A stretch of DNA of 64,000 bases from Bryobacteraceae bacterium. GTDB taxonomy: Bacteria > Acidobacteriota > Terriglobia > Bryobacterales > Bryobacteraceae. The stretch spans positions 186,001 through 250,000 of the forward strand of contig JANWVY010000004.1 of assembly GCA_025056455.1 (NCBI GenBank), written 5' to 3'. Below the pieces are notes generated by a model that worked only from the letters and a program-made list of their open reading frames with translations, was not told the origin of the DNA and ran no database searches. The position numbers and the translations under genes were made by a program. Of this stretch, positions 1 to 64,000 are shown piece after piece; within the stretch, counting starts at the first letter, position 1; each line of letters begins with the position of its first letter.

Positions 1-199
1 CGAACGCATGCTGAATGCGCATCTCTAAGCGCGCAGCAAAATAGGCGGCCAGCTCAGCGACCCGTTGACTCCCCGGAAGGACCGGCCAGTTCCTTACCCA
101 ACGTTGGCCGCTGGCCGGCGCCTCTCTCCTCGCGCCAAACCAGTTGTGGGCCACGTGTGAGAATGTCGCTTGGGGCGAACTAGAATTGGGGAAGACCGC
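1..199. other. Upstream flank, possible tail of a preceding gene
   Basis: No complete gene is visible. In the second forward frame a short open stretch from the window edge ends at TAA (26-28), which could be the last eight codons of an upstream gene, but the fragment is too short to identify. The remainder up to the phosphatase start is GC-rich sequence without a convincing promoter hexamer pair or hairpin. Confidence 0.25.
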
Positions 200-2842
200 A
201 TGAGAAGATTGCCCGCCGCCTCCAAGCGAGAGTGCCACACCGTTTCACGGCGCAGGTTCGTTGCCGGCGCCATCGCCGCTGCTTCGGCTCACGCTCAAGA
301 GTTTCGAAGCGAATGGTCCAGCACGATCTCCCGTCCCTGGCTCGGCCCTGACTACTGGGCCAACCCGCTCCAAGACTGGCGCTTGCGCAACGGGCGCTTG
401 GAGTGTTTCGTCGCCGGTGGAGATCGCCATGTGATTCTCCTCACGCGCGAGTTGTCGCCGCAAGCCGGTGAGCTTCAGATGTCCGTCCGGTTTGGCCGCC
501 TCGAAGAAGACCAGTCGCCCCTTGGGCAGGGTTTCGTTGGGTTTCGCTTCGGCATCCGGGGCCAGTTTGGCGATTATCGCGACACGGCTGTTCATGGAAT
601 CGGTGTCAACGCCGGCGTTACGGGGGATGGGATGCTCTTTATCGCCGATCCGGAAACCCAGGGGCCGCGCATCAATCTAAATCAGCAGAACCTCACGCTC
701 CGGCTCCAGGCAGCTCCGGAAGGCGAAGCTTACCGCATTGCTCTTGAGGTTGCAGACGAACATGGCGCTGTGCTGGCCAGCGTGATCCGCAATCCGGCGC
801 CGCGGGAATGGTTGCACGGTGGCCTTGGCTTGGTTTGTAGCTCGGGACAGGTGGTCCGCACTCCCCACCCTCCTTTCATCACGCCAAGCGGTCAGGACCG
901 CCGGGATTCCCGCCGTGGTGGCACCCTGCGCTTTTGGTTCCGGGACTGGACGGTGTCTGGCTCAAAGTTAGTTGCCTATCCGGAGCGCGCCTACGGCCCT
1001 ATTCTCTTCGCCCTGCATACGCTGAGCCGGCGCGTCTTAAAGATGACCGCCCAGCTAGCGCCGCTCGATGACCCAGGCCTTGAGGTCCATCTTCAAATAC
1101 GCCAAGGGAACTCCTGGCGCACGGTTTCTCGGGCCCAACCCGATCCACTGTCCCGCACCGTTCATTATCGAATCGCCAGCTGGGATGACTCGCGCGACAT
1201 CCCCTACCGGCTTCTGCTTCGGAGAAAGGACGAAGAGGGCGCAACTGCCGAGCACACCTTGACAGGAACGATTCGAAAAGACCCCCGCAACAAGGATAGA
1301 ATCACCGTTGCCGCCTTGACCTGCTGCAATGATTTGGGTTTCCCGCACAGCGAGATTACCCGCGCCTTGAAACATCACAACCCGGACATCCTCTTCTTCA
1401 CGGGTGACCAGATTTATGAGCGTGTTGGAGGCTACGGCAATCAGTTAGAGCCAATCGAGCAAGCTACGCTCGATTATCTCCGCAAGTGGTACATCTTCGG
1501 CTGGGCCTTTGGCGATCTGTTTCGCGACATCCCAGTCGTAACTCTTCCCGACGATCACGACGTCTATCATGGCAATATCTGGGGTGCAGGGGGCAAGAAA
1601 GCTTCGGCCGAAGGCGATCCAGAAGCGAGTACGAATCGAGTCCAGGCTCTTCAAGATTCGGGTGGTTTCAAAATGCCTGCCCTATGGGTCAACATGGTGC
1701 AGCGAACGCAAACCAGCCACCTGCCGGATCCCTATGATCCGACGCCAGTCGAGCAAGGCATTACGGTCTACTACACCGAGCTCGTGTATGGCGGCGTTAG
1801 CTTCGCACTAATCGAAGACCGGAAATGGAAATCAGCTCCCCGCGGCCTGATTCCAGCGGCTGCGATTCGCAACGGGTGGGCTCAGAATCCACGCTATGAG
1901 CCGGTACGCGATGGCGATGTCAAGGGAGCGGAGCTGCTCGGCAAACGCCAGATGGAGTTTCTCGAGCGCTGGGCGGCAGACTGGAGCCATCAAGTTTGGA
2001 TGAAAGCGGTTGTTTCGCAGACCATTTGGACAAATTTATGCACGCTCCCTCCGCCTGCAAACACCGATGCCGTCACACCCCGGCTACCGTTACTTGCCCC
2101 AGGAGCTTACCCCGAGAATGAGGTCCACACTGCTGATCACGATTCCAACGGCTGGCCCCAGACGGCCCGCAATGAGGCGCTCCGCGTCGTGCGCAAGGCG
2201 CTTGCTTTTCACATCGGGGGCGACCAACACCTTGGCAGCACGGTCCAGTACGGAATCGATCAGTTTAATGATGGTCCCTATGTGATCTGCACGCCTGCGA
2301 TTTCCAATTTTTTTCCTCGCCGCTGGTATCCACCTAAGCCCGGACGAAACCGGCCTGCTCAGGCGCCCCGTTATTGTGGAGAATACTTTGACGGTTTCGG
2401 CAATCGCATGACGGTTCACGCTGTAGCGAATCCCCAACGCTACGGAGTGGAGCCCGCGATCGTAAACGATCGGGCTCCCGGCTACGGCATCATCGAACTC
2501 GAGAGGAGCACTCGCAAGATTACTTTTACCAACTGGCCGCGGTGGGTTGATCCGTCTCGCCCCGGCGCGAAGCCGTATCCGGGTTGGCCGATCACAATCC
2601 ACCAGCTGGACAACGGATCAAACGGCGCACCCTACCATTTGCCGCCGCTTGTTGGACTATCGGCCGAAGTGGTTGTTCAGGTAGTGGAGGAGGCGACAAA
2701 GGAGATCGTTTGTACCGTTCGCGCAAGCTCAGCGGAAATGGTGCTAGGCGTGCCCCGCGAGGGCGCCTACACGGTGCGACTAATCCCGGACAAAGGTCCC
2801 ATCCGCGAGCTTCGTGGCCAGCTCGCGAGAAAGCGCGCTTAA
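200..2842 (+). CDS. Exported PhoD-like metallophosphatase with N-terminal beta domain
   Basis: About 880 residues. A twin-arginine-type leader (SRRRFVAGA at residues 16-24, then an Ala-rich stretch ending AHAQ) predicts export by the Tat route, as is usual for PhoD phosphatases. Residues about 35-270 look like a concanavalin/LamG-type beta domain. The catalytic part has the metallophosphatase motifs GDQIYE (about 402), DDHDVYHGN (about 450) and GGDQHLGS (about 672), which in this family bind the metal centre that hydrolyses phosphomonoesters or phosphodiesters. I chose the ATG at 200, preceded by GGGGAAG, over an upstream TTG at 170 because the leader then starts normally. It is longer than typical PhoD because of the front domain. 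The substrate cannot be read from sequence. A hairpin follows the stop. Confidence 0.85.
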   Translation: MRRLPAASKRECHTVSRRRFVAGAIAAASAHAQEFRSEWSSTISRPWLGPDYWANPLQDWRLRNGRLECFVAGGDRHVILLTRELSPQAGELQMSVRFGRLEEDQSPLGQGFVGFRFGIRGQFGDYRDTAVHGIGVNAGVTGDGMLFIADPETQGPRINLNQQNLTLRLQAAPEGEAYRIALEVADEHGAVLASVIRNPAPREWLHGGLGLVCSSGQVVRTPHPPFITPSGQDRRDSRRGGTLRFWFRDWTVSGSKLVAYPERAYGPILFALHTLSRRVLKMTAQLAPLDDPGLEVHLQIRQGNSWRTVSRAQPDPLSRTVHYRIASWDDSRDIPYRLLLRRKDEEGATAEHTLTGTIRKDPRNKDRITVAALTCCNDLGFPHSEITRALKHHNPDILFFTGDQIYERVGGYGNQLEPIEQATLDYLRKWYIFGWAFGDLFRDIPVVTLPDDHDVYHGNIWGAGGKKASAEGDPEASTNRVQALQDSGGFKMPALWVNMVQRTQTSHLPDPYDPTPVEQGITVYYTELVYGGVSFALIEDRKWKSAPRGLIPAAAIRNGWAQNPRYEPVRDGDVKGAELLGKRQMEFLERWAADWSHQVWMKAVVSQTIWTNLCTLPPPANTDAVTPRLPLLAPGAYPENEVHTADHDSNGWPQTARNEALRVVRKALAFHIGGDQHLGSTVQYGIDQFNDGPYVICTPAISNFFPRRWYPPKPGRNRPAQAPRYCGEYFDGFGNRMTVHAVANPQRYGVEPAIVNDRAPGYGIIELERSTRKITFTNWPRWVDPSRPGAKPYPGWPITIHQLDNGSNGAPYHLPPLVGLSAEVVVQVVEEATKEIVCTVRASSAEMVLGVPREGAYTVRLIPDKGPIRELRGQLARKRA

Positions 2843-2851
2843 ACCTCTGCG

Positions 2852-2893
2852 CCTGGCGTGAGTTGCTGCCTCGCAGATTGGCGCCAGGATTTT
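2852..2893 (+). terminator. Candidate terminator after the PhoD-like gene
   Basis: A perfect 7-base stem (CCTGGCG at 2852-2858, CGCCAGG at 2882-2888) with a 23-base loop is followed by ATTTTA. It lies ten bases after the phosphatase stop and before the next gene. The T-run is short and the loop long, so termination efficiency is uncertain. Confidence 0.4.
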
Positions 2894-2950
2894 AGACAGG
2901 AGGGATCTTCCCTGGGACGCTTTTTCCACGCGCGGTAAACTATAAAGGCC

Positions 2951-4129
2951 ATGAATCGACGCTCTTTTCTTGCTTCTTCCGCTCTGCTTGCTGCGCAGGC
3001 TGCTGAGAAACCGCCCGTTCAGATCGGAATCGTAGGGGGAAGATTCGGCGCGACGTTTCAGTGGCATTTAGCCCCGGGTTGTAAGGTGGTTGCCGTTTGC
3101 GATATCTCTGCCGAGCGCCTTCAGAGGCTTTCCGAAGTCTACCGCTGCGGCAACACCTACCGCGACTTTCGCCAGATGTTGAAACATCCCGGCCTAAATG
3201 CCGTCGGCGTCTTCACCCCAGCTCCACTTCACGCCTGGATGGCAATTACGGCCATGAAAGCTGGCAAACATGTCATCAGTGCCGTTCCGGCGGGCCTCAC
3301 CGAGGAAGAACTCGTTGAACTGCTAGAGACCGTAAAGACCACTGGAATGAAGTACATGATGGCTGAAACGAGTTATTACCGGCCGGAAGTCATGACCTGC
3401 ATGGAGTGGGCCAAAGAAGGCCGCTTCGGCACCATTTTTTATTCCGAGGCCGAATACCACCACGAAGGTCTCCTCGAGCTCATGTTTGACGAACGTGGCC
3501 TGCCCACCTGGCGTCACGGCTTCCCTCCGATGCTCTATCCGACTCATTGCACTGGAATCGTGATCCCCGTCACCGGCGAGCGTTTGGTGGAAGTCACAGC
3601 CTATGGTTGGGGGGACGGCCACGAAGTCCTGAAGACAAACGTTTACAAAAATCCTTTTTGGAACACCGTCGGTTTGTTCCGTACCCAGAAGGGACACTCG
3701 GCCCGCATTTCCATCTTCTGGCATGTTGCAGCGGGGGGCACCGAGCGTGGGCTGTTCTATGGCGACCGCATGAGTTATCTTATGCAGCGGCCGGAGGGGT
3801 CGCCTAATACGGTCTTCCGCATTGCAAAAAATGGAGCAACCGTGATCGATAGCAATGGCTATCCCGAGGGCCAGGTCGAACGGATGGCTCCTCAAGAGCC
3901 AGACCATCTCCGCAAACTGCCAGAACCCATGCGCGTAAAGACCGGCCATGGCAATTCCCACACCTTCCTCACCTACGAATTCATCAGTGCGATCCAGCAA
4001 GACCGTCATCCAACCGTGAATGTATGGGAAGCGATTGCCTATACGCTTCCGGGCATCGTGGCCCACCAGTCCGCTTTGCGGGACGGGGAAACCATGAAGA
4101 TTCGCGACTACGGCTCAGCGCCTGGCTAG
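2951..4129 (+). CDS. Exported Gfo/Idh/MocA family oxidoreductase, GH109-like
   Basis: 392 residues. The N-terminus MNRRSFLASSALLAAQA is a short export leader of Tat style. A Rossmann motif (IGIVGGRFGATF) near residues 26-37 binds NAD(P). The usual EKP motif of sugar dehydrogenases is replaced by GKHVISAVPAGLTEEE, close to the EVPAA form I associate with family GH109, where the cofactor serves a redox-assisted glycoside cleavage. The later LYPTHCTG segment also matches that group. The role is therefore probably secreted carbohydrate modification: a GH109-type glycosidase, or an oxidoreductase of unknown substrate. AAAGG just before the ATG is a plausible ribosome site. It stands between a phosphatase and a glycan block, with a terminator candidate behind it. 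Confidence 0.8.
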   Translation: MNRRSFLASSALLAAQAAEKPPVQIGIVGGRFGATFQWHLAPGCKVVAVCDISAERLQRLSEVYRCGNTYRDFRQMLKHPGLNAVGVFTPAPLHAWMAITAMKAGKHVISAVPAGLTEEELVELLETVKTTGMKYMMAETSYYRPEVMTCMEWAKEGRFGTIFYSEAEYHHEGLLELMFDERGLPTWRHGFPPMLYPTHCTGIVIPVTGERLVEVTAYGWGDGHEVLKTNVYKNPFWNTVGLFRTQKGHSARISIFWHVAAGGTERGLFYGDRMSYLMQRPEGSPNTVFRIAKNGATVIDSNGYPEGQVERMAPQEPDHLRKLPEPMRVKTGHGNSHTFLTYEFISAIQQDRHPTVNVWEAIAYTLPGIVAHQSALRDGETMKIRDYGSAPG

Positions 4130-4142
4130 AATCCATGGCCGG

Positions 4143-4190
4143 GACGGGCTGGCTAGAAGCCGTGGTCCAGCTTGGTCCCGCCCGTCTTTT
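4143..4190 (+). terminator. Candidate Rho-independent terminator after the GH109-like gene
   Basis: GACGGGC (4143-4149) pairs perfectly with GCCCGTC (4180-4186), followed by TTTT. The 30-base loop contains smaller self-complementary pieces (GGCTAGAAGCC and CCAGCTTGG). It sits just after the stop at 4129 and before the first glycosyltransferase, separating the two transcription units. Confidence 0.5.
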
Positions 4191-4276
4191 ATGGCGCAGG
4201 AAGGGAAGTTCGTTTTGCAGTCATTCCAGAAAGGCATAGTGGCAGACTAGAAGAACGTCGCTTTGCTGCGTGTTCG

Positions 4277-5452
4277 ATGGCCAGCATTCTATTTTTGTCG
4301 CCCGAAGCACCCTATCCACTGGCAGGAGGTGGCTGCTACCGGACGGCCTCGCTGTTGGAGTTCCTCGCCCGACGCTATGACTTAGACCTTGTCTTATTTG
4401 CCGTAGCGGGCGCATCGGATCCAGAGGCTTCGCTGCCCCGAGGTTTAGCCCGAAACGTGTTCAAGCTGCGTTTGCCCGCACACTCCAAGCGATGGGCGCC
4501 GCGGGTCGCTCGCAATGTCTTGCGCCTGGCCCGGGGCATCCCGCCTCTGGTTGACCGTTACGGCCACCTTGAAGCTCAACTGAAGGATCTCCTCCAGGGC
4601 CGGCGTTATGACCTCGGCTGGATCGAACATTTTTGGTGTGCTCCCTACTGGGAGGTACTAAAGCCGGCTTGCCGCCAAATGGTGCTCGATTTGCACAATC
4701 TGGAGTCAGAGTGGTTTGACCGTGCGGCAGAGATAGCGAGTGGCCCGCTTGCGATGGCCTACCGGCGGTTCGCCGCGCGTTGCCTCTCTCTTGAACGGAA
4801 ATGGATTCCGAGATTTGATCACGTGCTGGTACCGTCTGAACGCGAACTGGCGAAGATTCCTTACCCGCACGTTCGAGTCTATCCGAACAGCATTCCCTGG
4901 GTGGTTCAGCCGCCAAGCAGACCGGATCAATCGATCGTATTCTCTGGCAACCTCGAGTACCGACCAAATCAAGACGCCGTTCGCTTCTTCGCCCGCAACG
5001 TGTGGCCACGGCTTCGACGTCGGTGGCCGAATCTCATATGGCGCATCGTTGGCAAGAATCCCGCTGGCGTGGCCCGTGAGCTCGCGGGAGATCCCCGGAT
5101 TGTGCTCACGGGGCCTGTGGCTGACGCCACTACGGAACTGGCCCAGTCGCAAGTGGCGATCGTACCGGTGCGGAGTGGGAGTGGAACGCGAGTAAAAATT
5201 CTTGAGGCTTGGGCGGCAGGTTTGCCAGTGGTCTCCACAGCCTTAGGCGCGGAAGGTCTTCAAGCCATTCCCGGAGTCCACTTCCTGACTGCTGATTCAG
5301 CTGAGGATTTTCTCACTGCCATTTCCTTGCTACTAGAAGCGAAGCCCGAACGGATGCGCCTTGGCTCGGCCGGCAGAAGACTCTACGAAGAGCGCTATAC
5401 ATGGGAGGCGGCCTGGAAGCTGCTACAGGGAGAAAAATTCCTTCCACCGTGA
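4277..5452 (+). CDS. Family 4 type glycosyltransferase
   Basis: 391 residues from the ATG at 4277. The upstream in-frame extension back to 4172 has no domain character. GT-B fold: the N-terminal half opens with the hydrophobic strand ASILFLSPEAPYPLAGGG. The C-terminal donor domain has FSGNLEYRPNQDAVRFF (about 222) and GTRVKILEAWAAGLPVVST (about 302), signatures of sugar transferases associated with exopolysaccharide systems (the PEP-CTERM/EpsH1-associated type is the closest I recall). It would transfer a nucleotide-activated sugar to a lipid-linked or glycan acceptor at the cytoplasmic membrane. It is the first gene of a co-directional block, and the next gene begins 23 bases downstream. Sugar and linkage are unknown. 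Confidence 0.85.
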   Translation: MASILFLSPEAPYPLAGGGCYRTASLLEFLARRYDLDLVLFAVAGASDPEASLPRGLARNVFKLRLPAHSKRWAPRVARNVLRLARGIPPLVDRYGHLEAQLKDLLQGRRYDLGWIEHFWCAPYWEVLKPACRQMVLDLHNLESEWFDRAAEIASGPLAMAYRRFAARCLSLERKWIPRFDHVLVPSERELAKIPYPHVRVYPNSIPWVVQPPSRPDQSIVFSGNLEYRPNQDAVRFFARNVWPRLRRRWPNLIWRIVGKNPAGVARELAGDPRIVLTGPVADATTELAQSQVAIVPVRSGSGTRVKILEAWAAGLPVVSTALGAEGLQAIPGVHFLTADSAEDFLTAISLLLEAKPERMRLGSAGRRLYEERYTWEAAWKLLQGEKFLPP

Positions 5453-5475
5453 GCGTCTATACTGAAAAGACGCGC

Positions 5476-6630
5476 ATGCGTTTCGCCATTGACGCCCATG
5501 CGATCGGGCAGCATCAGACGGGGAACGAAGTTTACATCCGAAATTTGCTAGATCGGCTGGCAAGCGTCGATTCTGAGGCAGACTTCATCGCCTATTTTTC
5601 CTCGCCGGCGGCCGCCAGCCGGCTTCCCAACCGCATTCTCCGCCGCTGGGTTTCCTCAAACCCCTTTGTTCGCCTCGGCTGGGAGCTTGGCCGGAAGATT
5701 AACGCTGAGCGGCCAGCCTTGCTCCACGTGCAATACACCGCGCCTTTGTGGAGCAAAGTGCCGATCGTGGTGAGCGTTCACGACGTGAGTTTTCTAGAAC
5801 ACCCGGAGTTCTTTTCTTTTCCCCGTGCTTTGCAGCTGCAGCAAACCGTCAAGCGTACGGTCGAAAGGGCTGCGCGCGTGCTCACCGTGAGTGAGTTTTC
5901 GCGTGCCGCCATCGAACGGCACTATCCTGCGGCTCGGGGGAAGACTTGCGTGACGCCAAATGCGGTTTCTGCCGCCTTCCGACCTATTCCGCGCGACCAA
6001 GCCCGCGCACGCGTGCAACGACTTCTCGGTTTCTCTTCACCCTTCCTTCTGAATGTGGGCGACCTCCAACCCCGAAAGAATCAAACGGGTTTGATCCGCG
6101 CCTTCGAAGAATTTCTTCGCCACAACCCGGGTCAGCCCCACCATTTGGTGATCGTCGGACAAAGCAAGTTTGACGGTGAACTGGTCAAGCAAGTCGCTGC
6201 GCGCTCGGCTGTCTCCTCTCGCATTCACTTTACTGGCTACGTGGACGACGCGTTTCTGCACCTGCTTTATAACGCCTGCGAGTTATTTGTTTTTCCCTCC
6301 TTTTACGAGGGCTTCGGCATCCCGATCCTTGAAGCCATGGCCTGCGGCTGCGCAGTGGCCTGCTCTAAGACGTCGGCGATGCCCGAGGTTGCTGACGGCG
6401 CCGCCATTTTCTTTGATCCCCGCTCGACAGCCGAAATGACGCGCTCGATTCAGGATTTGGTACTCAACCCTGAGATGCGAAGCCGTTACCAACGCTTGGG
6501 CCTGGCCCGCGCTTCCGTGTTTTCCTGGGATCGCACAGCGCGCCAGACGCTCGAGGTTTATTATGAAGTAGCGGGATCGGACCGCCGATTTGCCCCAGAC
6601 AGGCATTCGATAGGAGCAGGAAAATCATGA
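5476..6630 (+). CDS. Glycosyltransferase, GT4 family
   Basis: 384 residues from the ATG at 5476. An open extension to 5401 overlaps the preceding gene and lacks family character. The N-terminus MRFAIDAHAIGQHQTGNEVY is the typical acceptor-domain start. The donor domain has NVGDLQPRKNQTGLIRAF (about 192) and FYEGFGIPILEAMACG (about 275) with the conserved nucleotide-sugar-binding glutamate. Similar to mannosyl/rhamnosyl-type GT4 enzymes of lipopolysaccharide and exopolysaccharide synthesis; the exact sugar is not readable. Its stop codon region overlaps the start of the DUF3108 gene by four bases (ATGA), which indicates translational coupling. Confidence 0.88.
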   Translation: MRFAIDAHAIGQHQTGNEVYIRNLLDRLASVDSEADFIAYFSSPAAASRLPNRILRRWVSSNPFVRLGWELGRKINAERPALLHVQYTAPLWSKVPIVVSVHDVSFLEHPEFFSFPRALQLQQTVKRTVERAARVLTVSEFSRAAIERHYPAARGKTCVTPNAVSAAFRPIPRDQARARVQRLLGFSSPFLLNVGDLQPRKNQTGLIRAFEEFLRHNPGQPHHLVIVGQSKFDGELVKQVAARSAVSSRIHFTGYVDDAFLHLLYNACELFVFPSFYEGFGIPILEAMACGCAVACSKTSAMPEVADGAAIFFDPRSTAEMTRSIQDLVLNPEMRSRYQRLGLARASVFSWDRTARQTLEVYYEVAGSDRRFAPDRHSIGAGKS

Positions 6631-7307
6631 TTTGGCCCTTGCTAGCGAAAGCTTTGGTTCTGGCATCGCTATGCCGCGCCGATCTGACGGCTCCCGAAGT
6701 GCTCAACTATAGTATCAACTGGCCGAGCGGCCTAAGCCTGGGCGAAGCGACCCTCAAGGCCTCGCGGCAAGGCGAGGAAACTTGGAGTTTCGAACTCGAG
6801 TTCCAGGCTGCCGTCCCCGGTTTTGCTCTCGCTGACCGGTTCACTTCACTTACCAACGCCAATCAATGCTCGGCCTCTTTCGATAAGGACATCCACCACG
6901 GCAAGCGCAAATCCCGGGAAAGGATTACTTTTGACAGCCAGGCGGGAATTGCGACTCGCGAAACGCTGGGGGGTGGAAAGTCCACGCTTCAAATCCCGCC
7001 CTGTGCGCGCGATGCCCTGGCCTTTGTTTTTTATCTCCGCCGGGAACTGGCCCAAGGGCGAATCCCCGCGGCTCAGCGCGTTTTTTACGGAGCCCCCTAT
7101 CACGTCAAACTGGATTTCGGCGGAGTGCAGCGGATCCGGCTCGGCGATCGCTTTGTGGAGGCTGATCGCATTCAGGCCAGCGTGAAGGGACCAGCCTCAG
7201 AGTTTAGCCTGGAACTATTTTTTGCGAGGGATTCGGCTCGTACGCCCCTGCTGGTGAAGCTTCCCCTCAGCTTGGGGTTGTTCGCCATGGAGCTGGTTGG
7301 CGAGTGA
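6627..7307 (+). CDS. DUF3108 domain protein, exported
   Basis: 226 residues with an N-terminal hydrophobic leader (MIWPLLAKALVLASLCRA) and then a beta-rich region matching the DUF3108 pattern: a start like YSINWPSGLSLGEATLKA, a central RDALAFVFYLRR segment, and a late LFFARDSARTPLLVKLPL strand. Proteins of this type are periplasmic and of unproven function, often near outer-envelope or polysaccharide genes. It overlaps the previous gene by four bases (ATGA) and the next by four (GTGA at 7304-7307), so it is co-translated with two glycosyltransferase genes and may be an envelope partner of the pathway. Confidence 0.75.
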   Translation: MIWPLLAKALVLASLCRADLTAPEVLNYSINWPSGLSLGEATLKASRQGEETWSFELEFQAAVPGFALADRFTSLTNANQCSASFDKDIHHGKRKSRERITFDSQAGIATRETLGGGKSTLQIPPCARDALAFVFYLRRELAQGRIPAAQRVFYGAPYHVKLDFGGVQRIRLGDRFVEADRIQASVKGPASEFSLELFFARDSARTPLLVKLPLSLGLFAMELVGE

Positions 7308-9394
7308 AGGTGGCCTTTTATTCACCGCTGCCTCCCGCAAAAAGCGGGATTGCGGACTACTCGGCAGCGCTGCTGGAGGAGCTTCGCAAACTACTAGACG
7401 TCGTTGTGATCAGCGATCCGGACACGCCGGTCCCCCCTCATGACCTTGCCCTCTACCAGATTGGCAATAACGAACACCATCTACACGCTTATCAAAGCGC
7501 CCTAGAACAGCCTGGGGTCGTGGTCCTGCACGAGGCCAATCTCCACCACCTCATCTGTGACCTCACCATCCGGCGCAACGACTGGGATGCCTACGTCGCC
7601 GAAGCTGAATACAACGGCGGTCCTGCGGCGCGCGCTCACGCCGAACAAGTGCGCGCCCAAAAGGTTGGCCCAGATTACGAGGGCGTGCCCATGTTGCGGC
7701 GCCTGCTGGAAAGATCAAAAGCCGCCATTGTTCACAGCCGCTTCGTGGAGCGCCAGTTGCGAAATTCTGGATTTCAAAAGCCGGTGGCAGTCATCCCGCA
7801 CGGCGGCTGGCTGCCTACCATTTCGCGCCGGATGGATTTTCGTTGCCGCCTGGGTCTTTCCGAGGATGCGCTACTGGTCGGAATTTTCGGCTTTCTCAAG
7901 CCTTACAAACGAATCGCGGAATCGCTGCGTGCGTTCCGACGGGTGGTGCCGCTGATTCCGGACGCCAAAATGATTCTTGTCGGCGAACCACACCCCGAAC
8001 TGCCATTAGCCTCGCTCATCCGTAGCTTGCATCTAGAGGCCCACGTCCGCCTGCTTGGCTTCACCCCGGTTGAGGATTTCATGGGCTACCTCGATGCGGT
8101 GGATCTCGTGTTGAACCTCCGCTATCCCACCGTAGGGGAAAGCTCGGGTACTTTGATGCGCGCCCTCGGTTTAGGCAAGGCGGTCCTGGTTTCTAACGTC
8201 GGATCCTTCGCCGAACTTCCTGACAACATCGTTCTCAAAGTCCCTGTGGATGCTTCTGAAGAAGACTTCCTGTTTGAATGTTTAAATCTTCTTCTTTCGC
8301 GTCCGAGCCTCATGCGGCAGCTCGGCAGGAACGCGCGCCGCTGGGTCGAGCAGGAATGTAGCTGGGCGCGCGTGGCGAGATTGTACGCAGACTTTCTTCG
8401 CTGTGTCGCGGAGGGACAGCCATGGCCCGCACTTTCTCACTCACCTTCCACTTCTCCTGTTGCTGCGCCAGCGCCCCCTGACAATTCCGCTTCTGCCTCC
8501 CCTGGTGAGACAGCGCCGACCTCTGTCCTGGTGCGCGCTCTGGCCGAGTTAGAAGAACCGAATCGAGACGCTTTGGTTGAGCCGCCTCCAGCCGTCGATG
8601 AAAGCGCCACGCATTTGCAGGACTACCTCAAAAGCTGGGCTTGCGATCCGGACTCGCGCCAGTATCTCCAGACGCACCTTACGCGCCTGCGCCGGACTCT
8701 GGAGATCATACCGCCGGGCACAGCCGCAGACCGGATTCTCGAAATGGGCGCCTATCTTCAGATCACGCCTGCGCTCCGGACAAAGCTCGGCTATGGCGAG
8801 GTACGCGGTTGCTATCTCGGCCCCGCTGGCCAGATCGATTCGAAGCGCGTCGTTTCCGCCGAGGGCGAAGAGTTCGTCTGCCAAATCGACCTGTTCAATG
8901 CCGAAAAGGATCGTTTCCCCTATCCCGATGGTCACTTTGCGACTGTGCTTTGCTGCGAGTTGATTGAACACCTCGAGCACGACCCGATGTTTCTCATGTC
9001 GGAAGTGAACCGCGTGCTGCGGCCGGGCGGACACCTGGTGCTGACAACTCCCAATATCGCCTCCTTGCGGGCCATCAAAGCCATTCTCATGGGCTACCAC
9101 CCGGGTTTTTTCCCCGCTTATCTAAAACCCGCGGCCAGCGGAGGCATCGAGGCTCGTCATGCCCGGGAATACACTCCGCAGGAGATCACCATGCTGTTTC
9201 TAGACGCCGGCTTCGAAGTCACGCTCTTGGAGACAGGGCCCTTCCTGGACGCCCCCAGACCCGAAGAGCACTGGATCCGGCACCTGCTCGAGCGCTACTT
9301 GCTCTCGACCCAACATCGCGGGGATTGCATCTACGCGGTAGGCCGAAAAGTCGGGCCGGTGAAAGAGCGCTATCCTTCGTGGTTGTATCAATAG
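7304..9394 (+). CDS. Fusion of GT4 glycosyltransferase and SAM methyltransferase
   Basis: 696 residues from a GTG at 7304 overlapping the previous stop. Residues 1 to about 365 form a glycosyltransferase: MKVAFYSPLPPAKSGIADYS start, GFLKPYKRIAESLRAF (about 196), and GESSGTLMRALGLGKAVLVS in the donor domain. A Pro/Ala/Ser-rich linker spans about 372-410. From about 440 a class I methyltransferase follows, with EVNRVLRPGGHLVLTTPN (about 566), the post-motif of the Methyltransf_11 type. The fusion would add a sugar and methylate it or a neighbouring residue, as in capped O-antigens. The reading frame runs cleanly through the linker. The next gene starts directly after the stop. Confidence 0.85.
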   Translation: MKVAFYSPLPPAKSGIADYSAALLEELRKLLDVVVISDPDTPVPPHDLALYQIGNNEHHLHAYQSALEQPGVVVLHEANLHHLICDLTIRRNDWDAYVAEAEYNGGPAARAHAEQVRAQKVGPDYEGVPMLRRLLERSKAAIVHSRFVERQLRNSGFQKPVAVIPHGGWLPTISRRMDFRCRLGLSEDALLVGIFGFLKPYKRIAESLRAFRRVVPLIPDAKMILVGEPHPELPLASLIRSLHLEAHVRLLGFTPVEDFMGYLDAVDLVLNLRYPTVGESSGTLMRALGLGKAVLVSNVGSFAELPDNIVLKVPVDASEEDFLFECLNLLLSRPSLMRQLGRNARRWVEQECSWARVARLYADFLRCVAEGQPWPALSHSPSTSPVAAPAPPDNSASASPGETAPTSVLVRALAELEEPNRDALVEPPPAVDESATHLQDYLKSWACDPDSRQYLQTHLTRLRRTLEIIPPGTAADRILEMGAYLQITPALRTKLGYGEVRGCYLGPAGQIDSKRVVSAEGEEFVCQIDLFNAEKDRFPYPDGHFATVLCCELIEHLEHDPMFLMSEVNRVLRPGGHLVLTTPNIASLRAIKAILMGYHPGFFPAYLKPAASGGIEARHAREYTPQEITMLFLDAGFEVTLLETGPFLDAPRPEEHWIRHLLERYLLSTQHRGDCIYAVGRKVGPVKERYPSWLYQ

Positions 9395-10618
9395 ATGGTT
9401 GGCTATCACGATGTAGTCGTGGAAGTAGAGCCAAGGTATACGCTCCGTGTCCGCTTCGAGCTGGAGAACCGCTCCGCTGGGGACTGGTTGCGAAGCGAGC
9501 AGGTGGCACTTGGTAGCCAGATCTTCGACCCTCAGACCGCTTTGTTTCTCACAGAGGGACCCTGGCTCGCTCTGGCCCGTGATCTTCCGCCCGGTGCTCG
9601 GTTCCCGGTAGAGATTTGCATCGAGCTTCCCCCTCCGCCCGGTCCGTACCGTGTTTATATTTCACCGCGGGATTCGCGGCGCGGCTGGTTTTACTTGCAT
9701 CAGGCGCCTCTGCTGGTGATTGACGTCACGGTGACCCATGAAAACGCGATCGTCGAGCGCCTGGTCCAGACTTCACTGCGGCGCATGCGCTGGCAAAACT
9801 TCCCTTTCGCCCTCAGACAACTCCTGGTCAGCCCATTCGTCGAACTCTGGCGGGCAAAAAGCTTGATTGCTTCCATGGTGCGCCGCGACCTGCTGGCGCG
9901 CTATCGCGGATCGTTCGGCGATGCGCTGTGGGCCGTGTTTCATCCGCTGCTACTCATGGCCACCTATTTTTTTGTGTTTGGCTTGGTGTTGCAAACCCGT
10001 TTTGGCGCCAACCCGAGCCGTACCGGATATGCGCTCTACTTCTTGGCGGGCATGTTGCCCTGGCTTCAGTTCAGCGAGCCCGCTGCACGCGCCACTGTAG
10101 TCGTGTTGGAACACCGAATCTTCGTGAAAAAAGTAGTGTTCCCAGTTTCCATTCTGCCCGTAAATCTCGCTCTTACCGGCCTAGTCACGAATTTGCTTGC
10201 AACTTTGCTGTTTCTTCTCGCCCTTGGCGTCCTTCAAAGCGGCGTTCCGTCAACGGTGCTAGCCCTGCCGCTTCTTCTCGTTCCTCAAATCTTGTTTACG
10301 CTAGGTGTCTGCTGGTTTCTTGCCGCCACGAGCGTGTATCTCCGCGACCTCGCTCAGATGATTGGACCGCTGCTTACACTCTGGTTTTTCGTTACGCCCA
10401 TCTGCTACCCCGAGACGTCCTTGCCGGCGGAGCTGGCGCCAGTGCTCCTCAAAAACCCCATGTTTCAACTGGTCCGTGGTTACCGGCAAATCTTGCTTGA
10501 AGGACGCCTGCCTGAGGCGTCTTCCATGATCAAACTCTGGATGGTGGCCATCCTCACCTTCTTTGCCGGCTATGCCTGGTTCACTCGTTTAAAGAAACAT
10601 TTCCCCGATCTTGTCTAG
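9395..10618 (+). CDS. ABC-2 type polysaccharide export permease with N-terminal beta domain
   Basis: 407 residues. From about residue 150 the protein is a Wzm-like permease: SLIASMVRRDLLARYRGSFG precedes six predicted membrane spans (LLLMATYFFVFGLVL onward), ending in the usual FARLKKHF-like tail (here FTRLKKHFPDLV). Such permeases move lipid-linked polysaccharide across the inner membrane. Residues 1 to about 115 are an unusual addition: a beta-sandwich-like segment with NRSAGDWLRSEQV, ARDLPPGARFPVEI and PPPPGPYRVYIS, resembling the accessory domains found on Wzt ATPases and O-antigen methyltransferases. No ATP-binding partner is encoded in the window. The start directly abuts the preceding stop. 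Confidence 0.85.
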   Translation: MVGYHDVVVEVEPRYTLRVRFELENRSAGDWLRSEQVALGSQIFDPQTALFLTEGPWLALARDLPPGARFPVEICIELPPPPGPYRVYISPRDSRRGWFYLHQAPLLVIDVTVTHENAIVERLVQTSLRRMRWQNFPFALRQLLVSPFVELWRAKSLIASMVRRDLLARYRGSFGDALWAVFHPLLLMATYFFVFGLVLQTRFGANPSRTGYALYFLAGMLPWLQFSEPAARATVVVLEHRIFVKKVVFPVSILPVNLALTGLVTNLLATLLFLLALGVLQSGVPSTVLALPLLLVPQILFTLGVCWFLAATSVYLRDLAQMIGPLLTLWFFVTPICYPETSLPAELAPVLLKNPMFQLVRGYRQILLEGRLPEASSMIKLWMVAILTFFAGYAWFTRLKKHFPDLV

Positions 10619-10706
10619 AGGGACCGGGGATTGGGCAGTGTCTGGTTATGCCTTTGCTCCGCAGGGCGCCTGGAAGACTCGCCTTGCATGCTAGCCTCAA
10701 AAAAAC

Positions 10707-11516
10707 ATGCCGATCGTGACCTTCCCCTGGCCGGTGATCCGTCCTCCGCTGGAATGGATTGACCAGGCGATTCCTGTCTTTTCGCCCCGCAGTGAGGAGG
10801 AGCGCAGCAAGGACCGTTTCGATGGCAATCCTTCCAACGTGGACATCTACACGGGCCTAGCCTATGGCTACCGCTTGTTTGGCGAAGGCGCCGCCGAAGG
10901 CCTGTACCGCACGATGAGCTCTCTTGTCTTAGCGCAACGGCAGTGCGAGCGGCTGCTCGATATCGGTTGCGGCGTCGGCAGAATGCTTTATGATTGCGCA
11001 CCGGCCCTTCCGCACACCCAATTTACGGGCGTTGACTACTCTTACGAGATGTGCCGGCGCGCCGCTCGAATCCTTCAGTCGAATGGCGAGCTTCGATTGC
11101 CGGCTTGGCAACATCGGGGGATGAGCCAAGCCGTTTTGCGTGGGGTGGGCCCTTTGCCCAATGTTCACCTTGCTCAGGCGAACGCTCTCGACTTGCCTTT
11201 TGCTGCCGCTACGTTTGACACGGTCACTGCGACGCTGCTTTTGTGCCGCCTGAGCGACCCCTTGCGCGGACTGGCCGAGATGGTCCGGGTGTTGCGGCCC
11301 GGAGGGAGGCTCCTGCTTGCAACGCCCTTCGGCTATCTTGACGCGGTTCAATGGCAGGCCCTGGCCGGTCCTGGTAAACTCCGGGAGATTCTCTCCTCGT
11401 TTGGCTTCCGAATTGAAGAGTGGTTTGACGGATTGGTGTACCGGGAGGTGATTGACGCAAGCGGCAATGCGCACGACTGGCGCGTTACGGTTGCAGCAGC
11501 GACCCTTGTTCCTTAG
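10707..11516 (+). CDS. Class I SAM-dependent methyltransferase
   Basis: 269 residues. SAM-binding motif I is LLDIGCGVGRML (about residue 82), followed by FTGVDYSYEM (motif II acidic residue) and EMVRVLRPGGRLLLATPFG (post-motif). This is the UbiE/Methyltransf_11 pattern, a family that methylates small molecules, quinones or sugars. Its position directly after glycan export genes suggests a glycan or lipid carrier as substrate, which is inference. The spermidine-synthase-like gene begins at or just after its stop. Confidence 0.8.
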   Translation: MPIVTFPWPVIRPPLEWIDQAIPVFSPRSEEERSKDRFDGNPSNVDIYTGLAYGYRLFGEGAAEGLYRTMSSLVLAQRQCERLLDIGCGVGRMLYDCAPALPHTQFTGVDYSYEMCRRAARILQSNGELRLPAWQHRGMSQAVLRGVGPLPNVHLAQANALDLPFAAATFDTVTATLLLCRLSDPLRGLAEMVRVLRPGGRLLLATPFGYLDAVQWQALAGPGKLREILSSFGFRIEEWFDGLVYREVIDASGNAHDWRVTVAAATLVP

Positions 11517-11517
11517 C

Positions 11518-13899
11518 GTGCGTTACGATAAGGGTTTGTTGAAAATCCGAAACCTAGCCGCCCGAATCGATTCGCCCGTTCCCCGAAAGCCAATCAGCTG
11601 GCCCCAGGTGTATTTGGCAGTGGCCCTCACCACGCTTGCAACCCTCGTCCTGGAGTTATCTTTAACCCGCATTTTCTCGGTAATTTTCTACTATCATTTC
11701 GCCTTTTTGGCAGTTTCCATCGCACTGTTCGGGCTCGGTGCGGGCGGAGTGCTCAGTTACGCCCTGAGCTCCTGGCAGGGCAAAGTCTTTCCCAAGCTCG
11801 GCTGGTTGTCCACCTTGAACGGCGTGGCTGTGCCGCTCGCTTTGATCTTCTTGCTGACGCGTGGAAAGGAGCTTAGCAACTGGCAGCTGGCAGCTGTTTA
11901 TTTCTCCTGCGCCCTCCCTTTTCTCATCGCGGGCATCGTTGTTTCGAGCGCGATCGCGGAAACGATTCAGCGTGTTGACCGCGTGTACTTTTTTGATCTC
12001 CTTGGTGCAGGCCTGGGCTGTCTAGTGCTTGTTCCGTTTTTAAACCTCTTAGGCGGACCGAATACGGTTATCGCCTCCGGCGTTCTCTTTACGACGGCTG
12101 GCGCCGTTTGGTTCCACCTAGCGGGCCGCATCCAAGGACGCGCCGCCTCGGTCCTGCTCGCACTTGCTCTAACTTCGCTTGTGATCCTGAATTTCAAAGA
12201 CCCGGTAGTGGAAGTAAAGTACGCCAAAGGCAAACAACTCGAACCCGAGCTGTTCACCAAATGGAATAGCTTTTCTCGCATCGGAGTTACGCCCAGCAAC
12301 CACTGGATTGTGATTGACGCGGATGCATCGACTGGTATTTCGACCGTGGATTTAGACCACTTGAGCCCCCAAGGGCGTGAGGATTTGCTCACCTCCGGAC
12401 CTGCCTTGCCCTACCGGATCAAAGCGGCCGCAAAAACCCTGATCCTTGGTGCCGGCGGAGGATACGACGTAGCACGGGCGATTGCTTCCGGCTCGAAAGA
12501 CGTCACCGCTGTTGAAATCAACCCGATCATAGCGAATCAGATCATGCGCGACCGGTTCCGAGAAATGAGCCACAACCTGTATTTCCGCCCTGAGGTAAGG
12601 CTTGTGGTTGAGGATGGGCGGGCCTTTGTGCGGCGTACCTCCGAGAAATATCAAATCCTACAAGCCACGCTGGTCGACACGTGGGCGGCCACCGCGGCAG
12701 GGGCCTTCGCCTTGACCGAAAACAATCTCTACACAACAGACGCTTTCTATGACTACCTGAGCCATTTGACCGATGACGGGATGCTTGCCTTTACGCGGTG
12801 GGGTTTTGAACCTCCCCGGGAGTCGCTGCGCTTGCTATCCCTGGCGAGGGTGGCGTTGCTCAAACTAGGTGAAACAGATCCTGCCCGGCATTTCGTGGTG
12901 GCCCGAGAGAACGCGAACCTGATTGATCAGTGGGGGGCGACGGACACTGTCATCGTCACGCGCAAACCGATCGCCAAACAAGCCCTTGGCGCGATTCAAG
13001 AAGCGATCCGCAAGGCGAAGTTAGAGGCGGTTTATTTACCGGGTGACCCTGCTTCTTCAAGCGCTTTTGCGCGATTGCTCACCAGCCACAACCTCGAACG
13101 CTTCTACCGGGATTACCCCTACGACGTGCGCCCTGTGTCCGACAACCGGCCCTTTTTCTTCTACACCGTACAGCCGCGCGATGTGCAGCGGTTTTTGACG
13201 CAGGCCTCTCCCGGATCAGCGGATTACAAAATCAACCGCGCGGTCCCCTTACTGTTCGGGCTGCTGGCAGTCAGCCTCCTGGCGACGCTGGTGACGCTCG
13301 CGCTCCCGCCCTTGATCCTGAAAGCCCGCCTGCCTGCCGAACCAGGTCTGCGCCGCTTCTTGCTCTACTTTGTCGCCATCGGCGTTGGATACATTTTGAT
13401 TCAAGTCGCCCTCATTCAAAAGTTTGTTTTATTTCTAGGAAAGCCTACCTACGCCCTCACAGTCATCATTTTCTCGATGTTGATTTCAAGCGGCGTCGGG
13501 AGCTTTTTCTGCCGGCGTTTGCTTGGAGATTCGCGCCCGCGGTGGAGTCTGCTGCTGATTCTTGTAGCCGCGGGAGTCAGTGGGCTAGCTGTGCTAGCCG
13601 GTCCAATTACATCGTCTGGCGTGGGCTGGCCGGGGTGGGTGAAGGTTCTCCTGGCCATAGCGCTAATCGCCCCAGTGGGCTTTGCGATGGGAATGCCCTT
13701 TCCGCGGGGACTGTCTTATCTCGAACGGCGCCACAAACCCTCGGTTCGCTGGGCTTGGTCGTTAAACGCCGCTTCTAGCGTTCTTGGTTCCGCCTGCTCG
13801 ATCTTCTTTGCCCTGTATTTCGGGTTGGTGCAAACCTTAATCATCGGCGGATTGCTCTATGCGGGAGCAGCCGCCATTGTGCGAGCCGAGCGCGCGTAG
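11518..13899 (+). CDS. Membrane protein with internal spermidine-synthase-like domain
   Basis: About 793 residues from GTG 11518; the frame is open back to TTG 11452, and TTG 11539, preceded by AAGGG, is also possible. Predicted membrane helices occur at the N-terminal side (VYLAVALTTLATLVLELS and about five more) and again after about residue 575. Between them lies a Rossmann methyltransferase/aminopropyltransferase-type domain: LILGAGGGYDVARA (about 308), AVEINPII, VEDGRAFV, and the LTENNLYTTDAFYDYL segment typical of SpeE. The SpeE catalytic aspartate region appears altered (LVDTWAA). Such helix-enzyme-helix proteins are annotated as spermidine synthase in several phyla, but no polyamine activity can be assumed. 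Ends 12 bases from a convergent gene. Confidence 0.75.
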   Translation: MRYDKGLLKIRNLAARIDSPVPRKPISWPQVYLAVALTTLATLVLELSLTRIFSVIFYYHFAFLAVSIALFGLGAGGVLSYALSSWQGKVFPKLGWLSTLNGVAVPLALIFLLTRGKELSNWQLAAVYFSCALPFLIAGIVVSSAIAETIQRVDRVYFFDLLGAGLGCLVLVPFLNLLGGPNTVIASGVLFTTAGAVWFHLAGRIQGRAASVLLALALTSLVILNFKDPVVEVKYAKGKQLEPELFTKWNSFSRIGVTPSNHWIVIDADASTGISTVDLDHLSPQGREDLLTSGPALPYRIKAAAKTLILGAGGGYDVARAIASGSKDVTAVEINPIIANQIMRDRFREMSHNLYFRPEVRLVVEDGRAFVRRTSEKYQILQATLVDTWAATAAGAFALTENNLYTTDAFYDYLSHLTDDGMLAFTRWGFEPPRESLRLLSLARVALLKLGETDPARHFVVARENANLIDQWGATDTVIVTRKPIAKQALGAIQEAIRKAKLEAVYLPGDPASSSAFARLLTSHNLERFYRDYPYDVRPVSDNRPFFFYTVQPRDVQRFLTQASPGSADYKINRAVPLLFGLLAVSLLATLVTLALPPLILKARLPAEPGLRRFLLYFVAIGVGYILIQVALIQKFVLFLGKPTYALTVIIFSMLISSGVGSFFCRRLLGDSRPRWSLLLILVAAGVSGLAVLAGPITSSGVGWPGWVKVLLAIALIAPVGFAMGMPFPRGLSYLERRHKPSVRWAWSLNAASSVLGSACSIFFALYFGLVQTLIIGGLLYAGAAAIVRAERA

Positions 13900-13911
13900 T
13901 GGCATCAAGGC

Positions 13912-15150
13912 TTAGCGGAAATAGAGATAGCAAAAGATCGCGCCGATTGCGGTCATAGAAAGACCCCAAGCCAGCAGTTGGTGAAACAGCTTCCGGCTTT
14001 CCTCTTGACTGGCAACCGACGCTACGCAAAGCGCGCCAATCGTCGACAGCGGTGATACATCGACGAGATGCCCGCCAACATTCATAGCGCCGGCGATGGC
14101 GTAAGCCCGGCCGCCTCCGAGTTGATCGGCGAGTGCAGGAACGGTGGGCAAAAAGGCAGGAAGTACAACTCCGGATGTGCTGCTGTAGGCGGACACCAGC
14201 CCGGTGACGAAGGCGACGACTGCGGTGACGGACTCTCGGGTGGAAATCTTTGCAAGCAGGTTTGCAAAGAGGTCAATCCCTTGCGTTTTTTCTAATAGCG
14301 CAATCAAAACCGTAACTCCCGATACCATCAGAAGCGTGTTCCAGGGCATCGCTTGGATTGCCTCGCGCTCGCTTGCGGCTCCCGCAAACGACAAAATGGC
14401 AGCGGCGGTGAATGCAGCCATACCGATATTGGCTCTGGCGAAAAGAACAGCCGCTAGCAGTGCGGCCATTAAGATGAGCGTGATCCACTGACCTTTCGTT
14501 AGCGGCGCCGGAGGTGAATCTTCTTGAAAGCCGGCCTTGCCGTGGCGCGCGAGTTTTAGCCCACCAAACGCCGCGTAGCCGGCCAGCGCGACCGAGGCGT
14601 GCGCCAACAAATTGGCGGTCCAGGTGTCCAACTGTGCTCCTGGTAGGCCGATGCGGTCCATGATTCCGTTGACGATGATGCCGGTTGGCGCCAGGGGGGA
14701 AAGCGCACCGGAGTTCGCTCCGTTGCCCACCATGATCGCCATCAGAAAGGGTGGAATGCGGCTCCGGCTCGCGGCTGCCATTGCTGGAGGCGCAAGCAGA
14801 GCTGCTGTAGCGATATTGCCCGGGCCGGCCGAAGCCACCAGCGCAGCGAGCAGAAAAAACATCACCGGTAACAGCGCGATTCGGCCGCGGCACAGCCTCA
14901 CGCCGCGAACCACCAGCTGATCCAAAGTGCCGTTGGTCTGAGCTTGCGAAAAGAATAAGGTCACCCCCGCGAGGGTTAGAAAGAGCTCGGAAGGAAACCC
15001 TGCAGCTAGCTGCTTGACCGGCATACCGCCCCAATAGGCGCCTACCAACCAGGCCAGCGAAATGGCCAGCACCCCGACATTCAGCCTGCTCAAGCAGCTT
15101 GTGACCAGCGCTGCGACTAAGGCGCCCAACGACAACCATGCTAGATTCAT
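13912..15150 (-). CDS. MatC-like/SLC13-type organic acid permease
   Basis: 412 residues, nearly all hydrophobic, about 11-12 membrane spans. The first half carries the MatC N-terminal pattern SAGPGNIATAALLAPPAMAA and GNGANSGALSPLAPTGII, hairpin motifs that bind carboxylate and sodium in this fold. The second half repeats it with STSGVVLPAFLPTVPAL and GAMNVGGHLVDVSPLSTIG. Likely uptake of a di- or mono-carboxylate such as malonate, malate or tartronate. It follows the FAD/Fe-S dehydrogenase gene on the same strand with six bases between, so the transported acid may be that enzyme's substrate. Confidence 0.8.
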   Translation of the reverse strand: MNLAWLSLGALVAALVTSCLSRLNVGVLAISLAWLVGAYWGGMPVKQLAAGFPSELFLTLAGVTLFFSQAQTNGTLDQLVVRGVRLCRGRIALLPVMFFLLAALVASAGPGNIATAALLAPPAMAAASRSRIPPFLMAIMVGNGANSGALSPLAPTGIIVNGIMDRIGLPGAQLDTWTANLLAHASVALAGYAAFGGLKLARHGKAGFQEDSPPAPLTKGQWITLILMAALLAAVLFARANIGMAAFTAAAILSFAGAASEREAIQAMPWNTLLMVSGVTVLIALLEKTQGIDLFANLLAKISTRESVTAVVAFVTGLVSAYSSTSGVVLPAFLPTVPALADQLGGGRAYAIAGAMNVGGHLVDVSPLSTIGALCVASVASQEESRKLFHQLLAWGLSMTAIGAIFCYLYFR

Positions 15151-15156
15151 ACTTAG

Positions 15157-18072
15157 TCAGGCCGACTGGAGTAACTGATGGAGTAACGAGGCCGGATGGA
15201 GCGCCTGGTAGTGCGCTAAATCCAAAATCTGATGCCGGCAGGAAAAACCCGGCGCTACAACCACCTCGCCGTCTTTGAGCGCGCGCACCGCTGGCAGCAG
15301 CTTCCGCTCGGCAATCGCGACCGAGACCTCGTAGTGCTCCTTGAGATAGCCAAACGATCCTGCCATCCCGCAACAACCCGCATCGAGGTCGACGACTTCC
15401 GCGCCGGGCACTCGCTGCAGCAAGGACTTGGTCCATCGGAGCAAACCCATGGACTTTTGGTGGCAGTGTCCGTGCAACAGAATTCGCTTCGGACCGGCGC
15501 GCAGAGCCAGCTGGTCGCCATAGCGCGATTCCAAAAACTCTTCCAACCCCCAGCACGCCTGGGCCACCTCGAGCGCCTTTCGCCGGTCTTCACCACGGAG
15601 CAGGTCGGGCAGATCTTCTTTCACCGAGGATAAGCAACTAGGTTCGCAAAACACGATTGCGTGCCCGCGACTCGCAAGGGGGTGCAGCTGCTTCGTATTC
15701 TCGATGGCGCGCTGACGCGCTTCTCGGAGAAAACCTTGCGAAATTAGTGGACGGGCGCAACAGGCGTTTGGCGCAAGGCCTGCATTCAGGCCCAGCGCCG
15801 CAAACAACGTCAGCGCTGAAACGCCAATTTCCGGATGGTAGAAGTTGGTGAACGTATCCCGAAACAGATAAATCTCGGGATCTGCCGGCTGTTTGACGAT
15901 TCGCTCGAGCGGCAGGCGTGCCCACGGCGGCGGCATGCGCCGGGCGTCGAACCCGAGCGTCTTTTCCGTTAACCAGCGCCCAGCCGCAGTCCTCGATAGC
16001 CGGTTTATCAGCGGAGCAAACGGCGCGGCGGAACGGGAGATTAGAGGAATGCGCCCTAGGACGTACGCCCGGAGCGGCGTGCGGTGATCTCGCCAATAAG
16101 CCGCCAAAAATTCACTTTTGAAGCGGGCCATGTCCACTCCCACGGGACATTCGGATTTACAAGCCCGGCATTCCAGGCAAAGATCGAGCGCCTGTTTCAC
16201 GCCTTCTTGAGCCAAATCTCCTTGGCCCAGTTGTCCGATCATTGCAAGACGCAACACATTAGCCCGGCCCCGCGTGCTGTGCATTTCCTCGCGCGTCACC
16301 ATGAAGGACGGGCACATCGTCCCCTCCAGACGCTTGCGGCAGGCGCCGACCCCGCTGCACATCTCAACGGCGCCTCCAAGGCCGCCGAACTCGGAATAAT
16401 CAAATTCGGTGGCAGGGTTTGGAGTTTGATAACTCGGCCCAAAGCGAAGATTCGTCGTCAACGGCGGGGCATCAACGATTTTGCCAGGATTCAAAATTCC
16501 CTGAGGATCGAAAGTGCGCTTGATGGTCCGAAAGGCCTCATAAATCGTCGCTCCGAACATCTTGCGCAGAAAAGGGCTCCGCACAAGACCGTCGCCGTGC
16601 TCTCCAGAGAGCGCGCCTCCGAACTCCAGCACCAAGTCCGCAACTTCGGCTGCGATGGACTCAAACTGGCGTACGCCGGCCTCCGTCTTCAGATTGACGA
16701 CCGGCCTTACGTGGAGACAGCCCACCGAGGCGTGGGCATAGATACCCGCTACGGTTCCGTGCTTGTGGATGATCGCCAAAAATCGCTCGATAAAGTCGCG
16801 CAGCCGTTCCGGAGCCACTGCCGTGTCCTCAACAAAAGAAACGGACTTCGCGTCCCCTTTCATCGCTGTGGACAGTCCGAGCGCTGCTTCCCTGACTCCC
16901 CAAATCTGCTGTTGCTCGGCCAGATCGAGGGCATAGTGGCAATGAGTGGCCAGGCCCTTTAAATCTGCCTCCAGAGCTTGCAGGCGCGGCAGCAGGTTCT
17001 CTTTCCGATCATCGTAGAATTCAATGCACAGCAAACCGCCGGGATCTCCCCGAAGAAAACTCTTCTTGACGCGGTCTAGCGCTGGGTTCTGACGGGTGTG
17101 GTCAAGAATAAACTTATCCATCACCTCCACGGCTGAAGGATGGTGACTCAAAATTTTTGGCGTTGCGCTGAGTGCGTCCAGGATTCCGGGAAACTCGGCC
17201 GTAAGCACCGCTTTGTGCTTGGGGAGGGGCACTAGGCGAAGCTTGGCCTCTAATACGACGGCCAGCGTGCCCTCGGAGCCCACGATCAGCTTCCCGAGAT
17301 GAAAGGGCCGGGCGGGATCAACGAATTCATCCAAGTTGTACCCGCTCACACGGCGCAGAATCTTCGGATAGCGCCGCTTGATTTCTGCGGCATGCTCGAG
17401 CGCCAGGCGGCGTACCGTCCGGTAACACTGGGCCTCAAGCGAGTCCCCCGCACATTGCCTTTCGAGGCTCGAGGAGTCCAGCTCTTCGAGCTCGGCCAGC
17501 GAGCCGTCGCTTAGCGCGACTTTCAGCGCCAGCACGTGATCAATCGTCTTTCCGTAGAGAATCGACCGCGCGCCGCAAGAGTTGTTGGCGATCATCCCGC
17601 CGATCGTGGCGCGGCTTGCCGTTGTGATGTCTGGCGCAAAGCGAAGCCCGTAGTGTTTTAACTGAGTGTTCAGCTCGTCGAGAACCATTCCGGGCTCGAC
17701 GCGAGCCCAGCGCTCCCTAGCATTCACCTCGAGCAGGCGGTTTACGTATTTAGAAGTATCGATCTGAAGCCCTTCGCCGACAGCCTGTCCGGCCTGGGAA
17801 GTACCGCCTCCACGCAGAGTGATCGGACACCGGAACTCGTGACACAGCCGGACCGCTTCTATAATGTCTTGCTGCGATCGAGGAATCAGAACACCGAGGG
17901 GTTCAATTTGGTAGACGCTAGCGTCGGTGGAGTATAGCGCGCGGCTGAATTTATCGAATCGAACCTCCCCTTCCACCCGCTGGCGCAGAGCGTGATAGAG
18001 ACGCTGGCGATCGACCAGCGCGGCGCTGGCCTTTGGGACTGGGGTTGTCGTTTCCAGGCTTATCAAACTCAT
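15157..18072 (-). CDS. FAD/Fe-S D-2-hydroxyacid dehydrogenase, YdiJ/GlcDF type
   Basis: 971 residues from the ATG at 18072; the longer open frame to 18393 only overlaps the aminotransferase. Order: FAD-binding (PCMH) domain with TLRGGGTSQAGQAVG and NNSCGARSILYGKT, FAD-oxidase C-terminal domain, then a ferredoxin-like region (CSGVGACRKRL at about 570, CLECRACKSECPVG at about 632), then a cysteine-rich CCG domain (LLHGHCHQKSMG, DAGCCGMAGSFGY at about 900). This architecture oxidises D-2-hydroxyacids such as D-lactate, D-2-hydroxyglutarate or glycolate and passes electrons to the quinone pool at the membrane. Its ATG overlaps the aminotransferase stop (ATGA, 18069-18072), which indicates coupling. 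Confidence 0.88.
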   Translation of the reverse strand: MSLISLETTTPVPKASAALVDRQRLYHALRQRVEGEVRFDKFSRALYSTDASVYQIEPLGVLIPRSQQDIIEAVRLCHEFRCPITLRGGGTSQAGQAVGEGLQIDTSKYVNRLLEVNARERWARVEPGMVLDELNTQLKHYGLRFAPDITTASRATIGGMIANNSCGARSILYGKTIDHVLALKVALSDGSLAELEELDSSSLERQCAGDSLEAQCYRTVRRLALEHAAEIKRRYPKILRRVSGYNLDEFVDPARPFHLGKLIVGSEGTLAVVLEAKLRLVPLPKHKAVLTAEFPGILDALSATPKILSHHPSAVEVMDKFILDHTRQNPALDRVKKSFLRGDPGGLLCIEFYDDRKENLLPRLQALEADLKGLATHCHYALDLAEQQQIWGVREAALGLSTAMKGDAKSVSFVEDTAVAPERLRDFIERFLAIIHKHGTVAGIYAHASVGCLHVRPVVNLKTEAGVRQFESIAAEVADLVLEFGGALSGEHGDGLVRSPFLRKMFGATIYEAFRTIKRTFDPQGILNPGKIVDAPPLTTNLRFGPSYQTPNPATEFDYSEFGGLGGAVEMCSGVGACRKRLEGTMCPSFMVTREEMHSTRGRANVLRLAMIGQLGQGDLAQEGVKQALDLCLECRACKSECPVGVDMARFKSEFLAAYWRDHRTPLRAYVLGRIPLISRSAAPFAPLINRLSRTAAGRWLTEKTLGFDARRMPPPWARLPLERIVKQPADPEIYLFRDTFTNFYHPEIGVSALTLFAALGLNAGLAPNACCARPLISQGFLREARQRAIENTKQLHPLASRGHAIVFCEPSCLSSVKEDLPDLLRGEDRRKALEVAQACWGLEEFLESRYGDQLALRAGPKRILLHGHCHQKSMGLLRWTKSLLQRVPGAEVVDLDAGCCGMAGSFGYLKEHYEVSVAIAERKLLPAVRALKDGEVVVAPGFSCRHQILDLAHYQALHPASLLHQLLQSA

Positions 18073-19256
18073 GCTCGCTCTCCGTACATCCGGATCAAAC
18101 CTTTGGTGAGGCGTTGAAGGCCTTCCTCTAGGACGGTTCCGCCGGCCGCAAAGGAGACTCGGAGCGTGCCTTCGCCAGCAGGTCCGTAGAACGAACCGGG
18201 AACAACCACAACGCCAAACTCCTGCATCAACCGGCGCTGTACGAGCTCGGAGGGCAGGCCCAAGCCGCCAATGTCCACCAGGGCGAAGAAGCCTCCTTCT
18301 GGCACGAGCAGCCGGACACCGTTGACGGCCTCGAGCGCCTTCTGGACTATTTCCCGGCGGCGAGCATACTCGGCACGCATTTCGGCTACACAATCCTGAG
18401 GACCGGTGAGGGCCGCCACGGCCGCATCTTGAACAAACGTGGCAGGGCCCCGGCTTGCTTGCTGAAGGACAAGAAACATGGCGTCAATCCACTGGCGCTC
18501 TGCTGCACAATAGCCGGCGCGCCAACCGGTCATCGCGTAAGTCTTGGACAACGAATTCACCACGATCGTGTGTCGCCGCAGTTGCGGCGAAAGCGCGGCC
18601 GGGCTCACATGCCGGGCCTGCCCGTAGAGGAGCGCTTCGTAGATCTCGTCGCTGATCAGCATCAAGCCGTTCTTGCAAACAAATTCGCCAAGCGCCGCAA
18701 GCTCCTGGGAAGTGAGCACCGTGCCAGTCGGGTTCCAGGGCGTATTCAGCACGAGCGCTCGCGTCCGCGGAGAACAAGCTCTTTGAAGATGTTCGACTTC
18801 GATTGAGAAGCGGCCGTTTACAATACGGCCAGCAACGCTGCGAACGCAGCCGCCCGCAAGGGCAATGGGCGAGTAATAGGCGTCGTAAATTGGCTCGGGT
18901 AATAAAACTTCGTCCCCTGGATTTAGAATCGCCGCGAGTGCCGCCCAGAGGCCAAAGGTGGCCCCGCTCGTGATAAGAATTTCCGTGGCGGGATCGTATC
19001 GTAGGCCGTTATCGCGCTCAAGTTTCCAGGCGACTGCCTCGCGCAGCTTTTTTTCGCCGCGATTATCCGGATAGCTCGTCCGCCCCTGGTCCAGGGCTTG
19101 CTTGGCCGCTTGGACAATGTGGGGCGGCGTGCGGAAATCCGGCTCTCCCCGCAGGAGAGAGACAAGTTCAACTCCCTGTGCTTGCAGTTTCCGAACCTCA
19201 GACAGGATGCGATTGACGGCAGTCGGTCGGAGCTCCAGGATGCGATCAGCCGGCAT
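18069..19256 (-). CDS. PLP-dependent aminotransferase, class I/II
   Basis: 395 residues. Fold-type I motifs: TSGATFGLWAALAAILNPGD (cofactor phosphate region), NTPWNPTGTVL, SDEIYEALLY, and the PLP lysine in NSLSKTYAMTGWRAGY (about 237), with the C-terminal carboxylate-binding LRVSFAAG. Close to the aspartate/aromatic/alanine aminotransferase subgroup. It would interconvert an amino acid and a 2-oxoacid. It is co-translated with the FAD/Fe-S hydroxyacid dehydrogenase, so the two could together form a hydroxyacid, 2-oxoacid, amino acid route. Substrate not determinable. Confidence 0.85.
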   Translation of the reverse strand: MPADRILELRPTAVNRILSEVRKLQAQGVELVSLLRGEPDFRTPPHIVQAAKQALDQGRTSYPDNRGEKKLREAVAWKLERDNGLRYDPATEILITSGATFGLWAALAAILNPGDEVLLPEPIYDAYYSPIALAGGCVRSVAGRIVNGRFSIEVEHLQRACSPRTRALVLNTPWNPTGTVLTSQELAALGEFVCKNGLMLISDEIYEALLYGQARHVSPAALSPQLRRHTIVVNSLSKTYAMTGWRAGYCAAERQWIDAMFLVLQQASRGPATFVQDAAVAALTGPQDCVAEMRAEYARRREIVQKALEAVNGVRLLVPEGGFFALVDIGGLGLPSELVQRRLMQEFGVVVVPGSFYGPAGEGTLRVSFAAGGTVLEEGLQRLTKGLIRMYGERA

Positions 19257-19390
19257 TCTTTTCCCCTCATCCTATCAACTCCTCTCCCTCGCTCCGGCTC
19301 GTGGAAGCCCGCCCGCTTTGCAGTCGGCTACTCGCCCCCAAAAGTGCGACCGCAGGCCACGGTGTTATAACCGTTATGATCAGGGCTGCC

Positions 19391-20347
19391 ATGAAACTTG
19401 TCGTGCTTGATGGTTACTGCTTAAATCCTGGCGATCTCAGCTGGGAGCCGCTGTGCCGCCTTGCAGACGTCACCATTTATGATCGAACGCCAGCGGGCGC
19501 CGTGATCGAGCGAATTGGCGAGGCAGAACTCGTCATGACGAACAAAACGCCATTAAGCGCCGCTGTGTTTTCTGCCTTGCCTAATCTCAAATTTGTGGGC
19601 GTGCTTGCCACAGGATATAACATCGTCGACGTAGAGGCGGCGCGGCAGCACGGCGTCGTGGTGTCGAATGTTCCTACCTATGGTACGGCCTCAGTGGCGC
19701 AACACGCAGTTGCGCTGCTGCTCGAGCTCTGTCACCAGGTCGGCCTGCATGCGCAAGCGGTCCGGAACGGAGAATGGTCGGCGAATCCAGATTGGTGCTT
19801 CTGGAAATCGCCACTGGTGGAACTTGCGGGAAAGACTCTAGGAGTTGTCGGCTTTGGCCGGATTGGCAGGCAAACCGCAAAGATTGCACACGCCATGGGC
19901 ATGCGCGTGATTGCTTGTGATGCGATTCAAACGGATCCGCCAGAATATGAAAATTTTCGCTGGGCCAGCTTGGAAGAGTTGCTCGCCGAATCGGATGTCG
20001 TCAGTTTGCACTGCCCGCTGACTGCCGAGACGCAAGGTCTGATCAACCGGGAACGCTTGCGCCAGATGAAGCCGGCAGCGTTTCTCATCAACACGTCAAG
20101 AGGCGGTCTGACCGTAGACCAGGACCTAGCCGACGCTTTAAATGAGGGTGTAATTGCGGGTGCTGGACTGGACGTACTTTCTGTGGAGCCTCCGGTGGGA
20201 GGCAATCCGCTATTTTCTGCGAAGAACTGTATTGTGACACCCCATATCGCCTGGGCGACGAAGGAGGCCCGGGGGCGGTTGATGGAAATCGCCGCGGGCA
20301 ATCTCCGGGCGTTTTTGGAGGGCAAACCGCAGAACGTGGTGAGTTAA
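19391..20347 (+). CDS. NAD-dependent D-2-hydroxyacid dehydrogenase
   Basis: 318 residues from the ATG at 19391. The NAD-binding motif is GVVGFGRIGRQ (about 150). Catalytic Arg is in NTSRGGLTVDQ (about 234), Glu follows in the GAGLDVLSVEPP segment, and His in VTPHIAWAT (about 284). The family reduces 2-oxoacids such as hydroxypyruvate, glyoxylate or phenylpyruvate. The early LATGYNIVD segment resembles glycerate dehydrogenase/hydroxypyruvate reductase, but paralogues are too similar for a firm name. It is divergent from the aminotransferase gene across about 130 bases, and the sialidase starts 20 bases after its stop. Confidence 0.85.
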   Translation: MKLVVLDGYCLNPGDLSWEPLCRLADVTIYDRTPAGAVIERIGEAELVMTNKTPLSAAVFSALPNLKFVGVLATGYNIVDVEAARQHGVVVSNVPTYGTASVAQHAVALLLELCHQVGLHAQAVRNGEWSANPDWCFWKSPLVELAGKTLGVVGFGRIGRQTAKIAHAMGMRVIACDAIQTDPPEYENFRWASLEELLAESDVVSLHCPLTAETQGLINRERLRQMKPAAFLINTSRGGLTVDQDLADALNEGVIAGAGLDVLSVEPPVGGNPLFSAKNCIVTPHIAWATKEARGRLMEIAAGNLRAFLEGKPQNVVS

Positions 20348-20367
20348 GTCGACTTGGAGGGAGGCAC

Positions 20368-21456
20368 ATGCGCTGGTGGATTGGACCGCTTTTCGCCCTC
20401 GCCGCGCTGTCAGAGCAGCCACAACACATAGCGGTTTTTCGCAGCGGGGAGGGCGGCTACCACACCTATCGAATTCCCGCCATCGTGCGCACACAAACTG
20501 GCGTCTTACTGGCGTTTTGCGAGGGTCGGCGAAACAGCCGAGCCGATACAGGCGACATTGATCTGTTGCTGAAGCGAAGCCAGGATGGCGGCCGGAGCTG
20601 GTCGCAGCCGATCATCGTGGCCGATTTCGGAACCGATACAGTAGGCAATCCCGCACCCGTCGTGGACCGCAAAACGGGCGTCATCTGGCTCCTGTTGACC
20701 AGAAATCCGGGACAGGACACCGAGCAGCAGATCCTCAACCGTACCTCCTCCGGCACCCGCACCGTGTGGGTGACCTACAGCAAAGACGGCGGCCTCAGCT
20801 GGGCGAAGCCACAGGAAATCACCCCGGCTGTGAAGAAGCCCGGCTGGACTTGGTATGCCACTGGGCCCGGCAACGGCATTCAGCTCCGCAGCGGGCGGAT
20901 CGTGATTGCCTGCGATCACAACCGCGGCGGCGTCGAGGAACGATATTCCCATGTCATTTACAGCGATGATCACGGAGCGAGCTGGAAACTCGGCGGAAGT
21001 GTCGGACCAAAGTGCAATGAGTCGACAGTGGCCGAGCTGCCGGATGGCGGGCTGGTGCTCAATATGCGGAGCTACCACGGAAAAAACCGGAGGGCAGTTT
21101 CCTACAGCCGCGACGGCGGATTGAACTGGACCGAGCCTGTACTCGATGAAACCTTGATTGAGCCTGTTTGTCAAGCAAGCCTCATCCGGTGGGGCAAAAG
21201 AGAACTGCTTTTCTCCAACCCGGCAAGCACCAAGAGGGAGAACATGGTCGTGCGGCTGAGCCGGGACGGAGGGAAAACTTGGATGTTCTCAAAAACGGTA
21301 TATCCAGGTCCTGCCGCCTATTCCAACCTGGTTGAGCTCGCCGGGGGCTGGGTTGGGTTGTTGTACGAAAGAGGGACTGAATCGCCCTATGAGGAAATTC
21401 GTTTTGCGCGCTTCCCCATCTCCTGGTTAAAGGCCCAGACTGCCTCCCCGAAGTGA
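20368..21456 (+). CDS. Secreted exo-alpha-sialidase (BNR/Asp-box protein)
   Basis: 362 residues with a short signal peptide (MRWWIGPLFALAALS). YRIPAIV at about 32-38 carries the sialidase arginine. Five Asp-boxes follow: SQDGGRSW (about 71), SKDGGLSW (137), SDDHGASW (199), SRDGGLNW (247), SRDGGKTW (298). A late YSNLVELAGGWVGLLYERG supplies the tyrosine-containing strand. This is the six-bladed propeller of GH33 neuraminidases, which release terminal sialic acids from glycoconjugates outside the cytoplasm. GGAGG precedes the ATG. No sialic acid uptake or catabolism gene (nanA, nanT, nagB) is in the window, so the gene may serve scavenging or act on a related sugar. Confidence 0.85.
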   Translation: MRWWIGPLFALAALSEQPQHIAVFRSGEGGYHTYRIPAIVRTQTGVLLAFCEGRRNSRADTGDIDLLLKRSQDGGRSWSQPIIVADFGTDTVGNPAPVVDRKTGVIWLLLTRNPGQDTEQQILNRTSSGTRTVWVTYSKDGGLSWAKPQEITPAVKKPGWTWYATGPGNGIQLRSGRIVIACDHNRGGVEERYSHVIYSDDHGASWKLGGSVGPKCNESTVAELPDGGLVLNMRSYHGKNRRAVSYSRDGGLNWTEPVLDETLIEPVCQASLIRWGKRELLFSNPASTKRENMVVRLSRDGGKTWMFSKTVYPGPAAYSNLVELAGGWVGLLYERGTESPYEEIRFARFPISWLKAQTASPK

Positions 21457-21472
21457 TAGTCTTTCAGAATCC

Positions 21473-23104
21473 ATGGAATCCATGTGGCGACAACACTACA
21501 CACCGCTCGGCGAGAGCCTGGCCCTATCGGCCAGTGTGGCCGCTCTGCCGATTTTCGTTCTGTTGCTTTTATTAGGAGTTCTGCGGAAGCCGGCCTGGGT
21601 GGCCGGTCTGAGCGGATTAGCAACCGCAATCGCGGTAGCGCTAGGCGCCTACGGCATGCCGCCGGGCCTGGTGTTTGGTTCTGTGACCTTTGGCGCGGCC
21701 TTCGGCCTTCTCCCCATCGGCTGGATTGTCTACTGGGCCATTGTGCTTTATCGCATCGCCCTGGAGACGGGAAAATTCGAGATGATCAAGGATTCCATCG
21801 GCGGGCTCACGAACGATCGGCGGTTACAGGCCCTGCTTATTGCTTTCTCCTTTGGCGCATTCGTAGAAGGGGCAGCCGGGTTCGGGACTCCCGTGGCTGT
21901 TGCGGCGGCCATGCTGGCCGGCCTGGGCTTCTCTCCGTTTTATGCCGCAGGAATTTGCTTGCTGGCCAATACCGCGCCAGTCGCCTTTGGTTCCATCGGT
22001 ATACCAGTCTCAACGTTGGCGGGCATTACCGGTTTGCCCGCGGCCGATCTCAGCGCCAACGTGGGCCGCATTTGCGCTCCCGTTTCTTTGATCGTGCCGG
22101 GCTATCTGATCTTGGTCATGGGCGGATGGAAAGCCCTCCGCGGCGTCCTGCCGGCGGCGATTGTCTGTGGCGGCTGCTTTGCGGTTGTTCAGTTTCTCGT
22201 ATCGAATTATCTGGGACCAGAACTGACCGATATCCTAAGCTCGCTCGCCGCCATCGTCGGGCTGGTCCTGTTATTTCGCTTCTGGCGCCCAACCGACCAG
22301 TTCGAGCTCGCTGGAGCGGCCGTTTCCACAACGCCGAAACGACACAAGCCCAACGAAATCTTGCTGGCTTGGTCGCCCTATCTGTTGCTGGTCGGTTTCG
22401 TATTGTTGTGGGGGCAAGAAGGGGTGAGAAAGGTGCTCAATAGCCTCACCATCACCATCCCTTGGCCAATGCTGCATAATCTGGTCGAGCGCGTGCCCCC
22501 GGTGGTGAGCAAAGCGTCGCCTTATTCAGCCGTCTACAGCCTCAACTGGCTTTCGGCCGCGGGCACGGCTTGCCTCTTTTCTACAATTCTGGCGGCCGTG
22601 GTTTTACAAGTATCGTGGGCTCAGTACCTGAGAATTCTTCGCGCCGCGATGCGCCAGCTGTTTTTGTCGCTGGTGACGATTGCCGCTGTCCTAGGGTTGG
22701 CGTTCTTGATGAACTACTGCGGAGCGACGGCCACGCTAGGACTTGCCTTTGCGGCAACCGGTGCGCTGTTCCCCTTCTTTAGCGCCATTCTCGGCTGGCT
22801 GGGTGTGTTTTTGACCGGCAGTGACACGTCGGCCAACGCGCTGTTTGGCAATTTACAGGTGGTGACGGCCAACAAACTGAGTCTCAATCCGATGCTGATG
22901 GCAGCGTCCAACTCCTCGGGCGGAGTGATGGGCAAAATGATCAGTTTGCAGAGCCTCGCTGTTGCTGCGGCCGCTACTGGGATGCCTTCTCATGATGAGG
23001 CCAAGCTTTTCCGCTTCACGCTGAAACACAGCATCCTCCTTGCCTCGGTCATTGGGCTGGTTGTCGTGTTCTACGCGTATCTTGCGCCGGGATGGGTGAG
23101 ATAA
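21473..23104 (+). CDS. lctP: L-lactate permease family transporter
   Basis: 543 residues with about 12-14 membrane spans. Family hallmarks: FSFGAFVEGAAGFGTPVAVA, LANTAPVAFGSIGIPV, and near the end TGSDTSANALFGNLQV and NSSGGVMGKMISLQSLAVA. Members import L-lactate, D-lactate or glycolate with protons. The ATG at 21482 is an alternative start three codons in. It lies 16 bases after the sialidase stop and near two hydroxyacid dehydrogenases, which supports a role in hydroxyacid uptake. Confidence 0.9.
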   Translation: MESMWRQHYTPLGESLALSASVAALPIFVLLLLLGVLRKPAWVAGLSGLATAIAVALGAYGMPPGLVFGSVTFGAAFGLLPIGWIVYWAIVLYRIALETGKFEMIKDSIGGLTNDRRLQALLIAFSFGAFVEGAAGFGTPVAVAAAMLAGLGFSPFYAAGICLLANTAPVAFGSIGIPVSTLAGITGLPAADLSANVGRICAPVSLIVPGYLILVMGGWKALRGVLPAAIVCGGCFAVVQFLVSNYLGPELTDILSSLAAIVGLVLLFRFWRPTDQFELAGAAVSTTPKRHKPNEILLAWSPYLLLVGFVLLWGQEGVRKVLNSLTITIPWPMLHNLVERVPPVVSKASPYSAVYSLNWLSAAGTACLFSTILAAVVLQVSWAQYLRILRAAMRQLFLSLVTIAAVLGLAFLMNYCGATATLGLAFAATGALFPFFSAILGWLGVFLTGSDTSANALFGNLQVVTANKLSLNPMLMAASNSSGGVMGKMISLQSLAVAAAATGMPSHDEAKLFRFTLKHSILLASVIGLVVVFYAYLAPGWVR

Positions 23105-23113
23105 GCTCATTCC

Positions 23114-23156
23114 GCGGTCCTTCGGGTTGGCCTGCTTCGGTCCCGGAGCCGCTTTT
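23114..23156. terminator. Weak hairpin between convergent genes
   Basis: GCGGTCC (23114-23120) can pair with GGAGCCGC (23145-23152) with one bulged base, followed by TTTT on the plus strand. It lies between the convergent lactate permease and baeRF3 genes, where a terminator would be expected, but the stem is imperfect and the loop long. Confidence 0.3.
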
Positions 23157-23176
23157 GACAGGAACCCAGTAGCGTC

Positions 23177-24337
23177 TCACATCAGCGAATAACGGTAGAT
23201 GGCTACAGCGGGGGCGGGGAGCAGGGCAGGTGGCAGAACATAAATGTCTGCCCCAGAGGCGATGGCCTCCGCCGCCGCTGCATTGACGAGGTCCTCCGGG
23301 ATCGGAAGCAACTTTCTCTCAGAGGTGGGAATGACGCTAGAACAATCCCCCTCGGAGTGTGCGCCCTCGGCGAGGAACAATTTCCAGACCCTACCTTGCG
23401 CCGCCGCTGCCACGACCTCATCGATCTGGTCCGTCCAGCGATCGCCCGGGGCGCTTTGTTGAAATTCGGCAAGGGTTTCGAGGCCTCTGCGAGTAAGATC
23501 CGTTTTGATGAGCATGCGAGCGCGCTCGATGATTTCGTCATGCGAAAGGTAATCAATATCACCGTGTAGCGCGCCATCCACCGTTTCGTGATAACTGTTG
23601 ACGCGGTGGTAAGCTTCAACGATTCGGTCCCCTCCAGCCAGGACCAGCGGCAGGCCGCGCTCTTGCAAGAAAGAGCTCAAGCCCCGGTCCAGCAAGGTGC
23701 AGAAAAACTGCATCCGGCGTTGCTCATTCGCTGAAGTCAGGCCAAACGAAATTACCTGTGCCTTTTCCCGATTGCGACTGCGATGATAGCGGCTGATCCG
23801 CGTGTGATCTTCGAACTCCGGGCTAGATATCTGATCTAGGCTTTCGGGCACGGTGCGGGGCAGAGGCCGTTCCCGCATGTTTTCACCATCCGCCTCAATC
23901 AGTCTGACCTTGGCCGGGCCCAACTCCAAGATGAAGAACTGGCGAGGTTCAAGCAGCGCGGCAAGCAAGGGCTTCACGTAAAAGTGGTTTGACACCACTA
24001 CCGTTTCGACAACTTCGCCCGGAGCATCAAAAAAATGGAAGCCTTGACGATCGACAAAGATTGCGAGCCCTCTTCGGCGGTTTTCGCGCAAAGCTGGTTC
24101 ATGGGAGAGGGAGAGAATGGGTGTCGTCAATATGGCCAAGTCCCGGTGAGGAAGGGCTAGCTGATCGAGCGAGTATGTCACTTGATCGACCGCAAACTTG
24201 AGGCGCGAAGCGATGGGTTTGGCCACCGAGCCCTGACTGGACCCTGGAACCAGCACGGTGACCGCCGGCGGCTGCGGATTGCCCAAGCCGCTCAAATCGC
24301 GTAGAGTCAGGGTTTCAAACTGAAGTGAAAAAATCAT
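23177..24337 (-). CDS. baeRF3-type release-factor-like protein
   Basis: 386 residues, no signal peptide. The overall pattern matches bacterial archaeo-eukaryotic release factor homologues of family 3: a first domain with VTVLVPGSSQGSVAKPIASR and ADGENM, a middle domain with FFCTLLDRGLSSFLQERGLPLVLAGGDRIVEAYHRVN, and an L7Ae-like end with AAAEAIASGADIYVLPP. These are related in fold to eRF1/Pelota and are thought to act on ribosomes or in stress, without experimental proof for family 3. The eRF1 GGQ peptide-release motif is not seen. GGGAGGCGCC precedes the ATG. Monocistronic on its strand. Confidence 0.7.
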   Translation of the reverse strand: MIFSLQFETLTLRDLSGLGNPQPPAVTVLVPGSSQGSVAKPIASRLKFAVDQVTYSLDQLALPHRDLAILTTPILSLSHEPALRENRRRGLAIFVDRQGFHFFDAPGEVVETVVVSNHFYVKPLLAALLEPRQFFILELGPAKVRLIEADGENMRERPLPRTVPESLDQISSPEFEDHTRISRYHRSRNREKAQVISFGLTSANEQRRMQFFCTLLDRGLSSFLQERGLPLVLAGGDRIVEAYHRVNSYHETVDGALHGDIDYLSHDEIIERARMLIKTDLTRRGLETLAEFQQSAPGDRWTDQIDEVVAAAAQGRVWKLFLAEGAHSEGDCSSVIPTSERKLLPIPEDLVNAAAAEAIASGADIYVLPPALLPAPAVAIYRYSLM

Positions 24338-24549
24338 GGCGGCGCCTCCCTTCCTCCATTCCCCTCCTTGGCGCTCAAGAGGCTAGCCTGTTGTCAACCC
24401 TTGTTCGCGAGCAGGAAGAGAAGGGATCCTTCGCATCACGAGCTCTGCCACGTCGCACTCTGAGTCACCGCACTCTCCCTCTCCTCGAAGGATTTATGCT
24501 CAACCCTACCCCCAAACAGCGTGAATTCGGAAGGCAGGACTTCAGTCTC

Positions 24550-24852
24550 TCAATTCGACATCGTGATCTTATAGGTGTTCTGCCACTGCTCGTAGACCAC
24601 CAGCCCGGCAACGAACAAAAAATACAGAACCGTTAGCACCGTAAACGCCTTGCCCAAGTTGTCCACCAAGTGCATGCGCCTGTCGATTTCGATCTGTTTG
24701 CTTAATGTCACGCTCTCCGCTGGTTCGTAATGCAGGTGGAAATCCTGCTTTTGTGCGATTGCCGCGCGATAAACAGCCAGGGCGACCGTGATCAGAACCA
24801 AAACGGACAGCGCCACCAGATGGGGAATCATTCCTTGGAAGTTCTCAAGCAT
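24550..24852 (-). CDS. Small two-helix membrane protein, unknown function
   Basis: 100 residues from the ATG at 24852, chosen because GAAAGGA lies eight bases before it. An ATG nine bases upstream (24861) has no usable spacing, and the frame beyond it lacks protein character. Two hydrophobic segments (IPHLVALSVLVLITVALAVY and FTVLTVLYFLFVAGLVVY) flank a charged 45-residue loop containing ESVTLSKQIEIDRRMHLVDN. I do not recognise the family. Transcribed toward the baeRF3 gene, 212 bases away, so the two could share a transcript. Confidence 0.55.
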   Translation of the reverse strand: MLENFQGMIPHLVALSVLVLITVALAVYRAAIAQKQDFHLHYEPAESVTLSKQIEIDRRMHLVDNLGKAFTVLTVLYFLFVAGLVVYEQWQNTYKITMSN

Positions 24853-25065
24853 CGGAGCCATCCTTTCATCGCGCTGTGAGGCAAGCAAGTTGCCATTGCC
24901 TAAATGCTTGATCTTTCGCACCCCGCCGAGGACCAACGCGGCGGTTCTTGGGGAATCCTCCCCACTATGTGCTCTTTCACCCAGCGAGGGCGTTGCCGAG
25001 GTGGGGTAAAACACCACATCGAGGAAGGTCAGCTTGGAGGTTGAGGAAAGCGGCCCGAAGGAAGT

Positions 25066-25142
25066 TGGTCGGGGCGGCGTGATTTGAACACGCGACCCCC
25101 TGCGCCCAAGGCAGGTGCGCTACCAGGCTGCGCCACGCCCCG
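25066..25142 (-). tRNA. tRNA-Pro (anticodon UGG)
   Basis: Read on the minus strand the 77 bases fold as a cloverleaf: acceptor CGGGGCG/CGCCCCG, D arm GCGC/GCGC with the CCTGGTA loop, anticodon stem CCTGC/GCAGG around CTTGGGC (anticodon TGG), and T arm GCGTG/CACGC around TTCAAAT. Discriminator A is followed by an encoded CCA. Confidence 0.95.
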
Positions 25143-25323
25143 ACATTGTCTTCGCTTACCCCTTTTTCGAGTCTCAAGTGAAGAAACGGGTGAGCGGTTT
25201 GAGGAAGGGGAAAGATGGCCTTCCCCTGCCTATTCTAAACTTCCAGTAGAGCATCTTGGTGGTTTGCCGCGCAACTGACGGCCTCTTGGTCGGAAGCGAA
25301 GAATTGCGCCAAACTGAAAGGTC

Positions 25324-25929
25324 ATGCATCGCGCCGTGCGCCATCTGCAAGCCGCAGATCCTACTCTAGCCAAGATTATCGCCACCGTTGGGCCTTGTCG
25401 AATCGCCTACCGTCCCCCAACGTTTGACACCTTAGTTCGGAGCATTCTTGCGCAGCAGTTGAGCGGAAAGGTGGCGCGCATAATCGCAGAGCGCCTTTAC
25501 GCGCTCGCGGGCGAGGAAGAACTCAGCGCCTCCCAGCTTCTCAAAATCAGGGACGATCAGCTTCGCGGCGCTGGTTTGTCCGAGCAAAAAATCACCTATA
25601 TTAAAGAACTGGCCCGGCATACGGTTGAGGGCAAAGTAAACTTTGAGTCCCTGCGCCAGGCCAGCGACGAGACAGTGATCGAAACCTTAACAAAAATCAA
25701 AGGTATCGGCGTCTGGACGGCGCAAATGTTCCTCATCTTCGCTCTCCGCCGCCCAGACGTTTTGCCTATTAGCGATCTGGGAATCCGCAAGGCGATGCAG
25801 CGAGCCTATCATCTAACCGAGTTGCCAAGACCGAGGCAAATGGTGGAACTTGCCCTACCTTGGCGCCCGTATTGTTCAGTGGCATGCTGGTATCTTTGGC
25901 GCAGCCTGAGTGGCATTGCCGGAATCTAA
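25324..25929 (+). CDS. DNA-3-methyladenine glycosylase II (AlkA-like)
   Basis: 201 residues. Helix-hairpin-helix motif IKGIGVWTAQMFLIF (about 124-138) followed by the catalytic aspartate in LPISDLGIRKAMQ (about 151) is the HhH-GPD base-excision signature. The front segment FDTLVRSILAQQLSGKVA is typical of AlkA/MAG proteins. It removes alkylated purines from DNA in base excision repair. Length fits the compact bacterial and yeast Mag form, without the AlkA N-terminal domain. Its C-terminal codons overlap only an unused extension of the next gene, whose likely start is 20 bases downstream. Confidence 0.88.
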   Translation: MHRAVRHLQAADPTLAKIIATVGPCRIAYRPPTFDTLVRSILAQQLSGKVARIIAERLYALAGEEELSASQLLKIRDDQLRGAGLSEQKITYIKELARHTVEGKVNFESLRQASDETVIETLTKIKGIGVWTAQMFLIFALRRPDVLPISDLGIRKAMQRAYHLTELPRPRQMVELALPWRPYCSVACWYLWRSLSGIAGI

Positions 25930-25949
25930 AGGAGCTTTTTATTCCGCGT

Positions 25950-27356
25950 ATGAAATGTGTTCTGTCGTTGTTTTTGTTTGTTGTTTCGGTGGTAGCGGCG
26001 GAAACAGCCCTAGACCGTTACGTAAAGGCCCCGGACTCGCATTATAAATACGAAGTTGTCAAGACAATTCCTGGGAAAGACTACACCGTCTATGTCGTGG
26101 AGCTCACCTCCCAAGCGTGGCTGACCGAAAAAGAGGTTGATAAGCCGGTGTGGAAACACTGGCTGACCATCGTTAAGCCGGACCGCGTGGATCACTCCGT
26201 GGGATTCCTCGTGATTGGCGGCGGAAGCAACCGCGACCGCGCTCCAGAGCGCGCCGACGGCTTCATCACCCAGGTGGCGACGATCACGCACTCCGTGGCG
26301 GCCGAGCTGCGCAACGTGCCCAACCAGCCGCTCACCTTCGTTGGCGATGGAAAGCCACGTTCTGAGGATTCGATCATCGCCTTTGCGTGGGCCAAATTTC
26401 TCCACGGCGGAAGTGAGTTGTGGCTACCGCGGCTGCCCATGACGAAAAGCGCGGTGCGGGCGATGGATACGGTGACGGCCGTGATGGCACAGCAGGGTGG
26501 AACCAAGGTTGACCGGTTTGTGGTAACCGGTGGCTCCAAACGTGGCTGGACGACGTGGACGACCGCAGCCACCGATTCGCGTGTCGTGGCCATCGTTCCT
26601 GCTGTAATTGACTTGCTCAACATCGAGCCCTCGTTTCGCCACCACTGGCAGGTTTACGGCGCTTGGTCACCTGCCGTCAAAGACTACTACGAGAATGACA
26701 TCATGCGCTGGTCGGGGACGCCCCGCTACCGGGAAATGCTAAAAATCGTCGAACCTTATGAGTACCGAGACCGTCTCACCATGCCGAAATACATTGTGAA
26801 CGCGACGGGCGATGAGTTTTTTCTCCCAGACTCCTCACAGTTTTATTTCAAGGACCTCAAAGGGGAGAAGCACTTGCGCTATGTGCCCAACACCAAGCAC
26901 TCGCTAGCCGGCTCTGATGCTCGCGAAACGATCGGCGCGTTCTATTCGATGGTGCTCAACAACCGTCCGCGCCCGCGTTATGAATGGAAATTTGAGAAGA
27001 ATGGCGCGATTGTGGTGAAGACCACCGACCGGCCGACGGAGGTGAAGCTCTGGCAGGCGACGAATCCCGAAAAGCGAGACTTCCGTCTCGATGTGATTGG
27101 GAAGGCTTTTCAGGCTACGGTCCTTCAGGAAGCAAGACCAGGGGTTTACGTGGGAAAGGTGCCGAAACCCGCGAAAGGCTGGACGGCTTATTTCGTCGAG
27201 CTGACCTATCCAAGCGGCATCTCTTTTCCGCTCAAGGTGACGACCGGAGTGCGGGTGATTCCTGACGTCTACCCCTACAAAGCTCCAAAACTTGGCAGCG
27301 CCGCGGGACCGGGTCCGACTTCGATTCCTCCCGCTGAGCCAAACGTCACTAATTGA
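25950..27356 (+). CDS. PhoPQ-activated pathogenicity-related (PqaA) family hydrolase
   Basis: 468 residues from the ATG at 25950, which begins a signal peptide (MKCVLSLFLFVVSVVAAETA). Open sequence upstream overlaps the glycosylase gene and is rejected. The alpha/beta-hydrolase nucleophile is in VVTGGSKRGWTTW (about 194), with the late histidine in VPNTKHSLAGSD. The family pattern (LTSQAWL near the start, conserved KHWLTIVKP) matches PqaA proteins, first described in Salmonella and common in Acidobacteriota. Substrate unknown; probably a secreted esterase or peptidase-like enzyme. The C-terminal 110 residues are beta-rich. Confidence 0.85.
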   Translation: MKCVLSLFLFVVSVVAAETALDRYVKAPDSHYKYEVVKTIPGKDYTVYVVELTSQAWLTEKEVDKPVWKHWLTIVKPDRVDHSVGFLVIGGGSNRDRAPERADGFITQVATITHSVAAELRNVPNQPLTFVGDGKPRSEDSIIAFAWAKFLHGGSELWLPRLPMTKSAVRAMDTVTAVMAQQGGTKVDRFVVTGGSKRGWTTWTTAATDSRVVAIVPAVIDLLNIEPSFRHHWQVYGAWSPAVKDYYENDIMRWSGTPRYREMLKIVEPYEYRDRLTMPKYIVNATGDEFFLPDSSQFYFKDLKGEKHLRYVPNTKHSLAGSDARETIGAFYSMVLNNRPRPRYEWKFEKNGAIVVKTTDRPTEVKLWQATNPEKRDFRLDVIGKAFQATVLQEARPGVYVGKVPKPAKGWTAYFVELTYPSGISFPLKVTTGVRVIPDVYPYKAPKLGSAAGPGPTSIPPAEPNVTN

Positions 27357-27488
27357 GGAACAAGGCAAGGCCCGGAGAGACCCCAAAAGTCGCCTACTCG
27401 CAACAACCGTCTTCAGATTGCGTTATGGGTGACCGGTGAAGGCAAGGACAAGAGGGAGTCCAGCAGCTGGCTTTCCAACGAAAACGAC

Positions 27489-27582
<94 letters not shown>

Positions 27583-27695
27583 GCGGGGCTTCTTTATCTT
27601 GACACGTCCGCACCGGACATAGCAACCGTCGGCTGCTGGCCTTGCAGGCGAACCGCGGCAGCAACGGGGTGCGGAATCGCCCGCACCACCCATCC

Positions 27696-28466
27696 TCAAG
27701 TTTTGAAGCTGCGTGCCCGCAGCTGCCGCCGCCACTCAAACAACACAATGCCAGCCGCCACGGAAACATTCAAAGAGGCGATCGCCCCAGCCATCGGGAT
27801 CCGGATCAAGAAGTCGCAGTGCTTTCGGACGTGCTCGTGCAAACCTTTTCCCTCACCACCGAGCACGAAAGCGGTGGGAGTGGAGTAGGTCGTCTGATCG
27901 TAGTCGAGTGAACCTCGCTCGTCCAAGCCATAAATCCAATAGCCGCTTTCCTTCAGCCGGTTGAGCTCCTGGCGAAGATTGGCCACGCGCGCAACCGGCA
28001 GATGCTCCAAAGCTCCTGCCGAGGATTTTGCCACCACTTCTGTGAGCCCGACCGCGCGGCGCTCCGGAATGATGACGCCTCCGGCGCCCGCCGCATGCGC
28101 GGTCCGGATGATGGCTCCCAAATTATGCGGATCTTCGACCCCATCCAAGAGCACCAGACCTTGCGCCCGGCCGACAATTTCCTCGGCAGAGGCGTACCTT
28201 TTTTCCGCCGCGAAGGCGATCACGCCTTGGTGGGCTGCGCCTGGACTTGTGCGGTCCAAGGAATCGCGCGGCTCGAAGCGGACCGGGACCTGGGATTGCC
28301 GACACAGCTCAATGATTTCCTGGAGGCGGAGGCCTCCGGCTCCCTTGGCGATCACCACTTTTTCGATAGGCCGGCCAGCGAGCAATGCCTCTCGCACAGG
28401 GTGAATACCTGCAAGGATACGGTTGCGCAAGCTCACCTCGACCAGTATCGCCGATTCCAGAATCAC
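27696..28466 (-). CDS. rlmB: 23S rRNA (guanosine-2'-O-)-methyltransferase, RlmB/TrmH family
   Basis: 256 residues. The front domain has IHPVREALLAGRPIEKVVIA, the L30e-like substrate-binding part of RlmB. The SpoU knot has motif 1 LDGVEDPHNLGAIIRTA, motif 2 FVLGGEGKGLHEHVRKHCD and motif 3 IPMAGAIASLNVSVAAG. The family 2'-O-methylates a guanosine in the peptidyl-transferase region of 23S rRNA. The GTG at 28466 overlaps the PIG-L stop (GTGA, 28463-28466), so it is translationally coupled to that gene. A TTG ten codons in, behind GAGGTG, is an alternative start. Confidence 0.85.
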   Translation of the reverse strand: MILESAILVEVSLRNRILAGIHPVREALLAGRPIEKVVIAKGAGGLRLQEIIELCRQSQVPVRFEPRDSLDRTSPGAAHQGVIAFAAEKRYASAEEIVGRAQGLVLLDGVEDPHNLGAIIRTAHAAGAGGVIIPERRAVGLTEVVAKSSAGALEHLPVARVANLRQELNRLKESGYWIYGLDERGSLDYDQTTYSTPTAFVLGGEGKGLHEHVRKHCDFLIRIPMAGAIASLNVSVAAGIVLFEWRRQLRARSFKT

Positions 28467-29422
28467 AAACTCACCGCGTACTTCTGGACGTACTCCTCAA
28501 CCAGAGATTCATCTGGCCCGATATGGTGGAAATACTCCGCATATCCGAGTCCGTGCGCCTGTCCGCGGGCTCGATCTCGCGCCAGGGCGAAATGCCGGGT
28601 GTATTCGCGGTTCGCCGTTTCATCATCATTGCCCAGTAGAGGGAGCCTTTTACCCTGAGCGGCGAGTTTCTTTCGCAACTCCGCGCCCTGATTTCCAGCC
28701 GGGCCTTGAGTAACATTGGCAAGATTTACGAAGATTTTCTTCTCAAAGTAGGGAGTAATGTCGACCACGCGGTTCACCAGTTGGGGTCCCCGCGCAAAGT
28801 AGTATTTGTCTCGAATCACCTGGGGTTGAAGACCCGCTTCAAAGTGTTCTGGATAGTCCCACTCCGAGGCTGCCATCCAGCAGGCGGACTCCACGGCCCG
28901 CGCCGTGACATAGTGGTCCGGATTACGTTCATAGAGTGCCGATGGATCGTACACAAACACCGTGTCGACCTTCAGCAGACGAAAGAGGAAGATCAGGCGG
29001 GCGCGAATTTCGATCACTGGCCAGGCGTCCATATTGTGATTCGGATAATTTAGAAAGTAACTCTTTTCAAGGCCTAGCCTTTTGGCGACTTCTACCGTAT
29101 CCCGTTCATTTTTCAGCACAATGTCGCCGATAGAGGAGCCTTTCCCCGCCATCGAATCGTCCGAGAGGGTAATCAGTACGCCGCGATAACCTTCGTCAAT
29201 TAGCTTGAGCACAGTTCCTGCGGCGAAAATGGCGATATCATCGCAGTGAGGTTGGATGGCCGCCAGCATGCGACCGCGATGGGGCTTCCCAGGTTGCGGA
29301 CGTTCAATCGTGATTGGGGTTTGATAAGACGTACTGGCGGTGCCTCCGGCTTCCACTTCGCGCGCTGTCGGCTCCTGCTGGGCAAAAAACAAGCTGCTCG
29401 ATAGAAAGGTGCGTCGTTCCAT
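28463..29422 (-). CDS. Exported PIG-L (LmbE) family deacetylase
   Basis: 319 residues from the ATG at 29422. The leader MERRTFLSSSLFFAQQ suggests export; the longer frame to 29503 has no leader at its start. Zinc-binding motif AIQPHCDDIAIFAAGTV near residue 55 and the later ALYERNPDHYVTARAVESA give the metal ligands of the LmbE fold. Family members deacetylate N-acetylglucosaminyl compounds (mycothiol precursors, GlcNAc-PI, antibiotic intermediates). An exported form points to glycan or secreted amino sugar deacetylation, which is inferred. Divergent from dps by 66 bases. Confidence 0.85.
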   Translation of the reverse strand: MERRTFLSSSLFFAQQEPTAREVEAGGTASTSYQTPITIERPQPGKPHRGRMLAAIQPHCDDIAIFAAGTVLKLIDEGYRGVLITLSDDSMAGKGSSIGDIVLKNERDTVEVAKRLGLEKSYFLNYPNHNMDAWPVIEIRARLIFLFRLLKVDTVFVYDPSALYERNPDHYVTARAVESACWMAASEWDYPEHFEAGLQPQVIRDKYYFARGPQLVNRVVDITPYFEKKIFVNLANVTQGPAGNQGAELRKKLAAQGKRLPLLGNDDETANREYTRHFALARDRARGQAHGLGYAEYFHHIGPDESLVEEYVQKYAVSL

Positions 29423-29488
29423 GCGCGCTATTCTATAGCTTGTAAGCCTCGAGCCGAGCTGAATCGATTCTCCCCGAGATGCATCCAA

Positions 29489-29977
29489 ATGATTGTGAAA
29501 CAACTACAAGCTAATATTGGTCTCGCCGACGCGCAACGGGAGGGCGTGATCGGTTTACTTCGCTCCCTTCTGGCGGATGAGTATGTGCTCTATACAAAAA
29601 CGCGGAACTTCCACTGGAATGTCACTGGGCCGCGCTTCCACGATCTGCACAAGTTTTTTGAGGATCAGTACAACTTTTTGGATGAGAAAATCGACGAAAT
29701 CGCCGAGCGCATTCGGTCACTCGGCGGCGTGGCTCCGGGTTCGCTTGCCGAGTTCCTCGCCAGTGCGAGACTGGTAGAGCACGCCGGAGAACTATCAAGT
29801 GCCGACGTCATGCTGGAGCGGCTCTTGACAGACCATGAAACCGTCATCCGGCATCTTCGGGAGGACCTGAAGCGCGCCGATGAGGAGTTCGGCGATGCCG
29901 GCACCAGTGACTTTCTGACCGGTCTCATGGAAGATCACGAAAAAATGGCCTGGATGTTGCGGGCCATGTTGTCCTGA
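29489..29977 (+). CDS. dps: Dps-type DNA-binding ferritin-like protein
   Basis: 162 residues. Ferroxidase ligands are in NFHWNVTGPRFHDLHKFFED (about 40-59) and LDEKIDEIAERIRSLGG, shared across the dimer interface as in Dps. Helical throughout. The N-terminal tail is short with few lysines, so DNA binding may be weak. It forms dodecamers that oxidise and store iron and protect DNA from peroxide. No clear PerR or Fur box was recognised in the 66-base divergent region. Confidence 0.9.
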   Translation: MIVKQLQANIGLADAQREGVIGLLRSLLADEYVLYTKTRNFHWNVTGPRFHDLHKFFEDQYNFLDEKIDEIAERIRSLGGVAPGSLAEFLASARLVEHAGELSSADVMLERLLTDHETVIRHLREDLKRADEEFGDAGTSDFLTGLMEDHEKMAWMLRAMLS

Positions 29978-30118
29978 AGTCAACCACCAAGAGTCTAGCC
30001 GCCAAACGAGCAGCCCCCTGGCAACAACCTGGGATTCGTGGTAGTAGTATCGGGTTGTCAGAAAAATGCGGATGGGCGTGTTCCGGATCGGCCCACGCAT
30101 TCCAAGTGGAGGCATAAC

Positions 30119-30382
30119 ATGTTGAATTTCGTCTGGATGTGCATCATCGGCCTGATCGTTGGTGCACTCGCCAAATGGATCATGCCGGGTAAAGATCCGG
30201 GCGGATTGCTCGTGACCATGCTCCTCGGCATTGCGGGCTCGATGGTGGCAGGTTTCCTCGGCCGGCTCATCGGCTGGTATGCGCCCGGGGAGGGCGCCGG
30301 GTTGGTCATGTCAGTGCTGGGCGCCATCCTGCTGCTCTGGCTTTACCGGCAATGGAAGGCGCGCACCCCAAGCAGCAGCTAA
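30119..30382 (+). CDS. GlsB/YeaQ/YmgE family membrane protein
   Basis: 87 residues from the ATG at 30119 behind an ideal GGAGG (30108-30112); upstream in-frame codons to 30038 are not part of it. Three hydrophobic segments with the family pattern IIGLIVGALAKWIMPGKDPG, LLGIAGSMVAGFLG, and a glycine-rich end LVMSVLGAILLLWLY. These transglycosylase-associated/stress proteins of the inner membrane have no proven activity. Next to dps, which fits a stress setting. Confidence 0.88.
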   Translation: MLNFVWMCIIGLIVGALAKWIMPGKDPGGLLVTMLLGIAGSMVAGFLGRLIGWYAPGEGAGLVMSVLGAILLLWLYRQWKARTPSSS

Positions 30383-30423
30383 GAGCGCACTCCTGCAAGA
30401 GGCGTCGCAGCCTAGGCACCACT

Positions 30424-31449
30424 TCATTTCTGCGCGAACACTGCCAGCGTTTCTTCAAACGGAGGGCGCGCCACGCCCTTCTCGGTGATGATGGCGGTCA
30501 CGTACCGGTTGGGCGTTACGTCAAAGGCTGGGTTCTCCACGTGAATCCCTTCAGGAGCAACACTTACGCCAAAGACATGCGTCACTTCGGAGGCTGGCCG
30601 CTGTTCAATGGGAATCTCGTCGCCACTGGCTAAGCTCAAATCGAGGGTTGAAAGCGGCGCCGCGACGTAAAACGGGACGCCATTCTCTTTGGCCAGCACG
30701 GCCACTGAGTACGTTCCGATCTTGTTGGCGACGTCTCCATTGCGCGCGATGCGGTCGGCGCCCACGATCACACAACCAATATCACCCCGTTTGAGGAAAT
30801 AGCCGGCCATATTATCGGTGATTAGCGTGGTTTCAATGCCGTCCCGCTGCAGCTCCCAGGCTGTGAGCCGGGCGCCTTGTAAGAACGGTCGTGTTTCATC
30901 GGCGAGGACTGCGATCTTTTTGCCCGCTTCTACGGCCGCGCGAATCACTCCCAGCGCTGTGCCGTAGCCAGCGGTAGCTAGCGCCCCCGCATTGCAGTGG
31001 GTCAGCACGCGCTTGCCGTCCGGCACCAGAGGCGCCCCGTGCCGTCCAATGGCGCGGTTAATTTCGATGTCTTCTTCCCGGATTCGCTGGGCTTCGGCCA
31101 CCAGCTCGGCGGCGATCTGGTCATGCGGCTGGCCTTCTAGCTTTAAGGCCAGGCGTTTCATCCGGTCAATCGCCCAAAACAAATTCACCGCCGTTGGACG
31201 AGTCGCTGCTAGGGTTGCGCAAACGCGATCGAGATGGGCGCGAAACTCTCCTTCAACCCGCTGCATGCCCAAAGCCACCCCCATCGCGGCGGCGACGCCC
31301 AGGGCCGGTGCTCCGCGAATCACCATGGTCCGAATGGCTTCAGCCACTTCTTGATAGGTGCGGCAAGTGACGTAAACTTCTTCCCGGGGCAGGCGTGTTT
31401 GGTCAATCATGACGACCCCCGCATCTGCCCATTGAATGGTTTCCACCAT
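30424..31449 (-). CDS. mtnA: S-methyl-5-thioribose-1-phosphate isomerase
   Basis: 341 residues from the ATG at 31449; a GTG at 31488 is the longer option. Conserved segments: [16 protein letters not shown] near the start, [22 protein letters not shown] with the catalytic cysteine, [19 protein letters not shown] with the catalytic aspartate, and [10 protein letters not shown] near the end. It isomerises methylthioribose-1-phosphate to methylthioribulose-1-phosphate in methionine salvage, recycling the methylthioadenosine made by polyamine synthesis. No other mtn gene is in the window. It lies 73 bases after the CPBP gene in a minus-strand run. Confidence 0.93.
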
Positions 31450-31522
31450 ATGACTCGTTTTACCTTTCGAAACGGAATCTTGGCTCACGGCATGCTCTGG
31501 GCTGGGATCGCATAGCTGCGCC

Positions 31523-32284
31523 TTAAGTTGCCCGCGCCGTAATGAGCGCGCTAAAAAACGTCAGATTATAGGTGGCATGCGTCATCACCGCGGCTGCGGT
31601 CGAGCCCGTCAGGTAACGAACTCGGCCAAACGCGACGCCAGCAAGCAAGAGCAGCAACATGTGCCGCCATGACCAAGCGTATTGCGGCCCGTGCATCAAG
31701 GCGAACGGCAGCGCGGTGATGATGATCCCGGGCCAAGCGCCGAGGCTGCGCACCAGCAGCGGCATAAGGAAGCCGCGAAAGGCCAGCTCCTCGCAAAGCG
31801 GGGCAACTGTCACGCCGAAGGCTCCTGTTAGCATCAAGGACAGCTTGTCGGTCACCAGGTCTTTGAAGGGCATCTCAATTTGTGGCGTCTTCAAAGCGAG
31901 GCTCAGCAGCGCAACCGCGAAGGCAAGCATCGGGCCCTGGAAAACAGCCTGCCAAAAGCCTTGATTGGGCATGAACCAAGCGAGTGATTGCCAGAATGGC
32001 GCGTTATAACGAACCCGTAGCAATAAGACCAGCGAGGCGAACCACAACAAATAGCCGATGAATTGGGCCGTGAGAAGCTGCATGGGCCGGGACGGTTCGG
32101 CGGGCAAAATCAGCAGCAGCCCCTCTAACACCACCACCGAAAGCACCAAGCAGGGCAAACCCATGCCGAAGAACAAAGCCACATCTTCGTAGTTCCAAAA
32201 CGGATACTGCAACGATTTCGGCAACTCGGGCGTCGACTCCGGCAGCCGGGGTCTTGGCACCATCGGTTCGAAATCAGAGCTCAT
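31523..32284 (-). CDS. CPBP family intramembrane metalloprotease
   Basis: 253 residues, about seven membrane spans. CPBP motif 1 is [14 protein letters not shown] (about 165), motif 2 [10 protein letters not shown], motif 3 HATYNLTFF; the Glu, Arg and His residues bind zinc in the bilayer, as in Rce1 and bacterial CAAX-type proteases. Substrate unknown. Its ATG overlaps the stop of the deoxyhypusine-synthase-like gene (ATGA, 32281-32284), so it is translated together with it. Confidence 0.85.
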
Positions 32285-33243
32285 GCCGTTCGTTCAATCA
32301 AAGCCGCAGCGAGCAACGGGATCATCAGCTCATGGTGTCCCGTGATCGCATATCCCTTGCCATCACGCTTGGCGTGGGGACGGTGCACTACATTTACGGT
32401 TGGCCGGTAGTGCTGGAGAAAATCGAAATTGACCGTGGTGAAGCGCGCCAGCGGGTAGCCCAAGTTGCGCACCACCGATACTGCCTTGAGAAAAACTTCC
32501 GGCAACACAACGGCTGAACCGACGTTGAGATAGACTCCGCCATCATGCAAATCGCGCATCAGCGAGCACAGCAGTCGGAAATCAAGGTGCGTAGCTAGGC
32601 CAATGGCCGAGGCATCGGCGCGCGGGTGCGTGTGCGGCGTGTCTGTGCCGAGGGCCACATGCACGGTGACCGGAACCCCAGCTCGCCAGGCTCCTAATAA
32701 AACCGAGTAAGGGGCATATTGCGGCTGGGCCAAGCGTTCTAGCCGGGCGCCCAGCGCTTCCCCCATACCCAGACCCGCGGCTGCGCCTTCCGCAATCGCA
32801 TCGTTCATTTCTCGGCCTGTCTCCTCCGCCGCGCCAAACCGGCCGTCGGGCAACACTGCCTCCACGTCTTCGCTGGTGTGGCCAGCTAGGCCGATTTCAA
32901 AGTCGTGAATCGACGCCGCACCGTTCATCACAAAAGCTGTGATGAAACCTCGATGCATGAGATCCAGCAGAACCGGCGCCAGCCCGCATTTGATCACGTG
33001 ACCACCAAGGCCAAAGAGAATCGCCCGCTTGTTTTCGCGCGCGCGGCAGATCGCCTCCACGATTTCCAGAAAGTTCGGCGCAGCCAGAATTTGGGGCAGC
33101 GATGAAAGCAGGCCCGGCAAGCCAGCGCCTTTCTGATAGGGCTTCGCCATGTGCGCCCAGCTCACCTTGCCGCCGCGGTCTGCGATCGGCACGGTGTTCA
33201 AATTCTCAAACGATAAAGGCCTTTGCTGGTATTTGCTAGGCAA
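32281..33243 (-). CDS. Deoxyhypusine-synthase-like protein
   Basis: 320 residues from TTG 33243, overlapping the uvrA stop by eight bases. A Met-initiated form would start about 30 codons later ([10 protein letters not shown]). [19 protein letters not shown] and [20 protein letters not shown] resemble the NAD-binding region of deoxyhypusine synthases. [22 protein letters not shown] and [20 protein letters not shown] correspond to their IPVF and GGG regions. The KHH segment and the WGK catalytic lysine of the true enzyme are not obvious; [12 protein letters not shown] may replace the latter. Bacteria lack eIF5A, so a role in polyamine chemistry or another NAD-linked transfer is more likely. 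I am only moderately sure of the family. Confidence 0.55.
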
Positions 33244-36010
33244 TGTTTCGAGTTCCTTCCCCGCCCTGAGCGCGCAACAGGGCTTGGCCCGTGTGACTTT
33301 TTTTGGTTTTCATGACAAGTTCCGGCGGACCTTCTACCATCAGCTGCCCGCCGCGCTCGCCGCCCTCCGGACCGAGGTCGATGATCCAATCCGCAGCGCG
33401 AATCACGTCCAGATGATGTTCAATCACGACGACCGTGTTGCCCAGATCCACCAGCCTTTGTAGCACGTCGAGCAACTTTCGCACATCGTCAAAATGCAGC
33501 CCTGTCGTCGGCTCGTCCAAAATGTACAGCGTTCGCCCGGTTTGCCGTTTGCTCAACTCACGAGCTAGCTTGATGCGTTGCGCCTCTCCCCCAGAAAGGG
33601 TTGTTGAGGACTGGCCGAGGTGGATGTAATCTAGGCCGACGTCGACGAGCGTTTGCAATTTCACCTTGATTTGGGGAATGTTTTCAAGCAGCGCCAGCGC
33701 CTCCTCGACGGTAGATTCCAAAACATCCGCGATCGATTTACCCCGGTATTTGACTTGAAGAGTTTCGAGGTTATATCGCTTGCCCCGGCAGACGTCGCAA
33801 CTCACAAACACATCGGGCAAGAAGTTCATCTCAATCCGTTTTAAACCGTCCCCTTGACAGGCCTCACAGCGGCCACCCTTGACGTTAAAGCTAAACCGCC
33901 CCGGCTTATATCCTCGCTGCCGCGACTCCGGCAACATGGCGAACAAATCGCGAATCGCGCTAAAAACACCGGTGTAGGTGGCTGGATTGGACCGAGGTGT
34001 CCGTCCGATTGGGGATTGATCAATCTCGATCACTTTATCGATACGCTCCACTCCCACAATCTCATCGTGCGCACCGACCTCGTGCTTTGAGCCGTACAGC
34101 AAATTCGCCAGCTTGCGATAGAGAATGTCGTTCACCAGCGTTGATTTCCCGCTGCCGGAAACTCCTGTCACCACCGTGAGGGCTCCCAGCGGGATGGAGG
34201 CGGTGATGTTTTTCAAATTGTGTTCGCGCGCCCCGCGGATGGTTAGGAAAAACCCATTGCCCGGCCGTCGACTCTGCCGGGTCTCAATGCGCCGCTTGCC
34301 AGAAAGGTACTGGCCGGTGAGTGACGCCTCGTTTTCTCGAATCAGTTGGGGCGGGCCCTGCGCCACCACTTCGCCGCCCAGGCGTCCAGCGCCGGGGCCC
34401 AGATCGATCACATAATCCGCCCGTTCGATGGTCTCCTGATCGTGCTCCACCACAAGCACCGTATTGCCCAGGTCGCGGAGCTGTGTGAGCGTATTGAGCA
34501 ACCGTTCATTGTCCCGCGGATGTAAGCCAATGGAAGGTTCATCGAGAACGTATAAGACCCCGCGTAATTTGCTGCCGATTTGTGTAGCGAGCCGGATGCG
34601 CTGCGCTTCGCCGCCCGAAAGCGTCGCAGAGGAACGATCGAGGCTCAGATAGTCGAGTCCAACGGCGGACAAAAACTCGAGCCTGGCCCGGATCTCCTCG
34701 AGCACTCGTCCCGCAATCTGCTGCTCGCGCTCAGAAAGACGCCAGCTTTCGAGTAACGGCAAAAGCCGCGCCACCGAAGAGCGGGTGAATTCGGCAATGG
34801 ATACGCCTTTGACGCGAACGGCCAGGCTGGACGGCCGGAGCCGCGCACCCTTGCACTCCGGACACGTCGTTGGCGTCATTTGTTCAAACAGCCATTGCCG
34901 GTAATCCTCACTGGTCGACTCCTCGTAGATCTGCTGCAAAATGCGGACGATGCCCGGAAACCCAGGCCCGCCTTCGAGCAACAGTTTTTGTGTTTTTGCG
35001 GGGAATTCCTCAAACGGCGTACGGAGCGGAATCTTGAACCGGCGCGCGGCTTCTTCCAAATAGCGTTGCATGATGACGGAATTCGCGCCAGCGCTCAAGC
35101 CGCCGTCTAGCAAGGGCCGGGAGGGGTCGGCTACCACTTTCTCTGGGTCAAAGGTATACTGGCTGCCCAGCCCGTGACAGCGCGGACAAGCCCCATAGGG
35201 ACTGTTAAACGAAAAGGACCGTGGCTCAAGTTGGGGAACACTCTCCCCACAATCCGGGCAAGCCATCTTCTGGGAAAAGAGCTTCTCTGGGCCTCCTACG
35301 ACGCTCACCAGCACGAGTCCGTTGGCCAGCCGCGTTGCCGTCTCAACCGAGGCCTCTAGCCGCTTTTCAATCCCGCCGCGGATCAGCAGGCGGTCCACGA
35401 CGATTTCAATGCTGTGGTTTTTACGTTTGTCCAGGGTAATCTCTTCGTCCAGCGAGAGCAGAACTCCATCGATGCGGGCACGCACAAAGCCCTGCTTGCT
35501 ATAGCGTTCCAAATCCTTCTTGTACTCGCCCTTGCGCCCTCGTACCACGGGGGCGAGAATCATGATGCGTTCTCCTTGGCCGAGCGCGAGAATTTGATCC
35601 ACAATTTGCTGCGTCGACTGCCGTGTGATCTCAATGTTGCAGTTGGGGCACATCGCCACGCCAATCGAGGAGTACAGCACCCGCAGATAGTCATAAATCT
35701 CGGTGACTGTGCCGACTGTAGATCTCGGGCTGCGATTTGTGGTTTTCTGCTCGATGGAAATGGCTGGACTGAGCCCGTCAATGGAATCCACATCGGGGCG
35801 CTCCATTTGATCGAGAAACTGCCGGGCGTAGGGCGAAAGCGTCTCCACATAACGCCGCTGGCCTTCGGCGTAAATCGTGTCAAAGGCAAGTGAGCTTTTG
35901 CCCGAGCCGCTGAGACCGGTGATCACGGTGAGGCTGTTGCGAGGTATCTCCACGTCGATGTTTTTCAGGTTGTGTTGTCTTGCCCCGTGTACGGTGATTT
36001 TCTCGAGCAT
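33236..36010 (-). CDS. uvrA: Excinuclease ABC subunit A
   Basis: 924 residues from the ATG at 36010 (GGAGG nearby); the open frame to 36076 is an extension. Two ABC modules: Walker [20 protein letters not shown] near the N-terminus and [16 protein letters not shown] in the second half; signatures [17 protein letters not shown] and [17 protein letters not shown]; zinc modules with [18 protein letters not shown] and [20 protein letters not shown]. Complete, with the expected length. It recognises DNA lesions with UvrB in nucleotide excision repair. Heads a minus-strand operon and is divergent from recN across 86 bases. Confidence 0.97.
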
Positions 36011-36096
36011 GCTAAGGAGGGTTTTCCTCCATTGTAGCCACCCCCGGAGGTTGCCCCAGCTGGACAGGCCGGCCATCCAAGCTATGATGTCGGAGA

Positions 36097-37779
36097 ATGC
36101 TGGTCGAGCTGATCGTGGAAAACCTTGCGGTCGTGGAGCGCATCCGCGTTCGTTTCCACCCAGGTTTTAACGTCTTGACGGGCGAGACCGGAAGTGGCAA
36201 ATCCATCATCGTGGATGCGCTTGGCCTTTTGTTTGGCGGGCGCGCCTCGACCGAGGTCATTCGCGCTGGCTCGGATCGCATGCGAGTGGCGGGCATTTTC
36301 GAAGTTCACGACAGCCCCGACTTGCGCGCCCGCTTGGAGCCGCTCGGCGTGGCGCTCGAAGAAGGCGAGCTGCTCATTGAACGGGAGATTCTTTCCAATG
36401 GCAAATCCCGCGCTTTTCTCAGCAGCCGTCCGACTACGGTGTCCTTCCTGCGCGAGCTGGCTCCCTGGCTTGGCGACATTCACGGCCAGCATGACCAGCA
36501 ACGCTTGTTTGAAAAAAGCGAACAGCTTGCGCTGCTTGACGAGTTTGCAGCAGCCCAGAATTTACGCCAGCAAGTGGCTTCAATCTACGGCCAGTGGCGA
36601 GCAGCGACGGAAGAACTCGAGCAGCTCCAGCGTAACGAACAAGAGCGGCTCCGGCTGGCTGACTTATGGTCCTATCAGCTCAAGGAGATCGAAACCGTCC
36701 AGCCCAAGCTTGGCGAGGATGAGGCGCTTGAGCAAGAGCGGCGGATTCTACAAAACGCGGCCAAGATCGAGGAAAGCGCCTCGGCCGCCTACGGGGCGCT
36801 GTACGAGTCGCCGCAGGCCGCCCTAGCCCAGGTTCGCGCGGCGCGCAAGAAAGTGGAAGAGCTGGCCAGAATCGACGCCCGATTGGAAGCCTTCCTCGAC
36901 CCGTTAACCTCGGCGGAAGCGCAACTTGAGGATGTGGCCCTGGGGCTCAGAGATTATTTGGCCCGGCTTGAGTCGGATCCCGCCAGGCTGGAGACCGTTG
37001 AAGCGCGTTTGGCCGCTCTGGATAAACTCAAGCGGAAATATGGCCCGGCTCTCGAGCAGGTGATCGCTTTCTCTGAAGCGACTCGCCGCCAGCTCGATTC
37101 TGCCGAGAATTTGGAGGCTCGCCAGGCGGAATGTCGGGCCCGCGTGGACCAACTCGCGCTGCAATTCGAAGAGCTCGCCGACTCGCTCCGGGCGTTGCGC
37201 AAACAAGCTGCGCAAAACCTGGAGCAGAAGGTGGAGGCGGAGCTCGCTTTGCTGGCCATGAAGCACACTCGCTTCCGCGTGGCTTTTGACAAAGCTGCAT
37301 GGTCGGAGCGGGGTGCCGATGCTGTGCAGTTTCTCATCGCGCCAAACCTAGGTGAAGAGCCGAAGCCTCTGGATCGCATCGCTTCTGGCGGCGAACTCTC
37401 GCGCGTAGCCCTGGCGTTGAAGACGGTGATCACATCCGGAGCGCAGAATCCTCACTTCCCGGCCCGCACTCTCGTCTTCGACGAAATTGATGCTGGCATC
37501 GGAGGGCATGCGGCCGAGACCGTTGGACGCCGTCTCAAAGCGCTTGCCGCCCACCAGCAAGTGCTTTGTGTGACCCATCTGGCGCAGATTGCCGGCTTTG
37601 CTGATCACCACTACCGGGTGGAAAAATACGAGCGCGAAGGACGCACGGTCGCTCGCATGGAGGAATTGACCGGCTCCGAGCGCACGCGCGAGATTGGCCG
37701 GATGCTATCTGGCGAGCGCCTCACTCCAGAAGCCCTAAAGCATGCCGAGCAACTGATCCAACTCGGCGCAAGAGCCTAG
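36097..37779 (+). CDS. recN: DNA repair protein RecN
   Basis: 560 residues. Walker [21 protein letters not shown] (about 28-47), long coiled-coil stretches in the middle (rich in Glu, Arg, Leu, Gln from about 150 to 400), signature [14 protein letters not shown] and Walker [13 protein letters not shown] with the H-loop VTHLAQIAG. This is the SMC-like protein that holds broken DNA ends in double-strand break repair. A -10-like TATGAT lies at 36083-36088, eight bases before the ATG, so the leader may be very short. No LexA box was recognised between it and uvrA. Confidence 0.95.
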
Positions 37780-37798
37780 ACCCGCAAGATCACGCAAA

Positions 37799-39052
37799 AT
37801 GCAAACGGCGAGCCGCAAAGACCCCAATACTCGGTTTGCCTCATTCTCTCTCTGGGTTCCGGCACTGGCCATGACGCTGGTGTCGCTGATCAGCTACATC
37901 GACCGGAACACACTCGCCCTTTTGGCCCCCACAATTCTCCAAGAAACCCAACTCACCAACGAAGAGTATGGCTGGATCATTTCGGCCTTCTCGGTCCTAT
38001 ACATGCTGGGAAACCCGCTTTGGGGCGGCTTACTGGACCGCATCGGCGTACGTGCCGGTATGTTTCTGGCCGTAAGTTTCTGGACTCTGGCCAGCGTTTC
38101 TCACGCCTTCGCGAGCAGTTTCTGGAGCTTCGCCCTCGCGCGTGCCGCTCTCGGCTTTGGCGAAGGCGCGACCTTCCCCGGGGGGCTGCGCACCGTGATG
38201 CAAACTCTGCCACCCCGCTGGCGCTCCCGCGGAATCGCCGTCGCCTACAGCGGCGGCTCGCTGGGAGCCATCCTCACCCCGTTGATCGTTACTCCCGTGG
38301 CGGCGGCCTGGGGCTGGCGCGGAGCATTCTGGTTTACCGGCCTGATTGGGGCAGCTTGGCTCCTTTTTTGGCGTGCCGTGGCCCAACGCCCAGAGCTTAG
38401 ACACCACCAAGAGATCACGGCCAGCGCTTTTACCCGGCCAAGTTTCCGCGACCCCCGCCTGTGGAGCTACATGGCCGCGTATGCCTTGGGCGGGCTTCCG
38501 TTAGCCTTTGTGCTCTACCATGCCGCCATTTACCTCGGACAAGCGCTTGGACAAACGCAGTGGAACATGGGCAAACTCCTGTGGATTCCCCCGCTCGGCT
38601 GGGAGCTTGGTTACTTCTTTTGGGGCTGGGTCGTGGATCGCACTCACGCGCGCTCGGCGGAAGGCTCCCAGGTCTTCCGTAAACTCTTTTTTGCCATGAT
38701 GCTGTTAAGCCTTCCCCTCGCTCTGGCTTCCCGCACCGCTTCGGTGGGACCACTCATGGCGCACTTGTTCTTCGCCATGTTTATCGCCGCAGGTTTTGTG
38801 ATCGTCAGCGTCGCCTACGCGACTCATGTATTTTCGGCCGATCGTTCTGGTTTTCTGGCCGGACTTGGAGCGGGCTCGTGGTCTCTCGTCGTGGCCTTCG
38901 CCATGCCCCGCTTTGGCCGATTATTCGACCAGCGCCGCTATGATGCGGCCTTCCTCCTTGCAGCCTTGCTTCCCGTTGTTGGCTGGGCCCTGTGGCGGCT
39001 GCTCGAAGCCCAGCACAATCCGGCACCCTCCAAGAGTGAGCGTTCGCTCTAG
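37799..39052 (+). CDS. MFS transporter, anion/sugar-acid type
   Basis: 417 residues with 12 predicted spans. SYIDRNTLALLAPTIL in the first span and GNPLWGGLLDRIGVRAG as the MFS loop 2-3 motif match the anion:cation symporter branch that includes hexuronate and galactarate transporters. ARAALGFGEGATFPGGLRTV is the characteristic fourth-span region. The substrate is probably a carboxylated sugar or organic acid, by family resemblance only. It begins 19 bases after recN and is followed by the gltB regulatory region. Confidence 0.82.
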   Translation: MQTASRKDPNTRFASFSLWVPALAMTLVSLISYIDRNTLALLAPTILQETQLTNEEYGWIISAFSVLYMLGNPLWGGLLDRIGVRAGMFLAVSFWTLASVSHAFASSFWSFALARAALGFGEGATFPGGLRTVMQTLPPRWRSRGIAVAYSGGSLGAILTPLIVTPVAAAWGWRGAFWFTGLIGAAWLLFWRAVAQRPELRHHQEITASAFTRPSFRDPRLWSYMAAYALGGLPLAFVLYHAAIYLGQALGQTQWNMGKLLWIPPLGWELGYFFWGWVVDRTHARSAEGSQVFRKLFFAMMLLSLPLALASRTASVGPLMAHLFFAMFIAAGFVIVSVAYATHVFSADRSGFLAGLGAGSWSLVVAFAMPRFGRLFDQRRYDAAFLLAALLPVVGWALWRLLEAQHNPAPSKSERSL

Positions 39053-39118
39053 CGGTTGGGCCGGAAGTGCGGATGAAACCATTTCTGCGAAAACGTCAAT
39101 ACTATCAGTGATACTTAT

Positions 39119-39138
39119 AAAAATAGGTTGATATTTTT
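39119..39138. repeat. AT-rich perfect inverted repeat upstream of gltB
   Basis: AAAAATA (39119-39125), six-base spacer GGTTGA, TATTTTT (39132-39138). It lies just upstream of the likely gltB -35 element and could be an operator, an upstream promoter element, or part of a terminator for the MFS gene. The arms are too A/T-rich to form a strong hairpin. Confidence 0.45.
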
Positions 39139-39141
39139 CGC

Positions 39142-39170
39142 TAGACTAATACACCGGCTCGTCGTATACT
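39142..39170 (+). promoter_or_regulatory. Likely sigma-70 promoter of gltBD
   Basis: TAGACT (39142-39147) and TATACT (39165-39170) are separated by exactly 17 bases; they match 4 of 6 and 5 of 6 consensus positions. Transcription would begin near 39177 and leave a leader of about 90 bases before the gltB start. The inverted repeat immediately upstream could position a regulator. Confidence 0.5.
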
Positions 39171-39191
39171 GTCCTCTAACCCGTTCGTTTG

Positions 39192-39227
39192 GGGCAAGGG
39201 CGAGTGCGCCGGCCTGGGGCCTTGCCC
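39192..39227 (+). promoter_or_regulatory. Hairpin in the gltB mRNA leader
   Basis: GGGCAAGG (39192-39199) pairs perfectly with CCTTGCCC (39220-39227) across a 20-base G-rich loop. No T-run follows, so it is not an intrinsic terminator on its own. It sits in the untranslated leader and could influence translation or stability. It does not match any riboswitch class I recognise. Confidence 0.4.
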
Positions 39228-39268
39228 TGCGGTTCTAAGTCGTTTCTCTTCGAGGTGAAGTCGCCTGC

Positions 39269-42200
39269 ATGTCATACAAAAAACAGGACTGTTCGCACCC
39301 TGGGATGCCCCGCAAGCAGGGGCTGTATGATCCTTGCTTCGAAAGAGATGCCTGTGGAATAGGCTTTGTTGCCAACATCAAGGGCGAGAAGTCCCACGAC
39401 ATCATCCAAAAAGGGATCCAGATTCTGGTGAACCTGACCCATCGCGGGGCTTGCGGCTGCGATCCCGAAACGGGCGACGGTGCGGGCATCATGATTCAGA
39501 TCCCTCACAAATTCTTTCAGAAAGAGTGTGCCAAGCTGGGTTTTACGTTGCCGCCTCCGGGCGACTACGGCGTGGCGATGTGTTTCCTGCCCGTCGAGAC
39601 GCACTCCCGGACCCGCTGTGAGGGGATTTTAGAGAGGCTTGCACGCGAGGAGGGGCTGGAGGTACTCGGCTGGCGCGATACGCCCGTACACAGCAATGAA
39701 ATTGGGCGTTTGGCACGGTCTTCCCAACCCTATATCGAACAGCTTTTCTTGGGCAAGGCCGATCCAGCTATGACCCAAGACCAACTCGAGCGCAAGCTTT
39801 ACGTCGTGCGCAAGCGGGCGGAAGCCGAGATTGCCGCGGCCGACTTTAAGGAAAACGACTTTTTCTACATTCCATCGATTTCCACCCGCACGATTGTCTA
39901 CAAAGGGCTCCTGCTTTCTCATCAGATTGCCCGCTTTTACGGGGAATTGAACGATCCGGATGTGACAAGCGCGCTGTGTTTGGTCCATCAGCGCTTCTCA
40001 ACCAACACGTTTCCAACCTGGCAGCTGGCCCATCCCTTCCGCTACATCTGCCACAACGGTGAGATCAACACGGTTCGAGGCAATGTGAGCTGGATGGTGG
40101 CCCGGCAAAAGGTGCTAGCCAGCCCTCTGTTTGGCGACGATATTCAGAAGCTGTTCCCCATCTGTGTGCCTGGCGGCTCGGATTCGGCCATGCTGGATAA
40201 TGCGGTCGAGTTGCTCTATCAAGCGGGCCGGCAATTGCCGCACGTCATGTCGATGCTGATTCCCGAGGCGTGGGATCACGATGTGACCATGCCCGAGGAC
40301 AAGCGTGCCTACTATGAATATCATGCCTCGTTGATGGAGCCATGGGACGGCCCTGCGGCAATTGCCTTCACTGATGGCCGGGTGATTGGGGCCACGCTGG
40401 ATCGCAACGGGCTCCGCCCAGCACGCTACGTCATCACTCACAACGACCTGTTGATCATGGCCTCTGAAACCGGCGTTCTGCCCTTGAAGCCGGAGGAAGT
40501 CAAGTTCAAAGGGCGGCTACAGCCGGGCAAGATGCTGCTGGCTGACTTGGAAGAAGGCAGGATCATCCCTGATGAGGAGCTGAAGGCCAAGCTTGCGGCT
40601 CGTCAGCCCTATGGTGAATGGCTCAAAAAACACCAAATCACCCTCGAACACCTGCCCACGCCACCGCGCTGGCATCCCACCGATTTCGACACCCTTTTGG
40701 AGCGCCAGCGGGCCTTTGGCTACACCGATGAAGATTTGCGGATGATCATCAGCGCGATGGCCGGTGAGGGTGAAGAACCCGTCGGTTCCATGGGTACAGA
40801 TACCCCCCTGGCTTGCTTGTCGGACAAGCCGCAGCCTCTTTTCCACTACTTCAAACAGCTTTTTGCGCAGGTAACCAATCCCGCGATCGACCCCATCCGG
40901 GAAGAGATGGTCATGTCGCTCACCTCCTATATTGGAACCGAGCGAAACATCCTTCTCGAAACGCCCGAACATTGTCACACGCTTAAACTCACGCAACCCA
41001 TCCTAACCAACTACGACCTGGAAAAGCTGCGACGTGTCTCCTGGGGCGATCTGCTGTCAGCGACCCTTTCGATGACCTTCCGAGTCGACGGCGGAGAGAA
41101 GGAACTCGAACGAGCGCTGGACGGGCTCTGCCGGCGGGCTTCGCGCGCCATCAAGGATGGCTATACGCTGCTTGTACTTTCCGACCGCGGCATTGACCGT
41201 GATTACGCTCCGATTCCCAGCCTGCTGGCTCTTTCGGCCGTTCACCATCATTTGATTCGCGAGGGAACACGGACGCAAGTGGCGTTGATTGTCGAATCCG
41301 GCGAGCCGCGTGAAGTCATGCACTTCGCCCTGCTCATCGGCTATGGCGCTAGCGCCATTAATCCTTACCTCGCGATCGAAACGCTCGAAGATCTCCACCG
41401 CAAGGGTCAGCTTCCACCCGGCGTGAGCTTTGAAACCGCGCTAAAGAATTTCAAGAAAGCCATTAACAAGGGTCTGTTGAAGATCTTCTCCAAAATGGGC
41501 ATCTCCACCTTGCAAAGCTATCGTGGCGCCCAAATTTTCGAAGCCATCGGCCTCAATCAAGATTTAGTGGACAAGTATTTCACAGGCACGCCGTCGCGAA
41601 TTGGCGGAATCGGTCTCGATGTGCTCGCCAAAGAAGCGCGCCTCAAGCACGAACTCGGATTCCGCCCGGTGCGGGAATGCGACACTGAGCTGCCGGTGGG
41701 AGGCAACTATCATTTCCGCGTGCGCGGCGAGTATCACATGCTGAACCCGCTGACGATCAGCAAACTTCAGCATGCAGCCACTCAGAACAGTTACAAAACT
41801 TACGAGGAATTTGCCCAGGCCATCGATGATCAAAGCCGGACCTTGTGCACCATCCGCGGCTTGATGGACTTCAACTGGGCCAAAAAGCCCCTTGCCATCG
41901 AGGAAGTAGAACCCGCCGCTGAGATTGTCAAGCGCTTTGCGACAGGGGCCATGTCGTTTGGCTCAATCTCCAAAGAGGCGCATGAGACCCTCGCCATCGC
42001 GATGAACCGGATTGGAGCGAAGTCCAACACAGGGGAAGGCGGGGAAGATGACGCGCGCTATATTCCCGATCCCAACGGCGATTCCCGCCGCTCGGCCGTC
42101 AAGCAAGTGGCCAGTGGTCGTTTTGGCGTGACGATCAATTACCTGGTCAACGCCGACGATCTTCAAATTAAGATCGCGCAAGGTGCAAAGCCCGGAGAGG

Positions 42201-43870
42201 GAGGCCAGCTTCCCGGCCACAAAGTCGACGAGATCATCGCTCGCGTCCGGCATTCAACTCCCGGCGTCGGTTTAATTTCTCCACCCCCTCACCACGACAT
42301 CTACTCGATTGAAGACCTGGCGCAACTCATCTACGATCTGAAAAACGCCAACCCCCGAGCGCGCATTCATGTGAAGCTGGTGGCGGAGGTGGGTGTTGGC
42401 ATTGTCGCCGCTGGCGTTTCCAAAGCCCATGCCGACGTTGTACTGATTTCCGGTGACACGGGGGGAACCGGCGCAAGCCCACTCACCTCGATCAAACACG
42501 CCGGCATTCCCTGGGAGCTTGGCCTTGCGGAGACGCAGCAGGTACTGGTGCTCAATGATCTTCGCAGCCGGATTGTCGTGCAGACCGATGGCAAGCTCTG
42601 CACCGGACGCGACGTCGCCATCGCCGCTTTGCTCGGCGCTGAGGAGTATGGTTTCTCCACGGCTCCCCTGATCACCATGGGCTGCATCATGATGCGCAAA
42701 TGCCATCTGAACACCTGTCCCGTGGGCATCGCAACCCAGGATCCGCGGCTGCGCGCCAAGTTCACCGGACAACCCGAGCACGTCATCAACTACTTCTTTT
42801 TTGTCGCCGAGCACTTGCGGCAAATTATGGCCCGTCTCGGATTCCGGACGGTTAACGAAATGATTGGCCGTACCGACAAGCTGCGCATGCGCGACGCGAT
42901 TGACCACTGGAAGGCGAAAGGCATCCATTTGGATCAAATCCTCTACATGCCGGACGTCCCCAAGCGAATTGGCCGCTACGCCAGCATCCCGCAAAATCAC
43001 GGTCTCGAGCAGGCCCTGGATCACAAATTGATTGACCACGCCAAAGAGGCCCTGGAGAATGGTACCCCCGTCGAATTCAAAATGCCCATTCGCAACGTGC
43101 ACCGCACAGTGGGAACCATGCTCTCCGGCGAAATCGCCAAACGCTACGGAGCCCAGGGCTTGCCCGATGACACGATTCGGTTTCACTTCACAGGCTCAGC
43201 CGGGCAAAGCTTTGGTGCGTTCCTTTCCAAGGGCGTCACGCTGATTCTTGAAGGGGACGCCAACGATTACGTGGGCAAGGGCCTTTCCGGAGGCCGCATT
43301 ATCGTCTATCCACCGCGGGGTTCCAACTTCCAGCCCGAGGAGAACATCATTGTCGGCAACGTGACCCTCTACGGCGCCACCAGTGGCGAGGCCTACTTCA
43401 ATGGTATGGCCGGCGAGCGGTTCGCCGTCCGAAATTCCGGCGCCATCACCGTCGTCGAAAGCGTCGGCGACCACGGCTGTGAGTATATGACCAAGGGCGT
43501 GGCAGTCATTCTAGGTCCCACCGGCCGTAACTTTGCAGCCGGGATGAGCGGGGGAATCGCCTTCGTCTTGGATGAAGATGGACAGTTTGCGGCCAACCGC
43601 TGCAACCTTTCCATGGTGGATCTGGATCCCGTCGAAAGCGCCGAGGATGTGCAATTGCTCAAGCGGCTTATTGAGAAACATCGCGATTACACCCAAAGCC
43701 CTCGTGCTGCTTGGATTCTCGATAACTTCTCGGAAATGCTGCCACTGTTTGTGAAAGTATTTCCCCATGAATACAAACGCGTTCTCGGCGTACCGAAATC
43801 GAAAAGGATCTATGCACCAGTCGTGCCAAAGAGTGTGCTGCCAGAAAGGCGTCCGGTGGCGGGTGACTAG
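39269..43870 (+). CDS. gltB: Glutamate synthase large subunit
   Basis: 1533 residues. The class II amidotransferase nucleophile is Cys29 in [14 protein letters not shown], implying removal of a 28-residue propeptide. Then the central domain, the FMN domain with [12 protein letters not shown] and [12 protein letters not shown], and the [3Fe-4S] cysteines in [17 protein letters not shown]. The C-terminal GXGXG beta-helix has GGRIIVYPP and [20 protein letters not shown]. It converts 2-oxoglutarate and glutamine to two glutamates, with electrons from the small subunit. Full length, with gltD 70 bases downstream. Confidence 0.97.
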
Positions 43871-43940
43871 CCTGGAGCATCAAGGAGTGTGGAATTCGTT
43901 TCCGGTTCCAAGCAAGCGAAACAAGAGAAGGTAGGACGAG

Positions 43941-45392
43941 ATGGGGAAGGTGACAGGATTTCTCGAATACCCGCGGGAGTTGCCGGCGCGTCGTCCGGTT
44001 TCCGTTCGCACCAACGATTGGTTGGAGATTTATGAGCCGTTCCCGTTGGAGAAAGTTCGCACGCAGGGAGCGCGCTGCATGGACTGCGGTGTGCCGTTCT
44101 GTCATACTGGTTGCCCGGTTCATAACATCATTCCGGACTGGAACGATCTGGTCTACCGCGATCGCTGGCGAGAAGCAATCCGCATTCTCCACTCCACGAA
44201 CAACTTTCCCGAGTTTACAGGGCGCATCTGTCCGGCGCCTTGTGAGGCGGCTTGTGTGCTTGGCATCAACGAGCCGCCCGTAGCCATCAAGCTGATTGAA
44301 CGGAATATCGTAGATTACGCCTGGAGTCAGGGCTGGATCCGGCCTGAAATTCCCGAACGGCAGACAGGTAAGCGAGTCGCTATTATTGGATCTGGTCCAG
44401 CGGGGCTGGCGGCCGCCCAGCAGTTAGCGCGCGTAGGCCACCATGTTGAAGTATTCGAGAAGGCGGACCGGATTGGCGGTTTGCTGCGATATGGCATTCC
44501 GGATTTCAAACTGGAGAAACACCATATTGACCGCCGTCTTGAGCAAATGAGAGCCGAGGGCGTGATCTTTCACGTCAAGGCGTTTGTTGGCAGTGCGATT
44601 CCAGTTTCTGATCTCCGCAAGGAGTTCCACGCCATCCTCATCGCCATTGGTGCTGAGTCGCCGCGTGACCTCAAGGTTCCCGGCCGCGAACTCAAAGGCA
44701 TTCATTTCGCCATGGACTTTTTGCCCCAACAGAACAAGCGCGTGGCGGGAGATACAGACTTGGCGGCCGACCCTACGCGGCTTACTGAGCCCATCCTGGC
44801 CACTGGCAAGCGCGTGGTCATCATTGGTGGGGGGGACACTGGAGCAGACTGTCTGGGAACCTCGCACCGCCACAAGGCGGCTCATGTCCAGCAATTTGAG
44901 ATTCTGCCGATGCCGCCCCTTCAGCGGTCCCCCTCAACACCATGGCCGCTCTGGCCGCTCATGCTGCGCGAGGAGAGCTCGCATGAGGAGGGCGGGGTGC
45001 GCAACTGGAGCATTAGCACCACCCACTTTACCGGGGATGAAAACGGCCACGTTGCAAAATTGCACGCCGTCAAGGTCGGACCGCCACCGAAATTCGAACC
45101 GATCCCAGGCAGCGAATTTAGCATCGACGTAGATTTAGTGCTGCTGGCCATGGGCTTTACGGGTCCCGTGCGACGTGGCTTGCTCGAGTCGCTCGAAGCC
45201 GAGGGCCTCCAGTTCGATTCTCGCGGCAACATCCAAACGGACGAAAACTACATGACTTCGATTCCCGGAATCTTTGCTGCTGGGGACGCGCGGCGCGGGC
45301 AATCCTTGGTTGTTTGGGCGATTTCCGAAGGCCGTAAAGCCGCTCGAGGAGTCGATAGGTATCTCATGGGGGAATCCTCCCTTCCCGCTTAA
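43941..45392 (+). CDS. gltD: Glutamate synthase small subunit
   Basis: 483 residues. N-terminal iron-sulfur cysteines: [17 protein letters not shown] and [15 protein letters not shown]-binding [18 protein letters not shown] (about 150), then the NADPH domain with [14 protein letters not shown] and the FAD tail [20 protein letters not shown]. It oxidises NADPH and passes electrons to GltB. AGGTAGG precedes the ATG. Ends 32 bases from the convergent secreted-protein gene. Confidence 0.96.
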
Positions 45393-45424
45393 GTACTGCT
45401 CATCCCGCCGCCCGTACAGCAACT

Positions 45425-48394
45425 TCATCGGACAACCGTGATCAAGGGCTGATTGCTGGTTTGGTCTCCCATCCAGATGGCAATGGGGAGCTTGCCCGCG
45501 GGCGCTGTAGCCGGAACGCGGATATTCAGCTGATAGAGGCCGGGAATGCCCGGGCTCAAACCACTGAACAGAACTTCGGCTTCCTGCTCGCCCACGAAGA
45601 AGCGGGGCAAAATTACGGTTTCCTCCACCCAGCCCGAAGCCGCCGGGCGCACTGCGCCGAGACCGGTGCCGTAAACCTCGAGAATATCGCCAGGCCGTGC
45701 TGGCCGCACACTCGTCAGCTGGCCGCTACCTGTGACCACGGCTGCCGCCTCTTCGGTTTGGGGATGGAAAAAAATGCCAGGCGATACGGGCAACACCGCC
45801 ACGCGACGTGTTTCGGAACTACCGAGGGCAGTATAAACCGCGACTTCCGCCCAGGGTCCTACCAGGTTTCGCGGCGCGACAAAGTTGATCTGCCCGTCGC
45901 TCACGGAATGAAGGGCGGCTGGCTGGCCGTTGATGAGGACTTGAACGCCAGCGAGCTGGAAGGGCCAGGGCAAGGAACCTGCCACGGCCGTGCGTCCCGC
46001 CGCCAAGCTGGCGCCAAAAAGCGCAGTAAAAGCACCCGGCGTCAATCCTGGACGGTAGGAAGCCGCGTTCAATACCGAATCCGGGTGAAACGCGGGCCGC
46101 GATAAAGCCGTTGCGGTGGTCTCGATGTCCGTGCCTGCGATCACAGCGCGCAATCGGTTCGCAGCGCCAGTGCTTGGCGTCCAGCGGAAGCGGGCGATCC
46201 CGTCCTCATCCGTTGTCGCCGAAGAGCGGTCCAGGCTTCCGGTGGCGGTAGCGTGGATGGTGAGCCCGGGATAAGGGATGAGGTTGATGTCCGTGGCCCG
46301 GATTTGGATTTCCTCCACCAGTGCTTCGCCCGGTACAACGAGCTGTTTGTCGCCTCCCACCACCTGCAAGCGAAGCTCAGAGGCGCTCGAGCGCACCTGC
46401 AACTTCGCGAACTCAGTTCGGTAGGCCGGGTCAGCGGGCTCGGCCTCAATGTCCTCGACACCAGCCGTCAAACCGCGGATGGGGAGGGTGGTTGAAGTAG
46501 CGCCCGCCGGGATGGTGACCGACGGGGGGGCTTGGGCGACCCCATTTCGGGTTCGCAAGTGAACGGTCAAGGGTGTGGTAAGGGCCCGGTCCACCTGGAG
46601 AGTGGCTTCGAGCGTGGCGCCTTCAAGCATGCCTGCTGCCGGGGCGATGCTCAGCCTCAGATTGCGCTTCAGCCCTGTCTCCATGGCAGCCCGTCCAGAG
46701 GTCGCCTGGGCAAAAAAAACCTCAAACTCCCGCCGCAAGGTTTCTAGCTGTTCGAGATCTGCTGGATTGGGTTCTGTGCCCTCACGCACCAGCAGAATGA
46801 AAGCCATCCGGAAGTGCCGCTGCGAAACAGTATGGTCCGGCGAACGCCGTCCCTCGACGCGGATCAGATCCTCGATGGAAATATCCTGACGCTGCCCGTT
46901 GAAGCTGACCCCTAAGCGTGGAGCCTCGTCGTTTGCAAAGGGCGATCTCCGCACCAAAAACGTAGGCGAAACTTCCTCTGGGGCGCGAAACCCCATCAGA
47001 TACTGATCGAGCTCAGAGTAGCGCTCCACGGTGCCAGTGGTGGTGAAACGCGGATTGGCGTTTTCGCCATTGTCCCGGATCCGGTTGCCTTCTAGAAACG
47101 ACGCGTCGCTGTGCAAATTGAAGCTCCAGTGCACGAGGCCCGCGCCCAGCATGGGGCGCTGAGCAGGATCCACGTCGTCGCGAATGCTGGCCAGGGCAAG
47201 CCATAGGTGTCCAGCCTCATGCGCGAGTACGGTGAGCGGTGTGTCTCCCGTTGCTCCCCGCGCTGGTACTCGCGCTCGGGGGTCTCGCGGATATTGCGAC
47301 AGTTGCCCCATGTTCAGAAAAGCTTGGAGCCGGCGTGCAGAACCATACTGCCGCCCAAGGTCGACGGGTGTGTCTCCAAAACCCTCGCGATAAAGGCTTC
47401 GCACGGTAAGCTCGGTGGCGATGGCGAACGGGCGCGCCGCGATCCCCACCGTGTTGAAAACGGCTAAATAGTCGTAGGCGTCATCGTGGATCTGGTAAAA
47501 GCGCTGGGCCAGCAGCACCGAGTCAATGGCCTCGCTGCCTGAAAAACGCTCGGCGACGGTGGCGGCAAAGGTCTCGTTGCTTCCCGCCAGAAAAGAGACA
47601 ATTTCCGTGACCCCGGTTGCCCGGCCCGGCGAGATCCCTACCACAGCATCGGTCACCGAAACCGAAGGATAGGAAAACTCAAACTCCCCGCTCGGGTAGA
47701 TCCGCAGCTGGAAAAGTTGAGCGGGCCGGGATCCAGAAGCAAACTCGGCTGACTCCCACGTGACAACAAACCGTGTGGGATCGGAAAAGACGCGAACCCC
47801 CCGGCTATTCGGCCGGGTGGGATCGAGGTCCACAAACAGCGGCGCAATGCGAGGCGGTCCGCCAGCCAGCAAGCCCACTGATTTCGCCACCGACGCCGAG
47901 TCACCTTCGCCAAACGTGACGTTGCCATCTGAATTCACCCAGATGTCCTGGTAGGTGCGGCCGTAGAAGGTGAAGCGAAATGGTAGCGGAAACCGTCTCG
48001 TGTCGTCATCGAGCAGGCCTTCAATGCGCGCGCCCGCCGAGGAAGCAGCGCGGTCGAAATTCTCCTCCGTGACGCGAAATCCATAGCGATTTCCAGCTAC
48101 CGGGCGAAAGGCTAAGCCCCGGTTTTGAAGATTGAAGGGATTCCGGCGCGCCACTACTCCCCCGGAATCGAACATCACGGCAATGTCGCCAGCGTCCCGC
48201 CCGATCGCGCCAGAAGTCGTGCGCGACGCTCCCTTTCGCTGCAGGCTTTCGAGCGAGCGCCGGTGTAAAAATAGCTCTTCTTGCGCAAGGTGCCGCTCAG
48301 CGCCGCAGACGACATCCGGTTGGCGTGCTTCGACTGCCGTGGAGACGGCGATGAGAGCGGCCCACGGCAGTCCGCATCGAAAGAGCCGCTTCAC
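45425..48394 (-). CDS. Large secreted protein: nidogen-like part, HEAGH motif, Solibacter C-terminal domain
   Basis: About 989 residues from the GTG at 48394, behind GGGGAG. The open frame to 48694 antisense to the next gene is rejected. Signal peptide VKRLFRCGLPWAALIAVSTAVEA. Residues about 80-230 look nidogen-like (FRFTFYGRTYQDIWVNSDGN, LFVDLDPTR). TVLAHEAGHLWLAL (about 390) carries an HExxH-like zinc-protease motif. Two Ig-like stretches follow (VTIPAGATSTTLPIRGLTAG). The last 220 residues (VLNAASYRPGLTPGAFTALF onward) resemble the TIGR03437 domain seen in Solibacter. It may be a cell-surface metallopeptidase. The third zinc ligand was not identified, so activity is uncertain. Confidence 0.7.
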   Translation of the reverse strand: MKRLFRCGLPWAALIAVSTAVEARQPDVVCGAERHLAQEELFLHRRSLESLQRKGASRTTSGAIGRDAGDIAVMFDSGGVVARRNPFNLQNRGLAFRPVAGNRYGFRVTEENFDRAASSAGARIEGLLDDDTRRFPLPFRFTFYGRTYQDIWVNSDGNVTFGEGDSASVAKSVGLLAGGPPRIAPLFVDLDPTRPNSRGVRVFSDPTRFVVTWESAEFASGSRPAQLFQLRIYPSGEFEFSYPSVSVTDAVVGISPGRATGVTEIVSFLAGSNETFAATVAERFSGSEAIDSVLLAQRFYQIHDDAYDYLAVFNTVGIAARPFAIATELTVRSLYREGFGDTPVDLGRQYGSARRLQAFLNMGQLSQYPRDPRARVPARGATGDTPLTVLAHEAGHLWLALASIRDDVDPAQRPMLGAGLVHWSFNLHSDASFLEGNRIRDNGENANPRFTTTGTVERYSELDQYLMGFRAPEEVSPTFLVRRSPFANDEAPRLGVSFNGQRQDISIEDLIRVEGRRSPDHTVSQRHFRMAFILLVREGTEPNPADLEQLETLRREFEVFFAQATSGRAAMETGLKRNLRLSIAPAAGMLEGATLEATLQVDRALTTPLTVHLRTRNGVAQAPPSVTIPAGATSTTLPIRGLTAGVEDIEAEPADPAYRTEFAKLQVRSSASELRLQVVGGDKQLVVPGEALVEEIQIRATDINLIPYPGLTIHATATGSLDRSSATTDEDGIARFRWTPSTGAANRLRAVIAGTDIETTATALSRPAFHPDSVLNAASYRPGLTPGAFTALFGASLAAGRTAVAGSLPWPFQLAGVQVLINGQPAALHSVSDGQINFVAPRNLVGPWAEVAVYTALGSSETRRVAVLPVSPGIFFHPQTEEAAAVVTGSGQLTSVRPARPGDILEVYGTGLGAVRPAASGWVEETVILPRFFVGEQEAEVLFSGLSPGIPGLYQLNIRVPATAPAGKLPIAIWMGDQTSNQPLITVVR

Positions 48395-48432
48395 CTCCCC
48401 ATTGTAAGATAGAGAACGGAGTACCTTTCGAC

Positions 48433-49311
48433 ATGCCTTTCTGCACTTCTTGCGGCACCGCTGTGCTTGAGCAAGCGCGTTTCTGCCCGAGTTGCGGCGC
48501 TGGTGTGGGCCCTGGTGTGGCGCCAGCTCCTGGTTACGCCGCCAACGCTTATGCCCCGGTTGTGACGCCTTTGGAGTACACCATTCAGGGCGACAATCTC
48601 CAAGTGGTCCGTGTGAAGCTGAAGCCTGGCCAAGAGGTGTATGCGGAAGCCGGCAAGATGCTCTATAAGACCGCCAACGTCGTGTGGGAAACAAAGATGA
48701 GCGGCGCCACCCTCGGCCAAAAGATCTGGGGCGCGATTAAGCGGACGATGATGGGGGAATCGCTCTTTCTCACCTACTTCAAAGCCACGAGCCCGGGTGA
48801 GGTCGGCTTTGCGGGAAACTATCCCGGCCGGGTTCAAGTTTTCGATCTGCCAGCCGGGAAAAGCGTCCTTGTGCAACGCGACAGCTTCCTTGCTGCCCAG
48901 ACCAGCGTGCAGTTGAATATCGCCCTGGTAAAAAAACTTGGCGCCGGATTTTTTGGGGGCGAAGGCTTCATCTTAGAAAAGCTGACCGGGCCAGGCGTCG
49001 TCTTCATCCATGGCGGGGGAGACTTTGTGGAATTTGACTTGAATCCTGGCGAGACAATTCAGGTGGACACGGGTTGTGTGGTGGGTTTTGATGAAACCGT
49101 CAACTACGATATCCAGTTTGTTGGCGGCATCAAGACGGCGATTTTTGGCGGTGAAGGCATTTTCCTAGCTACGCTGACCGGTCCAGGTAAGGTGATTGTG
49201 CAGAGTATGACGCTTGAGAAACTGCGTCGGGAACTGGCCCCCGTACGTACCGGTGGCGATGAGCGAAGTCCGCTCGGTGCGCTCGGCGGAATTTTTTCAA
49301 GTGAGGACTAG
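48433..49311 (+). CDS. AIM24-family protein with N-terminal zinc ribbon
   Basis: 292 residues. Residues 1-24 form a double-Cys zinc ribbon (FCTSCG and FCPSCG). After a Pro/Ala linker, the AIM24/TIGR00266 beta domain starts with LEYTIQGDNLQVVRVKLKPG and continues with AEAGKMLYK, LVQRDSFLAAQTSVQLN and FGGEGIFLATLTGPGKVIVQ. The beta domain has a pseudosymmetric trimer fold in solved relatives; cellular function is unknown. No membrane segment. It is divergent from the large secreted protein across only 38 bases, and a small anchored protein follows nine bases later. Confidence 0.82.
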   Translation: MPFCTSCGTAVLEQARFCPSCGAGVGPGVAPAPGYAANAYAPVVTPLEYTIQGDNLQVVRVKLKPGQEVYAEAGKMLYKTANVVWETKMSGATLGQKIWGAIKRTMMGESLFLTYFKATSPGEVGFAGNYPGRVQVFDLPAGKSVLVQRDSFLAAQTSVQLNIALVKKLGAGFFGGEGFILEKLTGPGVVFIHGGGDFVEFDLNPGETIQVDTGCVVGFDETVNYDIQFVGGIKTAIFGGEGIFLATLTGPGKVIVQSMTLEKLRRELAPVRTGGDERSPLGALGGIFSSED

Positions 49312-49320
49312 CCGGTTTGC

Positions 49321-49809
49321 ATGGGTCGCGAAAAATTGATCTCCCTGGCGATTGGCTTGGCCGTCGTCCTGGCTGCAGCTGGCGGAGTGCTGTGGATGAA
49401 TCGCGGTTCGCGACTCATTCTAGATGGTTCGATTCAAAAGGTTCGAACACAGGCTCTTGACGATGCCTGTGCTTTAGTAGTGGATTTTCGCCTCAAAAAC
49501 CCGTCCAAGTTTCGCTATGTTGTCGGCAAAGTCGAATTGTTTGCCGATCTGGACGGAAACTGGATGGAAGGGGCGGTGGTCGCAGACATTGACGCGCAGC
49601 GCTTCTTTCATGCCTATCCGGCCATCGGGCAGAAGTTTAATGATACGCTTCGCATGCGAGAGAAACTGGACAGTGGCCAGACGGTAGACCGCATGCTGGC
49701 GGCGCGCTTCGAAGTTCCGGAATCCAAGCTGTTGTCGCGCCGCAACCTGAAGATCCGGATCGAAGAAGTGGATGGGGTCGTGACGGAAATCTTCGAGAAA
49801 CCGAGATAA
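49321..49809 (+). CDS. Membrane-anchored small protein, LEA-like fold suspected
   Basis: 162 residues. One N-terminal span (LISLAIGLAVVLAAAGGVLW) then an extracytoplasmic beta-rich domain: LDDACALVVDFRLKNPSKFRY resembles the opening strand of LEA2/WHy-type domains, with VVGKVELFADLDGNWMEG following. I cannot name the family with certainty. The gene lies nine bases after the AIM24 gene and 42 before the Rrf2 regulator, so it probably shares the AIM24 transcript. Confidence 0.6.
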   Translation: MGREKLISLAIGLAVVLAAAGGVLWMNRGSRLILDGSIQKVRTQALDDACALVVDFRLKNPSKFRYVVGKVELFADLDGNWMEGAVVADIDAQRFFHAYPAIGQKFNDTLRMREKLDSGQTVDRMLAARFEVPESKLLSRRNLKIRIEEVDGVVTEIFEKPR

Positions 49810-49851
49810 GGCTGGTTGACAGCGCGGCGGCGCTTCAGATAATTGTTGCTG

Positions 49852-50271
49852 ATGAATCTTTCCGTAAAGGCGGAATACGCTCTGCTTGCCCTCTTAGATC
49901 TCGCTATGCAGCCCCAGGGCGAGCCTGTGCGCATTGCAGAAATCGCCAAGCGCCAAAAGATTCCCCAAAAATTTCTCGAGCTGATTTTGGCTTCCCTCAA
50001 ACAGGGCGGGTTCGTGGTCTCGCGACGAGGCGCCGAAGGGGGGTATCTATTAGCCCGGCCGCCAGAAAGCATCACCGTGGGTGAGGTGATACGCTACATC
50101 GACGGGGCGAAAAATCAGAACCACCGCAAGCGCGGCGAAAGCCCCTTCTCCCATCTCTGGCAACGCGTCGATGAAGCGGTTTCCGCGGTTGTGGATCGAA
50201 CCAACTTCGCGGAACTCGCTCGCAACTGGCAAGAGCGGCAAGCCAAATATGTTCCGAACTGGGAAATTTAG
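49852..50271 (+). CDS. Rrf2 family transcriptional regulator lacking Fe-S cysteines
   Basis: 139 residues from the ATG at 49852 (a TTG at 49843 is possible). The winged helix matches Rrf2: LSVKAEYALLALLDLAMQ, IAEIAKRQKIPQKFLELILA, and the wing GGFVVSRRGAEGGYLLARPP. The loop that in IscR and NsrR holds three cysteines (here after YIDGAKN) contains none, so it should not bind an iron-sulfur cluster. CymR, the cysteine regulator of Firmicutes, is also cysteine-poor there and acts in complex with CysK. This gene is immediately upstream of cysK, ten bases away. A similar role is inferred. Confidence 0.82.
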   Translation: MNLSVKAEYALLALLDLAMQPQGEPVRIAEIAKRQKIPQKFLELILASLKQGGFVVSRRGAEGGYLLARPPESITVGEVIRYIDGAKNQNHRKRGESPFSHLWQRVDEAVSAVVDRTNFAELARNWQERQAKYVPNWEI

Positions 50272-50281
50272 GAGTTAAGCC

Positions 50282-51235
50282 TTGATTTTTCAAGACAATT
50301 CGTTCAGCATCGGCCGTACGCCGATGATCCGTTTAAACCGGGTGACCGACGGGGCGCCAGCTACCGTTTACGGCAAAATCGAGGGCCGCAATCCAGCCTA
50401 TTCTGTCAAGTGCCGGATTGGCGCGGCCATGATTTGGGACGCCGAGGAAAAAGGTCTTCTCAAACCGGGCAAGGAGATTCTTGAGCCTACGAGCGGGAAT
50501 ACGGGAATCGCCTTGGCTTTTGTCGCCGCCGCCCGCGGCTACCCCATCACACTCACCATGCCAGAAACCATGTCGCTTGAGCGGCGGAAAGTACTCAAAG
50601 CTTTTGGCGCCAACCTGATCCTCACCCCTGGCGCAGAAGGCATGCGCGGGGCTGTCGCCCGCGCCGAACAAATCCTGCAATCGGACCCTGATCGCTACGT
50701 TTTGCTGCAACAGTTTAAAAACCCGGCAAACCCGGCGATTCACTTCAAAACGACGGGCCCGGAAATTTGGGAAGACACCGGGGGCAACGTCGATGTCTTT
50801 GTTTCCGGCGTCGGCACGGGTGGCACCCTCACCGGCGTATCGCGTTACTTCAAGCTCGAGAAAAAGAAACCGATTTTGAGCGTGGCCGTTGAGCCCGCCG
50901 CAAGCCCCGTGATCACACAGACGTTGAGAAATGAACCTTTAAAGCCCGGACCGCACAAAATTCAAGGCATCGGCGCCGGCTTTGTCCCCGATACACTAGA
51001 CCTGTCCATGGTGGATCGCGTCGAGCAGGTGACCAATGAAGAAGCCATCGAAATGGCTCGGCGGCTGGCCCGTGAAGAGGGCATCCTTTGTGGCATCTCA
51101 TGTGGCGCTGCGGTGGCGGTCGCGGTCCGGCTCGCGAAGTTGCCAGAATTTCACGGCAAGACCATCGTGACCGTCTTGCCTGATTCCGGCGAGCGCTATT
51201 TGACATCTGTCTTGTTTGAAGGGATGTTCGATTAG
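50282..51235 (+). CDS. cysK: Cysteine synthase A (O-acetylserine sulfhydrylase)
   Basis: 317 residues. The TTG at 50282 follows GGAG by seven bases and gives the expected N-terminus ([16 protein letters not shown]). PLP lysine in [11 protein letters not shown] (about 44), substrate loop [11 protein letters not shown], phosphate-binding [15 protein letters not shown], and [15 protein letters not shown]. It makes cysteine from O-acetylserine and sulfide. Normal length for CysK and with no regulatory CBS domain. Preceded by an Rrf2 regulator in the same orientation and followed 80 bases later by hemC. Confidence 0.93.
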
Positions 51236-51315
51236 CTTGTTCGCTGCTCCGAACCCTGTTTGCTCGGGCCAAGCTGCTAGCCGGAAGCGCGCTGTGCGAG
51301 CCTGAGTGGAAAGAC

Positions 51316-52212
51316 ATGCTGGTTATCGGAAGTCGAGGATCGAAGCTCGCCTTATGGCAGGCCGCATGGGTAAAGGCGAAGCTGGAGGCAAGCGGGCATT
51401 CCTGCGCGATCGAAATTATCCACACCACAGGGGATCGAATCAGCGACGTACCGCTGGCCAACGTCGGAACCAAAGGGATCTTCATCAAGGAGATTGAAGA
51501 GGCTCTGCTCGACGGCTCCATCGACTTGGCCGTGCACAGCTTGAAGGACATGCCCACGGAGTTGCCTTCCGGCTTGATGCTCGCCGCCACACCGACTCGC
51601 GAAGACCCTCGCGATGCGTTGATTGGATGCAAGCTCGCGGAGCTTGGCAAGGGGGCAAGAGTTGGGACTAGCTCTCTTCGCCGCGCCGCACAGCTAAGAG
51701 CCTTGCGGCCTGATCTCCAGCTTGAACCCGTGCGCGGCAACCTCGACACCCGCCTCAAAAAGCTTGAACAAGGGCAATACGATGCTATGGTGCTGGCAGC
51801 GGCCGGACTGCGCCGCCTCGGCTGGGAGGACCGCATCGCCCAGCTGTTTGAGCCGGAACTGATGTGTCCGGCCGTTGGACAAGGGGCGCTCGCCATTGAA
51901 ACGCGGAACGATGGCGGAACTGGCCAGCAAGCGTGCGAGCTCTTAGACGATGTGGCGACGAGGCGCTGCGTGACCGCGGAACGCGCTCTCTTAGCTGCCT
52001 TGGGGGGCGGTTGCCAAGTTCCGCTCGGCGCTTACGCCCGCCTGCAAGGCGAGCGGCTCGAGTTACAAGCGGTGATCGTTTCGCCCGACGGTGCGACCAT
52101 GGTCCGCCGCTCGGCACAGGGAATGGATGCACTGGCCCTCGGCGAACACCTGGCTCGTGAGTTATTGGAGGCTGGCGGTCGGGAGATTTTAGAGTCGGTG
52201 TTCAAAACATGA
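51316..52212 (+). CDS. hemC: Hydroxymethylbilane synthase (porphobilinogen deaminase)
   Basis: 298 residues. IGSRGSKLALWQAAWVKAKL opens the protein; LAVHSLKDMPTELPSGL holds the catalytic aspartate and lysine; GTSSLRRAAQLRALRPDL binds the growing chain; the dipyrromethane cofactor cysteine is in LGGGCQVPLGAYA (about 232). It polymerises four porphobilinogen units. The stop overlaps the next ATG (ATGA, 52209-52212), so it is coupled with the uroporphyrinogen gene. Confidence 0.95.
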   Translation: MLVIGSRGSKLALWQAAWVKAKLEASGHSCAIEIIHTTGDRISDVPLANVGTKGIFIKEIEEALLDGSIDLAVHSLKDMPTELPSGLMLAATPTREDPRDALIGCKLAELGKGARVGTSSLRRAAQLRALRPDLQLEPVRGNLDTRLKKLEQGQYDAMVLAAAGLRRLGWEDRIAQLFEPELMCPAVGQGALAIETRNDGGTGQQACELLDDVATRRCVTAERALLAALGGGCQVPLGAYARLQGERLELQAVIVSPDGATMVRRSAQGMDALALGEHLARELLEAGGREILESVFKT

Positions 52213-53684
52213 AAAAGGCCTATCTGGTTGGCGCCGGACCAGGAGACCCGGGGTTGCTGACGCTCAAGGGCCGGGCTGTGCTAGAGCAGGCGGACTGTGT
52301 CCTTTATGACAACCTGGCAAACCCCGCCCTGCTGGCGCTGGTGAAACCAGGTGCGGAATGCATCTACGTCGGCAAAAAGAAATCCCACCATCCCAAGTCC
52401 CAGGAAGAGATCTGTTCCTTGCTGGTTGAGCGCGCGCGCCAAGGCCTATGTGTCGTGAGGCTCAAGGGCGGCGACCCCTACCTGTTTGGGCGGGGAGGCG
52501 AAGAGGCCGAAGCGCTGGCTCAGGCGGGTGTTCCCTTTGAGGTCGTCCCCGGTGTGACCTCGCCTTCCGGGCTGTCCGCTTATGCGGGAGTGCCCTTGAC
52601 CCACCGCGAACACACTTCCGCAGTTACCTTCGTCACGGGACACGCCGTGGAGGCGATCGACTGGGCGAAAGTCGGTCATGCCGAAACGCTCGTGGTTCTC
52701 ATGGGACTTACCAATATCCGGCAAATTGCGGCCCGCCTCATCTCTCACGGCAAGAATCCGAAAACGCCAGCCATGGCCGTCCGCTGGGCCAGCCGCCCTT
52801 TTCAGCAGACCATTGTGGGCGTCTTGGAAGATATCGCCGATCGGACCGAAGCTGCTCAGATGAAACCTCCCGCGACGTTTGTGATTGGGGAGGTAGTCAA
52901 GCTCAGAGACCAGCTGAACTGGTATGAACGGCTGCCGCTGTTTGGCCAGCGCATTGTGGTGACGCGAGCTCGCAATCAAGCCACGCAGTTGAGCGAAAAG
53001 CTTGCCCTCTACGGAGCAGAAGTCGTCGAATTCCCGGTAATTGAAATTGCGCCGCCAGATGATCCCTCGCCGCTTGATACGGCAATCCAGCGGCTCTCCC
53101 AATACGACTGGTTAATCTTCACCAGTGTCAATGGAGTCCAGTATTTCCTCGACCGTTTGGATAGGTCCAACCTAGACTTGCGTCAAATCAAGGGGAAGAT
53201 CTGCGCCATCGGCCCCGCAACGCGACGTGCGCTCGAGCAGTTGCACCTCAAAGTCGATCTCATGCCGGAGCAGTATGTCGCCGAGAGCTTGGTCGAAGCT
53301 TTTCAAGGACAGCAGCTGGCCGGCAAGCGCGTTTTATTGCCCCGGGCCAAAGTGGCGCGCGACGTCGTCCCAGTCGCCTTGCGCCAGCAAGGTGCGGAGG
53401 TGGACGTGGTCGAGGCCTATCAAACCGTGCTGCCTACCGTCGACCCGAAAACGATCAACGAAATCTTTGAACGCAAACCCGACTGGATCACCTTTACTAG
53501 TTCGTCCACGGTGAAAAACTTTCTATCGCTGGTCGAGAGCGAGCGCTTCAAAAGCGTTCGCCTGGCGAGCATTGGCCCGGTCACCTCCGAAACCGCCCGC
53601 CAGCTCGGATTGCGCATCACGGTAGAAGCGGCCGAACACACGATGGACGGCCTGGTGGAAGCAATTTTAAAATTTGTGTCATGA
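52209..53684 (+). CDS. Uroporphyrinogen-III C-methyltransferase/synthase fusion
   Basis: 491 residues. Residues 1 to about 240 are SUMT/Cob[50 protein letters not shown] and [20 protein letters not shown]. From about 248 the HemD domain follows ([49 protein letters not shown]). It therefore cyclises hydroxymethylbilane and methylates the product to precorrin-2, feeding siroheme or cobalamin as well as heme. No Met8/CysG oxidase-ferrochelatase domain is attached. It overlaps the preceding and following genes by four bases each. Confidence 0.94.
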
Positions 53685-53989
53685 CGTTCGAACAACCGGT
53701 TTGGAACTTCGAGCAGGAGCCCTATCCAGAAGGAGCTGACGAAACCGACATCAATCTCCGCGCTTATTTCGACCGAATGCCCGATGAGAAAATGCGAACT
53801 TACTCGCCGGAGTGGACCGACGAGCAAGTGATGGAGTGGGACGGCAACTTTAAAAGTGACGGGACGTTGATGTTGATTTGCAGCGAGCGCGATGTGGAGA
53901 TCGACGAGTACCGTCGCGTCCTAGAGGAGTGCATTGCCTACCGGAACCGGGTGCGTCCTTTGATCGCGATGGAGCTCCAGCGTTCATAA
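53681..53989 (+). CDS. Small acidic protein coupled to cobA-hemD, unknown
   Basis: 102 residues, start overlapping the previous stop (ATGA, 53681-53684). Strongly acidic and aromatic at the front ([17 protein letters not shown]), no cysteine pairs, no membrane span. The second half ([20 protein letters not shown]) is probably helical. I do not recognise the family. Tight coupling behind hemC and cobA-hemD makes it a real gene and suggests a role in tetrapyrrole or sulfur metabolism, although it may simply be co-transcribed. A bidirectional hairpin follows. Confidence 0.65.
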
Positions 53990-54011
53990 CATCCTGCATC
54001 GCGATAGAAAA

Positions 54012-54048
54012 AAAGAGCGCCGCGTGGGGAAAATTCGCGGCGCTCTTT
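54012..54048 (-). terminator. Strong intrinsic terminator of groESL
   Basis: Perfect 13-base stem: AAAGAGCGCCGCG (54012-54024) and CGCGGCGCTCTTT (54036-54048) with an 11-base loop. On the minus strand it is followed by a run of T (bases 54007-54014 are A on the plus strand), 22 bases after the groEL stop. On the plus strand it may also end the hemC transcript, with a shorter T-run. Confidence 0.85.
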
Positions 54049-54069
54049 GAGGTTCGCTCTCGTTTGGAA

Positions 54070-55725
<1,656 letters not shown>

Positions 55726-56040
55726 TTACTTCTTCTTGTTGCCGTTGGTCGACGGCTCCAACACGCCGAGGACCTCGTCCTCCCGCATGATCAAATACTC
55801 TTCCCCGTTCAGCTTGATGTCGCTGCCCGAGTACTTCCCAAAGAGGATGCGGTCACCGACCTTCACGTCCAGGGCGACCAGCTTCCCATCTTCCAGCCGC
55901 TTCCCTTTACCAGTGGCCACGACTTCCCCTTCCTGGGGCTTTTCCTTGGCGGAATCCGGGATAATGATGCCGCCCATGACCGTCTCTTTCTCTTCGATCC
56001 GCTTCACCACGATGCGGTCGTAGAGGGGTCGAATGTTCAT
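55726..56040 (-). CDS. groES: Co-chaperonin GroES (HSP10)
   Basis: 104 residues from the ATG at 56040 (GGAGG upstream); the open extension to 56100 lies in the leader. [19 protein letters not shown] start, [20 protein letters not shown] with the mobile loop, [20 protein letters not shown] and the end [14 protein letters not shown]. It caps the GroEL cavity. First gene of the heat-shock operon controlled by the promoter and CIRCE element upstream. Confidence 0.97.
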
Positions 56041-56092
56041 GGTTGACTTACCTCCAACGTGTTTTTCGACTCTTTCGGGATGGGACTCAAAG

Positions 56093-56124
56093 GGGCGCAC
56101 CCTCCGCGCTCGGGAGGTGTGCCC
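56093..56124 (-). promoter_or_regulatory. Imperfect hairpin in the groES mRNA leader
   Basis: Arms at 56093-56105 and 56112-56124 can form about 11 base pairs with one mismatch and one bulge. It lies between the predicted transcription start and the groES start codon, about 50 bases before the latter. No T-run follows. A stability or thermosensing effect is possible but not shown by the sequence. Confidence 0.35.
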
Positions 56125-56139
56125 TCACGTCTTCTACTA

Positions 56140-56166
56140 TTAGCACACTAGCTCGAGGAGTGACAA
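56140..56166. promoter_or_regulatory. CIRCE operator (HrcA binding site)
   Basis: TTAGCACAC (56140-56148), nine-base spacer, GAGTGACAA (56158-56166). Compared with the known consensus TTAGCACTC-N9-GAGTGCTAA this matches 15 of 18 positions with the exact spacing. It overlaps the start site of the groES promoter, as usual for HrcA repression. hrcA itself is not in the window. Confidence 0.8.
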
Positions 56167-56192
56167 TAGAAAACCATAATTTATTGATTCAA
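56163..56192 (-). promoter_or_regulatory. Likely sigma-70 promoter of groESL
   Basis: Read on the minus strand: TTGAAT (56192-56187) and TATTGT (56168-56163) with an 18-base spacer, each 4 of 6 to consensus, in strongly AT-rich DNA. The CIRCE element begins inside and downstream of the -10 hexamer, which supports this placement. The AT-rich run to about 56240 may act as an upstream element. Confidence 0.55.
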
Positions 56193-56275
56193 AAAATAGT
56201 TAAAATTAATTAAATATTATTAATAAATCAGAATGACCCCTTCTTGCGCGTTCCGCCTGGGCGCGAACTCCAACC

Positions 56276-59161
56276 TCACTGGGCCAGTTGCACAATCGTC
56301 ACCGCTTGTCCCGCGATGATGATCTGGCCAACCCGCGTCTGGCCGCTTCGGTTACGCCGCAGCGTATAACCCACCACCCCGGGTCCAGAGCCTGCAAATC
56401 CGGCAGTGATCAAAATCCAGTCATTGGGATTCAGGGTGGACCATTCACAACCTGGGGTCGTGTTCACGAAAATGGAGCTGCTCCCCCCGAAGACGTCGAA
56501 GACATCGCCATAGCGGTTGAGCGAATAGTTACAGGCCAGCGAAGGCGGGCCCCCCACCTGGCGGACGGTGTACACGTTGCCTCCTGTAACCGAAATGGAT
56601 CCGGTGCGCGCTGAAGACGTCGCATTCTGTGAAAGAGCAAACTGGAACTGGCCGTTGCCGCTGCCAGCTGCCACGATCAACGTGATCCAGGACTCTTGCG
56701 CCGTGGCCGACCAGCTACATCCTGGGCCGGCAAAGACGGGGACGCTGTAGGTGCCGGCCTGCGCCGGGAACCAGGATTCCGAAGCGCCCAGAGTGACGAC
56801 GCAGGCTCCACCGACTTGTTGAATCGTATAGACCTGACCCTGAACGGTGATGGTGCCCGTCCGGAGCCCGCCGCCATTCGGCGTCAGGCTGAAACGGATC
56901 ACGCCGGAACCCGAGCCGCTTGGATCAGTGAGAGTGATCCAGGAATCAGACGCCGTTGCAGTCCACGGGCAACCCGCGCCCGTAAACAGATCGATGGAAT
57001 AGGAGGCGGCGTTATTGGGAAAGAACGAACCGGTTGAGCCGAGGCTGTAAGAGCAGTTGCCGTAGGTGGCCAGAAATCCATCTGCGGTGCCGCCACCTGA
57101 GGTCCCTTGGAGAGCATTGCTCGTCACAGGAAAGTTGGCCGACGTCGTCATTCCCACGACCACCGCGAGGTTCGGGCCCCGGACAATCCCCAATCCGATG
57201 TCCCCGCCGTTTCCCCCTAAATAAGTGGACATCAACAGCTCTGAGGCCGAAGGGTTGACCTGAGCCACGAAGGCATCGCCGTTGCCTCCAAACGATGGCT
57301 GATCGGCGGAAACCAGGGGAAAACCCGCACCCGCAAAGCCCGTGACAAATACTCTTTGCGACGCGTCGACGGAGATGCTTTGTCCTGAATCGCACTGATA
57401 GAGACGGAACGGATCAGCGAGATTGCAATCGCCTGTCCCGCCGAGAAAGGTGGAAAAGGACAAGGCGGTCGCCGCCGGGTTCAACTTCGAGACGAAGGCG
57501 TCAAATGCGCCACCCGCAAAGCTAGCTTGCAGGACTCCGGAAGTGGTCGGGAAATTGGTGGACGCGGTTTGCCCCGTCACATAGGCATGGCCAGAGGAAT
57601 CGATGTCGATGGCGAGGGCGCGATCCGTATTGGATCCCCCCAAAAAGGTGGAATAAAGGAGCGAACTGCCAGCAGGATTGAGCTTGGACACAAAGGCGTC
57701 GGTCGCCCCTGCGTAGGATGTCCGCAGCGCGCCGCTGGTGGTGGGAAAATTCGACGAGCTTGTGAAACCCGTTACATAAACGGCGCCAGCCGAATCTACC
57801 CGCAACCCGGTCACCTGGTCCTCGCCGGCACCGCCCAGAAAAGTGGAGTACGCAAGGGCGGTAGCGGTTGGATTCAGTTTCGTAACAAAGCCGTCGGTGG
57901 CGCCGCCATAGCTCGGCTGAACGGCCGCGGATGTCGTTGTAAAAGTCGCCGTATAGGTGAACCCACCCACATAGGCGTTGCCTGTCGCATCGACCTGAAT
58001 GGTTTGTCCGGAGCCTGCTCCGTCGAGATAAGTAGCATAGGACAGTGCGTCGCCAGAGGGCGTTAACTTCGCGACAAAGATGGCGGGCGCCACTGCTGTG
58101 GTTTGACGAATCACGCCGGCTGTGATGGGGAATCGGCCAATTGTAGAGCCCGTGATGTAGGCAGACCCTGTACCATCTACCGCAATCGCCCGCCCGACGT
58201 CAGCCGCATTTCCTCCGAGAAATGTGGAGTAAATGATCGCCGTACCAGCCGGGTTGAGCTTCATCACAAAGGCGTCCGAGTCGCCTGCGGCGAGAGTCGC
58301 TTTGAGCGGGCTGGCCGAGCGGGCGAAATCGGTCGAGGTTGTGTAGCCCGTCACGTAGATATGGGACGATGCGTCGAGAGCCACGCCGTTGACGATGTCG
58401 ATGTCGCGGCCCCCGAGGTAGCTCGATGTAATGGGATCGATCACCAGAGGCACTGTGCGGTCGTAGTCACCGAGGGCAAAACCGAACTCTGGGCCACGTA
58501 GCGCATAAGAAGCAGGAACTGGTTTTTTCTTTCCGCCAGCCCATTGATAAACGAAAGGTTTTCGAAGAACCAAACGGCCCTGGGGGGTCTTGAGAAGTAG
58601 ATCTCCCGATGGCACGACCTCAAGAGCTTGCGCGCCGTCCACCAGCACTCGAATCTGTTCCGGGTTGGCGCCCGGGGCAACCAGAAAGTCAAATTCATAG
58701 CCCTGATGTGTGCTGTAAAAAACCAAATCAATCCCCGGGTAAAGCTGCTTGCAAAGAACGCGGCGGTAGTGCGGGATCTTTGTCCGCCAGCTAGCTGGCT
58801 CGGCTCCTTTTAAGTAGTGGCTTTGCCCGCCAGTTGGGGCTAAGCCCTCCAGCCGTTTCTTTCCCCGGGCATTCTGGGGAATCAAGCGAATGACATCTGC
58901 GCCAGCGCGGTACTCGATGCTTGTCTCCGAGAGTAGAACCATCACTGCCGGGCCCCTCGATACGAAGTTCGCGGCAGAGGGGAATTGGCCTACGTTTGGT
59001 TCAAAGTGAGGTAAGAGGTAACTGGCTGGCCTGAATGGCAGATCCGCCGCAGGGAGCCCGATCAGTTGACAGCTAGCCAGTAGGCCGACGACAGCACGCA
59101 ACACGATCCTCCTCACGGTCGCCGCGAGCCTGTCGCCCAGCCGCTTGAGTGCTCCTGGCAT
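56276..59161 (-). CDS. Secreted SBBP beta-propeller protein with three BACON domains
   Basis: About 961 residues from the ATG at 59161; a TTG at 59200 would add 13. Signal-type segment LRAVVGLLASCQLIGLPAA. Residues about 50-230 are the conserved front domain of this class (HFEPNVGQFPSAANFVSRG). About eight repeats of the SBBP type follow, each with forms of AYSTFLGG, DSAGAVYVTGFT and SFVSKLNPA. The last 260 residues hold three BACON-like units: CPWTATASDSWITLT, CSWSATAQESWITLI and CEWSTLNPNDWILIT. BACON domains are proposed to bind carbohydrate or mucin. Function is unknown and probably an extracellular adhesin. It ends 109 bases downstream of the groES CIRCE site. Confidence 0.82.
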   Translation of the reverse strand: MPGALKRLGDRLAATVRRIVLRAVVGLLASCQLIGLPAADLPFRPASYLLPHFEPNVGQFPSAANFVSRGPAVMVLLSETSIEYRAGADVIRLIPQNARGKKRLEGLAPTGGQSHYLKGAEPASWRTKIPHYRRVLCKQLYPGIDLVFYSTHQGYEFDFLVAPGANPEQIRVLVDGAQALEVVPSGDLLLKTPQGRLVLRKPFVYQWAGGKKKPVPASYALRGPEFGFALGDYDRTVPLVIDPITSSYLGGRDIDIVNGVALDASSHIYVTGYTTSTDFARSASPLKATLAAGDSDAFVMKLNPAGTAIIYSTFLGGNAADVGRAIAVDGTGSAYITGSTIGRFPITAGVIRQTTAVAPAIFVAKLTPSGDALSYATYLDGAGSGQTIQVDATGNAYVGGFTYTATFTTTSAAVQPSYGGATDGFVTKLNPTATALAYSTFLGGAGEDQVTGLRVDSAGAVYVTGFTSSSNFPTTSGALRTSYAGATDAFVSKLNPAGSSLLYSTFLGGSNTDRALAIDIDSSGHAYVTGQTASTNFPTTSGVLQASFAGGAFDAFVSKLNPAATALSFSTFLGGTGDCNLADPFRLYQCDSGQSISVDASQRVFVTGFAGAGFPLVSADQPSFGGNGDAFVAQVNPSASELLMSTYLGGNGGDIGLGIVRGPNLAVVVGMTTSANFPVTSNALQGTSGGGTADGFLATYGNCSYSLGSTGSFFPNNAASYSIDLFTGAGCPWTATASDSWITLTDPSGSGSGVIRFSLTPNGGGLRTGTITVQGQVYTIQQVGGACVVTLGASESWFPAQAGTYSVPVFAGPGCSWSATAQESWITLIVAAGSGNGQFQFALSQNATSSARTGSISVTGGNVYTVRQVGGPPSLACNYSLNRYGDVFDVFGGSSSIFVNTTPGCEWSTLNPNDWILITAGFAGSGPGVVGYTLRRNRSGQTRVGQIIIAGQAVTIVQLAQ

Positions 59162-59347
59162 TCCTGGCCCGCCGGGCGACCCTTGAATTAGTGCTAGCAA
59201 CGAGGATCAAATCTCACTCCAACCACGGCCCCGGACGTACGATCGGAGCCGTTTTGGTCCAACCGCCGCCCTCTGGCCTTGTTGCTCGTCGGTAGCTGCC
59301 GCAAAAATCCACGGCTGCGCTCCTTGTGTTACTCTACGGCTTCGGAT

Positions 59348-59905
59348 ATGTCGGCCACTCGCGAAAAAGCCCAACTTATGAGCGCCTCCGAAATCGACCG
59401 CACGCTGGTTCGGCTTGCCCATGAAATTCTCGAGAAAACGGAAAATCTTGACCAGCTAGCCTTTGTCGGAGTCCGGCGGCGTGGCGTGCCTTTGGCGCAG
59501 CGGCTGGCGGCGAAAATTGAGGCCCTGGAAAACCGCAAAATTCCGGTCGGCAATTTAGACATCAATCTTTACCGCGACGATCTCTCCACCGTGGGTGAAC
59601 GGCCAGTTGTAAACAATACCGATATCCCCTTTGCCGTAACCGGCCGCGACATCGTCCTCACCGATGATGTTCTCTATACGGGCCGGACCGTCCGCGCCGC
59701 GCTCGATGCGCTCTTTGACCAAGGGCGGCCCGCTCGTGTTCAACTGCTGGTCTTAATCGATCGCGGACACCGCGAGCTACCCATCGAAGCGAAGTACGTC
59801 GGCCGAATGGTCCAAACCACAAAGAACGAGATCATTGAGGTCAAATTCAAGGAGATTGATGGCGTCGAAAAGGTAATGCTGGTCGAGAAGGTCGGCGCCG
59901 CCTAA
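59348..59905 (+). CDS. pyrR: PyrR bifunctional pyrimidine regulator/uracil phosphoribosyltransferase
   Basis: 185 residues from the ATG at 59348; the open frame to 59279 is leader. RTLVRLAHEILEKTENLDQL, GVRRRGVPLAQRLA, DINLYRDDLS and the PRPP loop VLTDDVLYTGRTVRAAL (about 104) are diagnostic of PyrR. In Gram-positive relatives it binds pyr mRNA and also makes UMP from uracil and PRPP. No attenuator hairpins or recognisable PyrR-binding loop is seen upstream, so the enzyme activity may dominate here. First gene of a pyrR-pyrB-pyrC run with gaps of 18 and 3 bases. Confidence 0.93.
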   Translation: MSATREKAQLMSASEIDRTLVRLAHEILEKTENLDQLAFVGVRRRGVPLAQRLAAKIEALENRKIPVGNLDINLYRDDLSTVGERPVVNNTDIPFAVTGRDIVLTDDVLYTGRTVRAALDALFDQGRPARVQLLVLIDRGHRELPIEAKYVGRMVQTTKNEIIEVKFKEIDGVEKVMLVEKVGAA

Positions 59906-59923
59906 CCACCGCCAAGAAGGGTC

Positions 59924-60832
59924 ATGGCCAGAGGACTGTTGGGTATTGAGGACCTCGATCGCCGTGAGATCGAGGAGATTTTGGCGCGCGCGAAGGATTT
60001 CCAGCCGCTTCAGAACCAGTCCAACAAACGCTTGGATTTGATTCGCGGCCGCATGATTGTCAATCTCTTCTTTGAGGCTTCCACAAGAACCCGCACGAGT
60101 TTTGAAATCGCCGCCAAACGTCTAGGGGCCGACGCCGTTTCGATTACCGCTTCTGGTTCCAGTTTGCAAAAAGGCGAGTCGCTCGTGGATACGCTCAATA
60201 CACTCGCCGCCATGAAGCCGGACGCCATTGTCATGCGTCATTCCGCTTCCGGAGCGCCCCATTTTCTTGCTCGCTACCTGCCCATCCCAATCATTAATGC
60301 CGGGGATGGCACGCACGAGCACCCAACCCAGGCTCTGCTGGACGCCCTGACCATTCTCGATCACCGCAAAACGCTGGAAGGCCTGCGCGTGGCCATTATC
60401 GGCGACATCGTGCACAGCCGCGTGGCCAGATCCAACATTTACTTGCTTTCCAAATTCGGCGCCGACGTCGTGCTCTGCGGCCCCGCTCCGCTGCTGCCTG
60501 CTGAGATGGCCAAGCTGGCCCCGGGCGTCTCGCTGACCTACGACATGCAAGAGGCGATTCAGGGCGCCCATGTCATCATGATGTTACGTGTCCAACTGGA
60601 GCGACAAAACGAGTCGCCGTTTCCAGCCAGCGATTACTACCCTTTTTACGGTTTGCGGCGTGAGCACCTCGCGCTAGCCCGTCCTGACGTGCTCGTGATG
60701 CACCCCGGTCCGATCAACAGAGGGCGCGAGATCGCTTCCGATGTCGCCGATTCCAAGCAGTCTGTCATCCTCAATCAGGTGGAAAATGGCATCGCTGTGC
60801 GAATGGCGGTTCTCGAGAGAATCATGAGGTAG
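59924..60832 (+). CDS. pyrB: Aspartate carbamoyltransferase, catalytic chain
   Basis: 302 residues. Carbamoyl-phosphate site FFEASTRTRTSFEIAAKRLG (about 49), KGESLVDTLNTLAAMKPDA with the catalytic lysine, HEHPTQALLDALTI, and the aspartate-binding end VLVMHPGPINRGREI. It makes carbamoyl-aspartate in pyrimidine synthesis. No PyrI regulatory chain gene is nearby, so it is probably an unregulated trimer or a dodecamer with PyrC. AGAAGG precedes the ATG. Confidence 0.96.
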   Translation: MARGLLGIEDLDRREIEEILARAKDFQPLQNQSNKRLDLIRGRMIVNLFFEASTRTRTSFEIAAKRLGADAVSITASGSSLQKGESLVDTLNTLAAMKPDAIVMRHSASGAPHFLARYLPIPIINAGDGTHEHPTQALLDALTILDHRKTLEGLRVAIIGDIVHSRVARSNIYLLSKFGADVVLCGPAPLLPAEMAKLAPGVSLTYDMQEAIQGAHVIMMLRVQLERQNESPFPASDYYPFYGLRREHLALARPDVLVMHPGPINRGREIASDVADSKQSVILNQVENGIAVRMAVLERIMR

Positions 60833-60835
60833 CGC

Positions 60836-62125
60836 ATGGCTCAGTTGCTGCTCAAAAATGGCCGGGTGATCGATCCCGCCAGCCGTTTGGACTCGATTGC
60901 TGACTTACTGATCGAAGACGGCTCCATTGCGGCGGTCCATACCGGAATTGACGCCCCAGACGCTGAAGTCTTTGACGCATCTGGAATGGTCGTGGCGCCC
61001 GGTTTTATCGACATGCACGTGCATCTGCGCGAGCCAGGTTTTACGCACGCTGAAACCATTGAGTCCGGAGCACGAGCGGCCGCGGCCGGCGGCTTTACTT
61101 CGATCTGCTGTATGCCCAACACTTCGCCAGTGAATGACAGTGTGACGGTGACGAGCTACATCGTGGAGAAGGCCAAGCGCGTCGCCGTGGTGAATGTGTA
61201 TCCCATTGGCGCCATCACCAAAGGTAGCGCGGGCGAAGAGTTAGCAGCCATCGGTTCGATGAAACAAGCGGGCATCGTCGCCATTTCCGACGACGGCCAC
61301 CCGGTGATGAATGCCCGTGTCATGCGCCGGGCGATGGAGCTTGCCCGGAGCCTGGATCTTGTAGTGATCGACCATTGCGAGGATCTCAACCTGAGCGCCG
61401 GGGGCGACATGCACGAAGGTCTGCAAAGCTTGAGGCTAGGACTGCGGGGCATCCCAGCGTGCTCAGAAGATGTCATGGTCGCACGGGATATCCTTCTGGC
61501 GGAGGTTACCGGGGCACGGTTTCACGTCGCGCATATCTCCTCCCGCCATTCCATTGCCATGGTCGAATACGCGAAGTCGCGCGGTCTTAGTGTGACGGCG
61601 GAAGTCTGTCCCCACCATTTCTCACTCACCGATGAAGACATTCGCACATATGACAGCAACTTCAAGATGAAACCGCCGCTGCGCAGCCGGCAGGATATGG
61701 AAGCCGCGATCGCAGGTGTCACCTCGGGCGCTATTGACGCCATTGCCACTGACCATGCTCCTCACGCGGGGAGTGAAAAAATGCAAGAATTCGAACGCTG
61801 CCCGTTCGGTATTCTCGGACTCGAAACGGCGTTGGCAGTGACTCTCGAAACCTTTTTTCACACTGGGCGCCTAAACCTCATGCAAATCATTGAGAAGTTC
61901 ACCACGGCCCCAGCCCGCATCCTCAAGCTCAACCGGGGCGCCTTGTCCGTGGGAGGCGTGGCTGACATTACGATCTTCGACACGCAGACCAAGTGGACCT
62001 ATGATGTGAACAGGTCGTACTCGAAAAGCCGGAATTCGCCTTACCATGGTCGTGAGTTCGTCGGCGGACCCGTGGCAACGATTGTTGGTGGCAAATTCGT
62101 GTGGCGGCGCGACCAGGAGGTCTAA
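60836..62125 (+). CDS. pyrC: Dihydroorotase, class I
   Basis: 429 residues. Metal ligands in FIDMHVHLREPGFTHAETIE (about 58-77), then FTSICCMPNTSPVND, the late aspartate in ATDHAPHAGSEK, and the DVNRSYSKSRNSPYHGREF tail. This is the long bacterial type that often pairs with PyrB. It closes carbamoyl-aspartate to dihydroorotate. Starts three bases after pyrB. Its GAGG-containing end supplies the ribosome site of the UPF0182 gene. Confidence 0.95.
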   Translation: MAQLLLKNGRVIDPASRLDSIADLLIEDGSIAAVHTGIDAPDAEVFDASGMVVAPGFIDMHVHLREPGFTHAETIESGARAAAAGGFTSICCMPNTSPVNDSVTVTSYIVEKAKRVAVVNVYPIGAITKGSAGEELAAIGSMKQAGIVAISDDGHPVMNARVMRRAMELARSLDLVVIDHCEDLNLSAGGDMHEGLQSLRLGLRGIPACSEDVMVARDILLAEVTGARFHVAHISSRHSIAMVEYAKSRGLSVTAEVCPHHFSLTDEDIRTYDSNFKMKPPLRSRQDMEAAIAGVTSGAIDAIATDHAPHAGSEKMQEFERCPFGILGLETALAVTLETFFHTGRLNLMQIIEKFTTAPARILKLNRGALSVGGVADITIFDTQTKWTYDVNRSYSKSRNSPYHGREFVGGPVATIVGGKFVWRRDQEV

Positions 62126-62130
62126 AAACG

Positions 62131-64000
62131 GTGTTGGGCTCCCCTACGACGCTGGTTATCCTTCTCTTGCTGCTCTTCGGCTTAGGCAGCGTGAGAAAAA
62201 TCGCCGGATGGATTCTCGACTACCAGTGGTGGAAGGAAGTCGGGCAGCTCGAGACCCTGCTCAACACCATCACTTACGGGGTTACGCCCGTTGTTTTGGC
62301 CGGGATTGTCGCGTTCGCCTTGTTTTGGGCGGCTCATGCGCGCGGCATGAAAGCTGCAGGGACGAGTCTGCGCCGCCATCCCGGATATAGCCGCATTGCC
62401 AACTTAGCCTTGCTTGTTCTGGCTTACATCGTGGCGTCGGCAAGCGTGGACCCTTGGACTGCCGTACTTTATTTCGGCGGCGCGCAACTTGCGGCGGATT
62501 CCAGCGCCTGGCGAGATCCTGTCTTTCAGCATCCGCTTGCCTTTTATCTGTTCCAGCTTCCCTTCTACCGACTGCTGCTACGCGTCCTGCTCGTCGTATC
62601 TCTCGTCAGTGGGTTGATTTTTCTCCTCACGCGACTGTTGTGGAGCGCGCGCCTGCGCGGCCCCATCATTACTGAAGCTGGCGGCATCGAGTTTGAGGAA
62701 CTGGAGTGGAGGTCAGGGCTCGACGCGACATTTTTACGCGCGGCCGGGGCTGTGTTTTTGCTCGCCCTGGCCGTAGAACGCTGGTTGAGCCGTTATGCTC
62801 TGCTGACAACAGACCACCAGTTTATGGTGGGCATTGACTTTGTCGATGAGCGCGTGCGCCTGCCCCTGCTTCTACTGGGCGCTGGCGCTTGCCTGGCCGC
62901 AGCCCTGTTGCTGTGGTTGCGGAAGTGGGGGTTCGCCCTAGCGGCAGTGGTTCTTCCTGTCGTTTTGGGCGCTGTGCTACCGATTTTGGTCCAAGCCATT
63001 TACGTGCGCCCCAACGAAATCTCTATCCAGCGCCCTTATATCGAGCGTCATATCCAGGCCACGCGTGCGGCCTTCGGTTTAGACCGTCGGAGTAAAGAGG
63101 TCGAATACAAAGCCAAGCTCGAGGCGCCGGTTGATCCCGTCAAAAACAAGCTTCTCTTTGACAACGTCCGGCTGTGGGACTGGCGCGCGTTTCACGACAC
63201 GGTGACCCAAATTCAAGCCCTCCGGCCCTATTACGTTTTCAAAGATACGGATGTCGATCGCTACCGTATCGACGGACAATTGCGCCAGGTCATGCTGACC
63301 CCACGCGAGCTGGACGTCTCGCAATTGAGCGCGGATGCGCGTTCGCGCTGGATGAATCCACATTTCATTTACACCCATGGCTACGGCCTAGTGATGGCGG
63401 AAGCCAGCCGGATCACGTCGGATGGTTTGCCAGTTCTGTTTATTCAAAATGCCCCGCCGGAGGTGAAGACCACGAGTTTGAAGCTCACGCGTCCGGAGAT
63501 CTACTACGGCGAACAAGTGCATGAGCCGGTTTTTGTCCGGACTGGTCAGCAGGAATTCAACTACCCCTCGGGCTCGGAGAACGTCCATACGCGTTATGAA
63601 GGCAAGGGCGGTTTCCCCATTTCCGCTTTCCCCATGCGCCTAGCCGCTGCTCTCGCGCGGGCTGACTGGAATATCGTGCTGACCGGCTTCCTGACGTCTG
63701 AAAGCCGCATGATGTTGCGCCGCAACGTCCGGGAGCGGGTGACTGAACTCGCGGAGTTTCTCATTTGGGAGAACGACCCCTACCTGGTCATCACCGAAGA
63801 CGGCCGCCTTGTGTGGATCATCGATGGATACACGGCTTCTGACGCCCACCCCTACTCGCGCCACGTTGGTATCCAGGGCGGCCCGCGCTTGAACTATATC
63901 CGCAACTCCGTAAAAGCGACCGTAGACGCCTACGACGGTTCCGTGATCTTCTACGTGTTTGATCCCTCGGATCCTATCATTCAGGCCTATTGGAAGCTCT
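62131..64000 (+). CDS. UPF0182 family membrane protein, 3' end cut by the window
   Basis: At least 623 residues, open to the window edge. The GTG at 62131 follows AGGAGG by ten bases. About seven membrane spans in the first 290 residues (for example TTLVILLLLLFGLGSV, LALLVLAYIVASASV, FALAAVVLPVVLGAVLP). Then a large extracytoplasmic part with IYVRPNEISIQRPYIERHIQ, FDNVRLWDW, NPHFIYTHGYG, and SVIFYVFDPSDPIIQAYWK at the edge. These motifs mark COG1615/UPF0182, a widespread family without known function. Five bases after pyrC, so likely in the same transcript. Confidence 0.9.
   Translation, partial: MLGSPTTLVILLLLLFGLGSVRKIAGWILDYQWWKEVGQLETLLNTITYGVTPVVLAGIVAFALFWAAHARGMKAAGTSLRRHPGYSRIANLALLVLAYIVASASVDPWTAVLYFGGAQLAADSSAWRDPVFQHPLAFYLFQLPFYRLLLRVLLVVSLVSGLIFLLTRLLWSARLRGPIITEAGGIEFEELEWRSGLDATFLRAAGAVFLLALAVERWLSRYALLTTDHQFMVGIDFVDERVRLPLLLLGAGACLAAALLLWLRKWGFALAAVVLPVVLGAVLPILVQAIYVRPNEISIQRPYIERHIQATRAAFGLDRRSKEVEYKAKLEAPVDPVKNKLLFDNVRLWDWRAFHDTVTQIQALRPYYVFKDTDVDRYRIDGQLRQVMLTPRELDVSQLSADARSRWMNPHFIYTHGYGLVMAEASRITSDGLPVLFIQNAPPEVKTTSLKLTRPEIYYGEQVHEPVFVRTGQQEFNYPSGSENVHTRYEGKGGFPISAFPMRLAAALARADWNIVLTGFLTSESRMMLRRNVRERVTELAEFLIWENDPYLVITEDGRLVWIIDGYTASDAHPYSRHVGIQGGPRLNYIRNSVKATVDAYDGSVIFYVFDPSDPIIQAYWKL

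Follow-up and report, generated by a model that had tools for sequence, protein, structure and literature searches.

The gene at positions 9395 to 10618 raises the question of what a β-sandwich domain is doing in front of an ABC polysaccharide permease. Positions are those of the window, the stretch of 64,000 nucleotides of a Bryobacteraceae bacterium contig that was analyzed here. The ORF encodes 407 amino acids and combines a β-sandwich front (residues 1 to 122, positions 9395 to 9760, forward strand), termed the N-domain here, with a complete Wzm/TarG-type ABC-2 permease body (residues 141 to 407 plus the stop codon, positions 9815 to 10618, forward strand), and the two are connected by a predicted helix at residues 128 to 153 (positions 9776 to 9853, forward strand) in the full-length AlphaFold2 model, which has a mean pLDDT of 88.2. 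In the portions of the literature considered here, sensing of the finished chain by ABC exporters has been worked out for carbohydrate-binding domains (CBDs) borne by the ATPase. The first-pass annotation had noted a stretch of similar character ahead of the permease here and had suggested that this could place substrate recognition on the membrane subunit.

The identity of the permease body is supported by both sequence and structure. In a Pfam scan, residues 158 to 367 matched ABC2_membrane (PF01061) with 56.3 bits (cut-off, 26.9), and the first 142 residues alone matched no Pfam family. The modeled body aligns with TarG of the teichoic acid exporter TarGH (9cfl, Z 28.4, from residue 141; 6jbh, Z 25.1) and with Aquifex aeolicus Wzm (7k2t, Z 26.9; 7k2t and 6m96, Z of about 25 to 27, from residue 153 or 154), with 247 to 265 residues aligned at Z scores of 25 to 28, so that about 140 residues precede a complete Wzm. 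The protein is best explained as the transmembrane half of an exporter of the Wzm-Wzt type that would carry lipid-linked polysaccharide. It resembles Aquifex WzmWzt (7k2t, 8dl0, and 8dku; PMC9445017 and PMC6379404) in the fold of the permease body and in that the Aquifex substrate is described as having a methylated cap and a methyltransferase domain is encoded next door here. However, Aquifex Wzm starts at the equivalent of residue 153 or 154 without an N-domain, TarG likewise has no N-terminal sandwich, its alignment beginning at model residue 141, and here, unlike in Aquifex, the ATPase is encoded on a different contig from the permease. The permease-borne sandwich is thus a new architecture within a known type of transporter. 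Among the titles listed in literature searches, none dealt with a permease-borne domain fusion, and a 2019 Glycobiology census of the organization of carbohydrate-binding modules (CBMs) may mention divergent CBM placement.

Whether the N-terminal segment is translated together with the permease depends on the start codon. The gene directly upstream (positions 7304 to 9394, forward strand) encodes a glycosyltransferase and a SAM methyltransferase in one protein (Glycos_transf_1 and Methyltransf_23/11 over the cut-off), referred to as the GT-methyltransferase. A methyltransferase domain is thus encoded just upstream, in agreement with the first-pass annotation, and the gene is conserved before the permease. 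Its TAG stop codon abuts the ATG of the permease in the same frame (positions 9392 to 9397, forward strand). In a set of 56 loci, which includes that of the window and has some genomes in duplicate, the RYPxWLY-type tail of the GT-methyltransferase ends at the permease start in 51, and the first base of its stop codon lies between -16 and +13 nucleotides from the chosen permease start in 50 of these 51 and at -119 in the other; 18 of the 51 have an ATGA-type overlap. This conserved stop places the permease start ahead of the N-domain and not near residue 140. In addition, other permeases with the same fusion were found. Full-length sequences, with incomplete and duplicate rows left out, gave an alignment of 43 rows (the window and 42 others), all of which align across the N-domain and the permease body alike. 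Within the N-domain, G55 is invariant, Q42, D45, P46, P79, G83, and Y85 are conserved in at least 90% of the rows, and the conserved motif is GWQxFDPxT...EGEW. The dN/dS ratios of the 25 closest pairs listed, duplicates included, range from 0.06 to 0.42 for the N-domain and from 0.04 to 0.13 for the body. On these comparative grounds, the N-terminal segment is predicted to be translated together with the permease, and the fusion claimed for this gene is borne out. The shared frame and the single TAG between the two ORFs would fit a true start near residue 140, or a segment that belongs to the GT-methyltransferase through stop-codon read-through, but both are very improbable, since the two genes are in one frame at just 9 of the 51 loci, the window's among them, the GT-methyltransferase frames at the relatives' loci examined bear no match to the domain even beside domain-less permeases, and the 43 rows run continuously through domain and permease. 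The shared frame in the window therefore looks coincidental, and there is probably neither read-through nor a split fusion.

Two related origins were also considered. A read-through fusion of the GT-methyltransferase with the permease was rejected, as the frame offset differs among relatives, and the idea that a domain at the C terminus of a methyltransferase crossed into the next gene is unsupported, with no such domain on the GT-methyltransferase frames at the relatives' loci. The domain family does occur C-terminally on some other methyltransferases.

The gene run that includes the permease, on the forward strand, also contains a glycosyltransferase (positions 4172 to 5452; Glyco_trans_1_4, 82.1 bits), a GT4-type glycosyltransferase (positions 5401 to 6630; Glycos_transf_1, 103.5 bits), and a DUF3108 protein (positions 6627 to 7307; PF11306, 50.4 bits), and a second SAM methyltransferase, this one stand-alone, is encoded after the permease (positions 10707 to 11516; Methyltransf_11, 69.7 bits). 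The methyltransferase part of the GT-methyltransferase weakly resembles, among solved structures, MitM (6e-5) and a D-glucose O-methyltransferase (0.008), and the protein is a candidate chain-modifying or chain-terminating enzyme.

The N-domain is modeled as a sandwich, in line with the first-pass annotation, but is not a Wzt_C domain by sequence. Residues 1 to 121 modeled alone form a β sandwich of eight strands with a mean pLDDT of 96.4, and relatives keep the domain. In a Foldseek search, the CBD of Aquifex Wzt (8dky) ranked fifth (E value, 8.1e-4; TMq, 0.64; root mean square deviation, 2.9), and further Wzt CBD chains (8dl0, 8dne, 6o14, 5hno, and 2r5o) were among the best matches; TRAP, GH2/GH3, and NPC2 sandwiches scored as well. 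With a second structure aligner, the FW domain of ILRUN (6vhi, Z 9.8) and sandwiches of GH2 type (Z up to 10.5) ranked high, and no Wzt CBD was among the 50 matches it listed. Wzt_C (PF14524) matched neither the window's N-domain nor, at E values up to 1, any of 41 members, and hhalign gave an E value of 0.054 between the N-domain and 16 Wzt C-terminal parts, the hhalign values being single comparisons. The proposed likeness to Wzt C-terminal domains may hold for the fold, in which other sandwiches are equally close, and does not hold for the sequence. The position also differs, with the N-domain ahead of the permease and Wzt_C at the C terminus of the nucleotide-binding domain (NBD).

A second possible relative is the FW, or N_BRCA1_IG, domain (PF16158). 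Of 41 domain rows, 13 match the PF16158 HMM weakly (best E value, 0.0012), none of the 41 exceeds the curated cut-off, and the window's own N-domain is unmatched. The N-domain shares with ILRUN the Ig-like sandwich noted above, but unlike FW domains it is fused to an ABC permease. Several tryptophans are conserved in it, present among the 43 rows at position 31 in 31, position 41 in 30 (a serine in the window), position 57 in 34, and position 98 in 36, and these may correspond to the four conserved tryptophans of the FW family. Bacterial FW contexts are described as mainly XRE-type regulators, and eukaryotic FW domains are reported to bind proteins (PMC9233695 and PMC9582228). The N-domain may thus be loosely related to FW/N_BRCA1_IG domains, with FW as a possible distant relative.

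Other proteins of the phylum carry related domains. Such domains were found in 55 of the 247 phylum genomes searched, two of these being the permease itself. The non-permease loci returned numbered 28, and in the 19 of these that were scanned the domain is found on methyltransferases (eight), O-antigen ligases with Wzy_C (two), glycosidase-like proteins (three, one below the cut-off), a sulfatase (one, below the cut-off), a protein with PKD repeats (one), and proteins with at most a PF16158 match (four); PF16158 exceeds its cut-off at three of the 19 loci (L078, L080, and L081). The two ligase proteins (L077 and L101) come from other families of the phylum and have the domain inside the chain. 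In profile-profile comparisons, the N-domain matched 35 such related domains with a probability of 99.6 and an E value of 6e-24, a likeness that is due in part to selection because the 35 were found with the N-domain's own profile. The same 35 domains matched the Wzt C-terminal parts with a probability of 87 and an E value of 4e-6, which allows a distant common origin. A sequence search of solved structures with the N-domain profile found no credible match (best E value, 0.65), and no second copy was found in the bacterium's own genome at E values up to 10. The common factor of methyltransferases, ligases, and glycosidase-like proteins looks like a glycan, and the N-domain has the look of an accessory module from polysaccharide enzymes that was placed on an exporter. 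By description, a similar case is the methyltransferase-kinase terminator of Klebsiella O7 (PMC11231755), in which an Ig-like/CBM module accompanies a terminating enzyme with a methyltransferase; there the module is on the terminator and here it is on the permease.

Among the genomes sampled, fused permeases were seen in a limited group. The closest relatives in named genomes are mostly metagenome-assembled genomes (MAGs) of Bryobacterales or other Acidobacteria, in a scan that picks up close relatives only, and the fusion survey covered the phylum. One relative, in a MAG titled Bordetella parapertussis (L055), has a fused permease and falls among the Bryobacterales rows, and the title looks wrong. 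In the class sample (299 genomes), matches extend well into the N-domain in the window's family and in four others (f3, f4, f80, and f83), and another family of the class (f2) has one match into the N-domain (G039). Among the matches listed for the phylum sample (297 genomes), those from outside the class begin at residue 113 or later unless they cross stop codons. In a quick, midpoint-rooted tree of the body only, with 23 of 67 branches open, all 52 fused rows fall inside a single 63-row group (support 92, not starred). The N-domain is truly absent in seven rows nested in the fused clade (L114, L128, and L130 to L134), and each of the seven still has the GT-methyltransferase gene before the permease; in L132, about 550 nucleotides separate the two. 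Four more rows were not counted as losses, namely, L054 and L113, which lie near contig breaks and whose genomes have the domain on a further contig (L062 and L112, respectively), L116, which by eye has a short divergent N-terminal part, and L129, which ends at a contig edge. In G005, the permease gene breaks at about residue 160, close to the ends of two contigs (L112, positions 4534 to 5097, and L113, positions 6358 to 7131), and RYN_19 shows a similar break (L062/L054); assembly or an inserted repeat may account for these splits. A single origin of the fusion followed by several losses is the simplest reading of a tree that is weak inside. The seven nested permeases that lack the domain and still follow a GT-methyltransferase indicate that the N-domain is dispensable for this type of exporter.

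These losses bear on two other roles for the domain. It could be a protein-docking module that recruits the GT-methyltransferase or other assembly enzymes and couples synthesis to export with no glycan contact. The adjacency of the two genes in 51 of 56 loci and the reported protein binding of FW domains would suit such a module, but the pair persists in the seven domain-less loci and ligases and glycosidase-like proteins carry members of the domain family too, and we consider docking possible but somewhat unlikely. Alternatively, the domain could extend the permease in a structural or regulatory way, such as by bracing the dimer or contacting the ATPase, and have no specific ligand. The several losses and short versions (fewer than 100 residues in 7 of the 43 rows) and the faster divergence of the N-domain than of the body (median identities to the window of 36% and 58%, respectively) are in keeping with this role, which is nevertheless quite unlikely in view of the conserved motif, dN/dS ratios below 1, and the recurrence of the domain in other polysaccharide enzymes.

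Whether the sandwich replaces the one on the ATPase was addressed through the likely partner. Among the matches listed, which extend down to E values of about 8e-55, no Wzt-like ATPase is in the window. A class-I Wzt was defined as having at least 55% identity to the ATPase beside the fused permease of G039, with the next group at no more than 50%, and the line for class-I permeases was drawn at the gap between E values of 2.7e-80 and 3.7e-52. A class-I ATPase occurs in 33 of 34 genomes with a class-I permease (that of G028 is a fragment) versus 2 of 27 without one. The ratios are 27/28 versus 2/9 within the window's family (P = 2.6e-5) and 6/6 versus 0/18 outside it (P = 7e-6), with kinship ignored beyond this family split, and the exceptions are G021, with the permease only, and G004 and G033, with the ATPase only. 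In 5 of the 33 genomes, the ATPase gene is immediately beside the permease, starting 849 to 1,298 bp from the permease match, and it adjoins the permease at 7 of 16 distinct relative loci (L132 to L134 and L136 to L139), so that adjacency is seen in some order- and class-level relatives. The bacterium's own class-I ATPase is on another contig (G000:C26:203524-204717), and no Wzm-type permease or GT-methyltransferase was seen by eye in the 18 kb around it. It is probably the partner of the permease, as judged from co-occurrence and from linkage in some relatives. This ATPase matches Aquifex Wzt from NBD to CBD (8dku, E value of 3.3e-81, residues 27 to 417 on 7 to 392) and contains Wzt_C (1.2e-33), which is also found in three permease-linked copies, and it therefore shows the CBM on the NBD that belongs to the terminator-plus-CBM traits of capped-glycan export. 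Since the likely partner ATPase retains Wzt_C, the N-domain looks like an addition rather than a replacement, and cytosolic sandwich domains of two kinds are probably present in the exporter. The idea that recognition moved to the membrane subunit is consequently unsupported, and a relocation of Wzt_C from the ATPase to the permease was rejected, given also the hhalign result.

The fusion, the fold, the domain family, the conserved gene order, and the co-occurrence with the ATPase come directly from the computations, and a role can be proposed from them. In Aquifex, the Wzt CBD is described as binding the methylated cap and is thought to raise the local substrate concentration (PMC9445017), and the N-terminal interface helix of Wzm is described as leading to the LG loop, which contacts the cytosolic gate helix (PMC6379404). 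The N-domain precedes the interface helix and so should be cytosolic and close to the entry point; by analogy with Wzm, a cytosolic location is most likely. With a methyltransferase domain encoded next door and the domain family shared by methyltransferases and ligases, the leading candidate for the role of the N-domain is glycan binding, to which we assign a probability of roughly 0.5. The GT-methyltransferase would modify or, as we infer, cap the finished chain; the N-domain, held before the interface helix near the cytosolic entry, would bind the glycan (cap, adaptor, or chain) and raise its local concentration or check it before entry; and Wzt_C of the partner ATPase would perform the classical check of the cap. 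Counting against glycan binding are the commonness of Ig-like sandwiches, the reported protein binding of eukaryotic FW domains as a possible distant relative, the loss or shortness of the domain in relatives, the absence of W98 in 7 of the 43 rows, and, for the pairing with the ATPase, the three exceptional genomes.

A further component may be involved. The bacterium's own genome encodes a degenerate Wzt of 311 amino acids (C26:274328-275260, around L111:6329-7303, minus strand) with an intact Wzt_C (1.4e-29) and an NBD part with just a sub-threshold ABC_tran match. In 24 degenerate Wzt rows whose NBD-like part can be read, there is no helical subdomain with its signature and no Walker B glutamate is seen; 10 of these rows retain the Walker A lysine, and the other 14 have lost it. 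Across 23 rows, the median identity to the own copy is 60% for the Wzt_C part and 48% for the NBD-like part. Orthologs occur in 28 of 61 genomes, being partial in G005, G017, G025, and G034 and at 43 to 44% identity in G023, G044, G047, and G049. They are present in 28 of 36 genomes with a class-I permease or ATPase versus 0 of 25 with neither, and eight permease-bearing genomes lack them. The neighbor of the own copy, murB, was not found beside the copies in other short loci, so co-occurrence alone ties this protein to the exporter. From its features and co-occurrence, the degenerate Wzt may be a third exporter component. A heteromeric O-antigen-type exporter with three cytosolic sandwich components, i.e., the permease N-domain, an active Wzt with its Wzt_C, and a pseudo-Wzt that would be catalytically dead and use the CBD dimer to associate with the active Wzt, is a speculative and on balance unlikely extension; if true, it would be an asymmetric, dedicated glycan-sensing exporter.

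The N-domain hints at an additional control over which sugar chains are exported. A permease-borne domain beside the CBD of the ATPase would be a natural system in which to separate cap recognition from recruitment, and a role would be gained for the domain family that is attached to methyltransferases and ligases of polysaccharides in this phylum and lies mostly below Pfam thresholds.
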